A stretch of DNA of 64,000 nucleotides, from NCBI GenBank assembly GCA_900473915.1, contig UCNG01000020.1, forward strand, positions 250,439 through 314,438, read 5' to 3'. Below the pieces are notes generated by a model. That model did not search any database. It was given only the letters and a program-made list of their open reading frames with translations, and was not told the origin of the DNA. Position 1 is the stretch's first letter. Each line of letters opens with the position of its first letter. This DNA is from Hyphomicrobiales bacterium. GTDB lineage: Bacteria > Pseudomonadota > Alphaproteobacteria > Rhizobiales > Rhizobiaceae. Below, piece by piece: positions 1-64,000 of this stretch. The translations under genes were made by a program, and so were the position numbers.

Positions 1-6
1 ACTGCC

Positions 7-384
7 CTACTGCCCTACTTGATCCTCCAACGCCTGCTTCGCAGCCAGCCGGTGCGCGGGCGTGATGTGGGCGCGAACGGCGGTCAGCGCCGCCATCAGC
101 ACGGCAACGTCATCCGTGAAGCCGATACCCGCCAGAAGATCGGGAATGGCGTCGAAGGGCAGGACGAAATAGGCAAGTGCGGCCATCAGCGTCATGCGCA
201 CGCGGGTCGGCGTCTTCTGGTCGAGCGCGCAGTAATAGGCAGCAACAACCTCGTCCATGAACGGCACCATGCGACCGGCGCGGCGCGCGGCCTTCCAGAA
301 TCCGTTCTTCACCCGCTCGCTGCGCTTCTTGAATTCGCTCTCGCTGCCGGGTTCGAGGATTTCACCGATTCTGACGTCATCCAT
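7..384 (-). CDS. DUF1232 (YkvA-like) small membrane-associated protein
   Basis: The gene encodes 125 aa. The DUF1232 core lies at about residues 63-105, where a hydrophobic stretch contains the family-typical LPFDAIPD followed by GFTDDVAV. It probably spans or dips into the inner membrane once or twice. No biochemical role is established for the family. The ATG is preceded by an AGGAG-type ribosome site about 10 bases upstream. The stop codon (TAG) lies only 6 bases inside the window edge. The family assignment rests on the conserved core. Function is unknown. Confidence 0.8.
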   Translation of the reverse strand: MDDVRIGEILEPGSESEFKKRSERVKNGFWKAARRAGRMVPFMDEVVAAYYCALDQKTPTRVRMTLMAALAYFVLPFDAIPDLLAGIGFTDDVAVLMAALTAVRAHITPAHRLAAKQALEDQVGQ

Positions 385-467
385 TCTCGTTCAACTCCTG
401 TCGTCCTGATTCCGATCATCGAATGCAGGTTGTGACCGGTTGAAAATGGGGAGTTTGCGTCGCTCTT

Positions 468-499
468 GCAAGTCCGGGGCAAGTCCGGTGCAAGTCCGG
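468..499. repeat. Three tandem copies of an 11-bp unit (GCAAGTCCGG-N)
   Basis: GCAAGTCCGG begins at 468, 479 and 490, an exact period of 11 bases. It lies in the 240-base gap between the DUF1232 gene and the next gene and is followed by a C-rich run. It may be a small tandem-repeat locus of variable copy number. Confidence 0.75.
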
Positions 500-624
500 A
501 CCATTTCTCCCCCCGCCCGATCCTGCCAGAACCATCAGCTACAAGGCCCCCGCCAAATCCCCAAAATACAGATTCGACCGGATCGCTTTCACGCTGGAGC
601 GATGCCGCATGAATGGAGGTTTTG

Positions 625-1122
625 ATGCATTTGACCGGCTATGGCGAAAACTTCATCCGCAGCGACCGCTCAACACGGCTGTTTCGCGGCAACCAGCTGC
701 TGGCCGCCGGAAGCGAGGACGATTACATCACCATCGATCTGTTCGAGGCCGGGTGCTACGATGCCGCCGTCTATCTGCGGTTCCTCTTCGGCGCTGGAAT
801 CTCGCTCAACACCCTGCGCGGCACCTCCAGCCAGAACTGGATACCCATCCTGAATTTCCGGGCGGGCGAACAATGGAACGGCTATTCGGCGTTGCCCTAT
901 GGCAAGGCCATCGGCTTCTATGACGTGCAGGCGGGCCACGTTTTCCACGCCGCCATTTCGCTCGGCGACGTCTATATCCGTGGCGTCCATGGCGGCAAGC
1001 TTGGCCAGAACTGGCAGGACCGCATCAATCTGACCCGCGTTCTTCCCTATTCCAGCCGCAATCCAGACGGCAGCTTCAATTATGATCGCCGGAAGATTTA
1101 TGTATATATCTCAAAGCTTTAA
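625..1122 (+). CDS. Hypothetical protein, about 165 aa
   Basis: I do not recognise the family. The reading frame opens at an ATG at 613, but GGAGG at 615-619 lies inside those first codons and is correctly spaced for the ATG at 625, which I take as the start. The product starts MHLTGYGENF. It is soluble-looking with no signal peptide, is rich in aromatic and glycine residues, and ends in a basic, tyrosine-rich tail (YDRRKIYVYISKL). Codon use matches the neighbours. It converges with the pterin dehydratase gene, leaving a 2-base gap. Confidence 0.7.
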   Translation: MHLTGYGENFIRSDRSTRLFRGNQLLAAGSEDDYITIDLFEAGCYDAAVYLRFLFGAGISLNTLRGTSSQNWIPILNFRAGEQWNGYSALPYGKAIGFYDVQAGHVFHAAISLGDVYIRGVHGGKLGQNWQDRINLTRVLPYSSRNPDGSFNYDRRKIYVYISKL

Positions 1123-1124
1123 CT

Positions 1125-1415
1125 TCAGGCCAGGGCGTTCATCTTGCGCGCAAGCTTGACGTCGAGTTCGGTAATGCCGTTCTCGCTGTGGGTGGCAAGC
1201 GTGACATCGACGCGGTTATAGACATTGAACCATTCGGGGTGATGGTCGAGCTTTTCCGCGTGAAGCGCTGCGCGCACCATGAAGCCGAAGGCGGCGTTGA
1301 AATCCTTGAACTTGAAACTTTTGGAAATCGCCTCGCGTCCGTCAACCTTCTGCCAGCCGTCAAGATCCTTGAGCGCTTCGTTCAGTTCGTTTTCCGTCAG
1401 CCGGTTGCGTGTCAT
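1125..1415 (-). CDS. phhB: Pterin-4a-carbinolamine dehydratase
   Basis: A 96-aa cytosolic enzyme that dehydrates 4a-hydroxytetrahydropterin, recycling the cofactor of aromatic amino-acid hydroxylases. The full-length family signature is present: HAEKLDHHPEWFNVYN spans about residues 52-67, with the catalytic histidine pair at H58-H59 and a third histidine in LATH. An upstream in-frame ATG at 1502 would add 29 residues with no family counterpart and would run through the divergent phosphatase start, so I use the ATG at 1415. No hydroxylase gene (phhA) is adjacent in this window. Confidence 0.9.
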   Translation of the reverse strand: MTRNRLTENELNEALKDLDGWQKVDGREAISKSFKFKDFNAAFGFMVRAALHAEKLDHHPEWFNVYNRVDVTLATHSENGITELDVKLARKMNALA

Positions 1416-1471
1416 CGTCTTTCGCCTATGTTGCGGTTTCTGAAACAACTTATCATGAACGCGAGAGTTCC

Positions 1472-1999
1472 GTGACCGTATCAGTGACCGCATCAGCGCC
1501 AAACAGCATTCTTTTCATCTGCGCCGGCAATATCTGCCGGTCTCCGCTGGCCGAAGGCGTGATGGGGCAGGTGCTTGAAAAGCGCGGCATTCGCCATGTG
1601 CTGGTCGATTCCGCCGGAACCAATGGCTACCATACCGGCGAGGAACCGGACGAGCGCTCCATCAGCGTTGCGGCGCGTCATGGTCTCGATATTTCGGGGC
1701 AGCGCTGCCGCCAGCTGATCGCAGGTGATTTCAGCCGTTTCGACCTGATCCTCGGGATGGACCGCTACAATATGCGGATGATCGCCGGGCGACAGCCCGC
1801 AAATGCAAGCGCGCATATCGGGCTTTTCACCGAGATTGCCGAAGGGCGGGCGGTTGAAATCCCCGATCCCTATTACGGCGGGACCGGGGATTTCGAAAAG
1901 GTCTACCGGATGGTTCTGGCGGCTTCCATCGCACTTGCCGACCAGTTCTGGCCCGTGCGGGAAACGGCGACCAAAGGCCAGGCTTCTTCCACGATGTAA
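1472..1999 (+). CDS. Low-molecular-weight protein-tyrosine phosphatase
   Basis: The product is about 175 aa. The P-loop C(X)5R is at the N-terminus (CAGNICRS, C17 and R23 from the proposed start), and the general-acid motif DPYYG lies near residue 130, so the active site looks complete. The frame is open from an ATG at 1409, but that would overlap the start of phhB. A GTG at 1472 with GAGAG four bases upstream puts the P-loop at the usual distance from the N-terminus. The substrate is unknown; relatives act on protein phosphotyrosine or exopolysaccharide kinases. The last 97 bases overlap the 3' end of the convergent thpR gene. Confidence 0.85.
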   Translation: MTVSVTASAPNSILFICAGNICRSPLAEGVMGQVLEKRGIRHVLVDSAGTNGYHTGEEPDERSISVAARHGLDISGQRCRQLIAGDFSRFDLILGMDRYNMRMIAGRQPANASAHIGLFTEIAEGRAVEIPDPYYGGTGDFEKVYRMVLAASIALADQFWPVRETATKGQASSTM

Positions 2000-2499
2000 G
2001 GCCCGCCGCCAACCGAATCGCGCGACGACATCAGCACGAACCGTCCCACCTTGAAGGGCAGCGTCGCGAAGTTGCCGCGTGAGGACAGATAACGCGCCAC
2101 ATCGTCGATGCGGGCGTTTCTGAGCCGCGCCAGCGTCACATGCGGCGTGAACTTGCGCGGATCGGCGGGAATGTGCAGCCGCTGGCAGATACGTTCGATT
2201 TCCGCCTGCAAAGCATTGAGTTCAGGCGAGGGGGATACACCCGCATAGATGCTGTGCGGCTTTTTGGAGCCGAACGCATTGACACCCGAGAGGTTGAGCA
2301 TGAATTCGGGCCGCCGCACGCGATCGAGCGCATTGGCAACCTCGTCGGCCACGTGGCCTTCCACATCTCCGATAAAACGCAGCGTTATGTGGTAGTTTTC
2401 GACATCAATCCAGCGTGCGCCGGGAAGACCGCCTCGCAACAACGAGAGCGAAAGCGCGGCATCACGCGGGATTTCGAGGGCAGTGAAAAGACGCGGCAT
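1903..2499 (-). CDS. thpR: RNA 2',3'-cyclic phosphodiesterase (2H family)
   Basis: A 198-aa member of the 2H phosphoesterase family (once called 2'-5' RNA ligase), which opens 2',3'-cyclic phosphates. Both catalytic HxTx motifs are present: HITL at residues 37-40 and HVTL at 120-123. The start has a strong GAGGAGG site 8 bases upstream. A C-terminal extension of about 25 residues beyond the usual family end is encoded on the strand opposite the phosphatase tail, giving a tail-to-tail coding overlap of 97 bases (1903-1999). Confidence 0.9.
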   Translation of the reverse strand: MPRLFTALEIPRDAALSLSLLRGGLPGARWIDVENYHITLRFIGDVEGHVADEVANALDRVRRPEFMLNLSGVNAFGSKKPHSIYAGVSPSPELNALQAEIERICQRLHIPADPRKFTPHVTLARLRNARIDDVARYLSSRGNFATLPFKVGRFVLMSSRDSVGGGPYIVEEAWPLVAVSRTGQNWSASAMEAARTIR

Positions 2500-2528
2500 A
2501 AGGCATCCTCCTCGAAGCGTTCCCTGTC

Positions 2529-2630
2529 AGAGCGCCTGCATCCGGCTGGATGCGTGAAAGACGCTCTAACCCAGAGTGTCAGTGCATCGTTCCATCGATG
2601 ATTCGATATTTGCCGATGCAGCTAGAGCGA
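2529..2630. repeat. Mosaic palindromic repeat element
   Basis: The gap between thpR and the esterase gene holds nested inverted repeats. A perfect GCATCC-GGCT-GGATGC hairpin (2538-2553) sits inside AGAGCG (2529-2534) and CGCTCT (2562-2567) arms. A second pair, TGCATCG (2583-2589) and CGATGCA (2614-2620), follows. The AGAGCG/CGCTCTAA border motif recurs around the other palindromic elements of this window, so this is probably another member of that Rhizobiales repeat family. Confidence 0.6.
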
Positions 2631-2677
2631 ATCAAAGTTTCCTGTCGGGGGCAAGCTGTTTATGCTCCCGGCTGGCG

Positions 2678-3397
2678 TCAGCCTCCCGATGTCCCCTTGT
2701 TTTGCATATCCGTCAGGCTCTTTTCGATAGTGGGCATGAAATTGGTCACCATCGTTTCGACGCCTTTCTCATTGGGGTGCATTCCGTCCTCGAGCAGAAA
2801 CTCCTTCTTCGTTGCTACCCCGTCGAGGAAAAACGGGTAGAGCGGCACGCCGTATTTCTGCGCCAGCTTCGGATAGATCGGGTTGAATTTGGCGGCATAA
2901 TCCTTGCCCATGTTGGGCGGGGCCATCATGCCGGCGAGAATGACCGAAATGCCGCGCTGCTTGAGGCGCGCCAGCATTTCGTCGAGGTTCTTTTCGGTAA
3001 TGTCGGGCTCGATGCCGCGCAGCGCGTCATTGGCGCCAAGTTCAAGGATCACGAGATCGGTGCCATCGGGAACCGACCAGTCGATCCGCGAAAGACCGCC
3101 CGTGGTGGTGTCGCCCGACACGCCCGCATTCTCGATCGAAACCTCGATGCCCTTGTCGTTGAGCGCCTTTTCAAGCTGCTGCGGAAAGGCGGCATTGGAA
3201 GGCAGCAGATAGCCCGCCATCAGGCTGTCGCCGAAGCCGACAATCCTGATCTGGGACAGTTGCTCGGTCGGCAATGCGTCTTCAAGGCCGGTCGGTTCTT
3301 CCTGCGCCTGCGCCGAAATGACGGGGCTTGCCGCCATAAAAGATGCAATCGCCGCAAAAACAGGGAGCCATGCCGGAATTGAGAGTTTGAAACACAT
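2678..3397 (-). CDS. Periplasmic SGNH-hydrolase (TesA-like arylesterase / lysophospholipase)
   Basis: A 239-aa exported GDSL/SGNH esterase. The signal peptide covers about residues 1-31 (hydrophobic core then AQA). The SGNH blocks are all visible: GFGDSLMAGY with nucleophile S58, the block II glycine in AGVSGD, GAND at 121-124, and DGMHPN with D204 and H207. It is related to E. coli TesA and acts on acyl or aryl esters in the periplasm. It is divergent from the ABC ATPase at 3518, the same gene partnership as E. coli tesA-ybbA-ybbP, which suggests the two units share a physiological role. Confidence 0.88.
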   Translation of the reverse strand: MCFKLSIPAWLPVFAAIASFMAASPVISAQAQEEPTGLEDALPTEQLSQIRIVGFGDSLMAGYLLPSNAAFPQQLEKALNDKGIEVSIENAGVSGDTTTGGLSRIDWSVPDGTDLVILELGANDALRGIEPDITEKNLDEMLARLKQRGISVILAGMMAPPNMGKDYAAKFNPIYPKLAQKYGVPLYPFFLDGVATKKEFLLEDGMHPNEKGVETMVTNFMPTIEKSLTDMQNKGTSGG

Positions 3398-3517
3398 CGT
3401 CGAAAACCCATATTTGAGGGGCTGTGGGCAACTGGCCCGCCGGACTTCTCTTCAATAATTGGCGCAACATAGGTTCAAATTTGTGGCGCGCTATTATTCA
3501 TATAGGATAAAAACTGC

Positions 3518-4246
3518 GTGACGGAACAGGTTGTTGGCCCGATTATCGAACTTGAGAACGTTCATCTGACCCTTGGGCACGCCGCCTCGTTGGTCCACGT
3601 GCTGAAGGGCGTTTCCCTTCATATATCGCAAGGCCAGTCGGTCGGTATCGTCGGTCCGTCCGGTTCCGGCAAGTCCACGCTCTTGATGGTTCTGGCCGGT
3701 CTGGAACATGTCGATAACGGAACTGTGAAGATTGCGGGCGAGACGATCAGCCGGATGAGCGAAGATCAGGCCGCTGCTTTTCGTGGCGCGAATATCGGCA
3801 TCGTGTTCCAGTCCTTCCACCTCATTCCCAACATGACCGCGCTTGAAAATGTCGCCGTGCCGCTGGAGCTTGCCGGTCGCCGCGATGCCTTCGAGGTGGC
3901 TGAGCGCGAATTGCGCGCCGTCGGTCTCGGCGAGCGGCTCACCCATTATCCGTCCGAGCTTTCCGGCGGCGAGCAGCAGCGCGTGGCGATTGCCCGCGCT
4001 CTGGCGCCTTCGCCTAAAATCCTGATTGCCGACGAGCCGACCGGCAATCTCGACACCGCGACGGGTCGCCAGATTGCCGATCTCCTGTTTGCCAAGCAGC
4101 GCGAAAATGGCCTGACCATGGTGCTGGTCACGCATGATCCCGCGCTTGCGGCGCGCTGTGACATTGAAATTCCGGTGCGTTCGGGTCGGATCGAGGAACC
4201 CGCGCAGGGCGGCTCCATCCTCGAAACGCTGGCGGCAGGCGCATGA
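3518..4246 (+). CDS. ABC transporter ATP-binding protein (YbbA/LolD type)
   Basis: A 242-aa ATPase of the MacB/LolD/YbbA class. Walker A is GPSGSGKST near residue 48, the signature motif is [15 protein letters not shown], and Walker B is [12 protein letters not shown]. The start is a GTG, with AGGA about 10 bases upstream. The last four bases overlap the start of the permease gene (ATGA), implying translational coupling. Partner and placement point to a YbbA-YbbP-type mechanotransmitter rather than a classical importer. The substrate is unknown. Confidence 0.88.
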
Positions 4247-6792
4247 GTGCGGCCAGGTCTTTCTCGCTCGCTCTCCGCTTTGCGCTGCGTGAAATGCGCG
4301 GCGGGCTTGCCGGTTTCTATATTTTCCTCGCCTGTATCGCGTTGGGCGTTGCTGCCATCGGCGGCGTCAATTCGGTGGCGCGCTCGGTCAGCACCGGCAT
4401 TGCCTCGGAAGGCCAGACCATTCTGGGCGGTGATGTCAGCTTTGCGCTCAATCAGCGCGAAACAACGGCGGAAGAACGCGCCTTCATCGACAAGCAGGGC
4501 AAGGTCGCGGCAAGCGCCACGATGCGCTCCATGGCGCGCCTGCCCGATGGCTCCGACCAGTCGCTGGTCGAGGTGAAGGCGGTCGACGCCGCCTATCCGC
4601 TCTATGGTGAATTGAAAGTCCAGCCGCAGCAATCGCTTAGCTCCATGATGGGCGAGAAGGACGGCGTCTACGGTGCCGCCGTGACGCGGGATTTTCTGAA
4701 CCGCATGGACCTGTCGCTCGGCGCGAGGGTTCTGCTCGGTTCGCAAGCCTTTGAACTGCGCGGCCTGATTGAGAGCGAGCCGGACCTGCTGTCATCCGGC
4801 TTCAATTTCGCGCCGCGCTTTCTGGTTTCGCTGGATGGCCTCAGGGCTTCCGGCCTCATCCAACCCGGAAGCCTTGTCGATCACATCTACAAGGTTGCCC
4901 TGCCGGACGGGGCGACGGATGCGGCAATCGCCGAAGTGAGGCGGCAGGCCGCTGCCGATTTTCCCGATGCGGGCTGGAACATTCGTTCCCGCGCCAATGC
5001 CGCGCCAGCGCTCAGTGCCAATATCGAGCGCTTCTCGCAATTCCTGACGCTGGTGGGGCTGACGGCGCTGATCGTCGGTGGCGTCGGCGTCGCCAATGCG
5101 GTGCGTGCCTATCTCGACGGCAAGCGCGGCGTGATCGCCACCTTCAAGTCGCTCGGCGCGCCCGCGCGTTTCGCCGTGCTGGTCTATCTCGTCCAGATCA
5201 TGGTGATCGGCCTGATCGGCATCGCGCTCGGGCTGATTCTGGCGGCGATCATTCCCTATGCGGCAGCAATGGCGCTTGCCGATTATCTGCCGGTCGCCGG
5301 TGGCGGCGGCTTCTTTCCGGGAGCGCTGGCGCTGGCCGCCGTCTTTGGCCTCATCACCACGCTTGCCTTCGCGATCATTCCGCTTGGCAGGGCGCGGGAC
5401 ATTCCGGCGACGGCGCTGTTCCGCGAGCAGGGCTTTGAACAGCGCGGCCTGCCGCCGTTCCTCTATCTCGCTCTCGCCGTTCTGCTGATTGCAGCGCTTG
5501 CGGGGCTGGCGCTTTACGTCGCCTATGACCGGCGCATCGCGGCGATCTTCATCGTCTCGGCCATTGCTGCCTTCGGCGTGCTGCGGCTGGTCGCGGACGG
5601 CATTCGCTGGCTTGCCCGCCGTGTCCCGCGTGTGCGCTCGACCGCACTTCGGCTTGCGGTCGGCAATATTCATCGTCCCGGCGCGCTGACACCTTCCGTG
5701 GTGCTGTCGCTTGGCCTTGGCCTGACGCTGATGGTGGCGATTGCGCTGATCGATGGCAATCTGCGCCGACAGGTGACCGAGAATATTCCGGCCCAAGCCC
5801 CGGATTTCTTCTTTGTCGATATCCAGAACCGCGATATCGGCGATTTCACCAAGCTGGTCAGCGGCATCGTGCCTGACGGCAAGCTCACCTCCGGCCCGAT
5901 GCTGCGCGGGCGCATTGTGGCCTTCAACGGTAAGAATGTGCGCGACATGACCATTCCGCCGGAAGCTGCCTGGGTGCTGCGTGGCGACCGTGGCATAACT
6001 TTTTCCGATACAGTCCCTGAAAACTCGACGCTGACCGAAGGCGAATGGTGGTCTCCCGGTTACAATGGTGAACCGCTGGTCTCCTTCGCGGAGCGCGAAG
6101 GCAAGGAACTGGGCCTGAAGCTTGGCGACACGGTGACGGTCAATGTGCTTGGCCGCAACATCACCGCGAAGATCGCAAGCTTCCGTCAGGTGCAGTGGGA
6201 AACGCTGGCCATGAATTTTGTCATGGTGTTTTCGCCCAATACCTTTGCCGGTGCGCCTGCCACCTGGCTGGCGACGCTCACCATTCCCGACGGGCAGAAA
6301 AACCTTGCGCCCGATGTGCTGCGGCAGGTCACGAAAACATGGCCCGCCGTCACCACGGTCAGCGTGACCGATGCGCTCAATGTCGCCAATGATCTGATCG
6401 GCCAGCTTGCCACCGCCATCCGCGCCGCCGCCTCCATTGCGCTTGCCGCATCGGTTCTGGTGCTGGGCGGGGCGTTGGCGGCGGGCAACCGCGCCCGCGT
6501 CCACGACGCGGTGGTGCTGAAGACGTTGGGCGCCACGCGCGGCACGCTGATTACGGCCTATGTGCTTGAATATATGCTGCTCGGGCTGGCGACGGCCCTT
6601 TTTGCCCTTGCCGCCGGCAGCGCGGCGGGCTGGTATGTCGTCGTCGAAATCATGAAGCTGAAAGCAAGCTTCCTGCCCGATGTGGCGCTGATGACGGTGG
6701 CCATGGCGCTGGTGCTGACGGTCGGCTTCGGCCTTGCGGGAACATGGCGCGTTTTGGGCCAGAAGCCCGCAAAGGTGCTCAGAATCATATGA
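4243..6792 (+). CDS. FtsX-like ABC permease (YbbP type)
   Basis: An 849-aa inner-membrane protein. A first TM segment (about residues 20-40) is followed by a large periplasmic MacB-like domain. An FtsX core of three TMs comes at about 265-385, then a second set of hydrophobic segments at about 405-500, another periplasmic domain, and a C-terminal FtsX core (about 715-845). This duplicated arrangement is that of E. coli YbbP. It is translationally coupled to the ATPase. Such systems probably extract or move lipids or proteins at the membrane, and the neighbouring TesA-like esterase suggests a lipid link. The exact substrate is not inferable. Confidence 0.85.
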
Positions 6793-6899
6793 ACGATTTG
6801 TAACGCAAAGGCAGAAAATAAGCTTAACCCCTTGGATCGCATGGATAATGCGGTTCGCCTTTCAAGTCGCTACATCACGTTTTTTTACAGGAACTACTT

Positions 6900-6995
6900 G
6901 TAGGAGAGGGCCGAAATCCCCATAATGTCAGGCAGGCATGCTGGAGTCCCGCCAGCGGCGCCTGGCGGCGGCTCGACTTTGGGAGCGCCCCGACA
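6900..6995 (+). ncRNA. Probable ybhL leader RNA
   Basis: The 234-base gap before the Bax-inhibitor (ybhL-type) gene contains a GC-rich structured segment. It includes a hairpin CCGCCAG (6949-6955)/CTGGCGG (6962-6968) and a purine-rich AGGAGAGGGCCGAAAUCCCC-like stretch at about 6903-6921. A conserved RNA motif called the ybhL leader was described upstream of this gene family in Rhizobiales. Position, size and GC-rich stem character agree. I matched it from memory and context, not by a covariance model, so the boundaries are approximate. Confidence 0.55.
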
Positions 6996-7026
6996 CCGGA
7001 CGGGACATGGCAAGAGGATTTAAGTC

Positions 7027-7809
7027 ATGGCTGACTTTCGCAATATTCAGGCGCAGCAGAGGCCGGTAGGCGGCGCTCGTGCCGATGCAGGCATCGATCA
7101 GGGCCTGCGTAGCTATATGCTCGGCGTCTATAACATGATGGCTATCGGCCTGGCCGTTACCGGCCTTGCCGCATTCGCCGTTGCCGCACTCGCAACCACC
7201 ACGGATCCGTCCGCAGCCGTCGCGCAGCTCGCCAACGGCAAGATGCTCACCGGCCTTGGCGTGGCGCTCTACACGTCCCCGCTTCGCTGGGTGGTGATGC
7301 TTGCGCCGCTCGCGGCAGTGTTCTTCCTGAGCTTCCGCATCGAGCGCATGTCGGTCTCGACCGCTAACGCCGTCTTCTGGGGCTATGCCGCCCTCGTCGG
7401 CCTGTCGCTGTCGTCGATCTTCCTGGTCTTCACCGGCCAGAGCGTCGTTCGCACCTTCTTCGTGACGGCTGCTTCCTTCGGCGCGCTGTCGCTTTACGGT
7501 TACACGACCAAGCGCGACCTGTCCGCAATGGGTTCGTTCCTGATCATGGGCCTGTTCGGCCTGATCCTGGCATCGGTCGTCAACATCTTCCTCGGCTCCA
7601 CCGCGCTGCAATTCGCAATCTCGGTGATCGGCGTCCTGATCTTCGCAGGCCTCACCGCCTACGACACGCAGTCGATCAAGGAAATGTATTACGAAGGCGA
7701 TGCTTCGGATACGCAGGGCCGCAAGATCGTGATGGGCGCGCTGCGTCTCTATCTCGACTTCATCAACATGTTCACCTTCCTGCTGCAGTTCATGGGCAAC
7801 CGTGACTAA
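7027..7809 (+). CDS. Bax inhibitor-1/YccA family inner-membrane protein
   Basis: A 260-aa polytopic protein with about seven TM segments, spanning about residues 35 to 255. It has the family-typical acidic residues near the C-terminus (AYDTQSIKEMYYEGD) and the ending FINMFTFLLQFMGNRD. Members are pH-sensitive calcium-leak channels or modulators of membrane proteases (YbhL, YccA). The start has AGAGGA 8 bases upstream. It is monocistronic: a strong terminator follows immediately and a probable leader RNA precedes it. Confidence 0.92.
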   Translation: MADFRNIQAQQRPVGGARADAGIDQGLRSYMLGVYNMMAIGLAVTGLAAFAVAALATTTDPSAAVAQLANGKMLTGLGVALYTSPLRWVVMLAPLAAVFFLSFRIERMSVSTANAVFWGYAALVGLSLSSIFLVFTGQSVVRTFFVTAASFGALSLYGYTTKRDLSAMGSFLIMGLFGLILASVVNIFLGSTALQFAISVIGVLIFAGLTAYDTQSIKEMYYEGDASDTQGRKIVMGALRLYLDFINMFTFLLQFMGNRD

Positions 7810-7831
7810 TCAGCCGAAGAGTGCTTGAACG

Positions 7832-7859
7832 AAAGGGCAGCGGAAACGCTGCCCTTTTT
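7832..7859 (+). terminator. Rho-independent terminator of the Bax-inhibitor gene
   Basis: A GGGCAGCG stem with a GAAA tetraloop and CGCTGCCC is followed by five T. It starts 23 bases after the stop codon. Confidence 0.92.
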
Positions 7860-7922
7860 GCTTTTGTGCAGGCAATTTCTGATGCATGTTGGGAAGCTCC
7901 AACATTCCCTTGCGGTTACAAC

Positions 7923-8468
7923 ATGCCCGTCATCCGTGATTTCCAGCCTGCCGATATCGAAACCATCACTACGATTTATACCGATGCCGTGCTGACCGGC
8001 GCCGGTTCCTATGAGATCGAGCCGCCGACAAGGGATGAAATGGCAAGGCGGTTTTCGGCATTCGTAGAGCAGGGCTTTCCGATCCTCGTGGCGGAGGAGG
8101 AGGGCCGGATTCTCGGCTATGCCTATGCGAGCTATTTCCGCGTCAGGCCAGCCTATCGCTGGCTTGCGGAGGACTCGATCTATATCGCTCCCAATGCCAA
8201 GGGAAAGGGCGTCGGCAAGCTTCTGCTGCGCGCGCTTATCGCGCGTATTTCCGCATTGGGCTTCCGGCAACTGCTGGCGGTGATTGGAGACGGGGAACAG
8301 AATATCGGTTCGGTCAGGCTGCATGAAAGCCTGGGCTTTGCCCATTGCGGGCGCATCGAGGGTTCTGGCTTCAAACACGGACGCTGGCTCGATACGGTGC
8401 TGATGCAGTTGCCGCTCAATGGCGGACGCTCAACGGAACCGGGAACGCCGCCGCTGTCCTCATCCTGA
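7923..8468 (+). CDS. GNAT N-acetyltransferase (phosphinothricin / YncA-like)
   Basis: 181 aa from the ATG at 7923. The longer open frame would begin inside the preceding terminator and is not credible. The GNAT fold is clear: an N-terminal beta strand (VIRDFQPADIETI), the FSAFVEQGFPILVAEEEGRILGYAYA region, the acetyl-CoA loop NAKGKGVGKLLL (Q/RxxGxG/A type) and the C-terminal LHESLGFAHCGR. It resembles phosphinothricin or methionine-sulfone acetyltransferases. The last codons lie inside a dispersed repeat (8464-8480), so the C-terminus (TEPGTPPLSSS) is probably repeat-derived. Confidence 0.85.
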   Translation: MPVIRDFQPADIETITTIYTDAVLTGAGSYEIEPPTRDEMARRFSAFVEQGFPILVAEEEGRILGYAYASYFRVRPAYRWLAEDSIYIAPNAKGKGVGKLLLRALIARISALGFRQLLAVIGDGEQNIGSVRLHESLGFAHCGRIEGSGFKHGRWLDTVLMQLPLNGGRSTEPGTPPLSSS

Positions 8469-8480
8469 GCTTGTCGAAGG
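8464..8480. repeat. Dispersed 17-bp repeat overlapping a stop codon
   Basis: CCTGAGCTTGTCGAAGG is a motif found widely dispersed in many alphaproteobacterial genomes. Here the GNAT stop codon (TGA, 8466-8468) is part of it, and it ends 2 bases before the convergent DUF2794 stop codon. Confidence 0.55.
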
Positions 8481-8481
8481 A

Positions 8482-8874
8482 TCAGCTTTCCACGAGCTTG
8501 AGGCTCTTGTCGAACACGCGCAGCACGCGCTCCAGCTCGTGGCCCCGCTTCATGATAAGCCCGCTTGCGGCGATGACTGAATAGGCGCCCTGCTTTTGCG
8601 CCAGCTTCGGATTCTTCTCGATGCGGAAAAGCGGCATCTCGCTTGCGCGGCGAAAGATGGAGAACACGGCACGGTCGCTCAGATGGTCGATGGCGTAGTC
8701 GCGCCACGTGCCGGAGGCGACCATGCGGCCATAGATATTCAGGATTTTGCCGAGTTCATGCCGGTTGAAACTGACGGGAGCAGGCCGCGCGCGGTCGAGG
8801 GGAACGACCTTTGGCGAAGCAGACGAGGGTGATGGGGACGACGAATCCTCATTCGCTGCGCTTGACGTATCCAT
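8482..8874 (-). CDS. DUF2794 family protein
   Basis: A 130-aa conserved alphaproteobacterial protein. The first 30 or so residues are Ser/Pro-rich and disordered. The conserved part runs from about residue 35 to the end and includes FRRASEMPLFRIEKNPKLAQ and the GAYSV segment typical of DUF2794. A very good AAGGAAGGA ribosome site precedes the ATG. No function is known. The small basic fold suggests a cytosolic protein. Confidence 0.82.
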   Translation of the reverse strand: MDTSSAANEDSSSPSPSSASPKVVPLDRARPAPVSFNRHELGKILNIYGRMVASGTWRDYAIDHLSDRAVFSIFRRASEMPLFRIEKNPKLAQKQGAYSVIAASGLIMKRGHELERVLRVFDKSLKLVES

Positions 8875-9225
8875 TTCCTTCCTTTCAGCCTTTTGCGGAG
8901 CGCCGACCGGAACCGGACAGGCTCAAAAACAAACTGCGTACAACCGGGATCGGTATCAGCAAGGGTGGTGAAGCGAACCGGATCGGCGCATGACAACAGG
9001 GTGATGCTTTTGTGAAGCAATTTCAAGGGGCGCTTCCGCGAGCCTGTTTTTGCAGGCGCTTATGGCTCGAACGAAGCCCCCAATAAATAGGGATTAGCCG
9101 CTGCGAGCGGTCATTCACGAAAAGAGAATGGGTGTTTGCAATGGTGATTGTTGGCCACATTTTCGCCTTGTCAGCTTCGCATTGCAGCCTGATTATGGCT
9201 TCAGCATCTACACGTTGCCTGAGAC

Positions 9226-9287
9226 GGTTCGGTTCGGGCAAGTCCGACCCCAAGCCCCCCGCCCAAAGGACCTGCTCGGACCGAACC
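9226..9287. repeat. Long imperfect inverted repeat (20-bp arms)
   Basis: Arms 9226-9245 and 9268-9287 match with three differences, all transitions compatible with G-U pairing in one strand. The loop is 22 bases and C-rich. No T-run follows on the minus strand, which is the direction of flanking transcription, so it does not look like a standard terminator. Confidence 0.7.
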
Positions 9288-9301
9288 AACCTTTTCCGGC
9301 C

Positions 9302-9415
9302 TAGAGCGCATCCCGAAAAGTGTGAAACGGTTTTCGGATAAGATGCGCGCCAAAGACTTAGAGCGCATCCCGAAAAGTGTGAAACGATTTTCGGACAAGA
9401 TGCGCGTCAAAAACA
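9302..9415. repeat. Two tandem copies of a palindromic repeat element (57-bp period)
   Basis: Each copy has outer arms GCGCATC/GATGCGC (9306-9312 with 9342-9348; 9363-9369 with 9399-9405) and inner arms CCGAAAA/TTTTCGG around a GTGTGAAACG/A centre. The unit starts with TAGAGC. This is the typical architecture of the dispersed intergenic palindromes of Rhizobiales. The copies differ by a few substitutions. Confidence 0.85.
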
Positions 9416-9419
9416 AAGG

Positions 9420-9463
9420 TTAGAGCGCTGACCTGATTCAATCAGAGATCGTACGTGCTCTAA
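9420..9463. repeat. Inverted repeat with TTAGAGC/GCTCTAA ends
   Basis: TTAGAGC at 9420-9426 and GCTCTAA at 9457-9463 bound a 44-base element directly next to the two tandem palindromes. It shares the border motif seen at the other palindromic elements. Confidence 0.65.
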
Positions 9464-9563
9464 GCTGAATCAACGGCCCTGCTAGGCCTCACGCCTTTCT
9501 CCGCTGAACTCCCTGGAAGAAAAACACCCAAAGCGCGCCTTGCTGCGTTCAGCAACCGGCTGC

Positions 9564-10382
9564 CTACAGGCCGACCGGCCTTGTCTGCTTGAACATTGCT
9601 GCGCCATGTATGGAGCCGAGCGAATTGTCATCGCGGGTTTCCTGAAGCACCACGGCACAGCCTGATACATCCTTGCGCTTCAGTTCCGAAGCCGGAATCT
9701 CGATCTTCAGCGCCTTGCCGTCCCACATGCCGATCGTGGCGGTATCGCTGACCGTATTGCGATAGGTGACGGCTTCACCCGCATTTTCCCCTTCCGTGAT
9801 CGGGATCGTCACCGAATCGCGGAAATAGAACAGGACCACGTGCACGGGCGCGTCGGGCTTCTTGCCCGCGCCGATATCGATGGACAGGCGCCCGTCATTG
9901 AGCTGCGTGATCGAAACCGGCACATCCAGCTTGTTGGCCGCGATCTGCGTCTTGATGGCTTTGCTGTCGCGGCCATTCACTTCGGCAGTACCGTTGATCA
10001 CGGCTTGCGGGGTGTAGATCATGCGCGCATTGAAGGAATTGCGATAGGCGTTCTGCCGGTCGGTGTTTTCCTGACTGGCAAGGGTGTCGCGCCAGCCCAT
10101 ATAATCCCAGTAATTGACGTGGAACGACAGCGCCAGGACATTGGGATCGTCGGCATATTTGGCCAGGTTGCGGTCGGCCTCCGGGCAGGATTTGCAGCCC
10201 TGGCTGGTGTAAAGCTCCAGAACGGCGGTTTTCTTGCCGCTGTCTTGCGCCTTGGCAAGCCCCTGCATGGAGATGCAGCCGGTGAATGCCAGCCCCAGAA
10301 CGGCACAGATGCTACGCCAGCCGGGCAGATGCTCGCCTGCAAGCCATGGACCTGTCCCGTATAAAGGGGGGTGGAGTATCAC
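9564..10382 (-). CDS. DUF1223 secreted thioredoxin-fold protein
   Basis: 272 aa. An N-terminal hydrophobic segment (about residues 22-38) acts as signal peptide or anchor, followed by a thioredoxin-like domain with the redox-type motif YTSQGCKSCPEAD (CxxC near residue 65). LSFHVNYWDYMGWRDTLAS and PQAVINGTAEVNGRD are typical of DUF1223. It probably acts in the periplasm. The frame begins with GTG at 10382, with AGGA nine bases upstream. It lies downstream of acnA but behind a strong terminator, so it has its own promoter. Confidence 0.82.
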   Translation of the reverse strand: MILHPPLYGTGPWLAGEHLPGWRSICAVLGLAFTGCISMQGLAKAQDSGKKTAVLELYTSQGCKSCPEADRNLAKYADDPNVLALSFHVNYWDYMGWRDTLASQENTDRQNAYRNSFNARMIYTPQAVINGTAEVNGRDSKAIKTQIAANKLDVPVSITQLNDGRLSIDIGAGKKPDAPVHVVLFYFRDSVTIPITEGENAGEAVTYRNTVSDTATIGMWDGKALKIEIPASELKRKDVSGCAVVLQETRDDNSLGSIHGAAMFKQTRPVGL

Positions 10383-10479
10383 TTGGTTTCATCCTGCAAT
10401 AATTGTCGCTGACATCTATTATGTAAGAAGTTCTACAATCAATAGGAATTCACGTTGCAGTGAGAGCCTTATCCGGCAC

Positions 10480-10514
10480 AAAAAAGCCGCCGGAGAAATC
10501 CGGCGGCTTTTTTT
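10480..10514 (-). terminator. Terminator of acnA (bidirectional structure)
   Basis: A GCCGCCGGA stem with a 4-base loop and TCCGGCGGC is flanked by six A on one side and seven T on the other. It stands 21 bases past the acnA stop. Confidence 0.93.
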
Positions 10515-10534
10515 GATTTTCAAACTGATGCCGA

Positions 10535-13222
10535 TTAAGCGGCCAGATCGCGCAGAACGGTCTGCAGAATGCCGCCGTTCTTCATGTAGTCCAGCTCGTC
10601 CAGCGTATCGATGCGGCAGATGAGCGGAACCTTCTTCACCGTGCCGTCGGCATAGGTGATGGAGGCTTCGACCTTCTGGCGCGGACGCACATCGGCAAGG
10701 CCTTCGATGGTGACGATTTCGTCGCCCTTGAGGCCCAGCGTCTGCCAGCTCGTGCCTTCCTCGAAGACGAAAGGCACAATGCCCATGCCAACGAGGTTGG
10801 AGCGGTGGATACGCTCGAAGGACTGCGCGATCACGGCCTTGACGCCGAGCAGGTTGGTGCCCTTGGCAGCCCAGTCACGCGAAGAGCCGTTGCCGTATTC
10901 GACGCCTGCGAAGACGACGAGCGGCACGCCCTCGGCCTTGTACTGCATGGCAGCATCGTAGATCGAGGTTTCTTCCTTCGACGGATAATGGATGGTGTAG
11001 CCGCCTTCGCGTCCGTTTTCGCCCAGCATGTGGTTGCGGATACGGATGTTTGCGAAGGTGCCGCGCATCATCACTTCATGGTTGCCGCGACGCGTGCCGT
11101 ACTGGTTGAAGTCGGCGACGCCGACGCCATGGTCGAGCAGGTACTTGCCAGCAGGCGACTGTGCCTTGATCGAACCGGCTGGCGAAATGTGGTCGGTGGT
11201 GATCTTGTCGCCGAAGAGGCCCAGAATGCGGGCACCCTTGACGTCGCCGATCGTGCCGGCCGACTTGCCCATGCCGACAAAGTAAGGCGGGTTCTGCACA
11301 TAGGTCGAATTGTCGTCCCATGCATAGGTCTGGCCCGCAGGAACCTGCACGGCCTGCCAGTTTTCGTCGCCCTTGAACACATCCGCATATTTTTCCGAGA
11401 AAATCTTGCGGGTGACGTTCTTGGCGATGAAGTCCTGGATTTCCTGCGAGGAAGGCCAGATGTCGCGCAGGAACACCGGATTGCCGTCCTTGTCTTCGCC
11501 AAGCGGCTCCTTGGTCAGGTCCTTGGTGACCGTACCGGCAAGAGCGTGGGCGACGACGAGCGGCGGCGAGGCGAGGTAGTTAGCCTGAACGTCCGGCGAA
11601 ACGCGGCCTTCGAAGTTACGGTTGCCGGACAGGACGGCAGCCGCGATCAGGCCCTTTTCGTTGATCGTCTTGGAGATAGGCGCAGGCAGCGGACCGGAAT
11701 TGCCGATGCAGGTCGTGCAGCCGAAGCCGACGAGGTTGAAGCCGAGCGCATCGAGATCCTTCTGCAGACCGGCAGATTCAAGATAGGCGGCAACCACCTG
11801 GGAGCCAGGCGCAAGCGACGTCTTGACCCAAGGCTTGGTCTTCAGGCCCTTGGCAACGGCGTTGCGAGCCAGAAGGCCAGCAGCAATCAGCACGCTCGGG
11901 TTCGAGGTGTTGGTGCAGGACGTGATGGCGGCAATCGCCACATCGCCATGACCCAGATCGTAGTCTTCGCCTTCAACGGCATAACGCGCGGTCTGGCCGG
12001 TGGTCTTCTTGTACTCGTTTTCGAGCGAGGTTGCGAAACCGGAAGCGATGTTTTCCAGCGCGATGCGGCCTTCCGGACGCTTCGGACCGGCCATCGACGG
12101 AACGACGTCGCCCATGTCGAGTTCGAGAATGTCGGTGAAGACCGGATCGGCTGCACCCTTTTCACGCCACATGCCCTGCGCGCGGCAATAGGCTTCGACC
12201 AGTTCGATGCGATGCTCGTCGCGGCCGGTGGTGTTCATGTAGTTGAGCGTTTCGCGGTCGACGGGGAAGAAGCCGCAGGTCGCGCCATATTCCGGGCCCA
12301 TATTGGCGATGGTGGCGCGGTCGGCCAGCGTCATGTTTTCGAGGCCTTCGCCGAAGAATTCGACGAACTTGCCGACGACGCCCTTCTTGCGCAGCATCTG
12401 CGTGACGGTGAGCACGAGGTCGGTCGCGGTCACGCCTTCCTTGATCTTGCCGGTCAGGCGGAAGCCGACGACTTCCGGCAGCAGCATGGAAACCGGCTGG
12501 CCGAGCATGGCCGCTTCAGCTTCGATGCCGCCGACGCCCCAGCCCAGAACGCCAAGGCCGTTGACCATGGTGGTGTGGCTGTCGGTGCCGACGCAGGTGT
12601 CGGGATAAGCGACGGTCGCGCCGTCTTCTTCCTTGGTCCAGACGGCCTGGGCCAGATATTCGAGGTTCACCTGATGGCAGATGCCGGTGCCGGGCGGAAC
12701 GACGCGGAAGTTCTGGAATGCCTGCTGGCCCCACTTGAGGAAGCGGTAGCGTTCGCCGTTGCGCTGATATTCGAGGTCCACATTGGCCTTGAATGCGCTT
12801 GGATTGCCGAATTCGTCGACGATGACCGAGTGATCGATGACCAGATCGACAGGCACCAGCGGGTTGATCTTTTCCGGATCGCCGCCGAGCGCCTTGATGC
12901 CGTCGCGCATGGCTGCAAGGTCAACGACGGCGGGAACGCCGGTGAAGTCCTGCATGAGAACGCGCGCCGGGCGATAGGCGATTTCCGCGCCTGCGGAGCC
13001 GCGGTCGTTCAGCCACTTGGCAACAGCTTCGATGTCCGACTTCTTGACGGAGCGGTCGTCCTCGAAGCGGAGCAGGTTCTCAAGCAGAACCTTCATGGAG
13101 AATGGAAGCTTGGAAACGCCTTCGAGGCCGTTCTTTTCGGCTTCGGTCAGGCTGTAATAGACATAGTCCTTGCCCCCTACGGTGAGGGTCTTGCGGCATT
13201 TAAAGCTGTCGATGTGCGACAC
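10535..13222 (-). CDS. acnA: Aconitate hydratase A
   Basis: An 895-aa cytosolic TCA-cycle enzyme interconverting citrate and isocitrate through cis-aconitate. The [4Fe-4S] ligands are visible as C436 (SCTNTSNPS), C502 and C505 ([10 protein letters not shown]). Other landmarks are [16 protein letters not shown] near residue 215 and the swivel-domain stretch [10 protein letters not shown] near the C-terminus. Length is normal for the AcnA/IRP class. It starts with GTG, with AAGGA 8 bases upstream. The gene stands alone, divergent from the ccm operon and closed by a strong terminator. Confidence 0.97.
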
Positions 13223-13553
13223 TGCGTTCGTCCTTATGCTGCTGGCCGGAAAACCAGGACGAACGCCTAGGCTAGCGTTTCAAGGACGCGCCAAGGTGCG
13301 GGTGCAGTCATTTCCGCTGTCCGTCCCGAAGCCTGCGTCCTTAAGGGCAACAGGTTGAGATCGGCCAAAAATGGTTTCCACGCCGACCGCTGGCGTGGTA
13401 GCCCTCATATAGAGAGTTTTCTAAAACGATTCCAGACAGAATATCGTGAATTCGGCCCCTTGCGGCGAAATGTTGCGATGCCTTTGCGCAGATCTTCCGG
13501 GCTTCCGGTTCTATTGGTCTGGCGCTTATCCATTGGGGCTTAGAGGGTATAAA
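13223..13553. promoter_or_regulatory. Divergent intergenic region acnA / ccmA
   Basis: 331 bases that must hold both the acnA and the ccm operon promoters. I see no clear palindromic operator or unmistakable -35/-10 pair. The short open frame extending ccmA upstream (13446-13553) has no family counterpart. Confidence 0.5.
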
Positions 13554-14231
13554 ATGCGGCTGGAAGCCGAAAATCTGGCGGGCGAAAGGGGCGGCGAAAC
13601 GATTTTCGCGGGCCTTTCTCTTGCGCTCGGTGACGGCGAGGCGCTGGTGGTGACCGGCCCCAACGGCTCCGGCAAGTCCACGCTTTTGCGAATCATCTGC
13701 GGCCTGCTCGCCCCGCAAGCGGGGAGGGTGGAACTCACCGACGATGGTGTGGCCGTGCCGGTGCGCGCCGCCTGTCACTATCTCGGCCACCAGAATGCGA
13801 TGAAGCCCGCGCTCAGCGTGCGGGAAAACCTGTCCTTCTGGCAGAATTTCAACGGTGCGGCGCAGATGGAGATCGATGAAGCGCTGGAGGCGGTGGACCT
13901 TCCCGGCGTGGAGCATCTGCCGTTCGGCTATTTGTCGACGGGGCAAAAGCGCCGTGTTTCCATCGCCAAGCTTCTGGTCAGCCACCGTCCGCTCTGGATC
14001 GTCGACGAGCCGACTGCGGGTCTCGACAAGGCGTCGGAAACCCGCTTTGCGGAAATCATGCGCGGCCATATGCGGGAGGGCGGCATGATCGTCGCCGCCA
14101 CGCATATTCCGCTAGGCTTGGATGCAGTTTCAGGGAAAGTGGAAACCGGTTTCCCGTCCGAAACTGCATTGGAAAGAAGTATTGGCGTGCGTGCGCTCGA
14201 CATGGCCGCCTATTCGCTTGAGGTCGCCTGA
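13554..14231 (+). CDS. ccmA: Heme exporter ATP-binding protein CcmA
   Basis: 225 aa from ATG 13554. It is the ATPase of the CcmABCD complex that releases heme-loaded CcmE for cytochrome c maturation. Walker A is GPNGSGKST (35-43), the signature is LSTGQKRRV and Walker B is LWIVDEPTAGLD. Oddity: codons of about residues 190-206 lie within a 48-base palindromic repeat (14122-14169) of the kind found between genes elsewhere in this window, so the C-terminal segment is partly repeat-encoded. Its last base is the first base of the ccmB start codon. Confidence 0.93.
   Translation: MRLEAENLAGERGGETIFAGLSLALGDGEALVVTGPNGSGKSTLLRIICGLLAPQAGRVELTDDGVAVPVRAACHYLGHQNAMKPALSVRENLSFWQNFNGAAQMEIDEALEAVDLPGVEHLPFGYLSTGQKRRVSIAKLLVSHRPLWIVDEPTAGLDKASETRFAEIMRGHMREGGMIVAATHIPLGLDAVSGKVETGFPSETALERSIGVRALDMAAYSLEVA
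14122..14169. repeat. Palindromic repeat element inside ccmA
   Basis: Outer arms ATGCAGTTTC (14122-14131) and GAAACTGCAT (14160-14169) pair perfectly. Inner arms GGGAAA (14133-14138) and TTTCCC (14150-14155) also pair. The centre AAAGTGGAAACCGGTTTC is shared, in reverse orientation, with the intergenic element at 39629-39673. It is read through in frame as part of CcmA. Confidence 0.8.
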
Positions 14232-14896
14232 TGCTGGCGCTTTTCCTGAGAGACTTGCGCCTCAGTTTCCGCGCCGGTGGCGGCGCGCTGATCGGCATAT
14301 TGTTCTTCCTCGCGGTCATTGCCGTTATGCCCTTCGGCGTCGGGCCGGACCTCAATCTTCTGGCGCGCATCGGTCCCGCCATGCTGTGGATCGGCGCGCT
14401 GCTGGCAACGCTTCTGGGGCTGGACCGGCTGTTTCAGGCCGACCGGGAGGACGGCTCGCTCGACCTGCTGCTGATCGGCGCGGACAGTCACATGCTGGCC
14501 TTCACGGTTTTCGTGAAATGCGTGGCGCATTGGGTGGCAAGCGTGCTGCCGCTGGTGATCGCATCGCCGATGCTGGGCCTGTTCATGAACATGGATGCAT
14601 CGGCAATCGGCGCGACATCGCTGACGCTTCTGGTGGGAACGCCTGCCATCGCCTTTATCGGCGCGGTGGGTGCGGCGCTTGCCGTGGCGCTGCCGCGTGG
14701 CGGGCTGCTGGTGTCGGTGATCGTTCTGCCGCTCACCATTCCGGTGCTCATTTTCGGTGTATCAGCTTCGCAAGGGGCGACGGTAGACAATGCGCCCTTT
14801 CTGGCGCCATTCCTCATTCTTGCTGCACTCACCCTGTTCTTTGCAGTCCTCGGGCCGCTCGCTGCAAGCGCGGCGCTCAAAAGTTCGGCGGATTGA
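14231..14896 (+). CDS. ccmB: Heme exporter membrane protein CcmB
   Basis: A 221-aa integral membrane protein with six predicted TM helices, the permease partner of CcmA. The N-terminus (LFLRDLRLSFRAGGGALIGILFFL) and the FQADREDGSLDLLL loop are typical of CcmB. The start codon shares a base with the ccmA stop, indicating coupled translation. Confidence 0.93.
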   Translation: MLALFLRDLRLSFRAGGGALIGILFFLAVIAVMPFGVGPDLNLLARIGPAMLWIGALLATLLGLDRLFQADREDGSLDLLLIGADSHMLAFTVFVKCVAHWVASVLPLVIASPMLGLFMNMDASAIGATSLTLLVGTPAIAFIGAVGAALAVALPRGGLLVSVIVLPLTIPVLIFGVSASQGATVDNAPFLAPFLILAALTLFFAVLGPLAASAALKSSAD

Positions 14897-14967
14897 AAAG
14901 TTCGACCGATTGACGCAGTTGATTTCGGTCAATTGAACGGCACGGGGGGGACAGGTAAATAGAGGCC

Positions 14968-15765
14968 ATGGAAAAAGACATGACCAAAGACGCCGTTAAG
15001 ACCACGAGCTGGCTCGATCTGGCCAATCCCACGCGGTTCCTTGCCTTTGCGGGCAAGGTCTTGCCATGGCTGGCCGTGCTTTCCGCGCTGCTGCTGGCGG
15101 CTGGCCTCTATATGGTATTCTTCCAGTCGCCGGAGGATTATCAGCAGGGCATGACGGTTCGCATCATGTATATCCATGTGCCTTTCGCATGGCTTTCCAT
15201 GATGTGCTACTCGATCATGGCCGTTTCGGCGCTGGGCACGCTGGTCTGGCGGCATCCGCTGGCCGATGTGTCGATCCGCGCCGCCGCGCCGCTGGGCGCC
15301 GTCTTCACCGCGCTTGCGCTGGCCACCGGCTCGCTCTGGGGCAAGCCGATGTGGGGCACGTGGTGGGTGTGGGATGCGCGGCTGACCTCGGTCTTCGTGC
15401 TGTTCCTGATGTATCTCGGCATCATCGCGCTGTCGCGCGCCATGGATGATCCGGCAAAGAGCGCCAAGCCGGTGGCCGTGCTCACGCTGGTCGGCTTCAT
15501 CAACATCCCGATCATCAAATTCTCGGTCGACTGGTGGAACACGCTGCACCAGCCAGCTTCGGTGTTCCGCATGGACGGCCCGACCATCGATGCGTCCATG
15601 CTGCGCCCGCTTTTCGTGATGGCCATCGGCTTCTCGCTTCTGTTCTTCACACTGCACATGATGGCCATGCGCAATGAAATCTGGCGTCGCCGCGTGGCGT
15701 CGATGAAGAAACTTGCGGCACGCAGCGCAGACCGTAATCTCAAGGCACAGGAGGGCGCAGTATGA
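14968..15765 (+). CDS. ccmC: Heme transporter / handling protein CcmC
   Basis: A 265-aa six-TM protein that loads heme onto CcmE. The tryptophan-rich periplasmic heme-binding motif WGKPMWGTWWVWDARLTS is intact (about residues 126-143). The conserved flanking histidines are also present, in YIHVPFAWLSM and in WWNTLHQPAS. The gene starts 71 bases after ccmB with a GAGG site, and its stop overlaps the ccmD start (ATGA). Confidence 0.95.
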   Translation: MEKDMTKDAVKTTSWLDLANPTRFLAFAGKVLPWLAVLSALLLAAGLYMVFFQSPEDYQQGMTVRIMYIHVPFAWLSMMCYSIMAVSALGTLVWRHPLADVSIRAAAPLGAVFTALALATGSLWGKPMWGTWWVWDARLTSVFVLFLMYLGIIALSRAMDDPAKSAKPVAVLTLVGFINIPIIKFSVDWWNTLHQPASVFRMDGPTIDASMLRPLFVMAIGFSLLFFTLHMMAMRNEIWRRRVASMKKLAARSADRNLKAQEGAV

Positions 15766-15932
15766 ACCATCTTGGCTTCGTTCTCGCCTCCTATGGCATC
15801 ACGCTTGCAGCGCTCGCCGTCACCATCGGCTGGATATTGATTGATCAGCGCATCCAGAAAAACGAATTGAAGCGGCTTGAAGCGCAGGGCGTGCGCCGCC
15901 GTTCCGCAAAATCCCCCGGTAAGGCACAATGA
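15762..15932 (+). CDS. ccmD: Heme exporter small protein CcmD
   Basis: A 56-aa single-TM protein: MNHLGFVLASYG, then a hydrophobic helix (about 13-27), then a basic cytoplasmic tail (KNELKRLEAQGVRRR). Family features are the short length, N-terminal aromatic residues and the basic tail. It completes the CcmABCD complex. Start and stop both overlap neighbours by four bases (ATGA at 15762 and at 15929), so the whole ccmC-D-G segment is translationally coupled. Confidence 0.92.
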   Translation: MNHLGFVLASYGITLAALAVTIGWILIDQRIQKNELKRLEAQGVRRRSAKSPGKAQ

Positions 15933-16516
15933 CCGAAACGACCGAAAAGCCCGTCGCGCCGAAAAAGCGCTCCACCTGGGTTGCCCTGCTGCCGCTGGCG
16001 ATTTTCGTCGGGCTGGCGGCGGTGTTCGCGGTCCAGCTTCTGTCGGGTAAGGACAATACGACGATACCGTCCGCGCTGATCGGCAAGCAGGCCCCGCAGA
16101 CCAACCTGCCGCCTGTCGAAGGTCTGGCGCGCGATGGCGCGCCTGTTCCGGGCCTCGACAGCGAGGATTTTAAGGGCAAGCTGACGCTGGTGAATGTCTG
16201 GGGATCATGGTGCGTCCCCTGCCGTCAGGAACACCCGCTCTTGATGGAAATCGCCAAGGACGAGCGCATCCGCGTGGTTGGCCTCAATTACAAGGACCAG
16301 CCGGAAAATGCGCGTCGCTTCCTCGGCGATCTCGGCAATCCGTTTGCTGCCGTCGGCGCCGACCGCGCCGGACGTTCCGCCATCGAATGGGGCGTCTATG
16401 GCGTGCCGGAAACCTTCCTCGTCGATGAGACAGGCAAGATCGTCTATAAGCATGTCGGCCCGTTTACGCCGGAATCGGTAAAGAACGACCTGATGCCAAT
16501 TTTGGGTAGTAGATAG
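15929..16516 (+). CDS. ccmG: Thiol:disulfide interchange protein CcmG/DsbE
   Basis: 195 aa. An N-terminal TM anchor (about 17-38) precedes a periplasmic thioredoxin fold with active site WCVPC (C95, C98) and the cis-proline loop GVYGVPETF. It reduces apocytochrome c haem-site cysteines. The final codons (after KNDLMP) become noticeably AT-rich and end just where the foreign RT segment begins, so the natural C-terminus may have been altered at that junction. ccmE, ccmF and ccmH are not in this window. Confidence 0.93.
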   Translation: MTETTEKPVAPKKRSTWVALLPLAIFVGLAAVFAVQLLSGKDNTTIPSALIGKQAPQTNLPPVEGLARDGAPVPGLDSEDFKGKLTLVNVWGSWCVPCRQEHPLLMEIAKDERIRVVGLNYKDQPENARRFLGDLGNPFAAVGADRAGRSAIEWGVYGVPETFLVDETGKIVYKHVGPFTPESVKNDLMPILGSR

Positions 16517-16542
16517 AATACAATTAGCGTTAGGGGGAGAAA

Positions 16543-18180
16543 TTGGGGGCACTTAAGGTTGGTTCGCCATTTGGCTTGGAAAAAAGATATTTAGATGCGA
16601 TAGACTGGGAGTTAGCAATCCAACGCATTTCAAATGATATAAGGTCAGATTTTATATTTGCACCGCATATCCGTTATATATTGAGGCAAAAAAAGGACAA
16701 TTTGATAGATTTAGTTAAAGGTGAACTTTCGTCTGGAAAATATATTCCGAGTTTACCTGTAACTATAGAGGTTCCGAAATCTAGTTGTATCAAGATATCT
16801 TCTCAGCCGCCGAGGCCTGGGCCAAATTACTCGCGTCCAGGTAGCATATTGATGCCAAAAGATAGATTGGTTTATCAAATTATTTCGGACGAGGCCGCTG
16901 AAATAATTTCAAAAAAGACAGATAAAAATAGATCTTATAGCCACATACTAGATGCAGAAAATCCTGAAAAGATGTTTCGGCCAACGCGTGTTTGTTGGGA
17001 TGCGTTCCAGCAAGATATGAGGAAGAAGACATCTAAAGAAAGAGTTAAGTATGTTTTAAAAATTGATATAGCAAACTTTTTTGGTTCTATTAACCAACAT
17101 ACGCTAGTGAATGTCCTGGCGGATGCTGGATTAAAGAAGCCTTTTGTCGAGCGATTAGAGAATATTTTAACATCGTTTTCTGGTGACAGATCGTCTCGCG
17201 GTATTATACAGGGAGTTTTTCCCAGTGATCTACTAGGTAATTTTTACTTGGAGCCTTTGGATAGATTCCTAGCTGATAAGGGTGTCCCTTCTGCTAGATA
17301 CGTCGATGACGTTTATATATTTGTTAGAAGTGTTGGTGAAGCTGAAACTTTAGTTCGAGCATTGATCCCTGAGTTGCGAAGCTATGATCTTTCCCTAAAT
17401 GAAGCAAAGTCTGCCATCATTCCAAAGAAATTGTTGGTCGTGGAGGAACCAGATTTAGAGGACCTATTTCGTACAGCTATCGATGAGGTCTCGCAGCAGT
17501 TGGATAGAGAGAGCTTTGATGTCAGTTATGGTTTTCAAATGCGCTGGGAGGAGGACGATGAAGATGACGAGGAAAGCGAAACATCTGACGATGCAGAAGA
17601 TGAAGATGACTTTTTAAAGATTGAAGCGACTAAAAAGCTATTTGATGGAATAGATGATTATTCGGGGCACGAAGAGAGTATAGAGCGATTTTGTTTGCCG
17701 ATCTTTACAAAAGCGTCGTCAGATTATGCCATTGATCACGTTTTGAAGTCATTTGACGACAGGCCGTCAATGTCGCAATTATACTGTGCTTATTTATCTA
17801 GGTTTATGGAAGATGAAGATGTTTATACATTTTTATGTGAAGCCATTCAGGATTCCGATAGATATGACTGGCAAAGGATGTGGATTTTAGCTTCGCTCTT
17901 GCAAAGAGAAGCTGTCGAAGATTCCTTAGTACGCGATGTAAATAGCATATTTTCTGATGGAGGCTGTCATGAAACACTTAGAGCTGTTGCGGCTATATTT
18001 ATAGGTAGATTTGGAGATGCAGCAAGAAGAAAGTCATTGGTAAAGAGTTATGGAAATGTTAGCGTTTATATTCAGTCTGCTATATTCTACATTTCTCGGA
18101 AGTGGCCTGTTGTTGAAAAAAATAACGCTAAATCAATGTGGGGTAATGGTAACGAGTTAAATAAATTGATAAAAGATTGA
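16543..18180 (+). CDS. Stand-alone reverse transcriptase, Abi/UG-like (probable defence gene)
   Basis: 545 aa, uninterrupted. The start is a TTG at 16543 behind a strong GGGGGAG site. RT palm motifs are visible: motif A LKIDIANFFGSI (D175), the motif B region RGIIQGVFPSDLLGNFYL (219-236) and the catalytic YVDD box (253-256, D255/D256), so polymerase activity should be possible. Residues 335-356 form a highly acidic linker. Residues 378-520 look like helical (HEAT or alpha-repeat-like) sequence. There is no maturase X or HNH domain of group II introns. DNA is far more AT-rich than its neighbours (19 of 60 G+C at 16621-16680, against 34 of 60 at 16381-16440), pointing to horizontal acquisition. 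It lies 26 bases behind ccmG and may be transcribed with the ccm operon. The Abi/UG (DRT) assignment is inferred from architecture, and the exact subgroup is unknown. Confidence 0.8.
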   Translation: MGALKVGSPFGLEKRYLDAIDWELAIQRISNDIRSDFIFAPHIRYILRQKKDNLIDLVKGELSSGKYIPSLPVTIEVPKSSCIKISSQPPRPGPNYSRPGSILMPKDRLVYQIISDEAAEIISKKTDKNRSYSHILDAENPEKMFRPTRVCWDAFQQDMRKKTSKERVKYVLKIDIANFFGSINQHTLVNVLADAGLKKPFVERLENILTSFSGDRSSRGIIQGVFPSDLLGNFYLEPLDRFLADKGVPSARYVDDVYIFVRSVGEAETLVRALIPELRSYDLSLNEAKSAIIPKKLLVVEEPDLEDLFRTAIDEVSQQLDRESFDVSYGFQMRWEEDDEDDEESETSDDAEDEDDFLKIEATKKLFDGIDDYSGHEESIERFCLPIFTKASSDYAIDHVLKSFDDRPSMSQLYCAYLSRFMEDEDVYTFLCEAIQDSDRYDWQRMWILASLLQREAVEDSLVRDVNSIFSDGGCHETLRAVAAIFIGRFGDAARRKSLVKSYGNVSVYIQSAIFYISRKWPVVEKNNAKSMWGNGNELNKLIKD

Positions 18181-18190
18181 TAATTATACC

Positions 18191-18221
18191 ACCCGCTCAT
18201 GATATAATACTATGAGCGGGT
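18191..18221. terminator. Perfect 10-bp inverted repeat between RT gene and ilvD
   Basis: ACCCGCTCAT (18191-18200) and ATGAGCGGGT (18212-18221) enclose an 11-base AT-rich loop. It sits 10 bases after the RT stop and 24 bases before the 3' end of convergent ilvD. It could terminate both, but neither side has a clear T-run. It could also be a structured RNA element belonging to the RT module. Confidence 0.5.
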
Positions 18222-18244
18222 AGGTCATATGAAATCTGCGAGCC

Positions 18245-20086
18245 TTAATCCGGCAGTTTCCTTACCGCGCCCTTGGCGGCACTGGTCGCCATGGCGGCGT
18301 AAGCCTTCAAGGCGGTGGAAACCTTGCGCTTGCGTTCCTCGGCTGGCTTCCAGCCCTTGGCGTCCTGCTCGGCGCGGCGTTCTGCCAGCGTTGCATCGTC
18401 CACTGCCAGATGGATCTTGCGGTTCGGAATGTCGATATCGATGATATCGCCTTCGCGTACCAGGCCGATCGTGCCGCCTTCGGCTGCTTCCGGCGAGACG
18501 TGGCCGATCGAAAGGCCCGATGAGCCGCCCGAGAAACGCCCGTCAGTGACAAGCGCGCAAGCCTTGCCCAGCCCCTTCGATTTTAGATAGCTGGTCGGGT
18601 AGAGCATTTCCTGCATGCCGGGGCCGCCGCGCGGTCCTTCATAACGGATCAGCACGATGTCGCCCGGCTTGATCTTGCCGTTCAAAATGCCGAGCACGGC
18701 CGAATCCTGGCTTTCGAAGATGCGGGCAGGGCCGGAGAATTTCAGGATGGAATCGTCAACGCCCGCCGTCTTCACGATGCAGCCGTCTTCGGCGAGGTTG
18801 CCGTAAAGCACGGCCAGACCGCCGTCCTGACTGAAGGCATGTTCCTTGGAGCGGATGACGCCCTTCTCGCGGTCGGTATCGACATGATCGAAACGGCGTT
18901 CCTGAGAAAAGGCAACCTGTGTCGGGATGCCGCCGGGAGCAGCCGAATAGAATTTGTGCACCATTTCGCTGTTGGTGCGCGTCACGTCCCAATGGTCGAG
19001 CGCCTTGCCCAGCGTTTCGCTGTGCACGGTCGGAACATCGGTGGTCAGCAGGCCCGCGTGATCGAGCTGGCCGAGAATGCCCATGATGCCGCCCGCATGG
19101 TGCACGTCTTCCATATGCACATTGGCGACGGCAGGCGCGACCTTGCACAGCACCGGCACGCGGCGCGACAGGCGGTCGATATCGGCCATGGTGAAATCGA
19201 TTTCCGCTTCCTGCGCGGCGGCGAGAAGATGCAGGACCGTATTGGTCGAACCGCCCATGGCGATGTCGAGCGTCATGGCGTTTTCAAAGGCCGGGAAGCT
19301 TGCAATCGAGCGCGGCAGCACGCTCTCGTCATTCTGTTCGTAATAACGCCGCGCGAGATCAACAACCAGATGACCGGCTTCCACGAAGAGACGCTTGCGG
19401 TCGGCATGGGTGGCGAGCGTGGAACCGTTGCCCGGCAGCGACAGGCCGAGCGCTTCGGTGAGGCAGTTCATCGAATTGGCGGTGAACATGCCCGAGCACG
19501 AACCGCAGGTCGGGCAGGCGGAGCGTTCGATGGCCTTGACCTGATCGTCGGAGTAGTGATCGTCGGCGGCGGCAACCATCGCATCTACGAGGTCGAGCTT
19601 CTTGACCTGATCGTCCCAGACGACCTTGCCTGCTTCCATCGGCCCGCCGGAAACGAACACGACCGGGATATTGAGGCGGAGCGCCGCCATCAGCATGCCG
19701 GGGGTGATCTTGTCGCAGTTGGAAATGCAGACCATCGCATCGGCGCAATGCGCATTGACCATATATTCGACCGAGTCGGCGATGAGCTCGCGCGACGGCA
19801 GCGAATAGAGCATGCCGTCATGGCCCATGGCGATGCCGTCATCGACCGCGATGGTGTTGAATTCCTTTGCCACGCCGCCAGCGCTTTCGATTTCGCGCGC
19901 AACGAGCTGGCCGAGATCCTTCAGGTGCACGTGGCCGGGCACGAACTGGGTGAACGAGTTCACCACGGCAATGATCGGCTTGCCGAAATCCTCATCCTTC
20001 ATGCCGGTGGCGCGCCATAGGCCGCGCGCGCCGGCCATGTTGCGACCGTGGGTGGTTGTACGCGAACGATAAGGAGGCATTTTCAA
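18245..20086 (-). CDS. ilvD: Dihydroxy-acid dehydratase
   Basis: A 613-aa enzyme of valine, leucine and isoleucine synthesis that converts 2,3-dihydroxy-3-methylbutanoate (or the methylpentanoate) to the 2-oxo acid. Fe-S cluster cysteines are in [12 protein letters not shown] and [11 protein letters not shown]. The start [25 protein letters not shown] and the C-terminal [21 protein letters not shown] are typical of the family. Length is that of the E. coli enzyme. It is monocistronic here and converges with the RT gene. No other ilv genes are nearby. Confidence 0.97.
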
Positions 20087-20324
20087 ACCTTTTAGGAACT
20101 ATTCTAATTCTAACCGCTATGACAGAACCGCCCCCGCTGAGCAAAGCGCAAATTGCCCCATATTGTCCCATTTTAGGAGGGAGGCAGGACCATTCGCAGG
20201 CTTGCGGACAACGGAAAGGGTTCCGGCGTGCGACAGCTTTCGCAGGCACAGACAAGGCAATCTAGCACGTTGCAGTCATAATGCAAAAGATTTTGCGTTG
20301 AAAACGTAACGAAATTGCTTGGTG

Positions 20325-20765
20325 TTACAATGGGGTGCTGGCCATGGCGGCGTCGAGCAGGGCGTTTGCGGTTTTCATCCGCTGTTCGGCGGCGGGGCGA
20401 AACTCTTCCGGCAAGCGGTCTGGATGGTTGCTGGCGGCAAAGCTGCGGCGACGCTGCTGAAGTTCGGCGCGTTTCAGGCCGGGGCGCAGGTCGAGCTCCC
20501 GGCGGATCGCTTCCGGCGACTGTTTTTTCATGCGCGCTTCCATCGCCTGTCGTTCCCGGACCGGCGCGGCCTCGGGCAGGGGTTCAATATCGAACAGGCT
20601 TTGCAGATCGTCCGGCTGGCGCGATGTTGCGGGCGCATCGCCAAACCCTGCGGAAAAGACGGCGGAAGCAAATCCGAATTGCGGGCCGCGGCTGTCGCTC
20701 GCCGGGCCTTGATCAGCCTCGACTTCCTTCAGCACTGTCGCGAAATCGGGAAATGTCGGCCGCAT
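20325..20765 (-). CDS. J-domain-like hypothetical protein
   Basis: 146 aa. The first 70 residues are low-complexity and unrecognised. Residues about 83-141 resemble a shortened J domain: a helix with basic residues (KRAELQQRRRSFAASN), the HPD tripeptide at 114-116, then a helix ending in the QRMKTANALLDAA pattern that matches the J-domain IxxAYxxL region. HPD is the DnaK-stimulating motif, so it may be a co-chaperone. Its stop lies in the 238-base ilvD upstream region, and it lies in line with the receiver gene upstream (9-base gap). Confidence 0.65.
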   Translation of the reverse strand: MRPTFPDFATVLKEVEADQGPASDSRGPQFGFASAVFSAGFGDAPATSRQPDDLQSLFDIEPLPEAAPVRERQAMEARMKKQSPEAIRRELDLRPGLKRAELQQRRRSFAASNHPDRLPEEFRPAAEQRMKTANALLDAAMASTPL

Positions 20766-20774
20766 CCTGCCTCA

Positions 20775-21152
20775 TCATGCCATGTGCGAAGCCAGGGCGG
20801 AGGCCAGCGCCCGCGTCAGCACGGAGGGCGGGATCGGCTTCTGGAAAACCGGCACTTCCGGGTAGCGGTCCGCCAGACGGGCGGGCAATCCGCCGCCGGT
20901 GTGGATGACCACGAAGACATCGCGGCTTTTCAGCCGGTCCAGCACCGCTTCCACATCGCCATCGGCAAGGTTCACATCAAGAATGGCCGCGTCGACTTCG
21001 TTGCGGTTGATGATGTCTATCGCCTGCCGGACGGTACCGACGGGACCAAGAACGGTTCCGTTGGCATCCTCGACAGTCGCGGCGACGTCAAGGGCGACGA
21101 AAACCTCGTCTTCCACCACCAGTACCCGCCGCTGTCCAAGATCGTTCATCAC
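20775..21152 (-). CDS. Single-domain response regulator receiver protein
   Basis: 125 aa, a receiver domain only. The acidic pair is E14-D15 (VVEDE), the phospho-acceptor is D59 (AAILDVNLADG), the conserved threonine is in VVIHTGG (T85), and the lysine is K105 (VFQKPI). No output domain follows. Such CheY-like proteins act as phosphate shuttles or by protein contact. No histidine kinase is encoded nearby. It stands immediately upstream of the J-domain-like gene on the same strand and is probably cotranscribed with it. Confidence 0.87.
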   Translation of the reverse strand: MMNDLGQRRVLVVEDEVFVALDVAATVEDANGTVLGPVGTVRQAIDIINRNEVDAAILDVNLADGDVEAVLDRLKSRDVFVVIHTGGGLPARLADRYPEVPVFQKPIPPSVLTRALASALASHMA

Positions 21153-21293
21153 TGGTCTCGCTGCCTCCTTTTTGAGGTAAGCCCTTCACGCAGGAAATGC
21201 GCGAGCGCAAGCAGAGGTTCCTTTCGCCGACATGATAATGCGCGAATGGTGAATCAAATCTTTACCCGGCCTGCCGCCGGTTCGGGCGCGGTG

Positions 21294-21530
21294 TCAGAAC
21301 GCGGTGAAGGTCAGCGTCGTCAGCGAGCGAACGATGTTGGGAATGTCGAGGACGTTCTTGGCAATGAACTTGCCGATATCCTGATCCTCGGCAATGTAGA
21401 TCTTGGCCAGAAGGTCGAATTCGCCGCTGGTGGAATAAAGCTCGGAAACGATTTCGCGCTGAAAGAGTGTATCGGCAACTTCATAGGTCTTGCCGGGCGC
21501 ACACTGCAATTGCAGGAAAACGGGCTTCAT
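21294..21530 (-). CDS. Stand-alone Lrp/AsnC ligand-binding (RAM) domain protein
   Basis: A 78-aa protein corresponding to the effector-binding alpha/beta sandwich of Lrp/AsnC regulators, without the helix-turn-helix. PVFLQLQCAPGKTYEVADTL begins the fold, and YSTSGEFDLLAKIYI carries the GxxD(L/Y) signature. Such proteins may bind amino acids or form hetero-oligomers with full Lrp regulators. It is monocistronic with a separate promoter. Confidence 0.85.
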   Translation of the reverse strand: MKPVFLQLQCAPGKTYEVADTLFQREIVSELYSTSGEFDLLAKIYIAEDQDIGKFIAKNVLDIPNIVRSLTTLTFTAF

Positions 21531-21802
21531 GTCTCTTCCTTTCGCGACGGGACCGCGTGATGCGCATGATAGCGCATATTACGGCAGCGTTTGCAGGTTA
21601 CAAACACGGACCGCCCGACGAAATCAAGAGCGAAAGCACGACGGAACGCGCGATATTCGGTCCAGCATCCTCGCCCTGAGGGCGCGCCGCCCGTCCTCAT
21701 ATGGCTGTTTCATAGAAATGTTTTAATTTACGTAATTGTAATTTTCTTGAGAGGGCGCGATAAGGCTTCTTCCCAAAGTTGTGGCTCGCGCGCATTATTT
21801 AT

Positions 21803-22951
21803 ATGAAATTTGTTCTTCCTGCCGTTCTGCTGCTCTTCTCGCTCGCTTTTTTCACAGCGTGGCTTTCCGATCGCGGGCGCCGGTTTCTCGTGCCGTATGG
21901 CGCATGTTTCCTGCTGATTGGCATTGCCATGCTGGTCCAGCTTGGCAATGTTCCTGCGGATGAGAATCTGAACACGGTGCTTTCCGCCGCATTCTATGTG
22001 GGCGGCGCGCTGGCTGGCGGCTATGGCATCCTGCAGCGAAGCGGCTTGCGCCTTCAGCCCGCCTTCTATGCATTGAGTTTCGCGCTCATCGTCGGCGGCG
22101 TCTGGTATTATTGCTACGTCAAGCCAGATCTTCTGTCGCGGGTCTATGTGCTCAACCTGGGGATGGCGACCTTGATTCTCTCGTTCGCATGGCGAGCGCG
22201 GCGGCTGTTCAGGGGGCCGCTGGTGGACAAGTTGCTGGGGGCGATGCTGGTTCTGGTGGCGCTGCATTTCCTGCCGCGCACGTTTTTGACCGCAGGTTCC
22301 CTGCTTGGCAATGTCAATGATGACGATTTTACCCGGACCGTCTTCTGGCAATGGACGGTGTTTTCCACGGCCGTCGCGGCGGTTCTGACCGGCTTCGCCC
22401 TGCTGGGGGCAGCCGGCTATGACCGTATCACCGAGCTTTCGCGTGAACGCGACAGCGATCCGCTCACAGGGCTTCTCAACCGGCGTGGTCTGGAAATGCG
22501 CTATAACGCGCTTTCTCACACAAAAAACGGCCAGTCGGGCTGGGTCGCCGTATGCGATATCGACTACTTCAAGGCGCTGAATGATGCCTATGGCCACGCG
22601 GCAGGCGACGCTGTGCTGCAAGAATTTGCAGGAATCCTGCGCAAGCTCCTTGGCGAGCGGTCATTGATTGCCCGAACAGGCGGTGAGGAATTCGTGATCT
22701 GCGTCCATGAGATGCAGGCCGATAATGTCTTCCAGCTTCTGGAAGGAATACGCCGCAATATAGAAGGACATCCTTTCCAGTGCCTGCCGAAGGAAATCAA
22801 CGTCACATGCAGCATCGGCTGTGTCCGCCTGTCCGAGCAGGGCGATTTCTGGCAGACGGTCGACAAGGCTGACAAGATTCTCTACGCCGCCAAGAAAGGC
22901 GGGCGCAACCGAACCTATGTGGAAGGGCTGGTCCGCAGCGGGACGGGGTAG
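21803..22951 (+). CDS. Membrane diguanylate cyclase (GGDEF domain)
   Basis: 382 aa from ATG 21803 (the frame is open 24 bases further upstream only through a TTG). Six or so TM helices occupy about residues 1-200. The GGDEF domain follows from DPLTGLLNRRGLE, with the active-site motif GGEEF at 293-297. The allosteric I-site (RxxD, normally just ahead) is absent: the equivalent positions read GERS, so product inhibition is not expected through that site. It makes c-di-GMP from GTP at the inner membrane. It has no partner gene in the neighbourhood. Confidence 0.9.
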   Translation: MKFVLPAVLLLFSLAFFTAWLSDRGRRFLVPYGACFLLIGIAMLVQLGNVPADENLNTVLSAAFYVGGALAGGYGILQRSGLRLQPAFYALSFALIVGGVWYYCYVKPDLLSRVYVLNLGMATLILSFAWRARRLFRGPLVDKLLGAMLVLVALHFLPRTFLTAGSLLGNVNDDDFTRTVFWQWTVFSTAVAAVLTGFALLGAAGYDRITELSRERDSDPLTGLLNRRGLEMRYNALSHTKNGQSGWVAVCDIDYFKALNDAYGHAAGDAVLQEFAGILRKLLGERSLIARTGGEEFVICVHEMQADNVFQLLEGIRRNIEGHPFQCLPKEINVTCSIGCVRLSEQGDFWQTVDKADKILYAAKKGGRNRTYVEGLVRSGTG

Positions 22952-23063
22952 TAGCCTCCTGTTGGCCAGCGATAACTTTCCGGTGATAATCCAGACATCG
23001 CTGTAAAAGATGCGTATTATTGCCATCGAAAATATGAGCGGTTGAGGAGTTCCCGAAAATCCG

Positions 23064-23477
23064 ATGAAATGCATGTCTGTTGTGTTGCCTGCGTCCGCCC
23101 TTGCCGGTTTCCTTTCCTTCGGCATGGCGGTTGTCCCGTCCTTCGCCATGAATGCCTCCGAAAAGGCCCAGCTTGAAAAGCTCGACCCGGCGACCCGCCT
23201 GGAGCAGCGTTGCGACGTGGAAGCCATGGAGCGCATCACGCGGGAACAGGGCAAGTTTTCCGTCGACAAGGTTTTGGCCTACGCCTTTTCCGATCCGGTG
23301 ACCAAGAAGAATTCCATCAAGGCCGATGGCGCGGCATTCCGCAGTCATGAACACTGGTACAGGCTGTCCTTTGTCTGCAAGGCCGACAAGGATCACATCA
23401 ATATCGTTTCCTTCCGCTACGACATTGGCGATGAAGTGCCCCAGGACGAGTGGGACAAGCATTATCTCGTCCCCTGA
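23064..23477 (+). CDS. DUF930 secreted protein
   Basis: A 137-aa protein with a signal peptide (about residues 1-28, ending SFA). The mature part has the DUF930 pattern: LDPATRLEQRCDVEAMERI, then a paired cysteine later (LSFVCKAD), suggesting one disulfide. It is restricted mostly to Rhizobiales. No function is known. A GAGGAG element lies upstream. It converges on the MliC-like gene with 12 bases between the stops. Confidence 0.78.
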   Translation: MKCMSVVLPASALAGFLSFGMAVVPSFAMNASEKAQLEKLDPATRLEQRCDVEAMERITREQGKFSVDKVLAYAFSDPVTKKNSIKADGAAFRSHEHWYRLSFVCKADKDHINIVSFRYDIGDEVPQDEWDKHYLVP

Positions 23478-23489
23478 TCCGTTTCCGGG

Positions 23490-23873
23490 CTATTCCTCCG
23501 AATCGTCTGCGCGGCAGGCGGAAAGCAGCGTCACTTCCTTGGCCGTGTGATCGGCTTCGAGGTGACTCAGTACCGCCTGACCGTCATTGTCGCTCCAGCG
23601 ATAGCTGTCCTGTTCGTCCACGGCGACATATTTCTTGAGATTGTCGTGCCATTGCAGCGCGATCATCTTGCCTTCGGCATCGATGACCGCAAAACCGGGC
23701 CCGCTGCCGTTGCGGATATAGGTGGCAGGCACGACGATCCCGCGTTCGCAGATATAATCGACCCGTTCGATCGGGTTTACCTCCTGAGCCTGCGCGTAGA
23801 CAGAGGATGCCAGCACCAATGCCGGACCCGCAGTCACGAAAAGCGTGCCTATATAGCGTTTGCCAAATGCCAT
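23490..23873 (-). CDS. MliC-type lysozyme-inhibitor-like periplasmic protein
   Basis: 127 aa. The ATG at 23873 has AAAGGA 8 bases upstream; the frame reaches 23897, but that start lacks a site. The signal peptide covers about residues 1-28 (ending VYAQA). The MliC fold signature appears as VDYICERG, then VPATYIRNG, ALQWHDNLKKYVAV and SYRWSDNDGQAVL. C-type lysozyme inhibitors of this family protect the cell wall against host lysozyme. There is no lipobox, so it is a soluble periplasmic form (PliC-like) rather than lipid-anchored. Confidence 0.75.
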   Translation of the reverse strand: MAFGKRYIGTLFVTAGPALVLASSVYAQAQEVNPIERVDYICERGIVVPATYIRNGSGPGFAVIDAEGKMIALQWHDNLKKYVAVDEQDSYRWSDNDGQAVLSHLEADHTAKEVTLLSACRADDSEE

Positions 23874-24262
23874 GATGAAAATCCTTTGGTCAGCCAATCA
23901 TCGGGGAAGAATAGCTCTTCGACGGCGTGGTTCAAGAGCGATCGGGCAGCGCCCGAAGCGCTTGCAAACGAAAGCGAAAAAATATTCGCCGTCCCATGAA
24001 GTTTTCGTGCAACCGAAACAGGTTTCGCCCGTTGTTAGCCTGCTGGTCGTCAGACCGGCGGAGGCCCGGACCAATACTTGCCCCCCGCAACCCCAGTTCG
24101 GGCCTCACCCATTTGGGGCATCGCGCATGCTGAACAGCGGCTTCTCACAACAAACAGATCGTATTTCCGAAATTATTGGGGTTGTTTTCAAGTAACTTTT
24201 TCACGTATATCACAAACCTGCCGATTGATGAAATATTATTATATCGAACGCGGTGATTTTCC
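23874..24262. other. Intergenic region with GC-rich inverted repeat
   Basis: 389 bases between divergent genes. GAGGCCCG (24061-24068) pairs with CGGGCCTC (24099-24106) around a C-rich loop. The last 100 bases before the DUF218 gene are AT-rich and probably promoter DNA. I see no gene here. Confidence 0.55.
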
Positions 24263-25081
24263 ATGGCGATCAATATCATGCTTTTCTTTTCCGCTGTCGG
24301 TTTAATCCTTTTATGTTTCAAATGGCGCAAGACGGGTACTGTACTGATTGGCCTTGCAATCATTCTTTATGGCGCGATTGCTTCAGGATTGGTCCCGGAT
24401 TACCTGATGAACCGCCTGCAATCGCGCTATTCGTCGCAATTGCAGACGCCGCTTGAAGACAATACCGCCTTCATCATCTTCGGCATGGGAACGCAGGTCG
24501 TTGACGAGCGCGGCCAGAAAGCGGTCAAGCCGCTGGCCTTCTCCTATGCTCCGCTTCTGGCGGCAGCCGCCATGAACCGCCAGTGCGTCGACAAGGGGAT
24601 CAGCTGCAAGTTCATCGCCAGCGGCGCGGATGTGAGCGGAACCGGCGTTTCCGAGGCCGCGGCCATCGCCGTGCAGCTTGAAAAGGTGGGGATCGATCCG
24701 GCTTCCATCCTGCTTGACGAAAAGAGCCGCAACAGCTGGCAGAATTCCAAAAACACGGCTGCGATCCTGCGCGAGATCAGACCGGCCAGGGTCGTACTGT
24801 TGCAGGCCGCGCCCATGTTGACCCGTGATCTTCTTTATTTGGCCCATTTCGGCGTGAAGCCCGAGCCGGTCGCCGCCGGTTTTCTGACGGGCTCCCATAC
24901 CAACATGTCTTCAACCGCCCTGTATTTCCTTGTGACGGATGTGGCGCTTCACGAGCAAATCGGTCTCTGGCGCTACACGTTCTACAATTTCATGGGCTGG
25001 AACGAGCCGAGGCAGTCTGAGCTTGAACTGGCCACGAGCGGCACGCCGGCGCTTTCCGTCAAACCCGCGTCGGCCCAATGA
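24263..25081 (+). CDS. DUF218 (YdcF/ElyC-like) membrane protein
   Basis: 272 aa. Two hydrophobic N-terminal segments (about 3-18 and 24-42) precede the DUF218 domain, which begins DNTAFIIFGMG near residue 68. The conserved acidic and serine elements include ASGADVSGTGVSEAAAIA and LDEKSRNSWQNSKNTAAIL. Relatives affect peptidoglycan or lipid-carrier homeostasis. It stands alone, and a weak ribosome site precedes the ATG. Confidence 0.82.
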   Translation: MAINIMLFFSAVGLILLCFKWRKTGTVLIGLAIILYGAIASGLVPDYLMNRLQSRYSSQLQTPLEDNTAFIIFGMGTQVVDERGQKAVKPLAFSYAPLLAAAAMNRQCVDKGISCKFIASGADVSGTGVSEAAAIAVQLEKVGIDPASILLDEKSRNSWQNSKNTAAILREIRPARVVLLQAAPMLTRDLLYLAHFGVKPEPVAAGFLTGSHTNMSSTALYFLVTDVALHEQIGLWRYTFYNFMGWNEPRQSELELATSGTPALSVKPASAQ

Positions 25082-25253
25082 GTGAATGATGCTATCGCCG
25101 GTATGTTTCGAGCTGCCGGTGAAAAAATTATCCTCGAAATCTCCTTAAAACTGCGCGGATTTTTCGAAGTCGTTTCAAATAACGACCGGCTTGTGGCATC
25201 CTGTCGTCAAAGAGCTCTGATACTGTCTTGACCAATGAAACATGGAGGCGGTC

Positions 25254-26282
25254 ATGAAGATATCGAGATTTTCGCTCACTCTGGCGGCATTGGTGGCAGC
25301 CGTTTCGCTGGCCGGAACGGTCGGGCAAAGCTTTGCCGACCAGACGCTTCTCAACGTGTCCTATGATCCGACGCGTGAACTCTACAAGGATTACAACGCC
25401 GCCTTTGCCGCCCACTGGAAGGCGGAAACCGGCGAAACCGTCACCATTCGCGCCTCCCATGGCGGGTCGGGCAAGCAGGCGCGTTCGGTGATCGACGGCA
25501 TCAAGGCCGATGTGGTCACGCTGGCGCTAGAAAGCGATATCGACGCCATTGCCGCGCTGTCGGGCAAGATCGACAAGGACTGGCGCAAGCGCCTGCCCAA
25601 TAATTCCGCCCCCTATACCTCCACCATCGTTTTCCTCGTGCGCAAGGGCAATCCCAAGGGCATCAAGGATTGGGGCGATCTGGTGAAGGATGGCGTCGAG
25701 GTCATCACGCCGAACCCGAAGACGTCCGGCGGCGCGCGCTGGAACTACCTCGCCGCATGGGCCTGGGCCCACAAGCAATACGGCGGCGACGAGCAGAAGA
25801 TCAAGGATTACATCGGCGAGCTGTTCCGTCATGTGCCGGTGCTGGACACGGGCGCACGCGGCGCGACGACCACTTTCGTGCAGCGTCAGCTGGGCGATGT
25901 GCTGCTTGCCTGGGAAAACGAAGCCTATCTTTCGGTCGCGGAATTTGGCGAGGACGCCTTCGACATCGTCGTTCCGCCGCAGTCGATCCTGGCCGAGCCG
26001 CCGGTCGCGGTCGTGGACAAGAATGCCGAGGAAAACGGCACCACCAAGCTGGCGCAGGCCTATCTCGAATATCTTTATTCGCCGGAAGGACAGGCCCTTG
26101 CCGCCAAGCACTTCTACCGTCCGTCCAAGCCTGATGTCATTCCCGCCGACAAGCAGCGCAAGTTTCCCGACTTGACGCTGGTGACGATCGATGATCCCAT
26201 TTTCGGCGGATGGGCCAAGGCGCAGCCCTATCATTTCGGCGATGGAGGAACCTTCGACCAGCTCTACAAGCCCGGCAAATAA
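25254..26282 (+). CDS. Sulfate ABC transporter substrate-binding protein
   Basis: 342 aa. GGAGG at 25244-25248 lies within an upstream in-frame ATG's codons and serves the ATG at 25254, which also begins a perfect signal peptide (cleavage near SFA-DQ). The mature part follows the Sbp/CysP pattern: [17 protein letters not shown] at the start, [14 protein letters not shown] in the anion site, and [16 protein letters not shown]. It delivers sulfate (or thiosulfate) to the CysTWA importer encoded just downstream. Whether it is Sbp or CysP cannot be told here. Confidence 0.93.
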
Positions 26283-26305
26283 ATAAAGAGGGAACAAACC
26301 AGCGC

Positions 26306-27172
26306 ATGACTTCGCTCCCTGCACGGGCCAGAGCAGGGTCGCACTTTCGAAGGCCGAGCGTCATTCCCGGTTTCGGGCTGACGTTCGGCTTCAGTGTTGC
26401 CTATCTGACCCTTCTCATACTCATTCCGCTTGCGGCATTGGTGCTGCGTTCCTCCGAAGTCGGTCTTTTCGGCTTCTGGCGTCTCATCACCGACGAGCGC
26501 ACATTGAAAGCCCTTGAAACGAGCTTCGGCACCGCCTTCATCGCGGCGCTGGTAAATGTCGTCTTCGGCGTCATCCTCGCCTGGGTTCTGGTGCGCTATC
26601 GCTTTCCGGGGCGCCGCTTTGTCGATGCCATCGTCGATATTCCGTTCGCGCTGCCAACGGCGGTGGCCGGTATCGCGCTTGCCGCGATATACGCGCCGAA
26701 TGGCTGGGTCGGCAGCCTGCTGGCACCCTTGGGCATCCGGGTTGCGTTCTCGCGGGTGGGCATCGTTATCGCGCTGATCTTCATCGGCCTGCCCTTCGTG
26801 GTGCGCACGGTGCAGCCGATCATGGAGGAAATCAGCCGCGAGGTCGAAGAGGCAGCGGCAACGCTTGGCGCTTCGCGCTTCCAGACGATCTGGCGGGTGC
26901 TGCTGCCAAGCCTGCAACCGGCGATCCTTACCGGCTTCGCGCTCGCCTTCGCGCGCGGCGTCGGCGAATATGGCTCGGTCATCTTCATCGCGGGCAACAC
27001 GCCCTATGTCTCGGAAATCGCCCCGCTTCTGATCGTCATCAAGCTTGAGGAATATGATTATGCCGGGGCGACAGCACTTGCCACGGTGATGCTGGCGCTT
27101 TCCTTCGCCATGCTGCTTTTCATCAATCTCATCCAGTCGTGGACACGGAGGAAATATGGTCATGGCGAATGA
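26306..27172 (+). CDS. cysT: Sulfate ABC transporter permease CysT
   Basis: A 288-aa inner-membrane permease with six TMs and the EAA loop ([28 protein letters not shown]) for contact with CysA. The longer open frame begins inside the binding-protein gene; the ATG at 26306 has AGAGGGA upstream. It starts 23 bases after the binding protein and overlaps cysW by 17 bases. Confidence 0.93.
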
Positions 27173-28040
27173 ACCTGCCGCTTCCTCCTCACGCGAAGGC
27201 CGAAGCGCCGTCACCGAAAGTCTGCCGACGCGCATCACGTTGATCGCTCTGGCGCTGGCTTTTCTGGCGCTTTTCCTCATCCTGCCGGTCATCGCGGTCT
27301 TCGTGGAAGCCTTCCGCAAGGGCGCGGGTGAATATCTGGCGGCGCTGGTCGAGCCGGACGCCTGGGCCGCGATAAAGCTGACCCTCCTGGTTACAGCCAT
27401 TGCCGTGCCGCTCAATCTGGTGTTCGGCATTGCGGCGGCGTGGGCTATCGCCAAGTTCGAATTCAAGGGCAAGGCGTTGCTGACGACGCTGATCGACCTG
27501 CCTTTTTCCGTGTCGCCGGTCATTTCCGGCCTTGTTTTCGTGCTGCTGTTCTCAAGTCACAGCCTGCTCGGTCCGTGGCTGTCGCGGCATGGGATCGAGA
27601 TATTGTTCGCCGTTCCGGGCATAGTGCTGGCGACCGTGTTCGTCACATTTCCCTTCGTTGCGCGTGAACTGATCCCGCTGATGCAGGAACAGGGAACCGG
27701 CGACGAGGAGGCGGCGATTTCGCTCGGCGCCAATGGCTGGCAGACCTTCCGCTATGTGACGCTGCCCAACATCAAATGGGGGCTGCTCTATGGCGTTCTG
27801 CTCTGCAATGCGCGTGCAATGGGCGAATTCGGCGCCGTTTCCGTCGTCTCTGGACATATTCGCGGCCTCACCAATACGATGCCGCTGCATGTGGAAATTC
27901 TCTACAACGAATATAATTTCGTCGGCGCATTCGCGGTGGCGTCGCTCCTGGCATTTCTGGCGCTGCTGACGCTCGCCATCAAGACGGCGCTGGAATTGCG
28001 CTATGGCGATGAACTGGCCGGTAGCGGCAACGGGCACTAA
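27156..28040 (+). CDS. cysW: Sulfate ABC transporter permease CysW
   Basis: A 294-aa second permease of the heterodimeric channel, with six TMs and an EAA loop ([21 protein letters not shown]). The stretch [18 protein letters not shown] is typical of CysW. GGAGG at 27147-27151 could serve the ATG at 27156 or, with better spacing, the one at 27162. It overlaps the end of cysT. Confidence 0.93.
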
Positions 28041-28086
28041 CATTTGAAGAAGCATGGCCGCATGGCGGCAGGGGAAAGGATTGGGA

Positions 28087-29139
28087 ATGGAAGTTCGTGT
28101 TGCCGGTGTGCGTAAGGAGTTCGCTCGCTTCCCGGCGTTGCATAATGTTTCGCTGGATATTCGTTCCGGCGAGCTGATCGCTTTGCTCGGGCCTTCCGGC
28201 TCAGGCAAGACCACGCTTTTGCGCCTCATTGCCGGGCTGGAAACCCCGACTGAAGGCACCATCTTTTTCGGTGACGAGGACGCATCGCAGAAGAGCGTGC
28301 AGGAACGCAATGTCGGTTTCGTCTTCCAGCATTATGCGCTGTTTCGCCATATGACGGTTGCGGACAATATCGGCTTCGGCCTCAAGGTTCGCCCGAGCGC
28401 GACGCGCCCGTCGAGTGAGGCCATTCGCAGCCGCGCGCTGGAGCTGCTCGATCTCGTGCAGTTGCAGGGGCTGGAAAAGCGCTATCCGGCGCAGCTTTCC
28501 GGCGGCCAGCGCCAGCGCGTGGCGCTCGCCCGCGCCATGGCCATCGAACCGAAAGTCCTGCTTCTCGACGAACCGTTCGGCGCGCTCGATGCGCTGGTGC
28601 GCAAGGAACTGCGCCGCTGGCTGCGCGAGATCCACGACAAGACCGGCCATACGACCGTTTTCGTGACCCATGATCAGGACGAGGCGCTGGAGCTTGCCGA
28701 CCGCGTGGTGGTGATGAGTCAGGGCCGTATCGAGCAGGTCGGCACACCGGACGAAGTCTATGACAATCCGAATTCCCCCGGCGTCTACGGCTTTATCGGC
28801 GAATCGAGCACGCTTCCGGTGCGGGTGGAAAAGGGCGAGGTCTGGCTGGTGGACCGCAATATCGGCCTGACCGCTGAGGGCGTGGCGGACGGGGATGCGC
28901 AGCTCTTCTTCCGTCCGCACGATGTCGAATTGCTGGACGGTTGCGGCGGCTGCATCGCTGGCACGGTGGTGGCAAGCCGCCGTTCGGGCGGCAAGCGGCG
29001 CGTCGAACTGGAAGTCGGCGGCGCACGCGAGCGGGTTGAGATCGAAATTCCAGCCGAACATCCTGCCGCGGAAAAGAGCCGCATCGCTTTTCGTCCGCGT
29101 TACTGGAAGCTTTTTCCGGCGGAGGACACCGGTTCCTGA
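28087..29139 (+). CDS. cysA: Sulfate/thiosulfate import ATP-binding protein CysA
   Basis: 350 aa from ATG 28087 (AAAGGA upstream); an extra 11-codon upstream extension lacks a site. The ATPase domain has GPSGSGKTT (35-43), [14 protein letters not shown] and [11 protein letters not shown]. The C-terminal third is a TOBE-type regulatory domain ([11 protein letters not shown]). It closes the four-gene sulfate import operon, ending in a strong terminator. Confidence 0.94.
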
Positions 29140-29169
29140 TCGTCACTTTGCGGTGAACCAAAACGCAAG

Positions 29170-29215
29170 GCCCGGCAGACAGGCGGTGATTCCCGCGCAT
29201 CTGCCGGGCTTTTTT
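29170..29215 (+). terminator. Terminator of the sulfate import operon
   Basis: GCCCGGCAGA (29170-29179) pairs with TCTGCCGGGC (29200-29209) and is followed by six T. Confidence 0.92.
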
Positions 29216-29535
29216 CTATCGGCGGGCACGAGCCGTGCGGCGCTGAAATTTTGCAAGGCGTTACCTGCGGTAGTATTATTTTTATTTTCAATATGTTAGG
29301 GTTGCAGGGAATGGGGAATTTCATAACGCAAAATTAATGGGCGGAAAGAATTGTGCGTTGCGATTTAAACGGTTTGAATATCAGCACATTGCGCCGTCGC
29401 ATTTTGGCCAAATGCGCTCGACATTCAGGGAACCGATCACGGATACTGCCGTTTCCCTGAAATGAAAATTCGGACTAATGTCAGTATCCACCCGCCGCAG
29501 ATAACTCATTTCCTTCGGAAAGGCTGTTAAGGCAG
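29216..29535 (+). promoter_or_regulatory. cgs upstream region with two inverted repeats
   Basis: 320 bases that are AT-richer than their surroundings. They contain the near-palindrome CGCATTTTGGCCAAATGCG (29398-29416, one extra T) and a second inverted repeat TTCAGGGAA (29424-29432)/TTCCCTGAA (29453-29461). Both are within 140 bases of the cgs start. They are candidates for a regulator site and a leader hairpin. Confidence 0.5.
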
Positions 29536-32500
29536 ATGCCGGAATTGTCTTCTTCGCTCTCCAGATCAACCTCTACCGAGAATAAATCGCCGATGCAGAA
29601 ACCTTCGATGGAACCCGAATCCAGCGAACACCGTGCGTCGGTCGGGATTCCGCCCGAGCAGCCATCTCCCATCCGGGCCTTATACAAGACCGAGGAAGAA
29701 CTTGGCGCGCTTGCCGCTGCCGTGGCGCGGGGCGAAGACATTCCGCTGCCAGGCTATATTGCCTTCCCGTTCGATCAGCGCCTGTCTGAAAACGGCAAGC
29801 TGATCCTGCACGCCTATCGCGCTTCCGATGCGGCGTCGCGCGCGGGCGAAACCATCACGCCAGCCGCGCAATGGCTGCTCGACAACCATTACCAGATCGA
29901 CAAGAACGTGCAGCAGGCCCGCCGCGATCTGCCGCGCCGCTTCATCCGCCAATTGCCGCTCTACAAGGCTGCGACCGGGCACTATGAAGGCATGCCGCGC
30001 ATTTTCGCGCTGGCCTGGCTCTATGTCGCCCATACGGACAGCAATTTTTCGCTGAAGACCCTGACGGCCATCGTCAAGGGTTTCCAGACCGTCGAACCGC
30101 TCAAGATCGGTGAATTGTGGGCGCTGCCTTCCGCGGTGCGCTATTTCCTGATCGAGAATGCGCGGCGTCTGGCGCTGCGCGTCGACCGCGCGCGCATCAT
30201 GCGCAATCTCGCCAATACCGCCGCCGACCGCATTGTGGTTGCAGCCGATGGCACTGAGCTGGATTCGGTCCTGGCGCAATATGCCGATGCCGCCCGCGAC
30301 AGCACCTTCGCGACCCATCTTCTTTATCGCCTGCGCTCCGCCTCCACCGACACAACGGCTGCTGCAAGCTGGCTGGAACGGATACTGGAACAGGAAGGCA
30401 GCAACCCCGAAGACGCCATCGTCGAGGAACATGCCCGCCAGTCCACCGGCGGCGTGACGATGGGCAACGTGATCCGTTCGCTCAAGTCCATTGACGATGT
30501 AGACTGGGAAACCTGGTTCGAAACCGTCAACGAGGTCGATGCGATCCTGCGCGACCACAGCGATTTCGAGCTTCTGGATTTCCGCTCCCGCAACGCCTAT
30601 CGCGTCACCATCGAAAAGCTCGCCCGCTATTCGGACATGAGCGAAATCGATATCACATGGGCGGCGCTCAAGCTGGCCGAGGACGGCCACCGCGCCGAAA
30701 AGGCCGGGCACCCGGAAGCTGAGGGCAAGGGCGCCATCGCCTATTACCTCTCCGGCGAAGGCCGCAGGGAATTGGAAAAAGTCTGCGGCTATCACGCGCC
30801 TTTCGGCGTCAAGGCGCTGCGTTTCTATCGCGGGCTTGGCCTCTGGGGCCTGTTCATTCCCACGGCGATCTTCACGATCCTGATTCTCACTCTCGTCAAT
30901 TACTGCATGATCCGCGCCGGTCTTTCGACCGATCTGCGCACGCTGTTCACGCTGCTGGCGCTCTTCCCGGCGATGGATGCGTCCTATTCGCTGTTCAATG
31001 CGCTGGTGCCGTGGTTCGTGCAACCGACACGGCTCATCGGTTTTGAATATAAGGAAGGCCTGCCGGAAGAGGCGCGCACGCTGGTCGCGGTGCCGACCTT
31101 CATCACCTCGCGTGATTCCATCGACGAGCAGATCCGCAATCTCGAAGTGCACTATCTCACCAATCCGCGTGGTGAAATCTATTTCGCGCTGGTCAGCGAC
31201 TGGACCGATGCGAAGCACGAGATCACGCCTGCGGATATGGAAATCTACGAATATGCGCGGGAGGAAATCGCCAAGCTCAACGAGCATTATACCGGCGACG
31301 ACCAGCCGCGCTTTTTCCTTCTGCACCGCCGCCGCCTGTTCAACGAGAAGCAGAATTGCTGGATGGGCTGGGAGCGCAAGCGCGGCAAGCTGCATGAGCT
31401 GAACCTGCTCTTGCGCGGCGATCAGGATACCAGCTTCTTCCCCGCCGACGAGCGCCTGCCGAAGGAAATCAAATATGTGATGACGCTGGACGCCGATACG
31501 CGTCTGACGCCGGAATCCGTCACGCATCTGGCTGGCAAGCTCAGCCATCCGCTGAACCGCCCGATCATCGACGAAAAGACCGGCAAGGTCATCCGCGGCT
31601 ACGGCATTCTCCAGCCGCGCGTCACGCCTTCGCTCACCACCGGCGACGAGGCGTCGTTCCTGCAGCGCGTCTTCTCGGTCAATCGCGGTATCGATCCTTA
31701 CGTCTTTGCCGTATCCGACACCTATCAGGACCTGCTCGGCGAAGGCACCTTCACCGGCAAGGGCCTTTACGACATCGATGCTTTCGAGGCCGCGCTGAAG
31801 GGCCGCGTGCCGGAAAACACGCTGCTCAGCCACGACCTTCTCGAAGGCGGCTATGCCCGCGCCGCTCTCGTCAGCGACGTCGAGGTGGTCGAGGATTATC
31901 CGACCGGCTACAATGTCGACGTGTCGCGCCACCATCGCTGGGCGCGCGGCGACTGGCAGCTTCTGCCGTGGCTATTCTCCACCAATGCCGGTGTCAGCGC
32001 CATCACGCGCTGGAAGATGGTCGACAATCTGCGCCGCTCGCTCAATCCGATCCTGTGGCTGATTGCAGCCGTTGTCGGCTGGAGCGTGCTGCCAATCGGG
32101 CCCGCTGCCGTATGGCAGGGCTTCCTCATCCTTTCCATGTTCGTGGCGCCCACCTTCGGGATTGTCACCAATCTCATTCCGCGTAACATGGACTATTCGC
32201 TGAAAGGCCATGCGCAGTCGGTGCTGACCGACATTGCGCTTGGCACGGCGGATGTGGCGCTGCGCACCACCTTCATCGCCCATTCGGCGTTCCTGATGGC
32301 GGACGCCATTGCGCGCACCGTCTATCGCCTGTTCGTCTCGCACCGCAATCTTCTGGAATGGCGCACGGCGGCGCAGGCGAGAACCTCGCCCGATACGCTG
32401 CTGTTCTATTTCCAGCTCATGTGGCCGGCCATGGCCATTGCGGGACTGGCGATCTTCGTCCCGCTTGCCGCTGAAAGCCATGCCGCGCTGATCGCGGCAC

Positions 32501-35500
32501 CTTTCGCTGTCATCTGGTTTGCCTCGCCGCTGATCGCCTGGCTGGTCAGCCGGTCGGCCAAGCCGCAGGACACGCTGGAAGTGCTTTCTTCCGACAAGTC
32601 CGACCTGCGCCGCTATGCGCGCCGGACCTGGCGTTACTTTGCCGATTTCGCCAACGAGGAAAACAACCATCTGCCGCCGGACAATTTCCAGGAAGACCCG
32701 GCGCCGATCGTTGCGCAGCGCACATCGCCGACCAATATCGGTGTCTATCTCCTGTCGGTTGTTGCCGCCCGCGATTTCGGCTGGATCGGCTTCGGCGAAA
32801 CGCTGGATCGCGTCGAGGCGACGGTCACGACGCTCGAAAAGATGGAGAAATATCAGGGCCATCTCTATAACTGGTACGAGACCAACACGCTGACGCCGAT
32901 GCGTCCGCTTTATGTCTCGGCGGTGGATAGCGGCAATCTTGCCGGCCATCTGGTCACGCTCTCCTCGGCCATGGAAGAATGGGCGGAAGCGCCGTCCGTC
33001 TATATGCAGGGCGACCTCGACGGCATTCTCGATGTCAACGACATCCTTGAAGAGACAATCGCGAAAATCCCGGACGACCGCCGGATTCTGCGTCCTCTGC
33101 GCCGCCGCCTGGAAGAGCGGATCGCCAACTTCCGCCGCGCCGTGCTGTCCATCAAGGACGAGCCGGAAACGGCGTCCTTCCGCACTATCAACCTGTCGCT
33201 TTTCGCGACCGACATCGTCCGACTGATGGACGAACTCGACGGCGAGATTGAAACCCCGGCAAGCGCCGAAGCCGTGGAATGGGCGCGCATTCTGGTCGAT
33301 ACCTGCAAGGCGCATACGGACGATTCCATCGGCGAACACGACACGGACGCGCTGCGGGAGCGCCTGCGCGATCTCGCAACCCGTTCGCGCCAGCTGGCAT
33401 TCGACATGCAGTTCGGCTTCCTGGAACGGAAAGAACGTCGCCTGCTTTCCATCGGTTTCCGCGTGCAGGAAAACGAACTGGACGAAAGCTGCTACGATCT
33501 TCTCGCATCGGAAGCGCGCCTGGCGAGCCTGTTTGCCATCGCCAAGGGCGATGTGCCGGTCGAGCATTGGTTCAAGCTTGGCCGTCTTCTGGTGCCGGTG
33601 GGCTGGAAGGGCGCTCTGCTCTCCTGGTCCGGCTCGATGTTCGAATATCTGATGCCGCCGCTGGTCATGTCCGAGCCGCTCGGTTCTCTGCTCGACCAGA
33701 CCAACAAGCTCGTGGTGCAGCGCCAGATCGACTATGCGACCTCGCGCGGCCTGCCATGGGGTATTTCGGAAGCGGCGTTCAATGCGCGCGACGCGCATAT
33801 GAACTACCAGTATTCGAATTTCGGCGTGCCGAACCTCGGCCTGCAGCGCGGCCTGTCGCGCAACGCCGTCATCGCCCCCTATGCGAGCCTGCTTGCCGCG
33901 CAATATCAGCCTGCCGCAGCCGTCGCCAACCTCAAGCGCCTTGCCAAGCTCGGTGCGCTTGGACGCTACGGCTTCCACGATTCGGTGGACTTCACCCCGT
34001 CGCGTGTCCGCGAAGGCGAAACCTGTGCGGTCGTGAAGAACTACTATGCCCACCATCATGGCATGTCGATCATCGCGGTCAACAACGTGATCTTCGAAGG
34101 CCGGATGCGCGAGCGCTTCCACTCCGATCCGGTGATCGAGGCTGCCGAACTGCTGCTGCAGGAAAAGGCGCCGCGCGAAATCCCGATGATCTACGCCAAG
34201 ACGGAAAACCCGATGCGCGTGGATTCCGGCGGTTTCGACGACGCGCCGATGCGGATCGTCGACAAGCCGTTCAAGGCGCCGCGCACCACGCATATGATGT
34301 CGAACGGGCAATATGCGCTGATGGTGACGGCCAATGGCTCGGGCTACAGCCGCTGGCACAATTGGGACATCACCCGCTTCCACGCCGATGCGTCGGAAGA
34401 CCTTCAGGGCACGTTCCTGTTCCTGCGCGACATGGAAAGCGGCTACTGGTGGTCGGCAACCGGCGAGCCGGTCCGCAACCCGGAAGAGGAAACCAAGACA
34501 GTCTTCACCGAGGACAAGGCGGAATTCTACAAGACCGCCGGTGATATCAAGACCGTCATGGAAGTCATCGTGTCGTCGGAATCCGATGGTGAGGGCCGCA
34601 GGCTCGACATCATCAACACGTCGGCCCGCGACCGCATGATCGAGGTCACTTCCTATGCGGAACTGGTGCTGACCGACAGCGACAGCGACGCCGCCCATCC
34701 GGCCTTCGCCAAGATGTTCGTGGAAACCGAAATCTCCGATAACGGTTCGACCATCTATGCCAAGCGCCGCAAGCGCGGGCCGTCCGACCCCGATATTCAT
34801 GTCGCGCATTTCGTGACCGATCTTTCCGGCTCGATCCGCGAGACGGAAGTCGAAACCGACCGCCGTGCCTTTGTCGGGCGCGGCCGCAGCCTGCGCGATG
34901 CGGCTGCCTTCGATCCGGGCGCCAAGTTCACCGGCAGTCAGGGCTGCGTGCTCGACCCGATTGCTTCGGTGCGCACGCGCGTCCGCGTTCCGGCGCATAA
35001 AAAGGTGAGCCTCGTTTTCTGGACCTTCGCAGGCGGCAGCCGCGATGCGGTGGAACACGCCGTGGCGCTGCATCGCCATCCGGAAACCTTCGCCCGCGAA
35101 TATTCCCTGTCGTGGACCAGTTCGCAGGTGCAGCTCTACCATATCGGCATCAAGCCGGCGGAAGCTGCCGATTACCAGAAGGTCGCCGCCTATCTGCTTT
35201 ATCCGGAGCGGACATTGCGTCAGCCGCCGGAAACCATCGCCAGCGGCCTTGGCAAGCAGTCGGACCTCTGGCCGATGTCGATTTCGGGCGATTATCCGAT
35301 CTTCGCGCTGCGCATCGACAACGAAGCCGATCTCGACGTGTTGCGCGGTGTGCTGCGCGCGCAGGAATACTGGCGCTCGAAGGGCCTGACCGTCGATGTC
35401 GTTGCGGTCAACGAGCGTGCTTTCTCCTATGCGCAGGATACACAGCGCGCCATCGACTGGATCGTCGAAGGGTTCCGCGCCCGTGGCGGTGGCCAGCCGC

Positions 35501-38202
35501 ACATCTTCGCGGTGCGCCGCGACCAGATGAGCGACGAAAGCTACAACACGTTGCTGGCTTCGGCCCGCATCGTCATGCACGCACAGAACGGCTCGCTGGC
35601 CGAGCAGTTGCGCCGCAGCGAGGAAATCATTGTCGATCTGGCTGCGCGCGACGCCAAGACCGCGATTGGCGGTCAGGCTTCGGCACAGATGTCCGCTCAG
35701 GGGCTGGGCGCTGCCGGTCTCGCGCCTGTCGCCATCGAGCGTGGGACGGAAGAACGCCGTCCTGTGGTCAAGCCTGCGGTGAACCGTCCGGCTCCGTCGG
35801 GCGACGATCTCCGCTTCTGGAACGGCTATGGCGGCTTTGCCGAGGATGGCTCTTATGTGGTGCGCATCAACAATCGCACCACCACGCCGCATCCGTGGAT
35901 CAATGTGATTGCCAATCCGAATTTCGGTTTCCATGTCTCGGCGGAAGGTTCGGCCTTCACCTGGGCAGGCAACAGCCGCGATTATCAGCTCACCCCATGG
36001 GCGAACGATCCGGTCACGAACCGTCCGGGCGAGGCGATCTATATCCTCGATCGTGAAACGGGCCGCACCTTTGCGCCAACCGCAAGCGTGCTGCGCGACG
36101 AGGCGGTGACTTACGAAGCGCGCCATGGCCACGGCTATTCGAACTTCGGGGCACAGCATGGCGAACTGGCGCTTGACCTGACCCACATCGTGGATGCGGA
36201 CAAGCCGGTGCGTCTTTCGCGCCTGACCATCACCAACAAGGGGCGCTCCAAGCGCAAGCTGCGCGTCTATGGTTATGTGGAATGGGTGCTGGGCAATGCC
36301 CGCTCCAAGAACGTGCCTTTCATCGTGCCGTCGCAGGATGAGGAACTGGGCGCGCTCTTTGCAGGCAATCCGTATCATCCCGACAAGTCCGGGCAGATCG
36401 CCTTCTTTGCGGCAACCGAGAAGCCGCAATCCGTGACTGCCGACCGCAGCGAGTTCATCGGTACCACCGGTTCGGTGGACAGGCCTGAGGTCGTGCTGGC
36501 TGGCAAGGCGCTTTCGGGCACGGTCGAAGCAGGCCGCGACCCTTGTGCTGCGCTTGCCCTCGATATTGAAGTCGGCCCCGGTGAAGCGCGTGAGGTCGTC
36601 TTCCTGCTCGGCAATGCCGCGGACCAGAAGCAGGCAAAGACGCTGATCGCCGAGACCCGCAAGGTGTCGTTCAGCGACAGGCTTGCCGCTGCAAGGCAAC
36701 AGTGGGAAAGCCTGTTCGACCGCGTTCAGGTGAAAACACCCGATCCGGCTTTCGACCTTCTGGTCAATGGCTGGCTGCCTTATCAGGCGATTGCCTGCCG
36801 TATCTGGGCGCGTGCCGCCTTCTATCAGGCAAGCGGTGCGTTCGGCTTCCGCGACCAGTTGCAGGACACGCTGTCGCTGCTGCTCATCGATCCGACGCTT
36901 GCCCGCGCGCAGATCCTCAATGCCGCATCGCGCCAGTTCCCGGAAGGCGATGTGCAGCATTGGTGGTTGCCTGCCACGGGCGCAGGCGTCCGCACGCTGA
37001 TCTCGGACGATGTCGTCTGGCTCGGCTATGGTACGTCGCTCTATGTCGAGACGACGGGCGACCGCGCCATCCTCGACGAAAAGCTGCCGTTCCTCGAAGG
37101 GCGCAAGCTTGAGGAGGGTGAACACGACGCCTTCTATGAGCCCGAAATCTCAAAGGACACGGCAAGCCTCTACGAGCATTGCGCCCTGGCGCTTGATCTC
37201 GCGGTGACGCGGACCGGCAAGCACGGCCTGCCGCTGATCCTTGGCGGCGACTGGAACGACGGCATGAATCTGGTCGGCGTGAAGGGCGAGGGCGAGAGCG
37301 TGTGGCTCGGCTGGTTCCTCGCCTATACGCTCGGCAGGTTCATCCCGATTGCCGAAGCGCGCAAGGACAAGAAGCGCGTCGACATCTGGAAAGCCCATCT
37401 GGAAAGCCTGACGGCGGCGCTCGACCGCGACGGCTGGGACGGTGAATGGTATCGCCGCGGCTTCTACGACAACGGCGCGCCGCTTGGCTCGAAGGACAGC
37501 GACGAGTGCCAGATCGATGCCATCGCCCAGTCATGGAGCGTGCTGTCGGGCGTTGCCGATCCGAAGCGCGCCGAGCAGGCCATGGCCTCGCTCGAAAAGT
37601 ACCTGCTGGATGAGGAGGGCGAATTGCTGCGCCTCTTCACGCCGCCTTTCGACAGAACCGTGCAGGAGCCGGGTTACATCAAAGGCTATCCGCCCGGTGT
37701 CCGCGAGAATGGCGGCCAGTATACCCACGGTGCGACCTGGGCTATTCTGGCGCTGGCTCGCATGGGCAAGATGGCGGAAGCATGGAAGCTGTTCTCGCTC
37801 ATCAGCCCGGTCAGCCATGGCCGCAACCCGGATATCTATCGCGTCGAGCCTTATGTGATCGCAGCCGACATTTATTCCGTCGAGCCGCGTCGCGGACAGG
37901 GCGGCTGGACCTGGTATACCGGCTCGGCCGGCTGGTTCTATCGCGTGGCGACGGAGGGCATCCTCGGCGTCACCAAGCGCGGTGACCGCCTGCATCTCGA
38001 TCCGGCCTTGCCGCCGGAATGGGACGGCTATGAAGCGGAACTCCGCTTCGGCGAAGCCCTCTACCGCGTCAAGGTCGTGGCCGGTGGGAAGGATAAGGTG
38101 ATCAAGCTCAATGGCCGTAAGGTCGGCAAGCCGGAAGAGGGTGTGCCCATCAAGCCGGACGGCGAACACGAAATCATCGTGGAGCTTCCCAAACAGAAGT
38201 GA
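29536..38202 (+). CDS. cgs: Cyclic beta-1,2-glucan synthase
   Basis: A giant inner-membrane protein (up to 2888 aa; internal ATGs at codons 20 and 25 would give about 2864-2869 aa, near the length reported for Brucella Cgs). It initiates, elongates and cyclises periplasmic cyclic beta-1,2-glucan from UDP-glucose, a virulence factor in Brucella. The order is an N-terminal cytosolic region, TMs near residues 435-490, and a GT84 glycosyltransferase domain with DxD (D652, D654) and RWARGDWQ (801-808). Further TMs follow at about 820-1020, then a long middle region. The C-terminal GH94 glucan-phosphorylase-like region controls chain length and has the GDWND box at 2571-2575. The frame is intact. 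pncB follows after a terminator. Confidence 0.97.
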
Positions 38203-38209
38203 ACCGATT

Positions 38210-38241
38210 AGAAAGGCGGGTGAAAACCCGCCTTTCTTTTT
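38210..38241 (+). terminator. Terminator of cgs
   Basis: AGAAAGGCGGGT pairs with ACCCGCCTTTCT around GAAA and is followed by a T-run, 8 bases after the stop codon. Confidence 0.93.
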
Positions 38242-38294
38242 GCTGCCAAGCATTTGGTTTGGTTGAAGCATATGATCATGCAATGGAGGCCGTC

Positions 38295-39599
38295 ATGGCC
38301 AAGACTGATATTGCGCGCCGCGTCTATAATCACGCATGGAAGCTCGATCCCATCGTCCGCAGCCTTCTGGATACGGACTTCTACAAGCTTCTGATGCTGC
38401 AGATGATCTGGGGCCTTTACCCCAAGGTGGACGCAACCTTCTCTCTCATCAACCGCACGACCTCCGTGCGCCTTGCCGATGAAATCGATGAGGGCGAATT
38501 GCGCGCGCAGCTTGATCATGCGCGCACGTTGCGCTTCTCCAAGAAGGAAATGATCTGGCTGGCGGGTAACAGTTTTTATGGCCGCAAACAGATTTTCCAG
38601 CCCGAGTTCCTGAACTGGCTGCATGATTTCCAGCTGCCGGAATATGAGCTGCGCCGCAAGGACGGCCAGTATGAGCTGCATTTCCATGGCGCATGGTCGC
38701 ACACGACCATGTGGGAAATTCCAGCCCTTGCCATCATCAACGAACTGCGTTCGCGCGCGGCGATGAAAAACCTAGGGCCGTTCTCGCTCGACGTGCTTTA
38801 TGCCCGCGCCAAGGCGAAGATGTGGAGCAAGGTCGAACGCCTGCGCCAGCTTCCGGGCCTGAAGATTTCGGACTTCGGCACGCGTCGCCGTCATTCCTTC
38901 CTGTGGCAGCGCTGGTGCGTCGAAGCTTTGAAGGAAGGCATCGGCGATGCGTTCACCGGCACCAGCAACGTGCTGCTTGCCATGGATACGGACCTTGAAG
39001 CGCTCGGCACCAATGCGCACGAGTTGCCGATGGTGCTGGCAGCACTCGCCAAGAATGACGATGAACTGCGCTCGGCGCCTTATCGCGTGTTGCAGGACTG
39101 GAACCGCTACTATGGCGGCAATCTCCTGATCGTGCTGCCCGATGCCTTCGGCACGGCCGCGTTCCTGCGCAACGCGCCGGACTGGGTTGCCGACTGGACC
39201 GGCTTCCGCCCCGACAGCGCCCCGCCCATCGAAGGCGGCGAGCGCATCATCGAATGGTGGAAGTCACGCGGCAAGGACCCGCGCGAAAAGCTGCTGATTT
39301 TTTCCGACGCGCTCGACGTGGATACGATCGAGGAGACCTATCGTCACTTCGAGGGACGGGTGCGCATGAGCTTCGGCTGGGGCACCAATCTCACCAATGA
39401 TTTTGCAGGTTGCGCCCCGAAGGAAATCGAGGGACTGAATGCCATCTCGCTGGTCTGCAAGGTGATCGATGCCAACGGCCATCCGGCGGTCAAGCTTTCC
39501 GACAATCCGCAAAAGGCGACCGGCGATCCCAAGGAAGTGGCGCGCTATCTCAAATTCTTCGGAAATGAGGAGCGGGTGGAGCAGCTCGTCAAGGTCTGA
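38295..39599 (+). CDS. pncB: Nicotinate phosphoribosyltransferase
   Basis: 434 aa from ATG 38295, served by GGAGG at 38285-38289. The open frame reaches upstream through the cgs terminator, which is not plausible. It makes nicotinate mononucleotide from nicotinate and PRPP with ATP (Preiss-Handler NAD salvage). [15 protein letters not shown], the GTSNVLLA phosphate loop and [12 protein letters not shown] match PncB of proteobacteria, and length is typical. Confidence 0.95.
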
Positions 39600-39628
39600 C
39601 GAGTTGCGGCGGATCTATCGGTTTTTAC

Positions 39629-39673
39629 GCATGTCTTTATCCCGAAACCGGTTTCCACTTTCGGGAGACATGC
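39629..39673. repeat. Intergenic palindromic repeat element
   Basis: Outer arms GCATGTCT/AGACATGC and inner arms CCCGAAA/TTTCGGG surround GAAACCGGTTTC, and the element ends in TGCTCTAG. It lies between the convergent pncB and PhzF genes. It has the same core as the element embedded in ccmA and the same plan as those at 9302-9415. Confidence 0.85.
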
Positions 39674-39680
39674 TCTAGCT

Positions 39681-40511
39681 CTATTCCATCAGCCGCGCTG
39701 TGCCGGAAACGCGAATGGAGCCGCCGCGCTCATTGCCGATCTGGGCGCGCAGGTGCGACGGGCTGCCCATATCCTCGCCCTGAAACACTTCGATCTCGCC
39801 GCCATGCGGCCAGCCGCTGTCGCGCAGATAAGCAGCAAAGGCAGCGGTCGCGGCACCCGTCGCCGGATCTTCATAAACGCCGCCCGATGCAAACGGGTTG
39901 CGGCTGTGGAAGCGCTTTGGCGTCTCGGAATAGATGAGCAGGATCGTCGTCCAGCCCTGCCGGTTCATCAGCGTGCGCCCGCGCGCCATGTCGTAGTGCA
40001 TTGAGGCGAGCTTCTCGCGTGAGCGAAGCGGCAGCACGATATGGTCCGCCCCGGCGTGGATCAGCGCAGGTGCAAGACCGGGCGCCAGATCGTCCTTTTC
40101 GAAACTGAACAGTGCCAAAGCCTGCTCCACTTCCGCGTCGTTGGCCGCACGCTGGCGGGTTGGCGGCGATTGCAGGCTCGCCGCAAACAGCTCGCCTTCC
40201 TTGCGGCCATCGACGCTGATATCGCCATTGTTGAGCTTGAGCGCGAAGCGCCCGTCGCCCTCGCGCATGGCCAATGCAGCGCCGAGAGCAATGGTGGCAT
40301 GGCCGCAGAACGGAACTTCCATTTCGGGCGCAAAATAACGAACGCGCCAGCTGTCGCCTTCCGGCGCGGCAAAGGCGGTTTCGGAAAAGCCGACATCCTT
40401 GGCGATTTTCTGCATGTCTTGCGGGGAGGGCAGGTGATCGGCGATCAACACTCCAGCGGGATTGCCACCCTGATTGCCTTGCGAAAAGGCAGCAATGCGC
40501 AACACGTCCAT
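39681..40511 (-). CDS. PhzF-family isomerase/epimerase-like protein
   Basis: 276 aa. The PhzF N-terminal pattern is intact: FSQGNQGGNPAGVLI, the catalytic glutamate E44 in GFSETAF, and FCGHATIALGAAL. The second half carries GGVYEDPATGAATAAFAAYL. Members isomerise or epimerise small metabolites; the substrate here is unknown. A good GAGGAGA site precedes the ATG. The nearest neighbours on the same strand are the methyltransferase and kinase genes. Confidence 0.9.
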   Translation of the reverse strand: MDVLRIAAFSQGNQGGNPAGVLIADHLPSPQDMQKIAKDVGFSETAFAAPEGDSWRVRYFAPEMEVPFCGHATIALGAALAMREGDGRFALKLNNGDISVDGRKEGELFAASLQSPPTRQRAANDAEVEQALALFSFEKDDLAPGLAPALIHAGADHIVLPLRSREKLASMHYDMARGRTLMNRQGWTTILLIYSETPKRFHSRNPFASGGVYEDPATGAATAAFAAYLRDSGWPHGGEIEVFQGEDMGSPSHLRAQIGNERGGSIRVSGTARLME

Positions 40512-40576
40512 GGTTTCTCCTCGCCAGTCTGATTCGTGTCCCGCCCACCCCTATAAAGAGCGTGAAATGTGACGGG

Positions 40577-41314
40577 TCAAGCCGTCTGTCGGCTAGCGGA
40601 AACTATCAACAACATAGGCCGCTCCATTTCCTCCGACAGGGCTGGCCATGCCGCGATCTGCTCTGGCGACGGACGCCATTCCTCCAGTTGGTGAATGAAA
40701 AACCCGGCGTCGATCAGCGCATTGACCGTGGTGCTGAGACGGCGGTGATATTTGATGACGCCTTCGGCCAGCCAGTCGGTTCGCCGCTCGCCCTCCACGG
40801 CATAATGATCGACTGGCCAGCGCTTCTGGCCCTGCTTATCCTCGATCCAGCCCGGCGCAAATGGCGCCATGAAGATCGGATGCTCGATCGTGAATACGAA
40901 ACGGCCTTCCGAACGCAAGCCCGCATGGATCGTTTTCAAAAGACGCGGGAAATCGCGGATATAGTGAAAGGCGAGCGAACTATAGACGAGATCGAAGCTC
41001 GCTTCCGGAAGCTCCAGCTCCTCCATATCTGCCTGAATATAGCGAACAGCATCGTCCTTGGTGTCGCGGCGCGCGCGTTCGAGCATGTTTTCCGAAAGAT
41101 CATAGCCGATGACGGAAGCGGCACCCTGCTCGCGGGCAAAGCGGCAAAACCAGCCAAAGCCGCAGCCGAGATCGGCAATGTCGCGGCCTTTCAGGTCGGG
41201 CAGAAGCGAACGGACAAAAGGCCATTCCGGTGCGCCTTCCAATCCATGGACCGAGCGCGGCAGCTGGCTGTAAGCGGTGAAGAAATCGTCGCGGTCATAA
41301 ATATTCTGAGCCAT
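40577..41314 (-). CDS. Class I SAM-dependent methyltransferase
   Basis: 245 aa from the ATG at 41314; a longer frame (41359) would overlap the kinase stop. SAM-binding motif I is DIADLGCGFGWF (about 45-56). Motif II is IGYDLSENMLERARR and the post-II acidic residue lies in QADMEELELP. It resembles ubiquinone/menaquinone-type and small-molecule methyltransferases. The substrate is unknown. It begins 20 bases after the kinase gene and is probably cotranscribed with it. Confidence 0.87.
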   Translation of the reverse strand: MAQNIYDRDDFFTAYSQLPRSVHGLEGAPEWPFVRSLLPDLKGRDIADLGCGFGWFCRFAREQGAASVIGYDLSENMLERARRDTKDDAVRYIQADMEELELPEASFDLVYSSLAFHYIRDFPRLLKTIHAGLRSEGRFVFTIEHPIFMAPFAPGWIEDKQGQKRWPVDHYAVEGERRTDWLAEGVIKYHRRLSTTVNALIDAGFFIHQLEEWRPSPEQIAAWPALSEEMERPMLLIVSASRQTA

Positions 41315-41334
41315 GATCTCGCTCGTTCCGTGCG

Positions 41335-42261
41335 TCAATCCTTCATCTCGTGCGCCCATGGCGGGTTTGCCCCTGCGCGCGAGACGGTCACGGCAGCAGC
41401 CCGGACTCCCAGCGCGACAGCAGAGTGAATCTGGTCTTCGGAAAGGTCTGCAAGCGCATCCTTGTCGAGCAGACCCTGATTGTGAAGGCTGGCAAGGATG
41501 CCTGCATTGACCGTGTCGCCCGCGCCAACAGTGTCGACCACATCCACTTTCACGCCCGGCACGTGCACGGTTGCCTTGGCTGTATAGGCATCGGCCCCAT
41601 GCGCCCCCTTGGTGATGACCACCAGTTTAGGCCCAAGCTTCAGCCATTCGGCGGCGATCTCGTCGTGGCTGCCCTTTTCGCCGAACCAGGCAAGATCTTC
41701 GTCGGAAAGTTTCACGATATCGGCAAGCGCGATCATGCGCTTCATGCGCTTGAGATGCTTTTCACGGTCGCTGATGAAGCTTGCGCGGATATTGGGGTCG
41801 AGGAACATGACGCGCCTCGGTGCCTCGCGTGTCATCAGCGCTTCATAGACACTGCCGCACGGTTCGGAAATCAGGCTGATGCAGCCGAAAAGCATGGCAT
41901 CGACGGCATCATCGACATAGGGCATGTCGCTTTCTGTGAGCATGCGGCCTGCGCTATTTTCATCGTAGAAGGCATAACGTGCCTGCCCGTCAACCAGACG
42001 CACGAAAGCCAGCGTGGTGGGACGATCCGAGATTGCGGCGAAGGAATAATCGACATTGGATCGCGCCAGATTATCGCGCAGCACATCACCGAAGAAATCC
42101 GACGAAATGCCGGAAAAGAAACCGGTCGGAACGTCAAGACGCCCAAGCGCGATGGCCGTATTGAAGACCGAGCCGCCCGCGAAGGGCTGGAAGGCGGTTT
42201 CGCCCGCTGCGGTTTCGCGTGGCAGCATGTCGATCAGGGATTCACCGCAGCATAGGATCAT
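41335..42261 (-). CDS. PfkB-family sugar kinase, probable fructokinase
   Basis: 308 aa. N-terminal CGESLIDMLP and GGSVFNTAIALGRL, the DPNIRASFI segment and C-terminal DTVGAGDTVNAG (anion hole and catalytic aspartate) place it in the ribokinase/PfkB family. GESLID plus DPNIR resembles fructokinases. Cytosolic. Upstream of the methyltransferase on the same strand. Confidence 0.87.
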   Translation of the reverse strand: MILCCGESLIDMLPRETAAGETAFQPFAGGSVFNTAIALGRLDVPTGFFSGISSDFFGDVLRDNLARSNVDYSFAAISDRPTTLAFVRLVDGQARYAFYDENSAGRMLTESDMPYVDDAVDAMLFGCISLISEPCGSVYEALMTREAPRRVMFLDPNIRASFISDREKHLKRMKRMIALADIVKLSDEDLAWFGEKGSHDEIAAEWLKLGPKLVVITKGAHGADAYTAKATVHVPGVKVDVVDTVGAGDTVNAGILASLHNQGLLDKDALADLSEDQIHSAVALGVRAAAVTVSRAGANPPWAHEMKD

Positions 42262-42348
42262 GTAGACACAACTCAGTTGTTAAATCGATTGAAACAAACA
42301 TAAACACAAAAGCGCGGAGAATTTCAATCTTCGCACCTTGTTTGGATG

Positions 42349-43140
42349 TCAGACGTGCTGGCCGCCATTGATATGAATTTCCGAGCCGGTCACATAGGAT
42401 GAAGCTTCGGAGCAAAGGAAGTAGATGGTTTCCGCAACTTCCGATGTCTTGCCAAGGCGCCGCATGGGAAGCTGTTCCACCAGCTTGTCGGTGCCCGGCG
42501 AAAGGATCGCCGTATCGATTTCGCCCGGTGCAATGGCATTGACGCGGATGCCATAGGGGCCGAAGTCGGACGCCATTTCGCGGGTCAGCGCGGCCAATGC
42601 GGCCTTTGACGTTGCATAGGCGGTTCCGGCGAAGGGGTGCACGCGGCTGCCCGCAATCGAGGTCACATTGACGACCGAGCCCTGTGCTGCTTCCAGCTCC
42701 TTGAACAGGCCGCGCGCCAGCATGATCGGCGCCATGAAGTTGACCTGGAACACGTCGCGCCAGACGGCCATAGGCGTTTCGATGGAGTTCATGCGGCGTC
42801 CGCCCTCGGCCTTGGGCGAGATGCCTGCATTGTTGACCAGTGCATGAAGCTTGCTGCCATCTGCTTCCAGACGGCGGCGGATTTCGGCAATTGCCTTGCC
42901 GACGTCTTCCTGATCGGCCAGATCGACCTTGATGTGATCTTCCGGGCCGGCGGGCCACGGGCAATTGTCGGAAAAATCCTGTCGCGAGCAGGTGATGACG
43001 CGCCACCCGGCACGCGAAAAACGCTTGACTGTCGCGTGGCCGATGCCACGGCTGGCCCCGGTCAGGACCAGTGTTTTGCGCTCGGCATCCGCCTTGGGAG
43101 TATCGGAACCGGCAACGGCTGTTTTGGTGACTTGGGACAT
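42349..43140 (-). CDS. SDR-family oxidoreductase
   Basis: 263 aa from ATG 43140 (GAGCGAGG upstream). Nucleotide loop TGASRGIG (27-34), NNAG near 103-106, catalytic S161, Y175 and K179 (YATSK). The C-terminus GSEIHINGGQHV is that of classical short-chain dehydrogenases. The 20-residue polar N-terminal extension is unusual. The substrate is unknown. Confidence 0.9.
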   Translation of the reverse strand: MSQVTKTAVAGSDTPKADAERKTLVLTGASRGIGHATVKRFSRAGWRVITCSRQDFSDNCPWPAGPEDHIKVDLADQEDVGKAIAEIRRRLEADGSKLHALVNNAGISPKAEGGRRMNSIETPMAVWRDVFQVNFMAPIMLARGLFKELEAAQGSVVNVTSIAGSRVHPFAGTAYATSKAALAALTREMASDFGPYGIRVNAIAPGEIDTAILSPGTDKLVEQLPMRRLGKTSEVAETIYFLCSEASSYVTGSEIHINGGQHV

Positions 43141-43266
43141 GGAAACCTCGCTCTCCAATCTTGAATAGACCAAGCCGCTCAAGAATTCGAGAAGAATTAG
43201 CAAGCTTGCATTGAGGCGGCTTCACTTGATCGCGAGGAAGGCCGCCAGCAGGCCGGCATCGGTTAT

Positions 43267-45573
43267 CTACTGCGAATTGCCCATGATGATATCGAGCAAT
43301 GTCGTGGATTTTCCCGACTGCTGCGGTTGTCCTACGTCGCCGGGCGGCATCGGGCGATAATTATCATTGGCATTGGCGGGGTATGTGGCCGCGCCGGGCT
43401 GTTCGGCAAGCGGATAGCCTGCCTGGCTTGATTGCTGGATGCCGCTGCGAACCGGAGAATCCGGCGCAGGCGGCCAATAGCCGTCATCGCCATTGCCCGC
43501 TATCGGCTGGTTGCCATAGGAATCCTGCGGCATCATGTTTGGATCGTAAGGCGCGTTCGGATCGATGCCGTCACTGCCGCCGGGAACAACGTTCTGGATG
43601 TCGTAGTGGCCCGGAAGCTCTGCAATGGGCACGCCTTTGTGTGCTTCCTTCATGAAGCTTTTCCAGGCTGCGACGGGAAGCGTCGCGCCGAATACGCGCT
43701 TCATCCCCTTGCCGTCATCATTGCCGAACCATACGCCGGTGGTGAGATTGGCCGTATAACCGACAAACCACGCATCGCGGAAATTCTGGCTGGTGCCGGT
43801 CTTGCCTGCGGCGGGCCAGCCGAAGGCGGCGCGCTTTGCGGTCCCGTCCTCCACGGTGCGCCGCAGCATCGCATTCATCATGCCGACATTGCGCTCGTCG
43901 ATGACGCGCGGCCCAACGCCGTCTTCCTTCTGGTAAAGAACCTTGCCGTCCGCGTCCGTTACCTTGGTGATGAAATAGACCGGCGCACGATAGCCGCCAT
44001 TGGCAAAGGGCACATAGGCATCGGTCAGTTCCAGCAATGTCACTTCCGATGTGCCAAGGGCCAGCGAGGCATTGGCTTCGAGCTTGGACTGAACGCCGAG
44101 CCGATGCGCAGTGTCGATCACCGTCTGCGGGCCGACTTCCATCACGAGCTGCGCGGCAACCGAGTTCAGCGAATGGGAAAGCGCGGTCGCGAGCGTGACC
44201 TGCCCCATATATTTGCCGTTATCGTTGCTGGGCGTCCATTTGCCGATGCGGACCGGGGCGTCATTGCGCACCGAGTCCGGCGTCCTGCCCTGTTCAAGCG
44301 CCGTCAGATAGACGAAGGGCTTGAAGGAGGATGCGGGTTGCCGGCGGGCATCGGTGACACGGTCGAACTGGCTCGTGGCGTAATCCACACCGCCGACCAT
44401 GGCGCGAACCGCGCCGGTGCTGTCGATGGAAACAAGCGCGCCCTGGCTGGCATTCATCTTTTTGCCGTTCTGGGAAATCTGGTCCTTGATCGCTTCTTCG
44501 CCAGCGCGTTGCAGATTGAGGTCGATCGTGGTCTGAACGGTGATGTCGTCTTTCGTTTCGCCGATCAGTTCGGGAAGCTCGGCTACTACCCTGTCGGCGA
44601 CATAGTTTTCCGAGCCTTGCCAGTAGGACGACGCGCGCGTCATCGGCTCGCTCTCGGCGATGGCCATCTGGCTGTCATCAATCATGCCTTCCTCACGCAT
44701 CGCGCCCAGCACCAGCTTGGCGCGCGCGGCGGCGGCTTCGGGATCCCGGGCAGGCGACAGGCGCGAGGGCGCTTTCAGGAGACCGGCAAGTGTTGCCGCT
44801 TCCATCAGGTTCACGTCCTTGGCCGACTTGGCGAAATAGCGCCGCGACGCCGCATCGACACCGAAAGCGCCGGAACCGAGATAGACCCGGTTCAGATACA
44901 TTTCCAGAATTTGGTCCTTGGTATATTTATGCTCGAGCCACAGCGCGAGCATGACTTCCTGCACCTTGCGCTCCAGCGTGCGGTCGGGAGAAAGAAACAG
45001 GTTCTTGGCGAGCTGCTGGGTGAGTGTCGATCCGCCCTGGACCGCGCGGCCCGAAACGACATTGGTTACAACCGCGCGGGCCAGACCGATGGGGTCGATG
45101 CCGAAATGCGAGTAGAAGCGCCGGTCCTCGATTGCGATGACGGCCTTCGGGATAAAGGGCGACATTTCATGCAGCCCCACGGCCTCGCCGCCGGTGGTGC
45201 CGCGATTGGCGATCAGGTTTCCGTTGACATCGACGATGCGCACATTGGGCGGTCGGTCGGGAATGGCCCAGTCGGTCGTCGGCGGCATCTTGGCGGCGAA
45301 ATAGACAAGCATGCCGGCAAAGGCGATGCCGCCCCAAAGTCCAAGCACCAGGCACCAATAGATCGAACGGCGCAGGAAGCCGAAAAAGCCGCGCGGCTTT
45401 CTTTTGCCGCGTCGCGAAGAACGTGGTTCAGCTTCGTTTGGTTGCCTGCGTCGGCGCTGCTGTGCGCGTGCCATGCGGTCCTCCTCATCGACACGAAAAA
45501 CCTCGTCATCTTTTTTCTCTTCGCCACCGAAGGAAGGTTCGATGCGCCGGTTTTTGTCGTCACGCGATGCCAT
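43267..45573 (-). CDS. Class A penicillin-binding protein (PBP1A type)
   Basis: 768 aa from the ATG at 45573 (MASRDDKN). A basic, disordered cytoplasmic tail leads to one TM (about 70-95). The GT51 glycosyltransferase follows with EDRRFYSHFGID, GGSTLTQQLAKNL and RKVQEVMLALWLE. The transpeptidase has S415xxK418 (SSFK), the SLN motif and KTGT. A C-terminal proline/asparagine-rich tail of about 100 residues ends the protein. It polymerises and crosslinks peptidoglycan in the periplasm. Confidence 0.94.
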   Translation of the reverse strand: MASRDDKNRRIEPSFGGEEKKDDEVFRVDEEDRMARAQQRRRRQPNEAEPRSSRRGKRKPRGFFGFLRRSIYWCLVLGLWGGIAFAGMLVYFAAKMPPTTDWAIPDRPPNVRIVDVNGNLIANRGTTGGEAVGLHEMSPFIPKAVIAIEDRRFYSHFGIDPIGLARAVVTNVVSGRAVQGGSTLTQQLAKNLFLSPDRTLERKVQEVMLALWLEHKYTKDQILEMYLNRVYLGSGAFGVDAASRRYFAKSAKDVNLMEAATLAGLLKAPSRLSPARDPEAAAARAKLVLGAMREEGMIDDSQMAIAESEPMTRASSYWQGSENYVADRVVAELPELIGETKDDITVQTTIDLNLQRAGEEAIKDQISQNGKKMNASQGALVSIDSTGAVRAMVGGVDYATSQFDRVTDARRQPASSFKPFVYLTALEQGRTPDSVRNDAPVRIGKWTPSNDNGKYMGQVTLATALSHSLNSVAAQLVMEVGPQTVIDTAHRLGVQSKLEANASLALGTSEVTLLELTDAYVPFANGGYRAPVYFITKVTDADGKVLYQKEDGVGPRVIDERNVGMMNAMLRRTVEDGTAKRAAFGWPAAGKTGTSQNFRDAWFVGYTANLTTGVWFGNDDGKGMKRVFGATLPVAAWKSFMKEAHKGVPIAELPGHYDIQNVVPGGSDGIDPNAPYDPNMMPQDSYGNQPIAGNGDDGYWPPAPDSPVRSGIQQSSQAGYPLAEQPGAATYPANANDNYRPMPPGDVGQPQQSGKSTTLLDIIMGNSQ

Positions 45574-45777
45574 GTCAGTCTGGATCCGCCCACCCGCTCG
45601 CCGGTCCAATCGTGATGCGGACCGGTCAATTTCAATGTTGTTGAGTGCTTTACGGGATTTTGCGCCGAAAAAGCAAACAAGGGCCTAATCCGGTGCAGGG
45701 TAAATGCGGCAGTTTGAAGGGGTGTAGGCTGTAGTGACGAATTAACTTGTGGTTTGCAGCCTAAATCAGCCATGCAC

Positions 45778-45808
45778 AAAAAAGGCCCCACCCGAGTGGA
45801 GCCCTTTC
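45778..45808 (-). terminator. Terminator of first Omp25-family gene
   Basis: A stem of about 11 bases (CCAC/GTGG core, flanked by GGCC-type pairs) with an A-run on the plus strand, i.e. a T-run for minus-strand transcription. It is 23 bases past the stop codon. Confidence 0.8.
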
Positions 45809-45830
45809 CTGTTTGTAAGCTTTGTATTGC

Positions 45831-46523
45831 TTAGAACTTGTAGGCGATGCCGAGGCGGATATCGTTGGTCTTGTAGGAGCCTCGGGTGCTGATATCGCCA
45901 AAATCGAAGTCATTGTTACCGAAATCGGTGTAGCGGTATTCAAGGCGCAGCAGGATATTGTCGGTCGCCGCATAATCGATGCCCGCACCTGCGGTCCAGC
46001 CGGTCAGCGTCTTGCTATCGCTGTAGCTATAGTTGTCGCCAATGGCCACGGAGTTCTTGACGCTGCCGAACGCCACGCCACCTGCGATGTAAGGCATGAA
46101 ACGGTCAATCGCGTAACCGGCACGCGCGCGCACCGCGCCCGACCATTCCAGTTTCGATTCAAGCGAGGTCTGGATCGGGCGGCCGCCGACGCTGAAATAG
46201 TCGTGTGTTTCCTTCAGGCCGTTATAGTCGAAATTGCCGTCGATACCGAGGATGACATTATTGCCGATGTCGAAATTGTACCCGGCATAGACGCCACCGA
46301 TGAAGCCGTTCGGCTTGAATTCGGAATAGCTGTCGAAGTCGCCATCCAGCTTGCCGCGACCCCAGCCCCAGCCGATTTCGCCACCAATATAGGCGCCGCC
46401 CCACGAAAAGACCGGCGCTGCGAACGGAGCAGGTTCCTGCGACATGATCGCGTCCGCTGCAAAGGCACTGCTGCTAGCGGCAATTGCGATAAGGGATGCG
46501 CTAAGAATGACTTTAAGATTCAT
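45831..46523 (-). CDS. Omp25/Omp31-family outer membrane protein (first of tandem pair)
   Basis: 230 aa. The signal peptide covers residues 1-22 (SSAFA-AD). The mature protein is an eight-strand beta-barrel starting WGGAYIGGEIGWGWG and ending LRLEYRYTDF...RLGIAYKF with C-terminal phenylalanine for BAM recognition. It is close in sequence to the next gene (APYIAGGVAFGSVKNS-type segments in both), so they arose by tandem duplication. These correspond to the omp25b/omp25c-type paralogues of Brucella, but I cannot say which is which. A separate terminator and promoter region imply independent expression. Confidence 0.9.
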   Translation of the reverse strand: MNLKVILSASLIAIAASSSAFAADAIMSQEPAPFAAPVFSWGGAYIGGEIGWGWGRGKLDGDFDSYSEFKPNGFIGGVYAGYNFDIGNNVILGIDGNFDYNGLKETHDYFSVGGRPIQTSLESKLEWSGAVRARAGYAIDRFMPYIAGGVAFGSVKNSVAIGDNYSYSDSKTLTGWTAGAGIDYAATDNILLRLEYRYTDFGNNDFDFGDISTRGSYKTNDIRLGIAYKF

Positions 46524-46559
46524 GGAAGGGCCCTTTGAAATATATGTCAGTGAATATCC

Positions 46560-46745
46560 ACCAAGGATATAAGTTCGTTTGCCGTCAATGTATGTAGTAA
46601 AATGGCAACATAAAATAATTACTGATTATTTCGGAGTAATTTCATATTATATATTTATCAAATACTAATATTATTTATTTAGGAAAAGCAATTATACGCT
46701 AATATTCTTATGGGTGTTGTTCAAGTTTTTGTCATGGCACCCAAA
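46560..46745 (-). promoter_or_regulatory. Very AT-rich upstream region of the first Omp25-family gene
   Basis: About 180 bases rich in A/T (ATATT, TTATTTATTT, TAATATT tracts) between the two omp genes. This is unlike any other intergenic segment here except the RT gene. AT-rich promoter DNA is a typical target of xenogeneic silencers or MucR-type regulators, so it may mark silenced or phase-controlled expression. Confidence 0.45.
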
Positions 46746-46748
46746 CAA

Positions 46749-46774
46749 AAAAGGCCCCGCATGCGGGGCCTTTT
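46749..46774 (-). terminator. Terminator of second Omp25-family gene
   Basis: A 26-base perfect palindrome AAAAGGCCCCGCA/TGCGGGGCCTTTT, 21 bases beyond the stop codon, with T-runs on both strands. Confidence 0.9.
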
Positions 46775-46795
46775 CGAAACTCGGTTCAATCCGAA

Positions 46796-47485
46796 TTAGA
46801 ACTTGTATGCAACGCCGAGACGAACTTCGTTGGTCTTGAAGTCCTGATTGATGTTCAGGCCGCCGAAGTCGATGTCCTTGTCACCGTAGTCGGTGTAGCG
46901 GTATTCGAGGCGAACGATCAGGTTGTCGGTTGCCGCGTAGTCGACGCCGGCGCCAGCGGTCCAGCCGGTAAGCGTCTTGCTTTCGGAGAAGCTTCCGACG
47001 CCATCAATGCTGCCGCTGTTCTTGACACTGCCAAAGGCCACGCCGCCAGCAAGGTAAGGCATGAAGCGGTCAACCGCATAGCCGACGCGGGCACGAACGG
47101 CACCGGACCAGCGAAGCTTGGTTTCGAAGTCGCCGACTGCGAGATCGCCGTTGAAAACGTCGACGCCCTTGGAAACGTCGTTATAGGTCACATCACCGTC
47201 GATACCGAGAACGATATTGTTGCCGAGATCAAAGTTATAACCGGCATAAACGCCGCCGAGGAAGCCGTCTGGCTTGATGTCGCCAAAGCTGTAGATATCG
47301 CCGTCGAAGTTCGACTTGCCCCAACCGTAGCCGATCTGGCCACCGATGTAAGCGCCGGTCCAGGTGAAGGACGGAGCAACCACAACAGGGGCTGGTTCCT
47401 GTTCGATGACGGCGTCGGCAGCCTTTGCGCCCGTAGCGGCCACAAGGGCGACAGTCGATGCAAGAAGAAGGGCCTTGAGCTTCAT
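46796..47485 (-). CDS. Omp25/Omp31-family outer membrane protein (second of tandem pair)
   Basis: 229 aa from ATG 47485, which has AGGAGG seven bases upstream (an 11-codon upstream extension is ignored). The signal peptide ends GAKA-AD. The barrel repeats the paralogue's plan: WTGAYIGGQIGYGWG, GGVYAGYNFDLGN, RWSGAVRARVGYAVDRFMPY and C-terminal RLGVAYKF. It is surface-exposed and antigenic in Brucella relatives. The paralogue downstream keeps the same order of strands but differs in loops. Confidence 0.9.
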   Translation of the reverse strand: MKLKALLLASTVALVAATGAKAADAVIEQEPAPVVVAPSFTWTGAYIGGQIGYGWGKSNFDGDIYSFGDIKPDGFLGGVYAGYNFDLGNNIVLGIDGDVTYNDVSKGVDVFNGDLAVGDFETKLRWSGAVRARVGYAVDRFMPYLAGGVAFGSVKNSGSIDGVGSFSESKTLTGWTAGAGVDYAATDNLIVRLEYRYTDYGDKDIDFGGLNINQDFKTNEVRLGVAYKF

Positions 47486-47737
47486 GATAAACCTCCTAAA
47501 GGAAAGTCTCAGAACCAATATTTGTCCCTAATATAAGCGATTACTGCCAAAAGTCTGTAGCAAACGGGACACATCAAGCGGAATGTGACAGAAGCAATAC
47601 ACGTTCCTGTGATTGCCTTGTGATGAGTCTTGATATGATCGAGGCGCAATATGGCGCAGGTTCACGCAAGTCCTTCGGTATGTGATTATGCCGCCGTTCG
47701 GGTTATAGAGAGCGGGAAAACTTGCCGGGGGCCGCAA

Positions 47738-48853
47738 ATGCATCATATCCAGGGTTTGAATGGGCGGGTCGACTGGGTCGATATTGCCAAGGGCATCTGC
47801 ATCATCTTCGTGGTGATGCTGCACTCGACGCTCGGTGTCGAGAAGGCAGCCGGCGCGCAAGGCTGGATGCACTATGTGGTCGCCTTCGCCAAGCCGTTCC
47901 GCATGCCGGATTTCTTCATGATTTCAGGCCTCTTCCTCAGTGTTGTCATCGACAGGCCCTGGCGGCGCTACCTTGACCGCAAGGTCGTGCACTTTCTCTA
48001 TTTCTATATTCTGTGGCTGACGATCCAGTTCGCCTTCAAGGCGCCCGGCATCGCCAGCGAGGCGGGAATGTCGGGTGTGGTGAACGCCTATCTGCTGGCA
48101 TTCATCGAGCCGTTCGGGACGCTCTGGTTCATCTATATCCTGCCCGTCTTCTTCATCGCGACGCGGCTTTTGAAGCGCGTGCCGATGGGCGTCACCTTCA
48201 CCGCGCTGGCATTTCTCGAAATTCTGCCGGTCCATACCGGCTGGGTCATGGTGGACGAATTCTGTTCGCGCTTCGTCTATTTCTATGCGGGCTATGCTTT
48301 TGCGCCCGCCATTTTCCGGGCCGCAGACTGGCTGCGCCAGCGCCCGCTCATCGGGATTGCCGGTCTGCTCGTCTGGGGTTTTGTGGAATATGAACTCGTC
48401 TTCATGCCGGTGCCGGAAAGTCTCGCCGGGCTGATATCGCCCGCAAGCGATCTTCTGAACGGTCGCGGTGCTGTCAGCGACCTGCCGGTGGTTTCCCTGC
48501 TGCTCGGAGTGGTGGGCGCGCTGGCAATCATTTCGGTTTCCTCGCTTCTCAGCCTCCTGCCAGCGGCAAACTGGCTGCATCGAGGCTTGAGCTGGCTCGG
48601 CGCGCATTCGATTGTCGTCTATCTGGCTTTCTTCCTGCCGATGGCCATTGCCCGCACTGTGCTGCTGAAACTCGGTATCGGCGATATTGGCACCGTCTCG
48701 CTTCTGACGACGGCAAGCGGTGTCATTGGGCCGGTCATTCTTTATGGTCTTATCCAGTGGAGTGGTTACGGCAAATTCCTGTTTCGCCGTCCCGACTGGG
48801 CCTATATCGACGGCCAACCGCAAAAGAAAACGGCGGCTGCCGCCGCCGTTTGA
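47738..48853 (+). CDS. Acyltransferase-3 family membrane protein
   Basis: 371 aa from ATG 47738. The open frame begins at 47651, but the family N-terminus (GRVDWVDIAKGICIIFVVMLH) sits right after the inner ATG. About ten TM helices; the catalytic histidine is in VVMLHSTLG. Such proteins transfer acetyl or succinyl groups to surface polysaccharides. Brucella substitutes its cyclic glucan with succinyl groups using a protein of this type (Cgm). This gene, 9.5 kb from cgs, is a plausible candidate, but that link is inference. Confidence 0.85.
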   Translation: MHHIQGLNGRVDWVDIAKGICIIFVVMLHSTLGVEKAAGAQGWMHYVVAFAKPFRMPDFFMISGLFLSVVIDRPWRRYLDRKVVHFLYFYILWLTIQFAFKAPGIASEAGMSGVVNAYLLAFIEPFGTLWFIYILPVFFIATRLLKRVPMGVTFTALAFLEILPVHTGWVMVDEFCSRFVYFYAGYAFAPAIFRAADWLRQRPLIGIAGLLVWGFVEYELVFMPVPESLAGLISPASDLLNGRGAVSDLPVVSLLLGVVGALAIISVSSLLSLLPAANWLHRGLSWLGAHSIVVYLAFFLPMAIARTVLLKLGIGDIGTVSLLTTASGVIGPVILYGLIQWSGYGKFLFRRPDWAYIDGQPQKKTAAAAAV

Positions 48854-48858
48854 TTTCA

Positions 48859-49476
48859 TCACGAATGCGCGAAAATATCGTCTTCCGGCCAGCCCATCAG
48901 GTCGAGTTCCGAGCGCGTCGGCAGGAACTTGAAGCAGGCTTCGGCCTGTTTCGTGCGACCGTCGCGCTCAAGCCGCTGCTCAAGCACGGCTTTCAGGCGA
49001 TGGAGGTAGAGGACGTCCGACGCGGCATATTCGAGCTGCGCCTGCGATAGTATTTCCGCCGCCCAGTCGGAAGACTGCTGCTGTTTGGAGATCGAAACCT
49101 CCAGAAGTTCGCTGCAAAGCTCTTTCAGGCCGTGGCGATCCGTATAGGTGCGGGTGAGTTTCGAGGCGATCTTGGTGCAGAAGACCGGCTGCGGCATGGT
49201 GCCGAAAGCCTGTGCCAGCACCGCCAGATCGAAGCGCCCGAAATGGAAGATCTTGGTGATCGAACGATCCTTCAAAAGCTTCACCAGATTGGGCGCCTTC
49301 TTTTGTCCGGCCTCGATTTGGATCACGTCCGCCGTACCGTCGCCGGGCGAAATCTGCACCACGCAAAGCCGGTCGCGATGCGGGTTCAGGCCCAGCGTCT
49401 CGGTGTCGATGGCGACCGCGTCCACCTGATAATGATCGAGGTTCGGCAGATCGTTTTTATGAAAACGGATTGTCAT
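48859..49476 (-). CDS. RNase D-type 3'-5' exonuclease
   Basis: 205 aa from ATG 49476. DEDDy exonuclease: D24 and E26 (AIDTETLG), D83 (HFGRFDL), Y150 and D154 (YAASDVLYL). It lacks the HRDC domains of full RNase D, as short alphaproteobacterial versions do. It probably acts on RNA 3' ends or tRNA precursors. The open frame upstream of the ATG overlaps the peptidase gene and includes a duplicated 34-bp segment. Confidence 0.88.
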   Translation of the reverse strand: MTIRFHKNDLPNLDHYQVDAVAIDTETLGLNPHRDRLCVVQISPGDGTADVIQIEAGQKKAPNLVKLLKDRSITKIFHFGRFDLAVLAQAFGTMPQPVFCTKIASKLTRTYTDRHGLKELCSELLEVSISKQQQSSDWAAEILSQAQLEYAASDVLYLHRLKAVLEQRLERDGRTKQAEACFKFLPTRSELDLMGWPEDDIFAHS

Positions 49477-49486
49477 GCAGTTGTCC

Positions 49487-49554
49487 TTACTTCGCGGCAA
49501 TAGCCGCCATAATTCTTGCCCTACTTGGAGGCGATAGCCGCCATGATTCTTGCC
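49487..49554. repeat. 34-bp tandem duplication at the 3' end of the M20 peptidase gene
   Basis: Blocks 49487-49520 and 49521-49554 match at 29 of 34 positions. Read on the minus strand, each encodes ARIMAAIA(S/A)K followed by a stop, in different frames. The second block is the present gene end; the first is a leftover copy downstream of it. Confidence 0.9.
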
Positions 49555-50930
49555 CAAGAGCGCTGTCCCTTATGGAAGGAGTTCAGCTCATATTTCTCGT
49601 TGGGCGAATGGATGCGGTCATCTTCAAGGCCGAAGCCGACCAGCAGCGATTCCATGCCGAGGAACTTGTCGAAATCGCCGACAATCGGGATCGAGCCGCC
49701 CATGGCGATCAGCACGGCTGGCTTGGGCCATTCGTCGGAAAGCGCGTCCTTGGCCTTGGAAACAAGCGGGGAATCATAGGGCAGCTGAATGGCGGGCGAG
49801 CCGCCATGCGGATGGAATTCGACCGAGCAATCGGCTGGCACGCGCTCTTTCACGAAGGCGCGGAAGGCTTCGCGAATCTTGATGGGATCTTGATTGTGCA
49901 CGAGGCGGAACGAGACCTTGGCCGAAGCCTGTGCCGCGATGACGGTCTTGAAGCCTTCGCCGGTATAGCCGCCGGTGATGCCGTTGACTTCCGCCGTCGG
50001 GCGCGCCCAGGTGAGTTCGAGCACGCTGCGGCCTTTTTCGCCGGATGGAATGGAAAGGCCGATGGGGCCGAGGAAATTCTCTGCCGTGCGGCCCAGTCCT
50101 TCCCACGACTTCAGAATCTGCGTCGGGGTTTCCTCCACGCCTTCATAGAAGTTCGGCACGGTGATGCGTCCGGTTTCGTCATGCAGGTCGGCCAGAATTT
50201 TGGTCAGGATATGGATCGGATTCGCCGCGGCGCCGCCGAAGAAACCGGAATGCAGATCGCGGTCGGCTGCCTTGATGACGATTTCCTCACCGACGAGACC
50301 GCGCAAGCCGACGCTGATGGCGGGTGTTTCCATGTCCCACATGGACGTGTCGCAGACGAGAGCCACATCGGCCTTGAGTTCTTCCTTGTTGGCATCAAGG
50401 AAAGGCTTGAGCGAGGGCGAACCGGATTCCTCCTCACCTTCGAACAGCAACGTCACCTTGACTGGCAGATTGCCATTCACGGCCTTGTAGGCCCGGCAGG
50501 CTTCCACAAAGGTCATGAGCTGGCCCTTGTCGTCGGACGTGCCGCGCCCGGTCAGGATCTTGCGGCCGTTTCCCACATCCTTGATCGCGGGGTCGAACGG
50601 ATCGTTTTCCCACAGATTGAGCGGGTCAACCGGCTGCACGTCATAATGCCCGTAGAACAGAACATGCGGCGCATCGGCTGTGGCGCCTTCGTGATGAGCA
50701 ACCACCATCGGGTGGCCGGGCGTGTCGCGCACGCTTGCATCGAAGCCGATTGTCTTCAGGTCTTCGACAAGCCATTCGGCAGCCTTGCGGCAATCGGCCT
50801 TGAAAGCCGGATCGGTTGAAATCGACTTGATCCGCAGGAGATCGAACAGGCGATCGAGGCTCTTGTCGAGATTGTTGTCGAGATGGGTGAGGACTTTGTC
50901 GAGCGATGGCGTAGACGATTGCTGGGACAT
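49521..50930 (-). CDS. M20-family peptidase / dipeptidase
   Basis: 469 aa from ATG 50930 (MSQQSS). Metal ligands fit the dinuclear zinc site: H95 and D97 (GHYDVQP), the aspartate of GRGTSDDKG, the EGEEESGS glutamates, the VCDTSMWD aspartate and a C-terminal histidine in DDRIHSPNEK. It resembles carboxypeptidase-type dipeptidases (CNDP-like). Cytosolic. The stop codon lies in a 34-bp tandem duplication. Confidence 0.9.
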   Translation of the reverse strand: MSQQSSTPSLDKVLTHLDNNLDKSLDRLFDLLRIKSISTDPAFKADCRKAAEWLVEDLKTIGFDASVRDTPGHPMVVAHHEGATADAPHVLFYGHYDVQPVDPLNLWENDPFDPAIKDVGNGRKILTGRGTSDDKGQLMTFVEACRAYKAVNGNLPVKVTLLFEGEEESGSPSLKPFLDANKEELKADVALVCDTSMWDMETPAISVGLRGLVGEEIVIKAADRDLHSGFFGGAAANPIHILTKILADLHDETGRITVPNFYEGVEETPTQILKSWEGLGRTAENFLGPIGLSIPSGEKGRSVLELTWARPTAEVNGITGGYTGEGFKTVIAAQASAKVSFRLVHNQDPIKIREAFRAFVKERVPADCSVEFHPHGGSPAIQLPYDSPLVSKAKDALSDEWPKPAVLIAMGGSIPIVGDFDKFLGMESLLVGFGLEDDRIHSPNEKYELNSFHKGQRSWARIMAAIASK

Positions 50931-51341
50931 GAAAACTTCCTGACGAGTCGTAACGTAAACTGGCGGCACACTACAACCAGCGTCGGCAAGAAGAAACCCA
51001 ATTCGAGGGGAAGACGCTCTCCGAAAAATGAATTGGCCGTTACGGTGAGGGGGTTACCGTAACGGCCATATCACTACACTCAAAGCGGCAGCCCGGAGAG
51101 GGGAAATGAGGCTGCCGCTAACATCCGGTATCCAACGGGGGACGGGTCAGAAAACCGGCGACCGACGAACTGTCGATGACCTGAATTTGGCCTTTCAACT
51201 GTGGCTATTCAAGGGCACGGAAGATTACAAATCTGTAACAAACCCGTTATCGCGACGTGATGGATTTCTTTCACGTGGACGGTTGTTTCTCCTGACAAGG
51301 GAGCGGTTTCCTTTATCGCGGCTTTCCTCTAATTCTACCTT
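50931..51341. other. Divergent intergenic region peptidase / polA
   Basis: 411 bases. It holds a perfect 12-bp inverted repeat (51035-51046/51056-51067) and both promoters. I see no gene or clear -35/-10 pair. Confidence 0.6.
51035..51067. promoter_or_regulatory. Perfect inverted repeat, 12-bp arms
   Basis: GGCCGTTACGGT and ACCGTAACGGCC enclose a 9-base G-rich loop. There is no T-run on the plus strand. Read towards the peptidase, it is followed by AATTCATTTTT. It could be an operator (half-site spacing of two turns), a terminator of an unseen transcript or a leader hairpin. Confidence 0.6.
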
Positions 51342-54299
51342 ATGAAAAAAGGCGATCATCTCTTTCTCGTTGACGGCTCGGGTTATATTTTCCGCGCCTA
51401 TCATGCCCTGCCACCGCTGACCCGCAAGACGGATGGTCTGCCGGTCGGCGCCGTCTCGGGCTTCTGCAACATGCTGTGGAAGCTCTTGAAGGATGCGCGC
51501 AACACGGATGTCGGCGTGGTGCCGACCCATTTTGCGGTCATTTTCGACTATTCGTCGAAGACCTTCCGCAACGAGCTTTATCCCGATTACAAGGCCAACC
51601 GTACCGCGCCGCCGGAAGACCTGATCCCGCAATTCGGCCTTATCCGCCAGGCAACGCGCGCCTTCAACCTGCCCTGCATCGAGAAGGAAGGTTTCGAGGC
51701 CGACGACCTGATCGCGACCTATGCCCGCATCGCGGCGGAAGCGGGCGGCGATGTTACGATCATTTCGTCCGACAAGGACCTCATGCAGCTCGTGACGCCA
51801 AGCGTGTCGATGTATGACAGCATGAAGGACAAGCAGATTTCGATCCCCGAAGTGATCGAAAAATGGGGCGTTCCGCCGGAAAAGATGATCGACCTTCAAT
51901 CGCTGACCGGCGACAGCACCGACAATGTGCCGGGCATTCCCGGTATCGGGCCGAAGACGGCGGCACAGTTGCTGGAGGAATTCGGCGATCTCGACACGCT
52001 TCTGGCCCGCGCCTCCGAAATCAAGCAGAACAAGCGCCGCGAGAATATTCTGGCCTTTGCCGACCAGACAAAGATCGCGCGCGAGCTTGTGACGCTGAAG
52101 AACGACGTGCCGCTGGACGTCGATCTGGATGGGCTTGTGCTGGAGCCGCAGAACGGGCCGAAGCTGATCGGTTTCCTCAAGGCTATGGAATTTACCTCGC
52201 TCACTCGCCGCGTGGCCGAGGCGACCGACACGGACGCTTCAGCCGTCGAGCCTTGCCATGTCGAAACAAGCTGGGGCTCCGACGCATCCACCGCCGATAT
52301 TCACGGGCCGGACATGGATGTTCCGTCCAAGGCGGATGGCGAAGTGACGGTCGTTGCCGTGACGGCAACGGTCACCGTTTCCACGACAGAAGCCGGGTAC
52401 AGGCCGACAGCGCTTGCCGAAAAACGTGCCGAAGCAGCGCGCGCGCAAAAGATCGATACGAGTGCCTATACCTGCATTCGCGATATCGCGACATTGAAGC
52501 TCTGGCTTGCTGAAGCGATGGAAACCGGCCTCCTGGCCTTTGACACGGAAACCACTTCGGTCGATCCGATGCAGGCGGAACTGGTCGGGTTTTCGCTGGC
52601 GCTGGCGCCGGGCAGGGCCGCTTACATTCCGCTCCAGCACAAATCCGGTGCGGGTGATCTTCTGGGCGGCGGCATGGTCGAGGGGCAGATTCCGCTGGGC
52701 GAAGCGCTGGCTGCCTTGAAGGTGGTGCTTGAAGACGCTTCGGTCCTCAAGATCGCGCAGAACATGAAATATGACTGGCTGGTCATGCGACGCTACGGGA
52801 TCAACACCGTGTCGTTCGACGATACGATGCTGATTTCCTACGTACTGGACGCAGGCACCGGCAGCCACGGCATGGACCCGCTGTCCGAACGCTGGCTTGG
52901 TCACACGCCGATTGCCTACAAGGACGTGGCGGGCAGCGGCAAGAGCGCCGTAACGTTCGATATGGTCGATATCGACCGGGCGACGGCCTATGCGGCGGAA
53001 GATGCCGATGTCACGCTGCGTCTCTGGCAGGTGCTTAAGCCGCGCCTTGCGGCGGAAGGGCTGATGTCGGTCTATGAACGTCTGGAGCGTCCGCTGATCG
53101 ATGTGCTGGCGCGCATGGAAGAGCGCGGCATTTCCGTCGACCGGCAGGTGCTTTCGCGCCTTTCCGGCGATCTGGCGCAGGCTGCCGCTGCCTATGAAGA
53201 CGAAATTTACGAGCTTGCGGGCGAGAAATTCACCATTGGTTCGCCCAAGCAGCTTGGCGACATTCTTTTCGGCAAGATGGGTCTGCCGGGCGCATCCAAG
53301 ACCAAGACCGGCCAGTGGTCGACCTCCGCGCAGGTGCTGGAAGACCTTGCCGCCGAAGGCCATCCGCTTCCGCGCAAGATCGTGGACTGGCGCCAGCTCA
53401 CCAAGCTCAAATCCACCTATACGGATGCGCTGCCGGGTTTCATCAACCCCGAAACGAAGCGCGTTCATACATGCTATGCGATGGCGTCCACATCGACGGG
53501 GCGCCTCTCGTCATCGGACCCGAATTTGCAGAATATTCCGGTGCGCACCGCCGAGGGCCGCAAGATCAGGACCGCCTTCATCGCCGAACCCGGCAACAAG
53601 CTGATTTCGGCCGACTACAGCCAGATCGAGCTGCGGGTTCTCGCGCATGTTGCTGATATTCCGCAATTGAAACAGGCATTTGCCGACGGCATCGATATTC
53701 ACGCCATGACGGCGTCGGAAATGTTCGGCGTGCCGGTGGAGGGCATGCCGTCGGAAGTGCGCCGCCGCGCCAAGGCGATCAATTTCGGCATCATCTACGG
53801 CATTTCCGCTTTCGGTCTGGCGAACCAGCTTTCAATCCCGCGTGAGGAAGCCGGGCAATATATCCGCACCTATTTCGAGCGCTTTCCCGGCATCAAGGAC
53901 TATATGGAGGCGACCAAGGCTTTCGCGCGCGAGCATGGCTATGTCGAAACCATTTTTGGCCGTCGCGCCCATTATCCCGATATCAGGGCATCCAATCCGC
54001 AGATACGCGCCTTCAACGAACGCGCCGCCATCAATGCGCCCATTCAGGGTTCGGCTGCCGATATCATCCGTCGCGCCATGATCCGCATGGAGGATGCGCT
54101 GAGGTCGGAAAATCTCGCCGCGCGCATGCTGCTGCAAGTGCACGACGAACTGATCTTCGAAGTGCCTGATAATGAAGTCGAAAAGACAATTCCGGTCGTG
54201 CGTCATGTGATGGAAAATGCGGCAATGCCTGCCGTCTCGCTTGCCGTGCCGCTGCATGTCGATGCGCGTGCAGCGCATAACTGGGATGAGGCTCACTAG
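51342..54299 (+). CDS. polA: DNA polymerase I
   Basis: 985 aa with three domains. The 5' nuclease (about 1-290) has SSDKDLMQLV and the helix-hairpin-helix GIPGIGPKTA. An intact 3'-5' exonuclease follows (DTET with D401 and E403, NMKYDWL, YAAEDADVT). The polymerase has DYSQIELR (D758), RRRAKAINFGIIYG and VHDE (934-936). The proofreading residues are present, unlike in some relatives. It fills gaps and removes RNA primers. Monocistronic. Confidence 0.97.
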   Translation: MKKGDHLFLVDGSGYIFRAYHALPPLTRKTDGLPVGAVSGFCNMLWKLLKDARNTDVGVVPTHFAVIFDYSSKTFRNELYPDYKANRTAPPEDLIPQFGLIRQATRAFNLPCIEKEGFEADDLIATYARIAAEAGGDVTIISSDKDLMQLVTPSVSMYDSMKDKQISIPEVIEKWGVPPEKMIDLQSLTGDSTDNVPGIPGIGPKTAAQLLEEFGDLDTLLARASEIKQNKRRENILAFADQTKIARELVTLKNDVPLDVDLDGLVLEPQNGPKLIGFLKAMEFTSLTRRVAEATDTDASAVEPCHVETSWGSDASTADIHGPDMDVPSKADGEVTVVAVTATVTVSTTEAGYRPTALAEKRAEAARAQKIDTSAYTCIRDIATLKLWLAEAMETGLLAFDTETTSVDPMQAELVGFSLALAPGRAAYIPLQHKSGAGDLLGGGMVEGQIPLGEALAALKVVLEDASVLKIAQNMKYDWLVMRRYGINTVSFDDTMLISYVLDAGTGSHGMDPLSERWLGHTPIAYKDVAGSGKSAVTFDMVDIDRATAYAAEDADVTLRLWQVLKPRLAAEGLMSVYERLERPLIDVLARMEERGISVDRQVLSRLSGDLAQAAAAYEDEIYELAGEKFTIGSPKQLGDILFGKMGLPGASKTKTGQWSTSAQVLEDLAAEGHPLPRKIVDWRQLTKLKSTYTDALPGFINPETKRVHTCYAMASTSTGRLSSSDPNLQNIPVRTAEGRKIRTAFIAEPGNKLISADYSQIELRVLAHVADIPQLKQAFADGIDIHAMTASEMFGVPVEGMPSEVRRRAKAINFGIIYGISAFGLANQLSIPREEAGQYIRTYFERFPGIKDYMEATKAFAREHGYVETIFGRRAHYPDIRASNPQIRAFNERAAINAPIQGSAADIIRRAMIRMEDALRSENLAARMLLQVHDELIFEVPDNEVEKTIPVVRHVMENAAMPAVSLAVPLHVDARAAHNWDEAH

Positions 54300-54632
54300 G
54301 GTCAGGACCTATTAATTTGGTGAAAATGGTGTGAGGCCATCCGTTTGGATACGAGGAGAAAAGGCGAAGGAAATGTGGTTCATTTTCGAGCTTTTTCGAC
54401 GAAATTGCCGGGCGGATGGACCACATTCTCTGGACACCGAAATGACCGGCGATCTGCTGCGTCGAACCGCTTGACCGGGGGAACTAAAGCCTTAAACGGT
54501 TGACGTGGTAGGCCCAACCCTATAGGGAAGCATCAATTCTGTTGCTTCGGTGGTCGTCAGGGGAGTCGTGGACAAGTGGGTCCGCGACCAATGGGTATAC
54601 GACTTGAGAAGCTTTTTTCGTGAAAGTGGTTC
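54300..54632 (+). promoter_or_regulatory. Long structured leader upstream of the DEAD-box helicase
   Basis: 333 bases. Hairpins: GAAGCA (54527-54532)/TGCTTC (54543-54548), and GTCG-T-GGAC (54565-54573)/GTCC-G-CGAC (54580-54588). A TTGACG at 54500-54505 followed 15 bases later by TATAGG is a possible promoter. The first 130 bases after polA have an inverted GGCCATCCG...CGGATGG pair resembling the end of a decayed mobile element. Confidence 0.45.
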
Positions 54633-56576
54633 ATGTCTTTGCCCGAAACCATCGCTCCGGCTCTGTCCGGAGCATTAGCCGCTCGCGGTTATAATACGCT
54701 CACCGCCGTCCAGAATGCTGTTCTGGCTCCCGAAACGCTCGATGCCGACCTTCTCGTTTCCGCACAGACCGGATCGGGCAAGACGGTCGCGTTCGGCCTC
54801 GCCATGGCCAACACCATCCTCGAAGATGAGCTGCGTTTTGGCGATGCGGCTGCTCCGCTTGCCATGATCATCGCCCCGACGCGCGAACTGGCGCTTCAGG
54901 TTCGTCGCGAGCTGGAATGGCTCTATGCCGATACCGGCGCGCGCATCGCATCCTGCGTTGGCGGCATGGATATCCGCACCGAACGCCGTGCGCTCGAACG
55001 TGGCGCCCATATCGTTGTCGGCACGCCCGGACGCCTGCGCGACCATATCACCCGCGATGCCCTCGACATGTCGGAACTGCGTGCCGTCGTGCTTGATGAA
55101 GCCGACGAAATGCTCGACATGGGCTTTCGCGAGGACCTCGAATTCATTCTCGGCGAAGCACCGGAAGACCGTCGCACGCTGATGTTCTCGGCAACCGTGC
55201 CGAAGCCGATTGCCCAGCTTGCCAAGCGCTTCCAGAACGATGCGCTGCGCATCACCGTCCAGAGCGAAACCAGCCAGCACGCCGACATCGATTATGTGGC
55301 CATGCCGGTGCCGCCGCATGAGCGCGACCACGCGATCATCAATACGCTGCTCTATTACGATAGCCAGAACTCGATCATTTTCTGCTCGACCCGTGAAGCG
55401 GTGAAGCACATGGCGAGCCGGCTTTCCAATCGCGGTTTTGCCGTCGTGGCCCTGTCAGGCGAACTCAGCCAGGCCGAACGCAACAATGCGCTTCAGGCCA
55501 TGCGTGATGGCCGCGCCCGCGTCTGCGTCGCGACCGACGTTGCCGCGCGCGGTATCGACCTGCCCAATCTCGATCTGGTTATTCACGCCGATCTGCCGAA
55601 CAACCCGGAAACAATGCTGCACCGTTCGGGCCGTACTGGCCGCGCCGGTCGCAAGGGCACCTGTGTTCTGGTCGTGCCGTTCTCGCGCCGCCGCACCGCC
55701 GAGCGTCTTTTGCATATGGCGAAGCTCGATGCGCAGACGGTTCCCGCACCAAGCATCGCCGCTGTTCAGGGCAAGACCAATGAGCGCATCCTGAATGCCG
55801 AAGTCTTCAACCAGCCAGTTGAAGAAGAATATCAGGATCTCCTCAAGGCGCTGACCGAGCGTTATACGCCGGAACAGATTGCGAGTGCTTTCCTCAACCG
55901 CGAAGTGGCTTCCTACCCGGCAGCGGAAGAAGTTTCTGACGCGCCGGTGCATCCGGTTGGCGGCAAGAAGCCCAAAGATCGTTTTGAACGGGGGGATCGT
56001 TTTGAAAAAGGCGAACGTTCTGATCGTTTCGACCGTGGCGACCGCCGTGATCGTGGCGAACCGGGCGAGCGTTTCGACCGCAATGCATCGTTTGACGGCG
56101 TGTGGTTCTCGGTCTCCGCTGGCCGCAAGCATCGCGCCGATCCAAAATGGCTGCTCCCGCTCATCTGCAAGGCAGGTGACGTATCGAAGCGTGATGTCGG
56201 TTCGATCAAGATTTTCGACAACGAAACCCGTTTCGAAATCACAGCCTCGAAGGCTGACGAGTTCCGCCGTTCGGTCGAGGAACGCGGCACGGGCGAAAAG
56301 GGCCTCGTGATCCGCACTGCCGTTGCAGGTGCAGGCGGCGACGCTGCTCCGCGCGAAGGTCGGGGTGGTTTCAAGCCGCGTGGCGACAAGTTCAAGGAAG
56401 GCGGCTTCCGCGACGGCTACAAGAGCGATGGCTATAAGGGCGACCGCTCCAAGGGCGAGAAGTGGGACAAGCCGCGCGATTTCTCCCGCGGAGACGACTT
56501 CAAGAAAGACGGCTTCAAAAAGGGCGGTAAAAAGCCTGAAGGCGGCGGTTACGCCAAGAAGCGTCGCGGCGAATAA
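54633..56576 (+). CDS. DEAD-box RNA helicase
   Basis: 647 aa. Motif I QTGSGKT (K50), Ia PTRELA, II DEAD (155-158), III SAT, V ARGID and VI HRSGRTGRAG. A DbpA-type RNA-binding domain lies at about 485-565, followed by a C-terminal Lys/Gly/Asp-rich repeat tail (GDKFKEGG, SDGYKGDRSKGE). It resembles CsdA/DbpA-type helicases used in ribosome assembly or cold adaptation. The long structured leader upstream is consistent with temperature or autoregulated control. It converges with gyrB on a shared terminator. Confidence 0.92.
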   Translation: MSLPETIAPALSGALAARGYNTLTAVQNAVLAPETLDADLLVSAQTGSGKTVAFGLAMANTILEDELRFGDAAAPLAMIIAPTRELALQVRRELEWLYADTGARIASCVGGMDIRTERRALERGAHIVVGTPGRLRDHITRDALDMSELRAVVLDEADEMLDMGFREDLEFILGEAPEDRRTLMFSATVPKPIAQLAKRFQNDALRITVQSETSQHADIDYVAMPVPPHERDHAIINTLLYYDSQNSIIFCSTREAVKHMASRLSNRGFAVVALSGELSQAERNNALQAMRDGRARVCVATDVAARGIDLPNLDLVIHADLPNNPETMLHRSGRTGRAGRKGTCVLVVPFSRRRTAERLLHMAKLDAQTVPAPSIAAVQGKTNERILNAEVFNQPVEEEYQDLLKALTERYTPEQIASAFLNREVASYPAAEEVSDAPVHPVGGKKPKDRFERGDRFEKGERSDRFDRGDRRDRGEPGERFDRNASFDGVWFSVSAGRKHRADPKWLLPLICKAGDVSKRDVGSIKIFDNETRFEITASKADEFRRSVEERGTGEKGLVIRTAVAGAGGDAAPREGRGGFKPRGDKFKEGGFRDGYKSDGYKGDRSKGEKWDKPRDFSRGDDFKKDGFKKGGKKPEGGGYAKKRRGE

Positions 56577-56596
56577 ACTTACTGCATAGAATAATG

Positions 56597-56622
56597 AAAA
56601 GCCCCGGATTTCCGGGGCTTTT
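56597..56622. terminator. Bidirectional terminator between the helicase gene and gyrB
   Basis: AAAAGCCCCGGA and TCCGGGGCTTTT with a two-base TT loop, serving both converging genes. Confidence 0.93.
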
Positions 56623-56625
56623 CTA

Positions 56626-59118
<2,493 letters not shown>

Positions 59119-59298
59119 TCACGCGACAAACATGGCTTTAATATAGGTGCTAACGGCTATTTTTCCAAATTTTGGCGGTAAATTTGCCGGGGATTCCGGC
59201 AGTCTGTCCATATCAGGGTGATCCCGGCGCCACGCGGCTTCTGGAACCGCCACAATTGACGCTTATATCCGGTTTGGCGGGGGCGTTCGTGACCTGTT

Positions 59299-59334
59299 TG
59301 GAGCATGATCCAAACAGATTGAAACGCGCTCTGT
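59299..59334. repeat. Degenerate palindromic repeat remnant
   Basis: GGAGCATGATCC...GAAACGCGCTCT has the border (GAGC...GCTC) and part of the core of the family seen at 9302-9415, but the inner arms no longer pair. It ends 18 bases before the P450 start. Confidence 0.45.
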
Positions 59335-59351
59335 GGCGAAAGGAACGCTTG

Positions 59352-60746
59352 ATGGAAACTGCGAACGTCATGAGCGAAAGACCGGGTCCATTCGTGCCGC
59401 CTGCACCGCGACCGCGCGAAAAGCCGGTGGGGCGTTTCGAGATGATGCGGGTCGTCTACAGGAACCCGCTCGAGCTTTGGGGCGAGCCTTCCTATAACGA
59501 GCGCTGGATTTCCGTCAGCTGGTTCGGCATGAAAACCATCATCGCCAACGATCCGGGGCTGATCCGCCATGTGCTGGTCGACAATGCCGCCAATTATCCG
59601 ATGTCCGCCATTCGCCAGCGCGTGTTGCGTCCGCTATTGCGTGACGGTCTGCTGACGGCTGAGGGGCAGGTGTGGAAGCGGTCGCGAAAGGCCATGGCTC
59701 CGGTTTTCACGCCGCGTCATATCGGCGGTTTTGCCGAGACCATGCGCGACCGGTCGCTTCGCTTCGCCGAGCGATACAAGACGCCCGGCACGATTACCGA
59801 TGTCGCCCATGACATGACGCTCCTGACCTACGATATTCTCGCTGAAACCTTGTTTTCGGGCGAGATCGCGGGCGATCCAAACGATTTTGCCCATCAGATC
59901 GACAGGCTGTTCGAAACGATGGGGCGGGTCGATCCGTTCGATCTTCTGGGGCTGCCTGACTGGCTTCCGCGCTTCACGCGCCTGCGTGGACAGCAATCGC
60001 TGGGTTTCTTCCGCGAGCTGGTTTCAAACACCATAGCGCTCCGCAAAGCCCGCAAGGACAGGGGCGAAGACGTGCCGAGCGACTTCCTTACCCTGCTTTT
60101 GCGCGCCGAAGGGCCGGACGGCCTGAGCCGCTCCGAGATCGAAGACAACATCATCACCTTCATCGGCGCAGGGCATGAGACAACCGCCCGTGCTCTTGGC
60201 TGGACGCTCTATCTGCTCGCCAAGGCGCCCCGCGAGCGCGAACGTATTGAAACAGAAATCGACAGCTTTTTTGCACGGGGCGGGCGCGATCTGCCGCCGC
60301 AGGACTGGCTGGCCTCGCTGCCTTTCACGCGGGCGGCCTTCGAGGAGGCGATGCGGCTTTATCCGCCAGCACCCTCGATCAATCGCGAGGCTGCGACCGA
60401 CGATACATATGGCGATCTGAAAATCCCCAAGGGCGCCACCGTGCTGGTCATGCCGTGGGTCATTCATCGCCACAGGCTCTACTGGGATCAGCCGGATGCT
60501 TTCATGCCCGAACGCTTCTGGCCCGAAAACCGGGACAAGCTCGACCGCTTTCAATATCTGCCCTTCGGTGCGGGACCGCGCGTCTGCATCGGCGCAAGCT
60601 TTGCCTTGCAGGAGGCGGTCATTGCGCTGGCAACCTTGCTGGATGGCCACCGTTTCGAGGCCCTCGAAACCACGAAGCCCTGGCCCGTACAGAAACTTAC
60701 CACCCAGCCGCAAGGCGGTCTGCCGATGAAGGTTCTGAAGCGTTGA
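59352..60746 (+). CDS. Cytochrome P450
   Basis: 464 aa from ATG 59352; the longer frame runs through a palindromic remnant. I-helix AGHETTAR (273-280), K-helix EEAMRLYPPAPS and heme ligand C412 in FGAGPRVCIG. No TM anchor, so it is a soluble bacterial P450. The sequence resembles fatty-acid/alkane-type hydroxylases (CYP4/CYP102-like region). No ferredoxin or reductase gene is adjacent, so redox partners must come from elsewhere. The substrate is unknown. Confidence 0.92.
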   Translation: METANVMSERPGPFVPPAPRPREKPVGRFEMMRVVYRNPLELWGEPSYNERWISVSWFGMKTIIANDPGLIRHVLVDNAANYPMSAIRQRVLRPLLRDGLLTAEGQVWKRSRKAMAPVFTPRHIGGFAETMRDRSLRFAERYKTPGTITDVAHDMTLLTYDILAETLFSGEIAGDPNDFAHQIDRLFETMGRVDPFDLLGLPDWLPRFTRLRGQQSLGFFRELVSNTIALRKARKDRGEDVPSDFLTLLLRAEGPDGLSRSEIEDNIITFIGAGHETTARALGWTLYLLAKAPRERERIETEIDSFFARGGRDLPPQDWLASLPFTRAAFEEAMRLYPPAPSINREAATDDTYGDLKIPKGATVLVMPWVIHRHRLYWDQPDAFMPERFWPENRDKLDRFQYLPFGAGPRVCIGASFALQEAVIALATLLDGHRFEALETTKPWPVQKLTTQPQGGLPMKVLKR

Positions 60747-61583
60747 TCAGCGCTTCAGACGCTCCGCATGCCAGCGCAGATGATCACCCATGAAGGTCGA
60801 AATGAAGAAATAGGAATGGTCATAGCCGTCGCGCATATTGAGCGTGAGCGGAATGCCAGCCTTCTTGCATGCCTCTTCCAGCAGCCAGGGCCGGAGACCA
60901 TCGTCAAGAAATCCGTCGGCGGTGCCCTGATCTACCAGAAACTCCGGGAACCGGTAGCCGTCCTCGATCAGAAGGGTAGCATCATAGGCACGCCATGCCC
61001 GCTCTTCCGGTCCGAGATATTTTTCGAGAGCCGGTCTGGACCATCCCGCCGTTGATGGCTGAACGATGGGAGCGAAAGCCGAGGCTGACTTGAAGCGGTC
61101 CGGGTTTTTGAGCGCTATCGTCAGCGCGCCGTGCCCGCCCATGGAATGGCCGGTTATTGCCTGACGCGACATGTCGAGCGGAAAGTTTTCCGCCACCAGA
61201 TCGGTCAGCTCTTCCGTGATGTAGCTATACATCCGGTAGTTCCTGGCAAAGGGTTCCTGCGTCGCATCGACATAGAACCCGGCACCCTTGCCGAACTGCC
61301 AGTTGTCCGGTTCATCAGGAATGTCGTCCCCGCGTGGGCTGGTATCGGGGCAAATGACGGCAATTCCCAATTCTGCAGCCATTTGCCGATATTCGCCCTT
61401 GTCCATCACGTTCTGATGCGTGCAGGTGAGACCGGAGAGATACCACAATACCGGCACCGGACCGTTCGCGGCCTGTGGCGGCAGGAAGACGGCAAAGGTC
61501 ATGTCGCACTGGTTTGTCGCGCTCTTGTGGCGATAAACGTCCTGCGTTCCATCAAAACATTTTGCAGTCGAAATGGTTTCCAT
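60747..61583 (-). CDS. fghA: S-formylglutathione hydrolase
   Basis: A 278-aa alpha/beta hydrolase of the esterase D family. Nucleophile S147 in GHSMGGHGAL, with aspartate and histidine near VDQGTADGFLD and DGYDHSYFF. It hydrolyses S-formylglutathione to formate and glutathione. It is the last gene of the adhC-elaA-DUF1345 cluster, 20 bases after the DUF1345 gene. Confidence 0.94.
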   Translation of the reverse strand: METISTAKCFDGTQDVYRHKSATNQCDMTFAVFLPPQAANGPVPVLWYLSGLTCTHQNVMDKGEYRQMAAELGIAVICPDTSPRGDDIPDEPDNWQFGKGAGFYVDATQEPFARNYRMYSYITEELTDLVAENFPLDMSRQAITGHSMGGHGALTIALKNPDRFKSASAFAPIVQPSTAGWSRPALEKYLGPEERAWRAYDATLLIEDGYRFPEFLVDQGTADGFLDDGLRPWLLEEACKKAGIPLTLNMRDGYDHSYFFISTFMGDHLRWHAERLKR

Positions 61584-61603
61584 AAAGAAATTCCCGGTTT
61601 GAT

Positions 61604-62260
61604 TCAGCTTCCGAGCGCCACCGCGACATTGACGGAAGCGGCGACCAGCACGGTGTTGAAGAAGAAGGACACGATGCTATGCAGCAGCGTGATCTTGCGC
61701 ATGGCAGGCGTCGTGACGCTGGTGTCGGACGTCTGCGCCGTCATGCCGATGACATAGGCAAAATAGGCGAAATCCCATCCGGAAGGTTCCGGTGTGCCGG
61801 GAAACTCGAAGCCGCCTCGGTGGCGGCTGGCATGGCTGCTGTCGTTGCCAGCAGGTTGGCCCGGTTGCCAATAGACATGGGCATAATGCAGTGCCGTCAT
61901 CATGTGAATGGTGAACCAGCCAAGCGGCACCGATGCCAGCGTCACCACCAGGGCAAAGGCATCGGCCTGCGGTTGCCGGTTGATGAGGATGAACAGGGAA
62001 GCCACTGCCACCAGGACGGTGGCGAAGGTCACAAGGAAGATAATCCAGACCGGCTCATCGGCGCTGGCAGCGTGCTTCTTCAAGTGCGCAGCCGTAAGCT
62101 TTGGCAGCGCAAAGAGCGTCAGCGCGAGATAGAACACGAAGAAGCAGTTGGCACCGATGACGGGTGCGAGTTCCCGGTCAACCAGCCAGGCAATGATATA
62201 TGCTGCCACGCCGCCAAAGGCGCCAAGATAGAAGGACATATGGCGGCGCAGCAAAAACAT
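61604..62260 (-). CDS. DUF1345 inner-membrane protein
   Basis: A 218-aa protein with five or six TM helices. LASVPLGWFTIHMMTALHYAHVYW and WDFAYFAYVIGMTAQTSDTSVTT are family hallmarks. The function is unknown. Its start overlaps the ElaA-like stop (ATGA), so it is translationally coupled to the formaldehyde operon. Confidence 0.85.
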   Translation of the reverse strand: MFLLRRHMSFYLGAFGGVAAYIIAWLVDRELAPVIGANCFFVFYLALTLFALPKLTAAHLKKHAASADEPVWIIFLVTFATVLVAVASLFILINRQPQADAFALVVTLASVPLGWFTIHMMTALHYAHVYWQPGQPAGNDSSHASRHRGGFEFPGTPEPSGWDFAYFAYVIGMTAQTSDTSVTTPAMRKITLLHSIVSFFFNTVLVAASVNVAVALGS

Positions 62261-62733
62261 CAGGCAACCGTTTCCCTTGGTTCCAATCGCATGTCGACAT
62301 GCGGAATGCCGTCCTCAAGATACTCGTCAGAAATCGCCATGAAGCCAAACGAGCCATAGAATTTCCGCAGATGGCTTTGTCCGCCGAGTTCGATCGCCAT
62401 GCCCGGAAAACGCGCCTGAGCAAATTCGATGGCCTCTTTCATCAGCCGCTGTCCGAGCTTGTAGCCGCGATAATCCGGCGCCACGACGACACGTCCGATC
62501 TTGACCGGCTTTCCACCCTGTTCCGGTGGAAGAACTCGCAGGCTCGCCGCAAGTTCCTCACCATCGAGAATGCGCAGGTGAAACGCCTCTAAATCCTTGC
62601 CGTCGATCTCTGGATAAGGACATTTCTGTTCGACAACGAAGACGTCCACGCGCAGTTTCAGCATCGCATAAAGTGCGCGCGGGGTCAGGGCGTCAATTTC
62701 ATCCCACTGGGAAACGAGAAGCTTTTCAGCCAT
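62260..62733 (-). CDS. GNAT acetyltransferase, ElaA-like
   Basis: 157 aa. ALYAMLKLRVDVFVVEQKCPYPEIDGKD is the ElaA signature, with acetyl-CoA loop IGRVVVAPDYRGYKLGQRLM. Start and stop overlap adhC and the DUF1345 gene by four bases each. The substrate is unknown. Confidence 0.88.
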   Translation of the reverse strand: MAEKLLVSQWDEIDALTPRALYAMLKLRVDVFVVEQKCPYPEIDGKDLEAFHLRILDGEELAASLRVLPPEQGGKPVKIGRVVVAPDYRGYKLGQRLMKEAIEFAQARFPGMAIELGGQSHLRKFYGSFGFMAISDEYLEDGIPHVDMRLEPRETVA

Positions 62734-63845
62734 CAGTAAACAATCACCGAACGGATGGACTTGCCTTCATGCATGAGGTCGAAGGCAGTGTTGATTTCAT
62801 CAAGCGGCATAGTGTGGGTGATAAGATCATCGATATTGATCTTGCCTTCCATGTACCAGTCCACGATCTTCGGCACGTCGGTGCGACCGCGCGCGCCACC
62901 AAAGGCGGTGCCCTTCCAGACGCGTCCTGTAACCAGCTGGAACGGACGCGTGGCGATTTCCTTACCCGCTTCCGCAACGCCAATGATGATCGATTCACCC
63001 CAGCCGCGGTGGCAGCATTCCAGCGCCTGTCGCATGACATCGGTATTGCCGGTAGCATCGAAGGAATAGTCCGCGCCGCCGTCGGTCAGATCCTGAATGG
63101 CCTGCACCACCTTGTCATTGCCGATCTCGCGCGGGTTGATGAAGTCGGTCATGCCGAACTTTTTCGCCATTTCGACCTTGGCCGGATTGATGTCCACGCC
63201 GATGATCTTATCCGCGCCCACCATGCGGGCACCTTGAATGACATTAAGGCCGATGCCGCCGAGACCGAACACCACGACATTGGAGCCCGGACGAACCTTT
63301 GCGGTATAGATCACCGCGCCAATGCCGGTGGTGACGCCACAGCCGATATAGCAGATCTTGTCGAAAGGGGCGTCTTCGCGCACTTTCGCCACCGCGATTT
63401 CCGGCAGAACCGTGAAGTTGGAGAAGGTGGAGCAGCCCATATAGTGGAAGACTTCGCCGCCATCGCAGGAAAAGCGCGTGGTGCGGTCGGGCATCAGGCC
63501 CTGGCCTTGCGTGGCGCGGATCGAGGTGCACAGGTTCGAGCGCTGCGACAGGCAGGTTTTGCACTGGCGGCATTCCGGCGTGTAGAGCGGAATGACATGG
63601 TCGCCCGGCTTGACGGAGGTCACGCCTGCGCCCACTTCGCGCACGATGCCAGCCCCTTCATGGCCGAGGATGGCCGGGAACTTGCCTTCGGAATCGAGGC
63701 CCGACAGCGTATAGGCATCGGTATGGCAAACGCCCGTCGCCATGATTTCGACCAGCACTTCGCCAGCCTTCGGGCCGCCGATCTCGACGGTTTCGATGGT
63801 GAGCGGCTTCTTTGCCTCCCAGGCAACGGCTGCGCGTGACTTCAT
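62733..63845 (-). CDS. adhC: S-(hydroxymethyl)glutathione dehydrogenase (class III alcohol dehydrogenase)
   Basis: 370 aa. Catalytic zinc: C40 (GVCHTDAYT), H62 (GHEGAG) and a later cysteine (CYIGCGV). Structural zinc: C92, C95, C98 and C106. NAD-binding [13 protein letters not shown]. It oxidises the formaldehyde-glutathione adduct to S-formylglutathione, which fghA then hydrolyses. It heads the coupled operon. Confidence 0.95.
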
Positions 63846-63879
63846 GGCGATGTTTTCCTTCCAGTTGTGTGTTGCGCGC

Positions 63880-64000
63880 CTATTTCAGATAGGTGCGCAA
63901 AATCCGCATGATTTCGTCAATTTGCGTATCGGAGTCCGCCTTGGCTTCCTGACCGCCTCCGGTTTCCTGTGCAAACGTCTCGCGAAAATGACTTTCCAGC
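63880..64000 (-). CDS. 3' end of a gene running off the window
   Basis: Minus-strand frame ending in TAG at 63880, 39 codons inside the window, encoding a polar stretch rich in Glu/Gln and Asp ([14 protein letters not shown]) and ending [13 protein letters not shown]. The 34-base spacing to adhC suggests it may be the operon's first gene. The family cannot be told from this fragment. Confidence 0.6.

What the first reader, a model, noticed from the sequence alone, without database searches (positions are those of the whole stretch)
16543..18180. Foreign, stand-alone reverse transcriptage-type gene docked behind the ccm operon
Seen: an intact 545-aa RT with catalytic D175 and YVDD, an acidic linker and a helical C-terminal region. 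The DNA is strikingly AT-rich (19/60 G+C in 16621-16680 against 34/60 just upstream). No integrase, transposase, tRNA or intron hallmarks flank it. Known: Abi/UG-type RTs (AbiA, AbiK, DRT systems) have an RT plus helical or repeat C-terminal domain and protect against phages. Inference: this is an acquired antiviral RT, possibly of an undescribed subgroup, using a host operon for expression. The acidic linker and YVDD box do not let me place it in a named class.
Basis: partly seen in the sequence, partly recalled or inferred. Interest (0 to 1): 0.85.

Follow-up and report, generated by a model that had tools for sequence, protein, structure and literature searches.

The report
Solo antiviral-type reverse transcriptase, class UG20
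A bacterium has picked up, from another lineage, a single gene for a reverse transcriptase of a named phage-defence class (UG20) for which I found no experiment, and its anatomy suggests that it makes DNA without a template, starting from one of its own tyrosines.

Summary
In detail: an intact 545-aa RT ORF (16543-18180 +, TTG start, D175, YVDD, acidic linker, helical C-terminus), 38.8% GC in a 59% GC window. It can be placed: PADLOC's RT_UG20 matches residues 9-544 (724.5 bits; next class 230.5). UG20 is a named class of the UG/Abi (DRT) family. Among the structures listed, the AlphaFold model aligns from about residue 20 to 545 only with class 1 enzymes (DRT6, DRT4/UG15, AbiK, AbiP2, AbiA); group II, DGR, DRT2 and DRT9 cover the RT part. 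The C-terminus is alphaRep/HEAT-like. The gene stands alone in the ccmG-ilvD slot (26 bp before it, 64 after), without conserved flanking RNA. UG20 was found in 0 of 35 genomes of the nearest genus, and the closest branch is a Paracoccus protein: horizontal gain. Best explanation: a single-gene antiphage polymerase making untemplated, protein-primed DNA. New inference: Tyr329, the one invariant residue of the disordered linker (17 of 17 intact UG20 proteins examined), is the likely primer, as in AbiA. Function is untested.

The parts
16543..18180 (+). UG20-class reverse transcriptase, 545 aa, TTG start
   Evidence: PADLOC RT_UG20 724.5 bits, residues 9-544 of the protein
16576..17445 (+). RT-like (fingers/palm) part, residues about 12-301
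   Evidence: Pfam RVT_1 143-293, 60.3 bits; VIA alignments ending at about 301 with group II, DGR and DRT9 RTs
17065..17067 (+). catalytic Asp175 (motif A)
   Evidence: invariant in 15 of 15 rows of A2
17299..17310 (+). YVDD catalytic box, residues 253-256
16786..16827 (+). loop residues 82-95, gapped in the 5 deeper UG20 proteins of A2 and present in the branch of 12; low model confidence
   Evidence: alignment; pLDDT < 50 for 82-95
17509..17610 (+). disordered RT-to-helical linker, residues 323-356, D/E-rich
   Evidence: pLDDT < 50; D+E 43-86% of the stretch aligned with residues 335-358 in 12 of 12 proteins of A3
17527..17529 (+). Tyr329, the only invariant residue of the linker; candidate priming residue
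   Evidence: by analogy with AbiA Tyr298/Tyr303 (PMC11077055)
17620..18177 (+). alphaRep/HEAT-like helical domain, residues 360-545
   Evidence: AlphaFold model of residues 362-545, pLDDT 95.7; Foldseek ranks 1-20 all alphaRep chains or entries solved with alphaRep
18188..18225 (.). 14-pair hairpin between the convergent RT and ilvD genes, possible terminator (no T-run; not called by the terminator scan)
   Evidence: MFE of 18181-18248 is -21.4 kcal/mol, z -4.1, 0 of 200 shuffles as good
16498..18246 (.). variable segment (1749 bp, 39% GC) that differs from related genomes; left edge inside the last codons of ccmG, right edge at the ilvD stop
15929..16516 (+). ccmG, host gene upstream (name recalled; last codons differ from relatives)
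18245..20086 (-). ilvD, convergent host gene downstream (name recalled)

Best explanation
It is a horizontally acquired, single-gene member of the UG20 class of defence-associated reverse transcriptases, built like the class 1 (AbiK/DRT4/DRT6-type) enzymes. Most likely it works as they do: on phage infection it polymerises DNA without a nucleic-acid template, covalently primed on its own tyrosine (most likely Tyr329 in the flexible acidic linker between the RT part and the alphaRep domain), and the protein-linked DNA stops phage multiplication. Shown here: class by profile, predicted fold, solo gene organisation, foreign composition and patchy occurrence, invariance of Tyr329 in the proteins examined. 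Inferred: template independence, priming residue, a phage trigger, antiphage effect, expression by read-through from the ccm operon. The acidic stretch may keep the nucleic-acid groove closed until activation; that is conjecture.
Against: No activity or phenotype is known. The library searched holds no paper with UG20 and reverse transcriptase, and the paper that I recall as defining the UG classes could not be read. The other genes found in the same slot of related species match no PADLOC profile (0 of 8 proteins, one per family), so the slot itself is no recognised defence island. Defence neighbours of relatives were picked by eye, no background rate was measured, and several copies stand without such neighbours that I recognised. 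AbiK primes from an N-terminal tyrosine (PMC9508834) and DRT1 from a serine (PMC13275509), so the primer site varies between classes; Ser35, Ser133, Ser218, Ser228, Tyr414, Tyr417 and Tyr503 are also invariant in 15 of 15. The highest structural Z (21.0, 260 residues) is a group II intron RT. Alone, the C-terminal domain matches generic HEAT/alphaRep proteins and no Abi/DRT chain among the rows shown.
Confidence: 0.62

Rival explanations
1. A defence RT that copies an RNA template (like DRT2, DRT9 or DRT10), the RNA being supplied from inside the ORF or from elsewhere in the genome.
For: DRT2, DRT3a, DRT9 and DRT10 use ncRNA. An RNA overlapping the ORF or encoded in trans was not excluded.
Against: No adjacent space in the window, no conserved flanks, no Rfam family at its gathering score near the gene. 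The structure follows class 1 over almost its whole length and DRT2/DRT9 only in the RT part.
Confidence: 0.12
2. A domesticated RT with a non-defence role, such as DNA repair or stress response.
For: No phage phenotype is known; other cargo of the slot is not recognised defence.
Against: Patchy distribution (2 of 385 and 2 of 394 genomes, the search centre being one of the two in each; 0 of 35 in the nearest genus), broken copies in relatives, foreign composition, some relatives next to Gabija, Lamassu and type I restriction genes.
Confidence: 0.12
3. A mobile retroelement RT (group II intron or relative) or its remnant.
For: group_II_RT_mat is the best NCBIfam hit, 85.6 bits; a group II RT gives the highest structural Z, 21.0 over 260 residues of the RT part.
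Against: 85.6 bits is far below the curated cut-off of 300; no Rfam intron RNA; the C-terminus is alphaRep-like; PADLOC UG20 724.5 bits.
Confidence: 0.02
4. A defence gene carried but hardly expressed: no promoter of its own, TTG start, codon usage unlike the host.
For: No promoter-like match between 16300 and the start of the gene; TTG start; GC3 0.33.
Against: The frame is intact; of 15 relatives 11 start with ATG, 3 with TTG and 1 with GTG at the start that I assigned, so TTG is not by itself a mark of decay; the ccm operon ends 26 bp upstream in the same direction.
Confidence: 0.12

Closest known systems
RT_UG20 (PADLOC PDLC03758), a DRT class for which I found no experiment
   Same: Full-length profile match, 724.5 bits; the intact proteins examined share SDFIxAPH, (Y/F)VDD and the linker tyrosine.
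   Different: The window protein belongs to a well-supported branch of 12 (100/99) with an extra loop at residues 82-95 and a D/E-rich linker; it is the most AT-rich of the 12.
DRT4 (UG15) and DRT6
   Same: Single gene (PMC13213688); RT plus helical domain; best near-full-length structural matches.
   Different: 12-17% identity; linker tyrosine and acidic linker not compared; activation by phage ORF55 (PMC13314766) untested here.
AbiA / AbiK / AbiP2
   Same: RT plus helical domain; AbiA primes from a tyrosine in the flexible RT-helical loop (PMC11077055).
   Different: AbiA has an extra C-terminal HEPN domain; AbiK primes from Tyr44 in the fingers.
Drt8, UG9, UG13a RTs
   Same: Related by profile.
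   Different: At the column of Tyr329, of 8 non-UG20 RTs aligned (3 Drt8, 2 UG13a, 1 UG9, 2 others) 1 has Tyr, 5 another residue and 2 a gap.

Membership tests
UG20 (DRT) | full-length match to the class profile, far above other classes | tested here: met
   724.5 bits against 230.5 for UG21; 8 relatives 543-759 bits on the same model
UG20 (DRT) | groups with UG20 in a tree with all UG classes | not tested
   only UG20 proteins were in the tree
Class 1 UG/Abi RT | RT domain fused to alphaRep/HEAT-like helical domain | tested here: met
   predicted structure:
Class 1 UG/Abi RT | single gene without an adjacent ncRNA | tested here: met
   26 and 64 bp of free space; no conserved flanks; no Rfam family at its gathering score
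Class 1 UG/Abi RT | template-independent, protein-primed DNA synthesis | not testable with these tools
   candidate primer Tyr329 only
Class 1 UG/Abi RT | protects against phage | not testable with these tools
   no phenotype data
Group II intron RT | curated model score reached; intron RNA around the ORF | tested here: not met
   85.6 bits against cut-off 300; no Rfam intron
Retron | curated retron RT score reached; msr-msd RNA beside the RT | tested here: not met
   42.9 bits against cut-off 235 for St85, the best retron model; 26 bp upstream, no Rfam family at its gathering score
ncRNA-templated DRT (DRT2/3/9/10) | adjacent template ncRNA | tested here: not met
   an RNA overlapping the ORF is not excluded
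DGR | template/variable repeat pair and target gene | not tested
   no repeat search was run

The most novel reading that the evidence does not exclude
UG20 enzymes form a priming subtype of their own among class 1 defence RTs: a single-gene, RNA-free DNA polymerase that starts synthesis from an invariant tyrosine in a disordered linker whose D/E-rich tail imitates DNA and keeps the groove closed until infection, so that one loop carries both the primer and the safety catch.
Probability: 0.25. Interest if true: 0.68.

Novelty: new member of a known kind. Interest (0 to 1): 0.42.

Why it matters
UG20 is one of the UG classes for which I found no known chemistry. This copy is a natural minimal cassette (26 bp, one ORF, 64 bp), which argues that the protein alone suffices and makes the mechanism directly testable; the linker tyrosine gives a single-residue prediction. 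The slot shows solo genes being exchanged between two core genes with no mobility gene in sight.

Tried and rejected
Group II intron, retron and ncRNA-templated DRT readings were tested and rejected or lowered. A viral or plasmid carrier: phage records 8 matches, 0 covering 80%; viral contigs 1 remote RT, then 0; plasmids 251 records, 4 covering 80%, the fourth of them only 22% identical. A defence hotspot at ccmG-ilvD: rejected as stated, since 0 of 8 other cargo proteins match PADLOC and 1 of 8 matches Pfam (DUF4238). The control in 7 genomes showed another variable place at about 21.5-23.0 kb, so the slot is not unique. I first took five deeper relatives (L015-L018, L098) for UG21, as an entry of the notebook says; one search shows that they are UG20, and the report uses that. 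UG21 itself was therefore never examined for the linker tyrosine. No tree with all UG classes was made. No model coordinates could be read, so the distance from Tyr329 to the active site is unknown. The fold searches of the C-terminal domain alone listed no Abi/DRT chain in the rows shown. A search of six relatives' loci against Rfam gave one match, a cspA thermoregulator away from the RT (L020).

Selection to note: of the genes around relatives only 10 proteins of 3 loci went to PADLOC (7 of 10 matched) and 10 proteins of 5 loci to Pfam (5 of 10 matched), chosen because they looked interesting. L013, L014, L019, L021, L022, L004 (broken or cut) and L023, L001 (remote) were left out of the alignments A2-A5; the plasmid rows L002 and L003 are in A3 but not in A2, A4 and A5. 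Of the weak RT matches in the nearest genus (7 of 35 genomes) only two, L089 and L094, were classified.

Full report
What is there. The ORF 16543-18180 (+) codes for an intact 545-aa protein with a TTG start. Its G+C is 38.8%; among 1638-bp stretches starting up to 14500 or from 18501 in the window the lowest has 51.5%, and its GC3 is 0.33 where the other ORFs listed have 0.54-0.81. One detail differs: the '34/60' is the stretch 16381-16440, not the 60 bases next to 16621 (25/60).

What it is. Pfam sees only RVT_1 (60.3 bits, residues 143-293). PADLOC's RT_UG20 matches residues 9-544 with 724.5 bits; the next classes are UG21 (230.5), UG22, UG19, Drt8, UG23 and UG32. Seven full-length relatives score 710-775 bits on the same profile, so the window protein is an ordinary UG20 by score. 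NCBIfam's best hit, group_II_RT_mat, reaches 85.6 bits against a curated cut-off of 300. Among solved structures the sequence profile finds mainly RT cores (best E 1.3e-13), none of them named UG20.

Relatives. The genome scan with alignment A1 gave 19 loci: 13 with 52-56% identity in the best segment, 5 with 34-41%, 1 with 25%. Nine of the 13 are intact in one frame; two are frameshifted and two are cut or run to the contig end. Two more full-length relatives come from plasmid records (Sinorhizobium medicae 55%, Candidatus Manganitrophus 52%). In a tree of these 17 (window included) the window protein is sister to that of Paracoccus salipaludis (100/99), not to the rhizobial ones. UG20 at E <= 1e-40 occurs in 2 of 385 genomes of the class and 2 of 394 of the family, the search centre G001 being one of the two each time. 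In 35 genomes of the genus nearest to the window no UG20 was found; 7 of 35 have weaker matches at E <= 1e-10, the strongest of which (110 bits) is a UG9 RT. All this speaks for horizontal gain.

Surroundings. The gene lies between ccmG and the convergent ilvD (names recalled). Of the 35 genomes, 34 have matches to both flanks. In 30 I read the slot itself, in 4 I have coordinates only. In 13 of 34 it is 61-91 bp and, in the 9 of these that I read, shows a hairpin-like end by eye; in 6 of 34 it is 156-314 bp (the three of at least 250 bp hold no ORF of 60 aa; the three shorter ones were not scanned); in 15 of 34 it holds one or two ORFs of at least 130 aa from 8 families. The RT is a ninth, seen only in the window. 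In the window the exchange begins inside the last codons of ccmG and ends at the ilvD stop (16498-18246). In one genome (G427) two cargoes are separated by a 48-bp copy of the ilvD end. I saw no mobility gene in the slots, so exchange by recombination through the flanking core genes is the simplest guess. None of 8 cargo proteins tested, one per family, matches PADLOC, although the G419 cargo is a distant relative (27.5%, E 1e-13) of a gene that lies near UG20 copies in Bradyrhizobium.

Defence context of relatives. Beside UG20 copies lie GajA/GajB (L009, L011), a type I specificity subunit (L009), LmuA/LmuB (L002), RES and HipA proteins (L005) and a CHAT protein (L002), annotated toxin-antitoxin genes (L003), SIR2 and DarT (L004, a broken copy). 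The proteins were hand-picked, so this is illustration, not enrichment. Other copies (for example Paracoccus L006, Phenylobacterium L012) have no neighbour that I recognised as defence, and a convergent ORF begins 1 and 4 bp after their stop.

How it may work. Class 1 systems studied so far make DNA without a nucleic-acid template, some of them protein-primed (PMC13174585, PMC9508834, PMC11077055, PMC13314766: passages; of PMC11077055 also its Discussion). The cassette leaves 26 bp before and 64 bp after the ORF, and flanks are not conserved between relatives (3 of 120 upstream and 1 of 66 downstream pairs, all among Bradyrhizobium and Rhodopseudomonas kin, against 82 of 120 for the first 300 bases of the ORF). 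I take that as evidence against a separate template RNA next to the gene. The linker between RT and helical parts varies in length (11-26 residues for the stretch counted) but is D/E-rich in 12 of 12 (43-86%). In it one residue of 34 is invariant, Tyr329, also present in the 4 broken or cut copies that cover it, and Tyr in 1 of 8 RTs of other classes. AbiA primes from tyrosines in a corresponding flexible loop, and its conserved one is needed for full phage protection (PMC11077055). Hence the proposal that Tyr329 primes UG20. It competes with other invariant hydroxyl residues (Ser35, Ser133, Ser218, Ser228, Tyr414, Tyr417, Tyr503), of which the tyrosines sit in confidently predicted helices of the helical domain.

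Expression. No promoter-like match lies between 16300 and the start of the gene (6 found in 16300-18400 on both strands, 4.0 expected). Read-through from the ccm operon is likely but unproven. A 14-pair hairpin follows the gene (z -4.1); it has no T-run and the terminator scan did not call it.

Literature. 'UG20' with 'reverse transcriptase' gave 0 papers; a wider search listed 11, one of them on RTs (PMC8934634; it holds 'UG21' once and 'UG20' not at all; listing only). A search for defence-associated reverse transcriptase found 27 papers, 26 listed. I opened seven papers, five of that list and two: six by passages (one of these also by its Discussion), and one, PMC13213688, by the first of two parts of its text. 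Three were searched for UG20 and do not name it. The paper that I recall as defining the classes (doi 10.1093/nar/gkac467) is not held. I therefore claim only that I found no experiment on UG20 in this library.

Host. No genome is held for the window. The nearest held genome shares 94-95% in ccmG and the ilvD stretch. A 2888-aa ORF that I take for cyclic glucan synthase and two Omp25/31-like ORFs suggest the Brucella-Ochrobactrum group; this is recalled and unconfirmed.

Verdict. A real, foreign, intact gene; a new member of a named class; mechanism supported by analogy and untested. Interest is moderate: no specialist would be surprised that it exists, but the minimal cassette and the linker tyrosine make an open class testable.

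Noticed in passing
window 16498-18246 and the same slot in 34 related genomes: The ccmG-ilvD slot holds different solo genes in 15 of 34 genomes of the nearest genus (8 families), without a mobility gene that I could see.
   Followed up: partly
L059 (G427), slot positions 541-680: Two cargoes separated by a 48-bp copy of the ilvD 3' end that runs into what reads, by eye, like a ccmG 3' end, as if whole ccmG-end/cargo/ilvD-end units had been stacked.
   Followed up: partly
L009 12801-13484, L013 3038-3721 and the slot of G419 (L066): A protein of unknown function near UG20 RTs in Bradyrhizobium is a distant relative (26-28%) of the solo cargo in the same slot of G419.
   Followed up: no
window 14123-14193: Around the end of ccmA the window has about 71-83 unaligned bases where 6 of 7 relatives have 11-23.
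   Followed up: no
window about 21561-23044: A second variable place: the region of a likely diguanylate cyclase gene is missing or much diverged in three of the 7 relatives compared.
   Followed up: no
L014, L022, L004: UG20 copies broken by frameshift or stop in Bradyrhizobium, Tardiphaga and Rhizobium acidisoli, as expected of genes under turnover.
   Followed up: no
L089 1417-3114: A genome of the same genus carries a UG9 (small) RT elsewhere, 789.9 bits.
   Followed up: no
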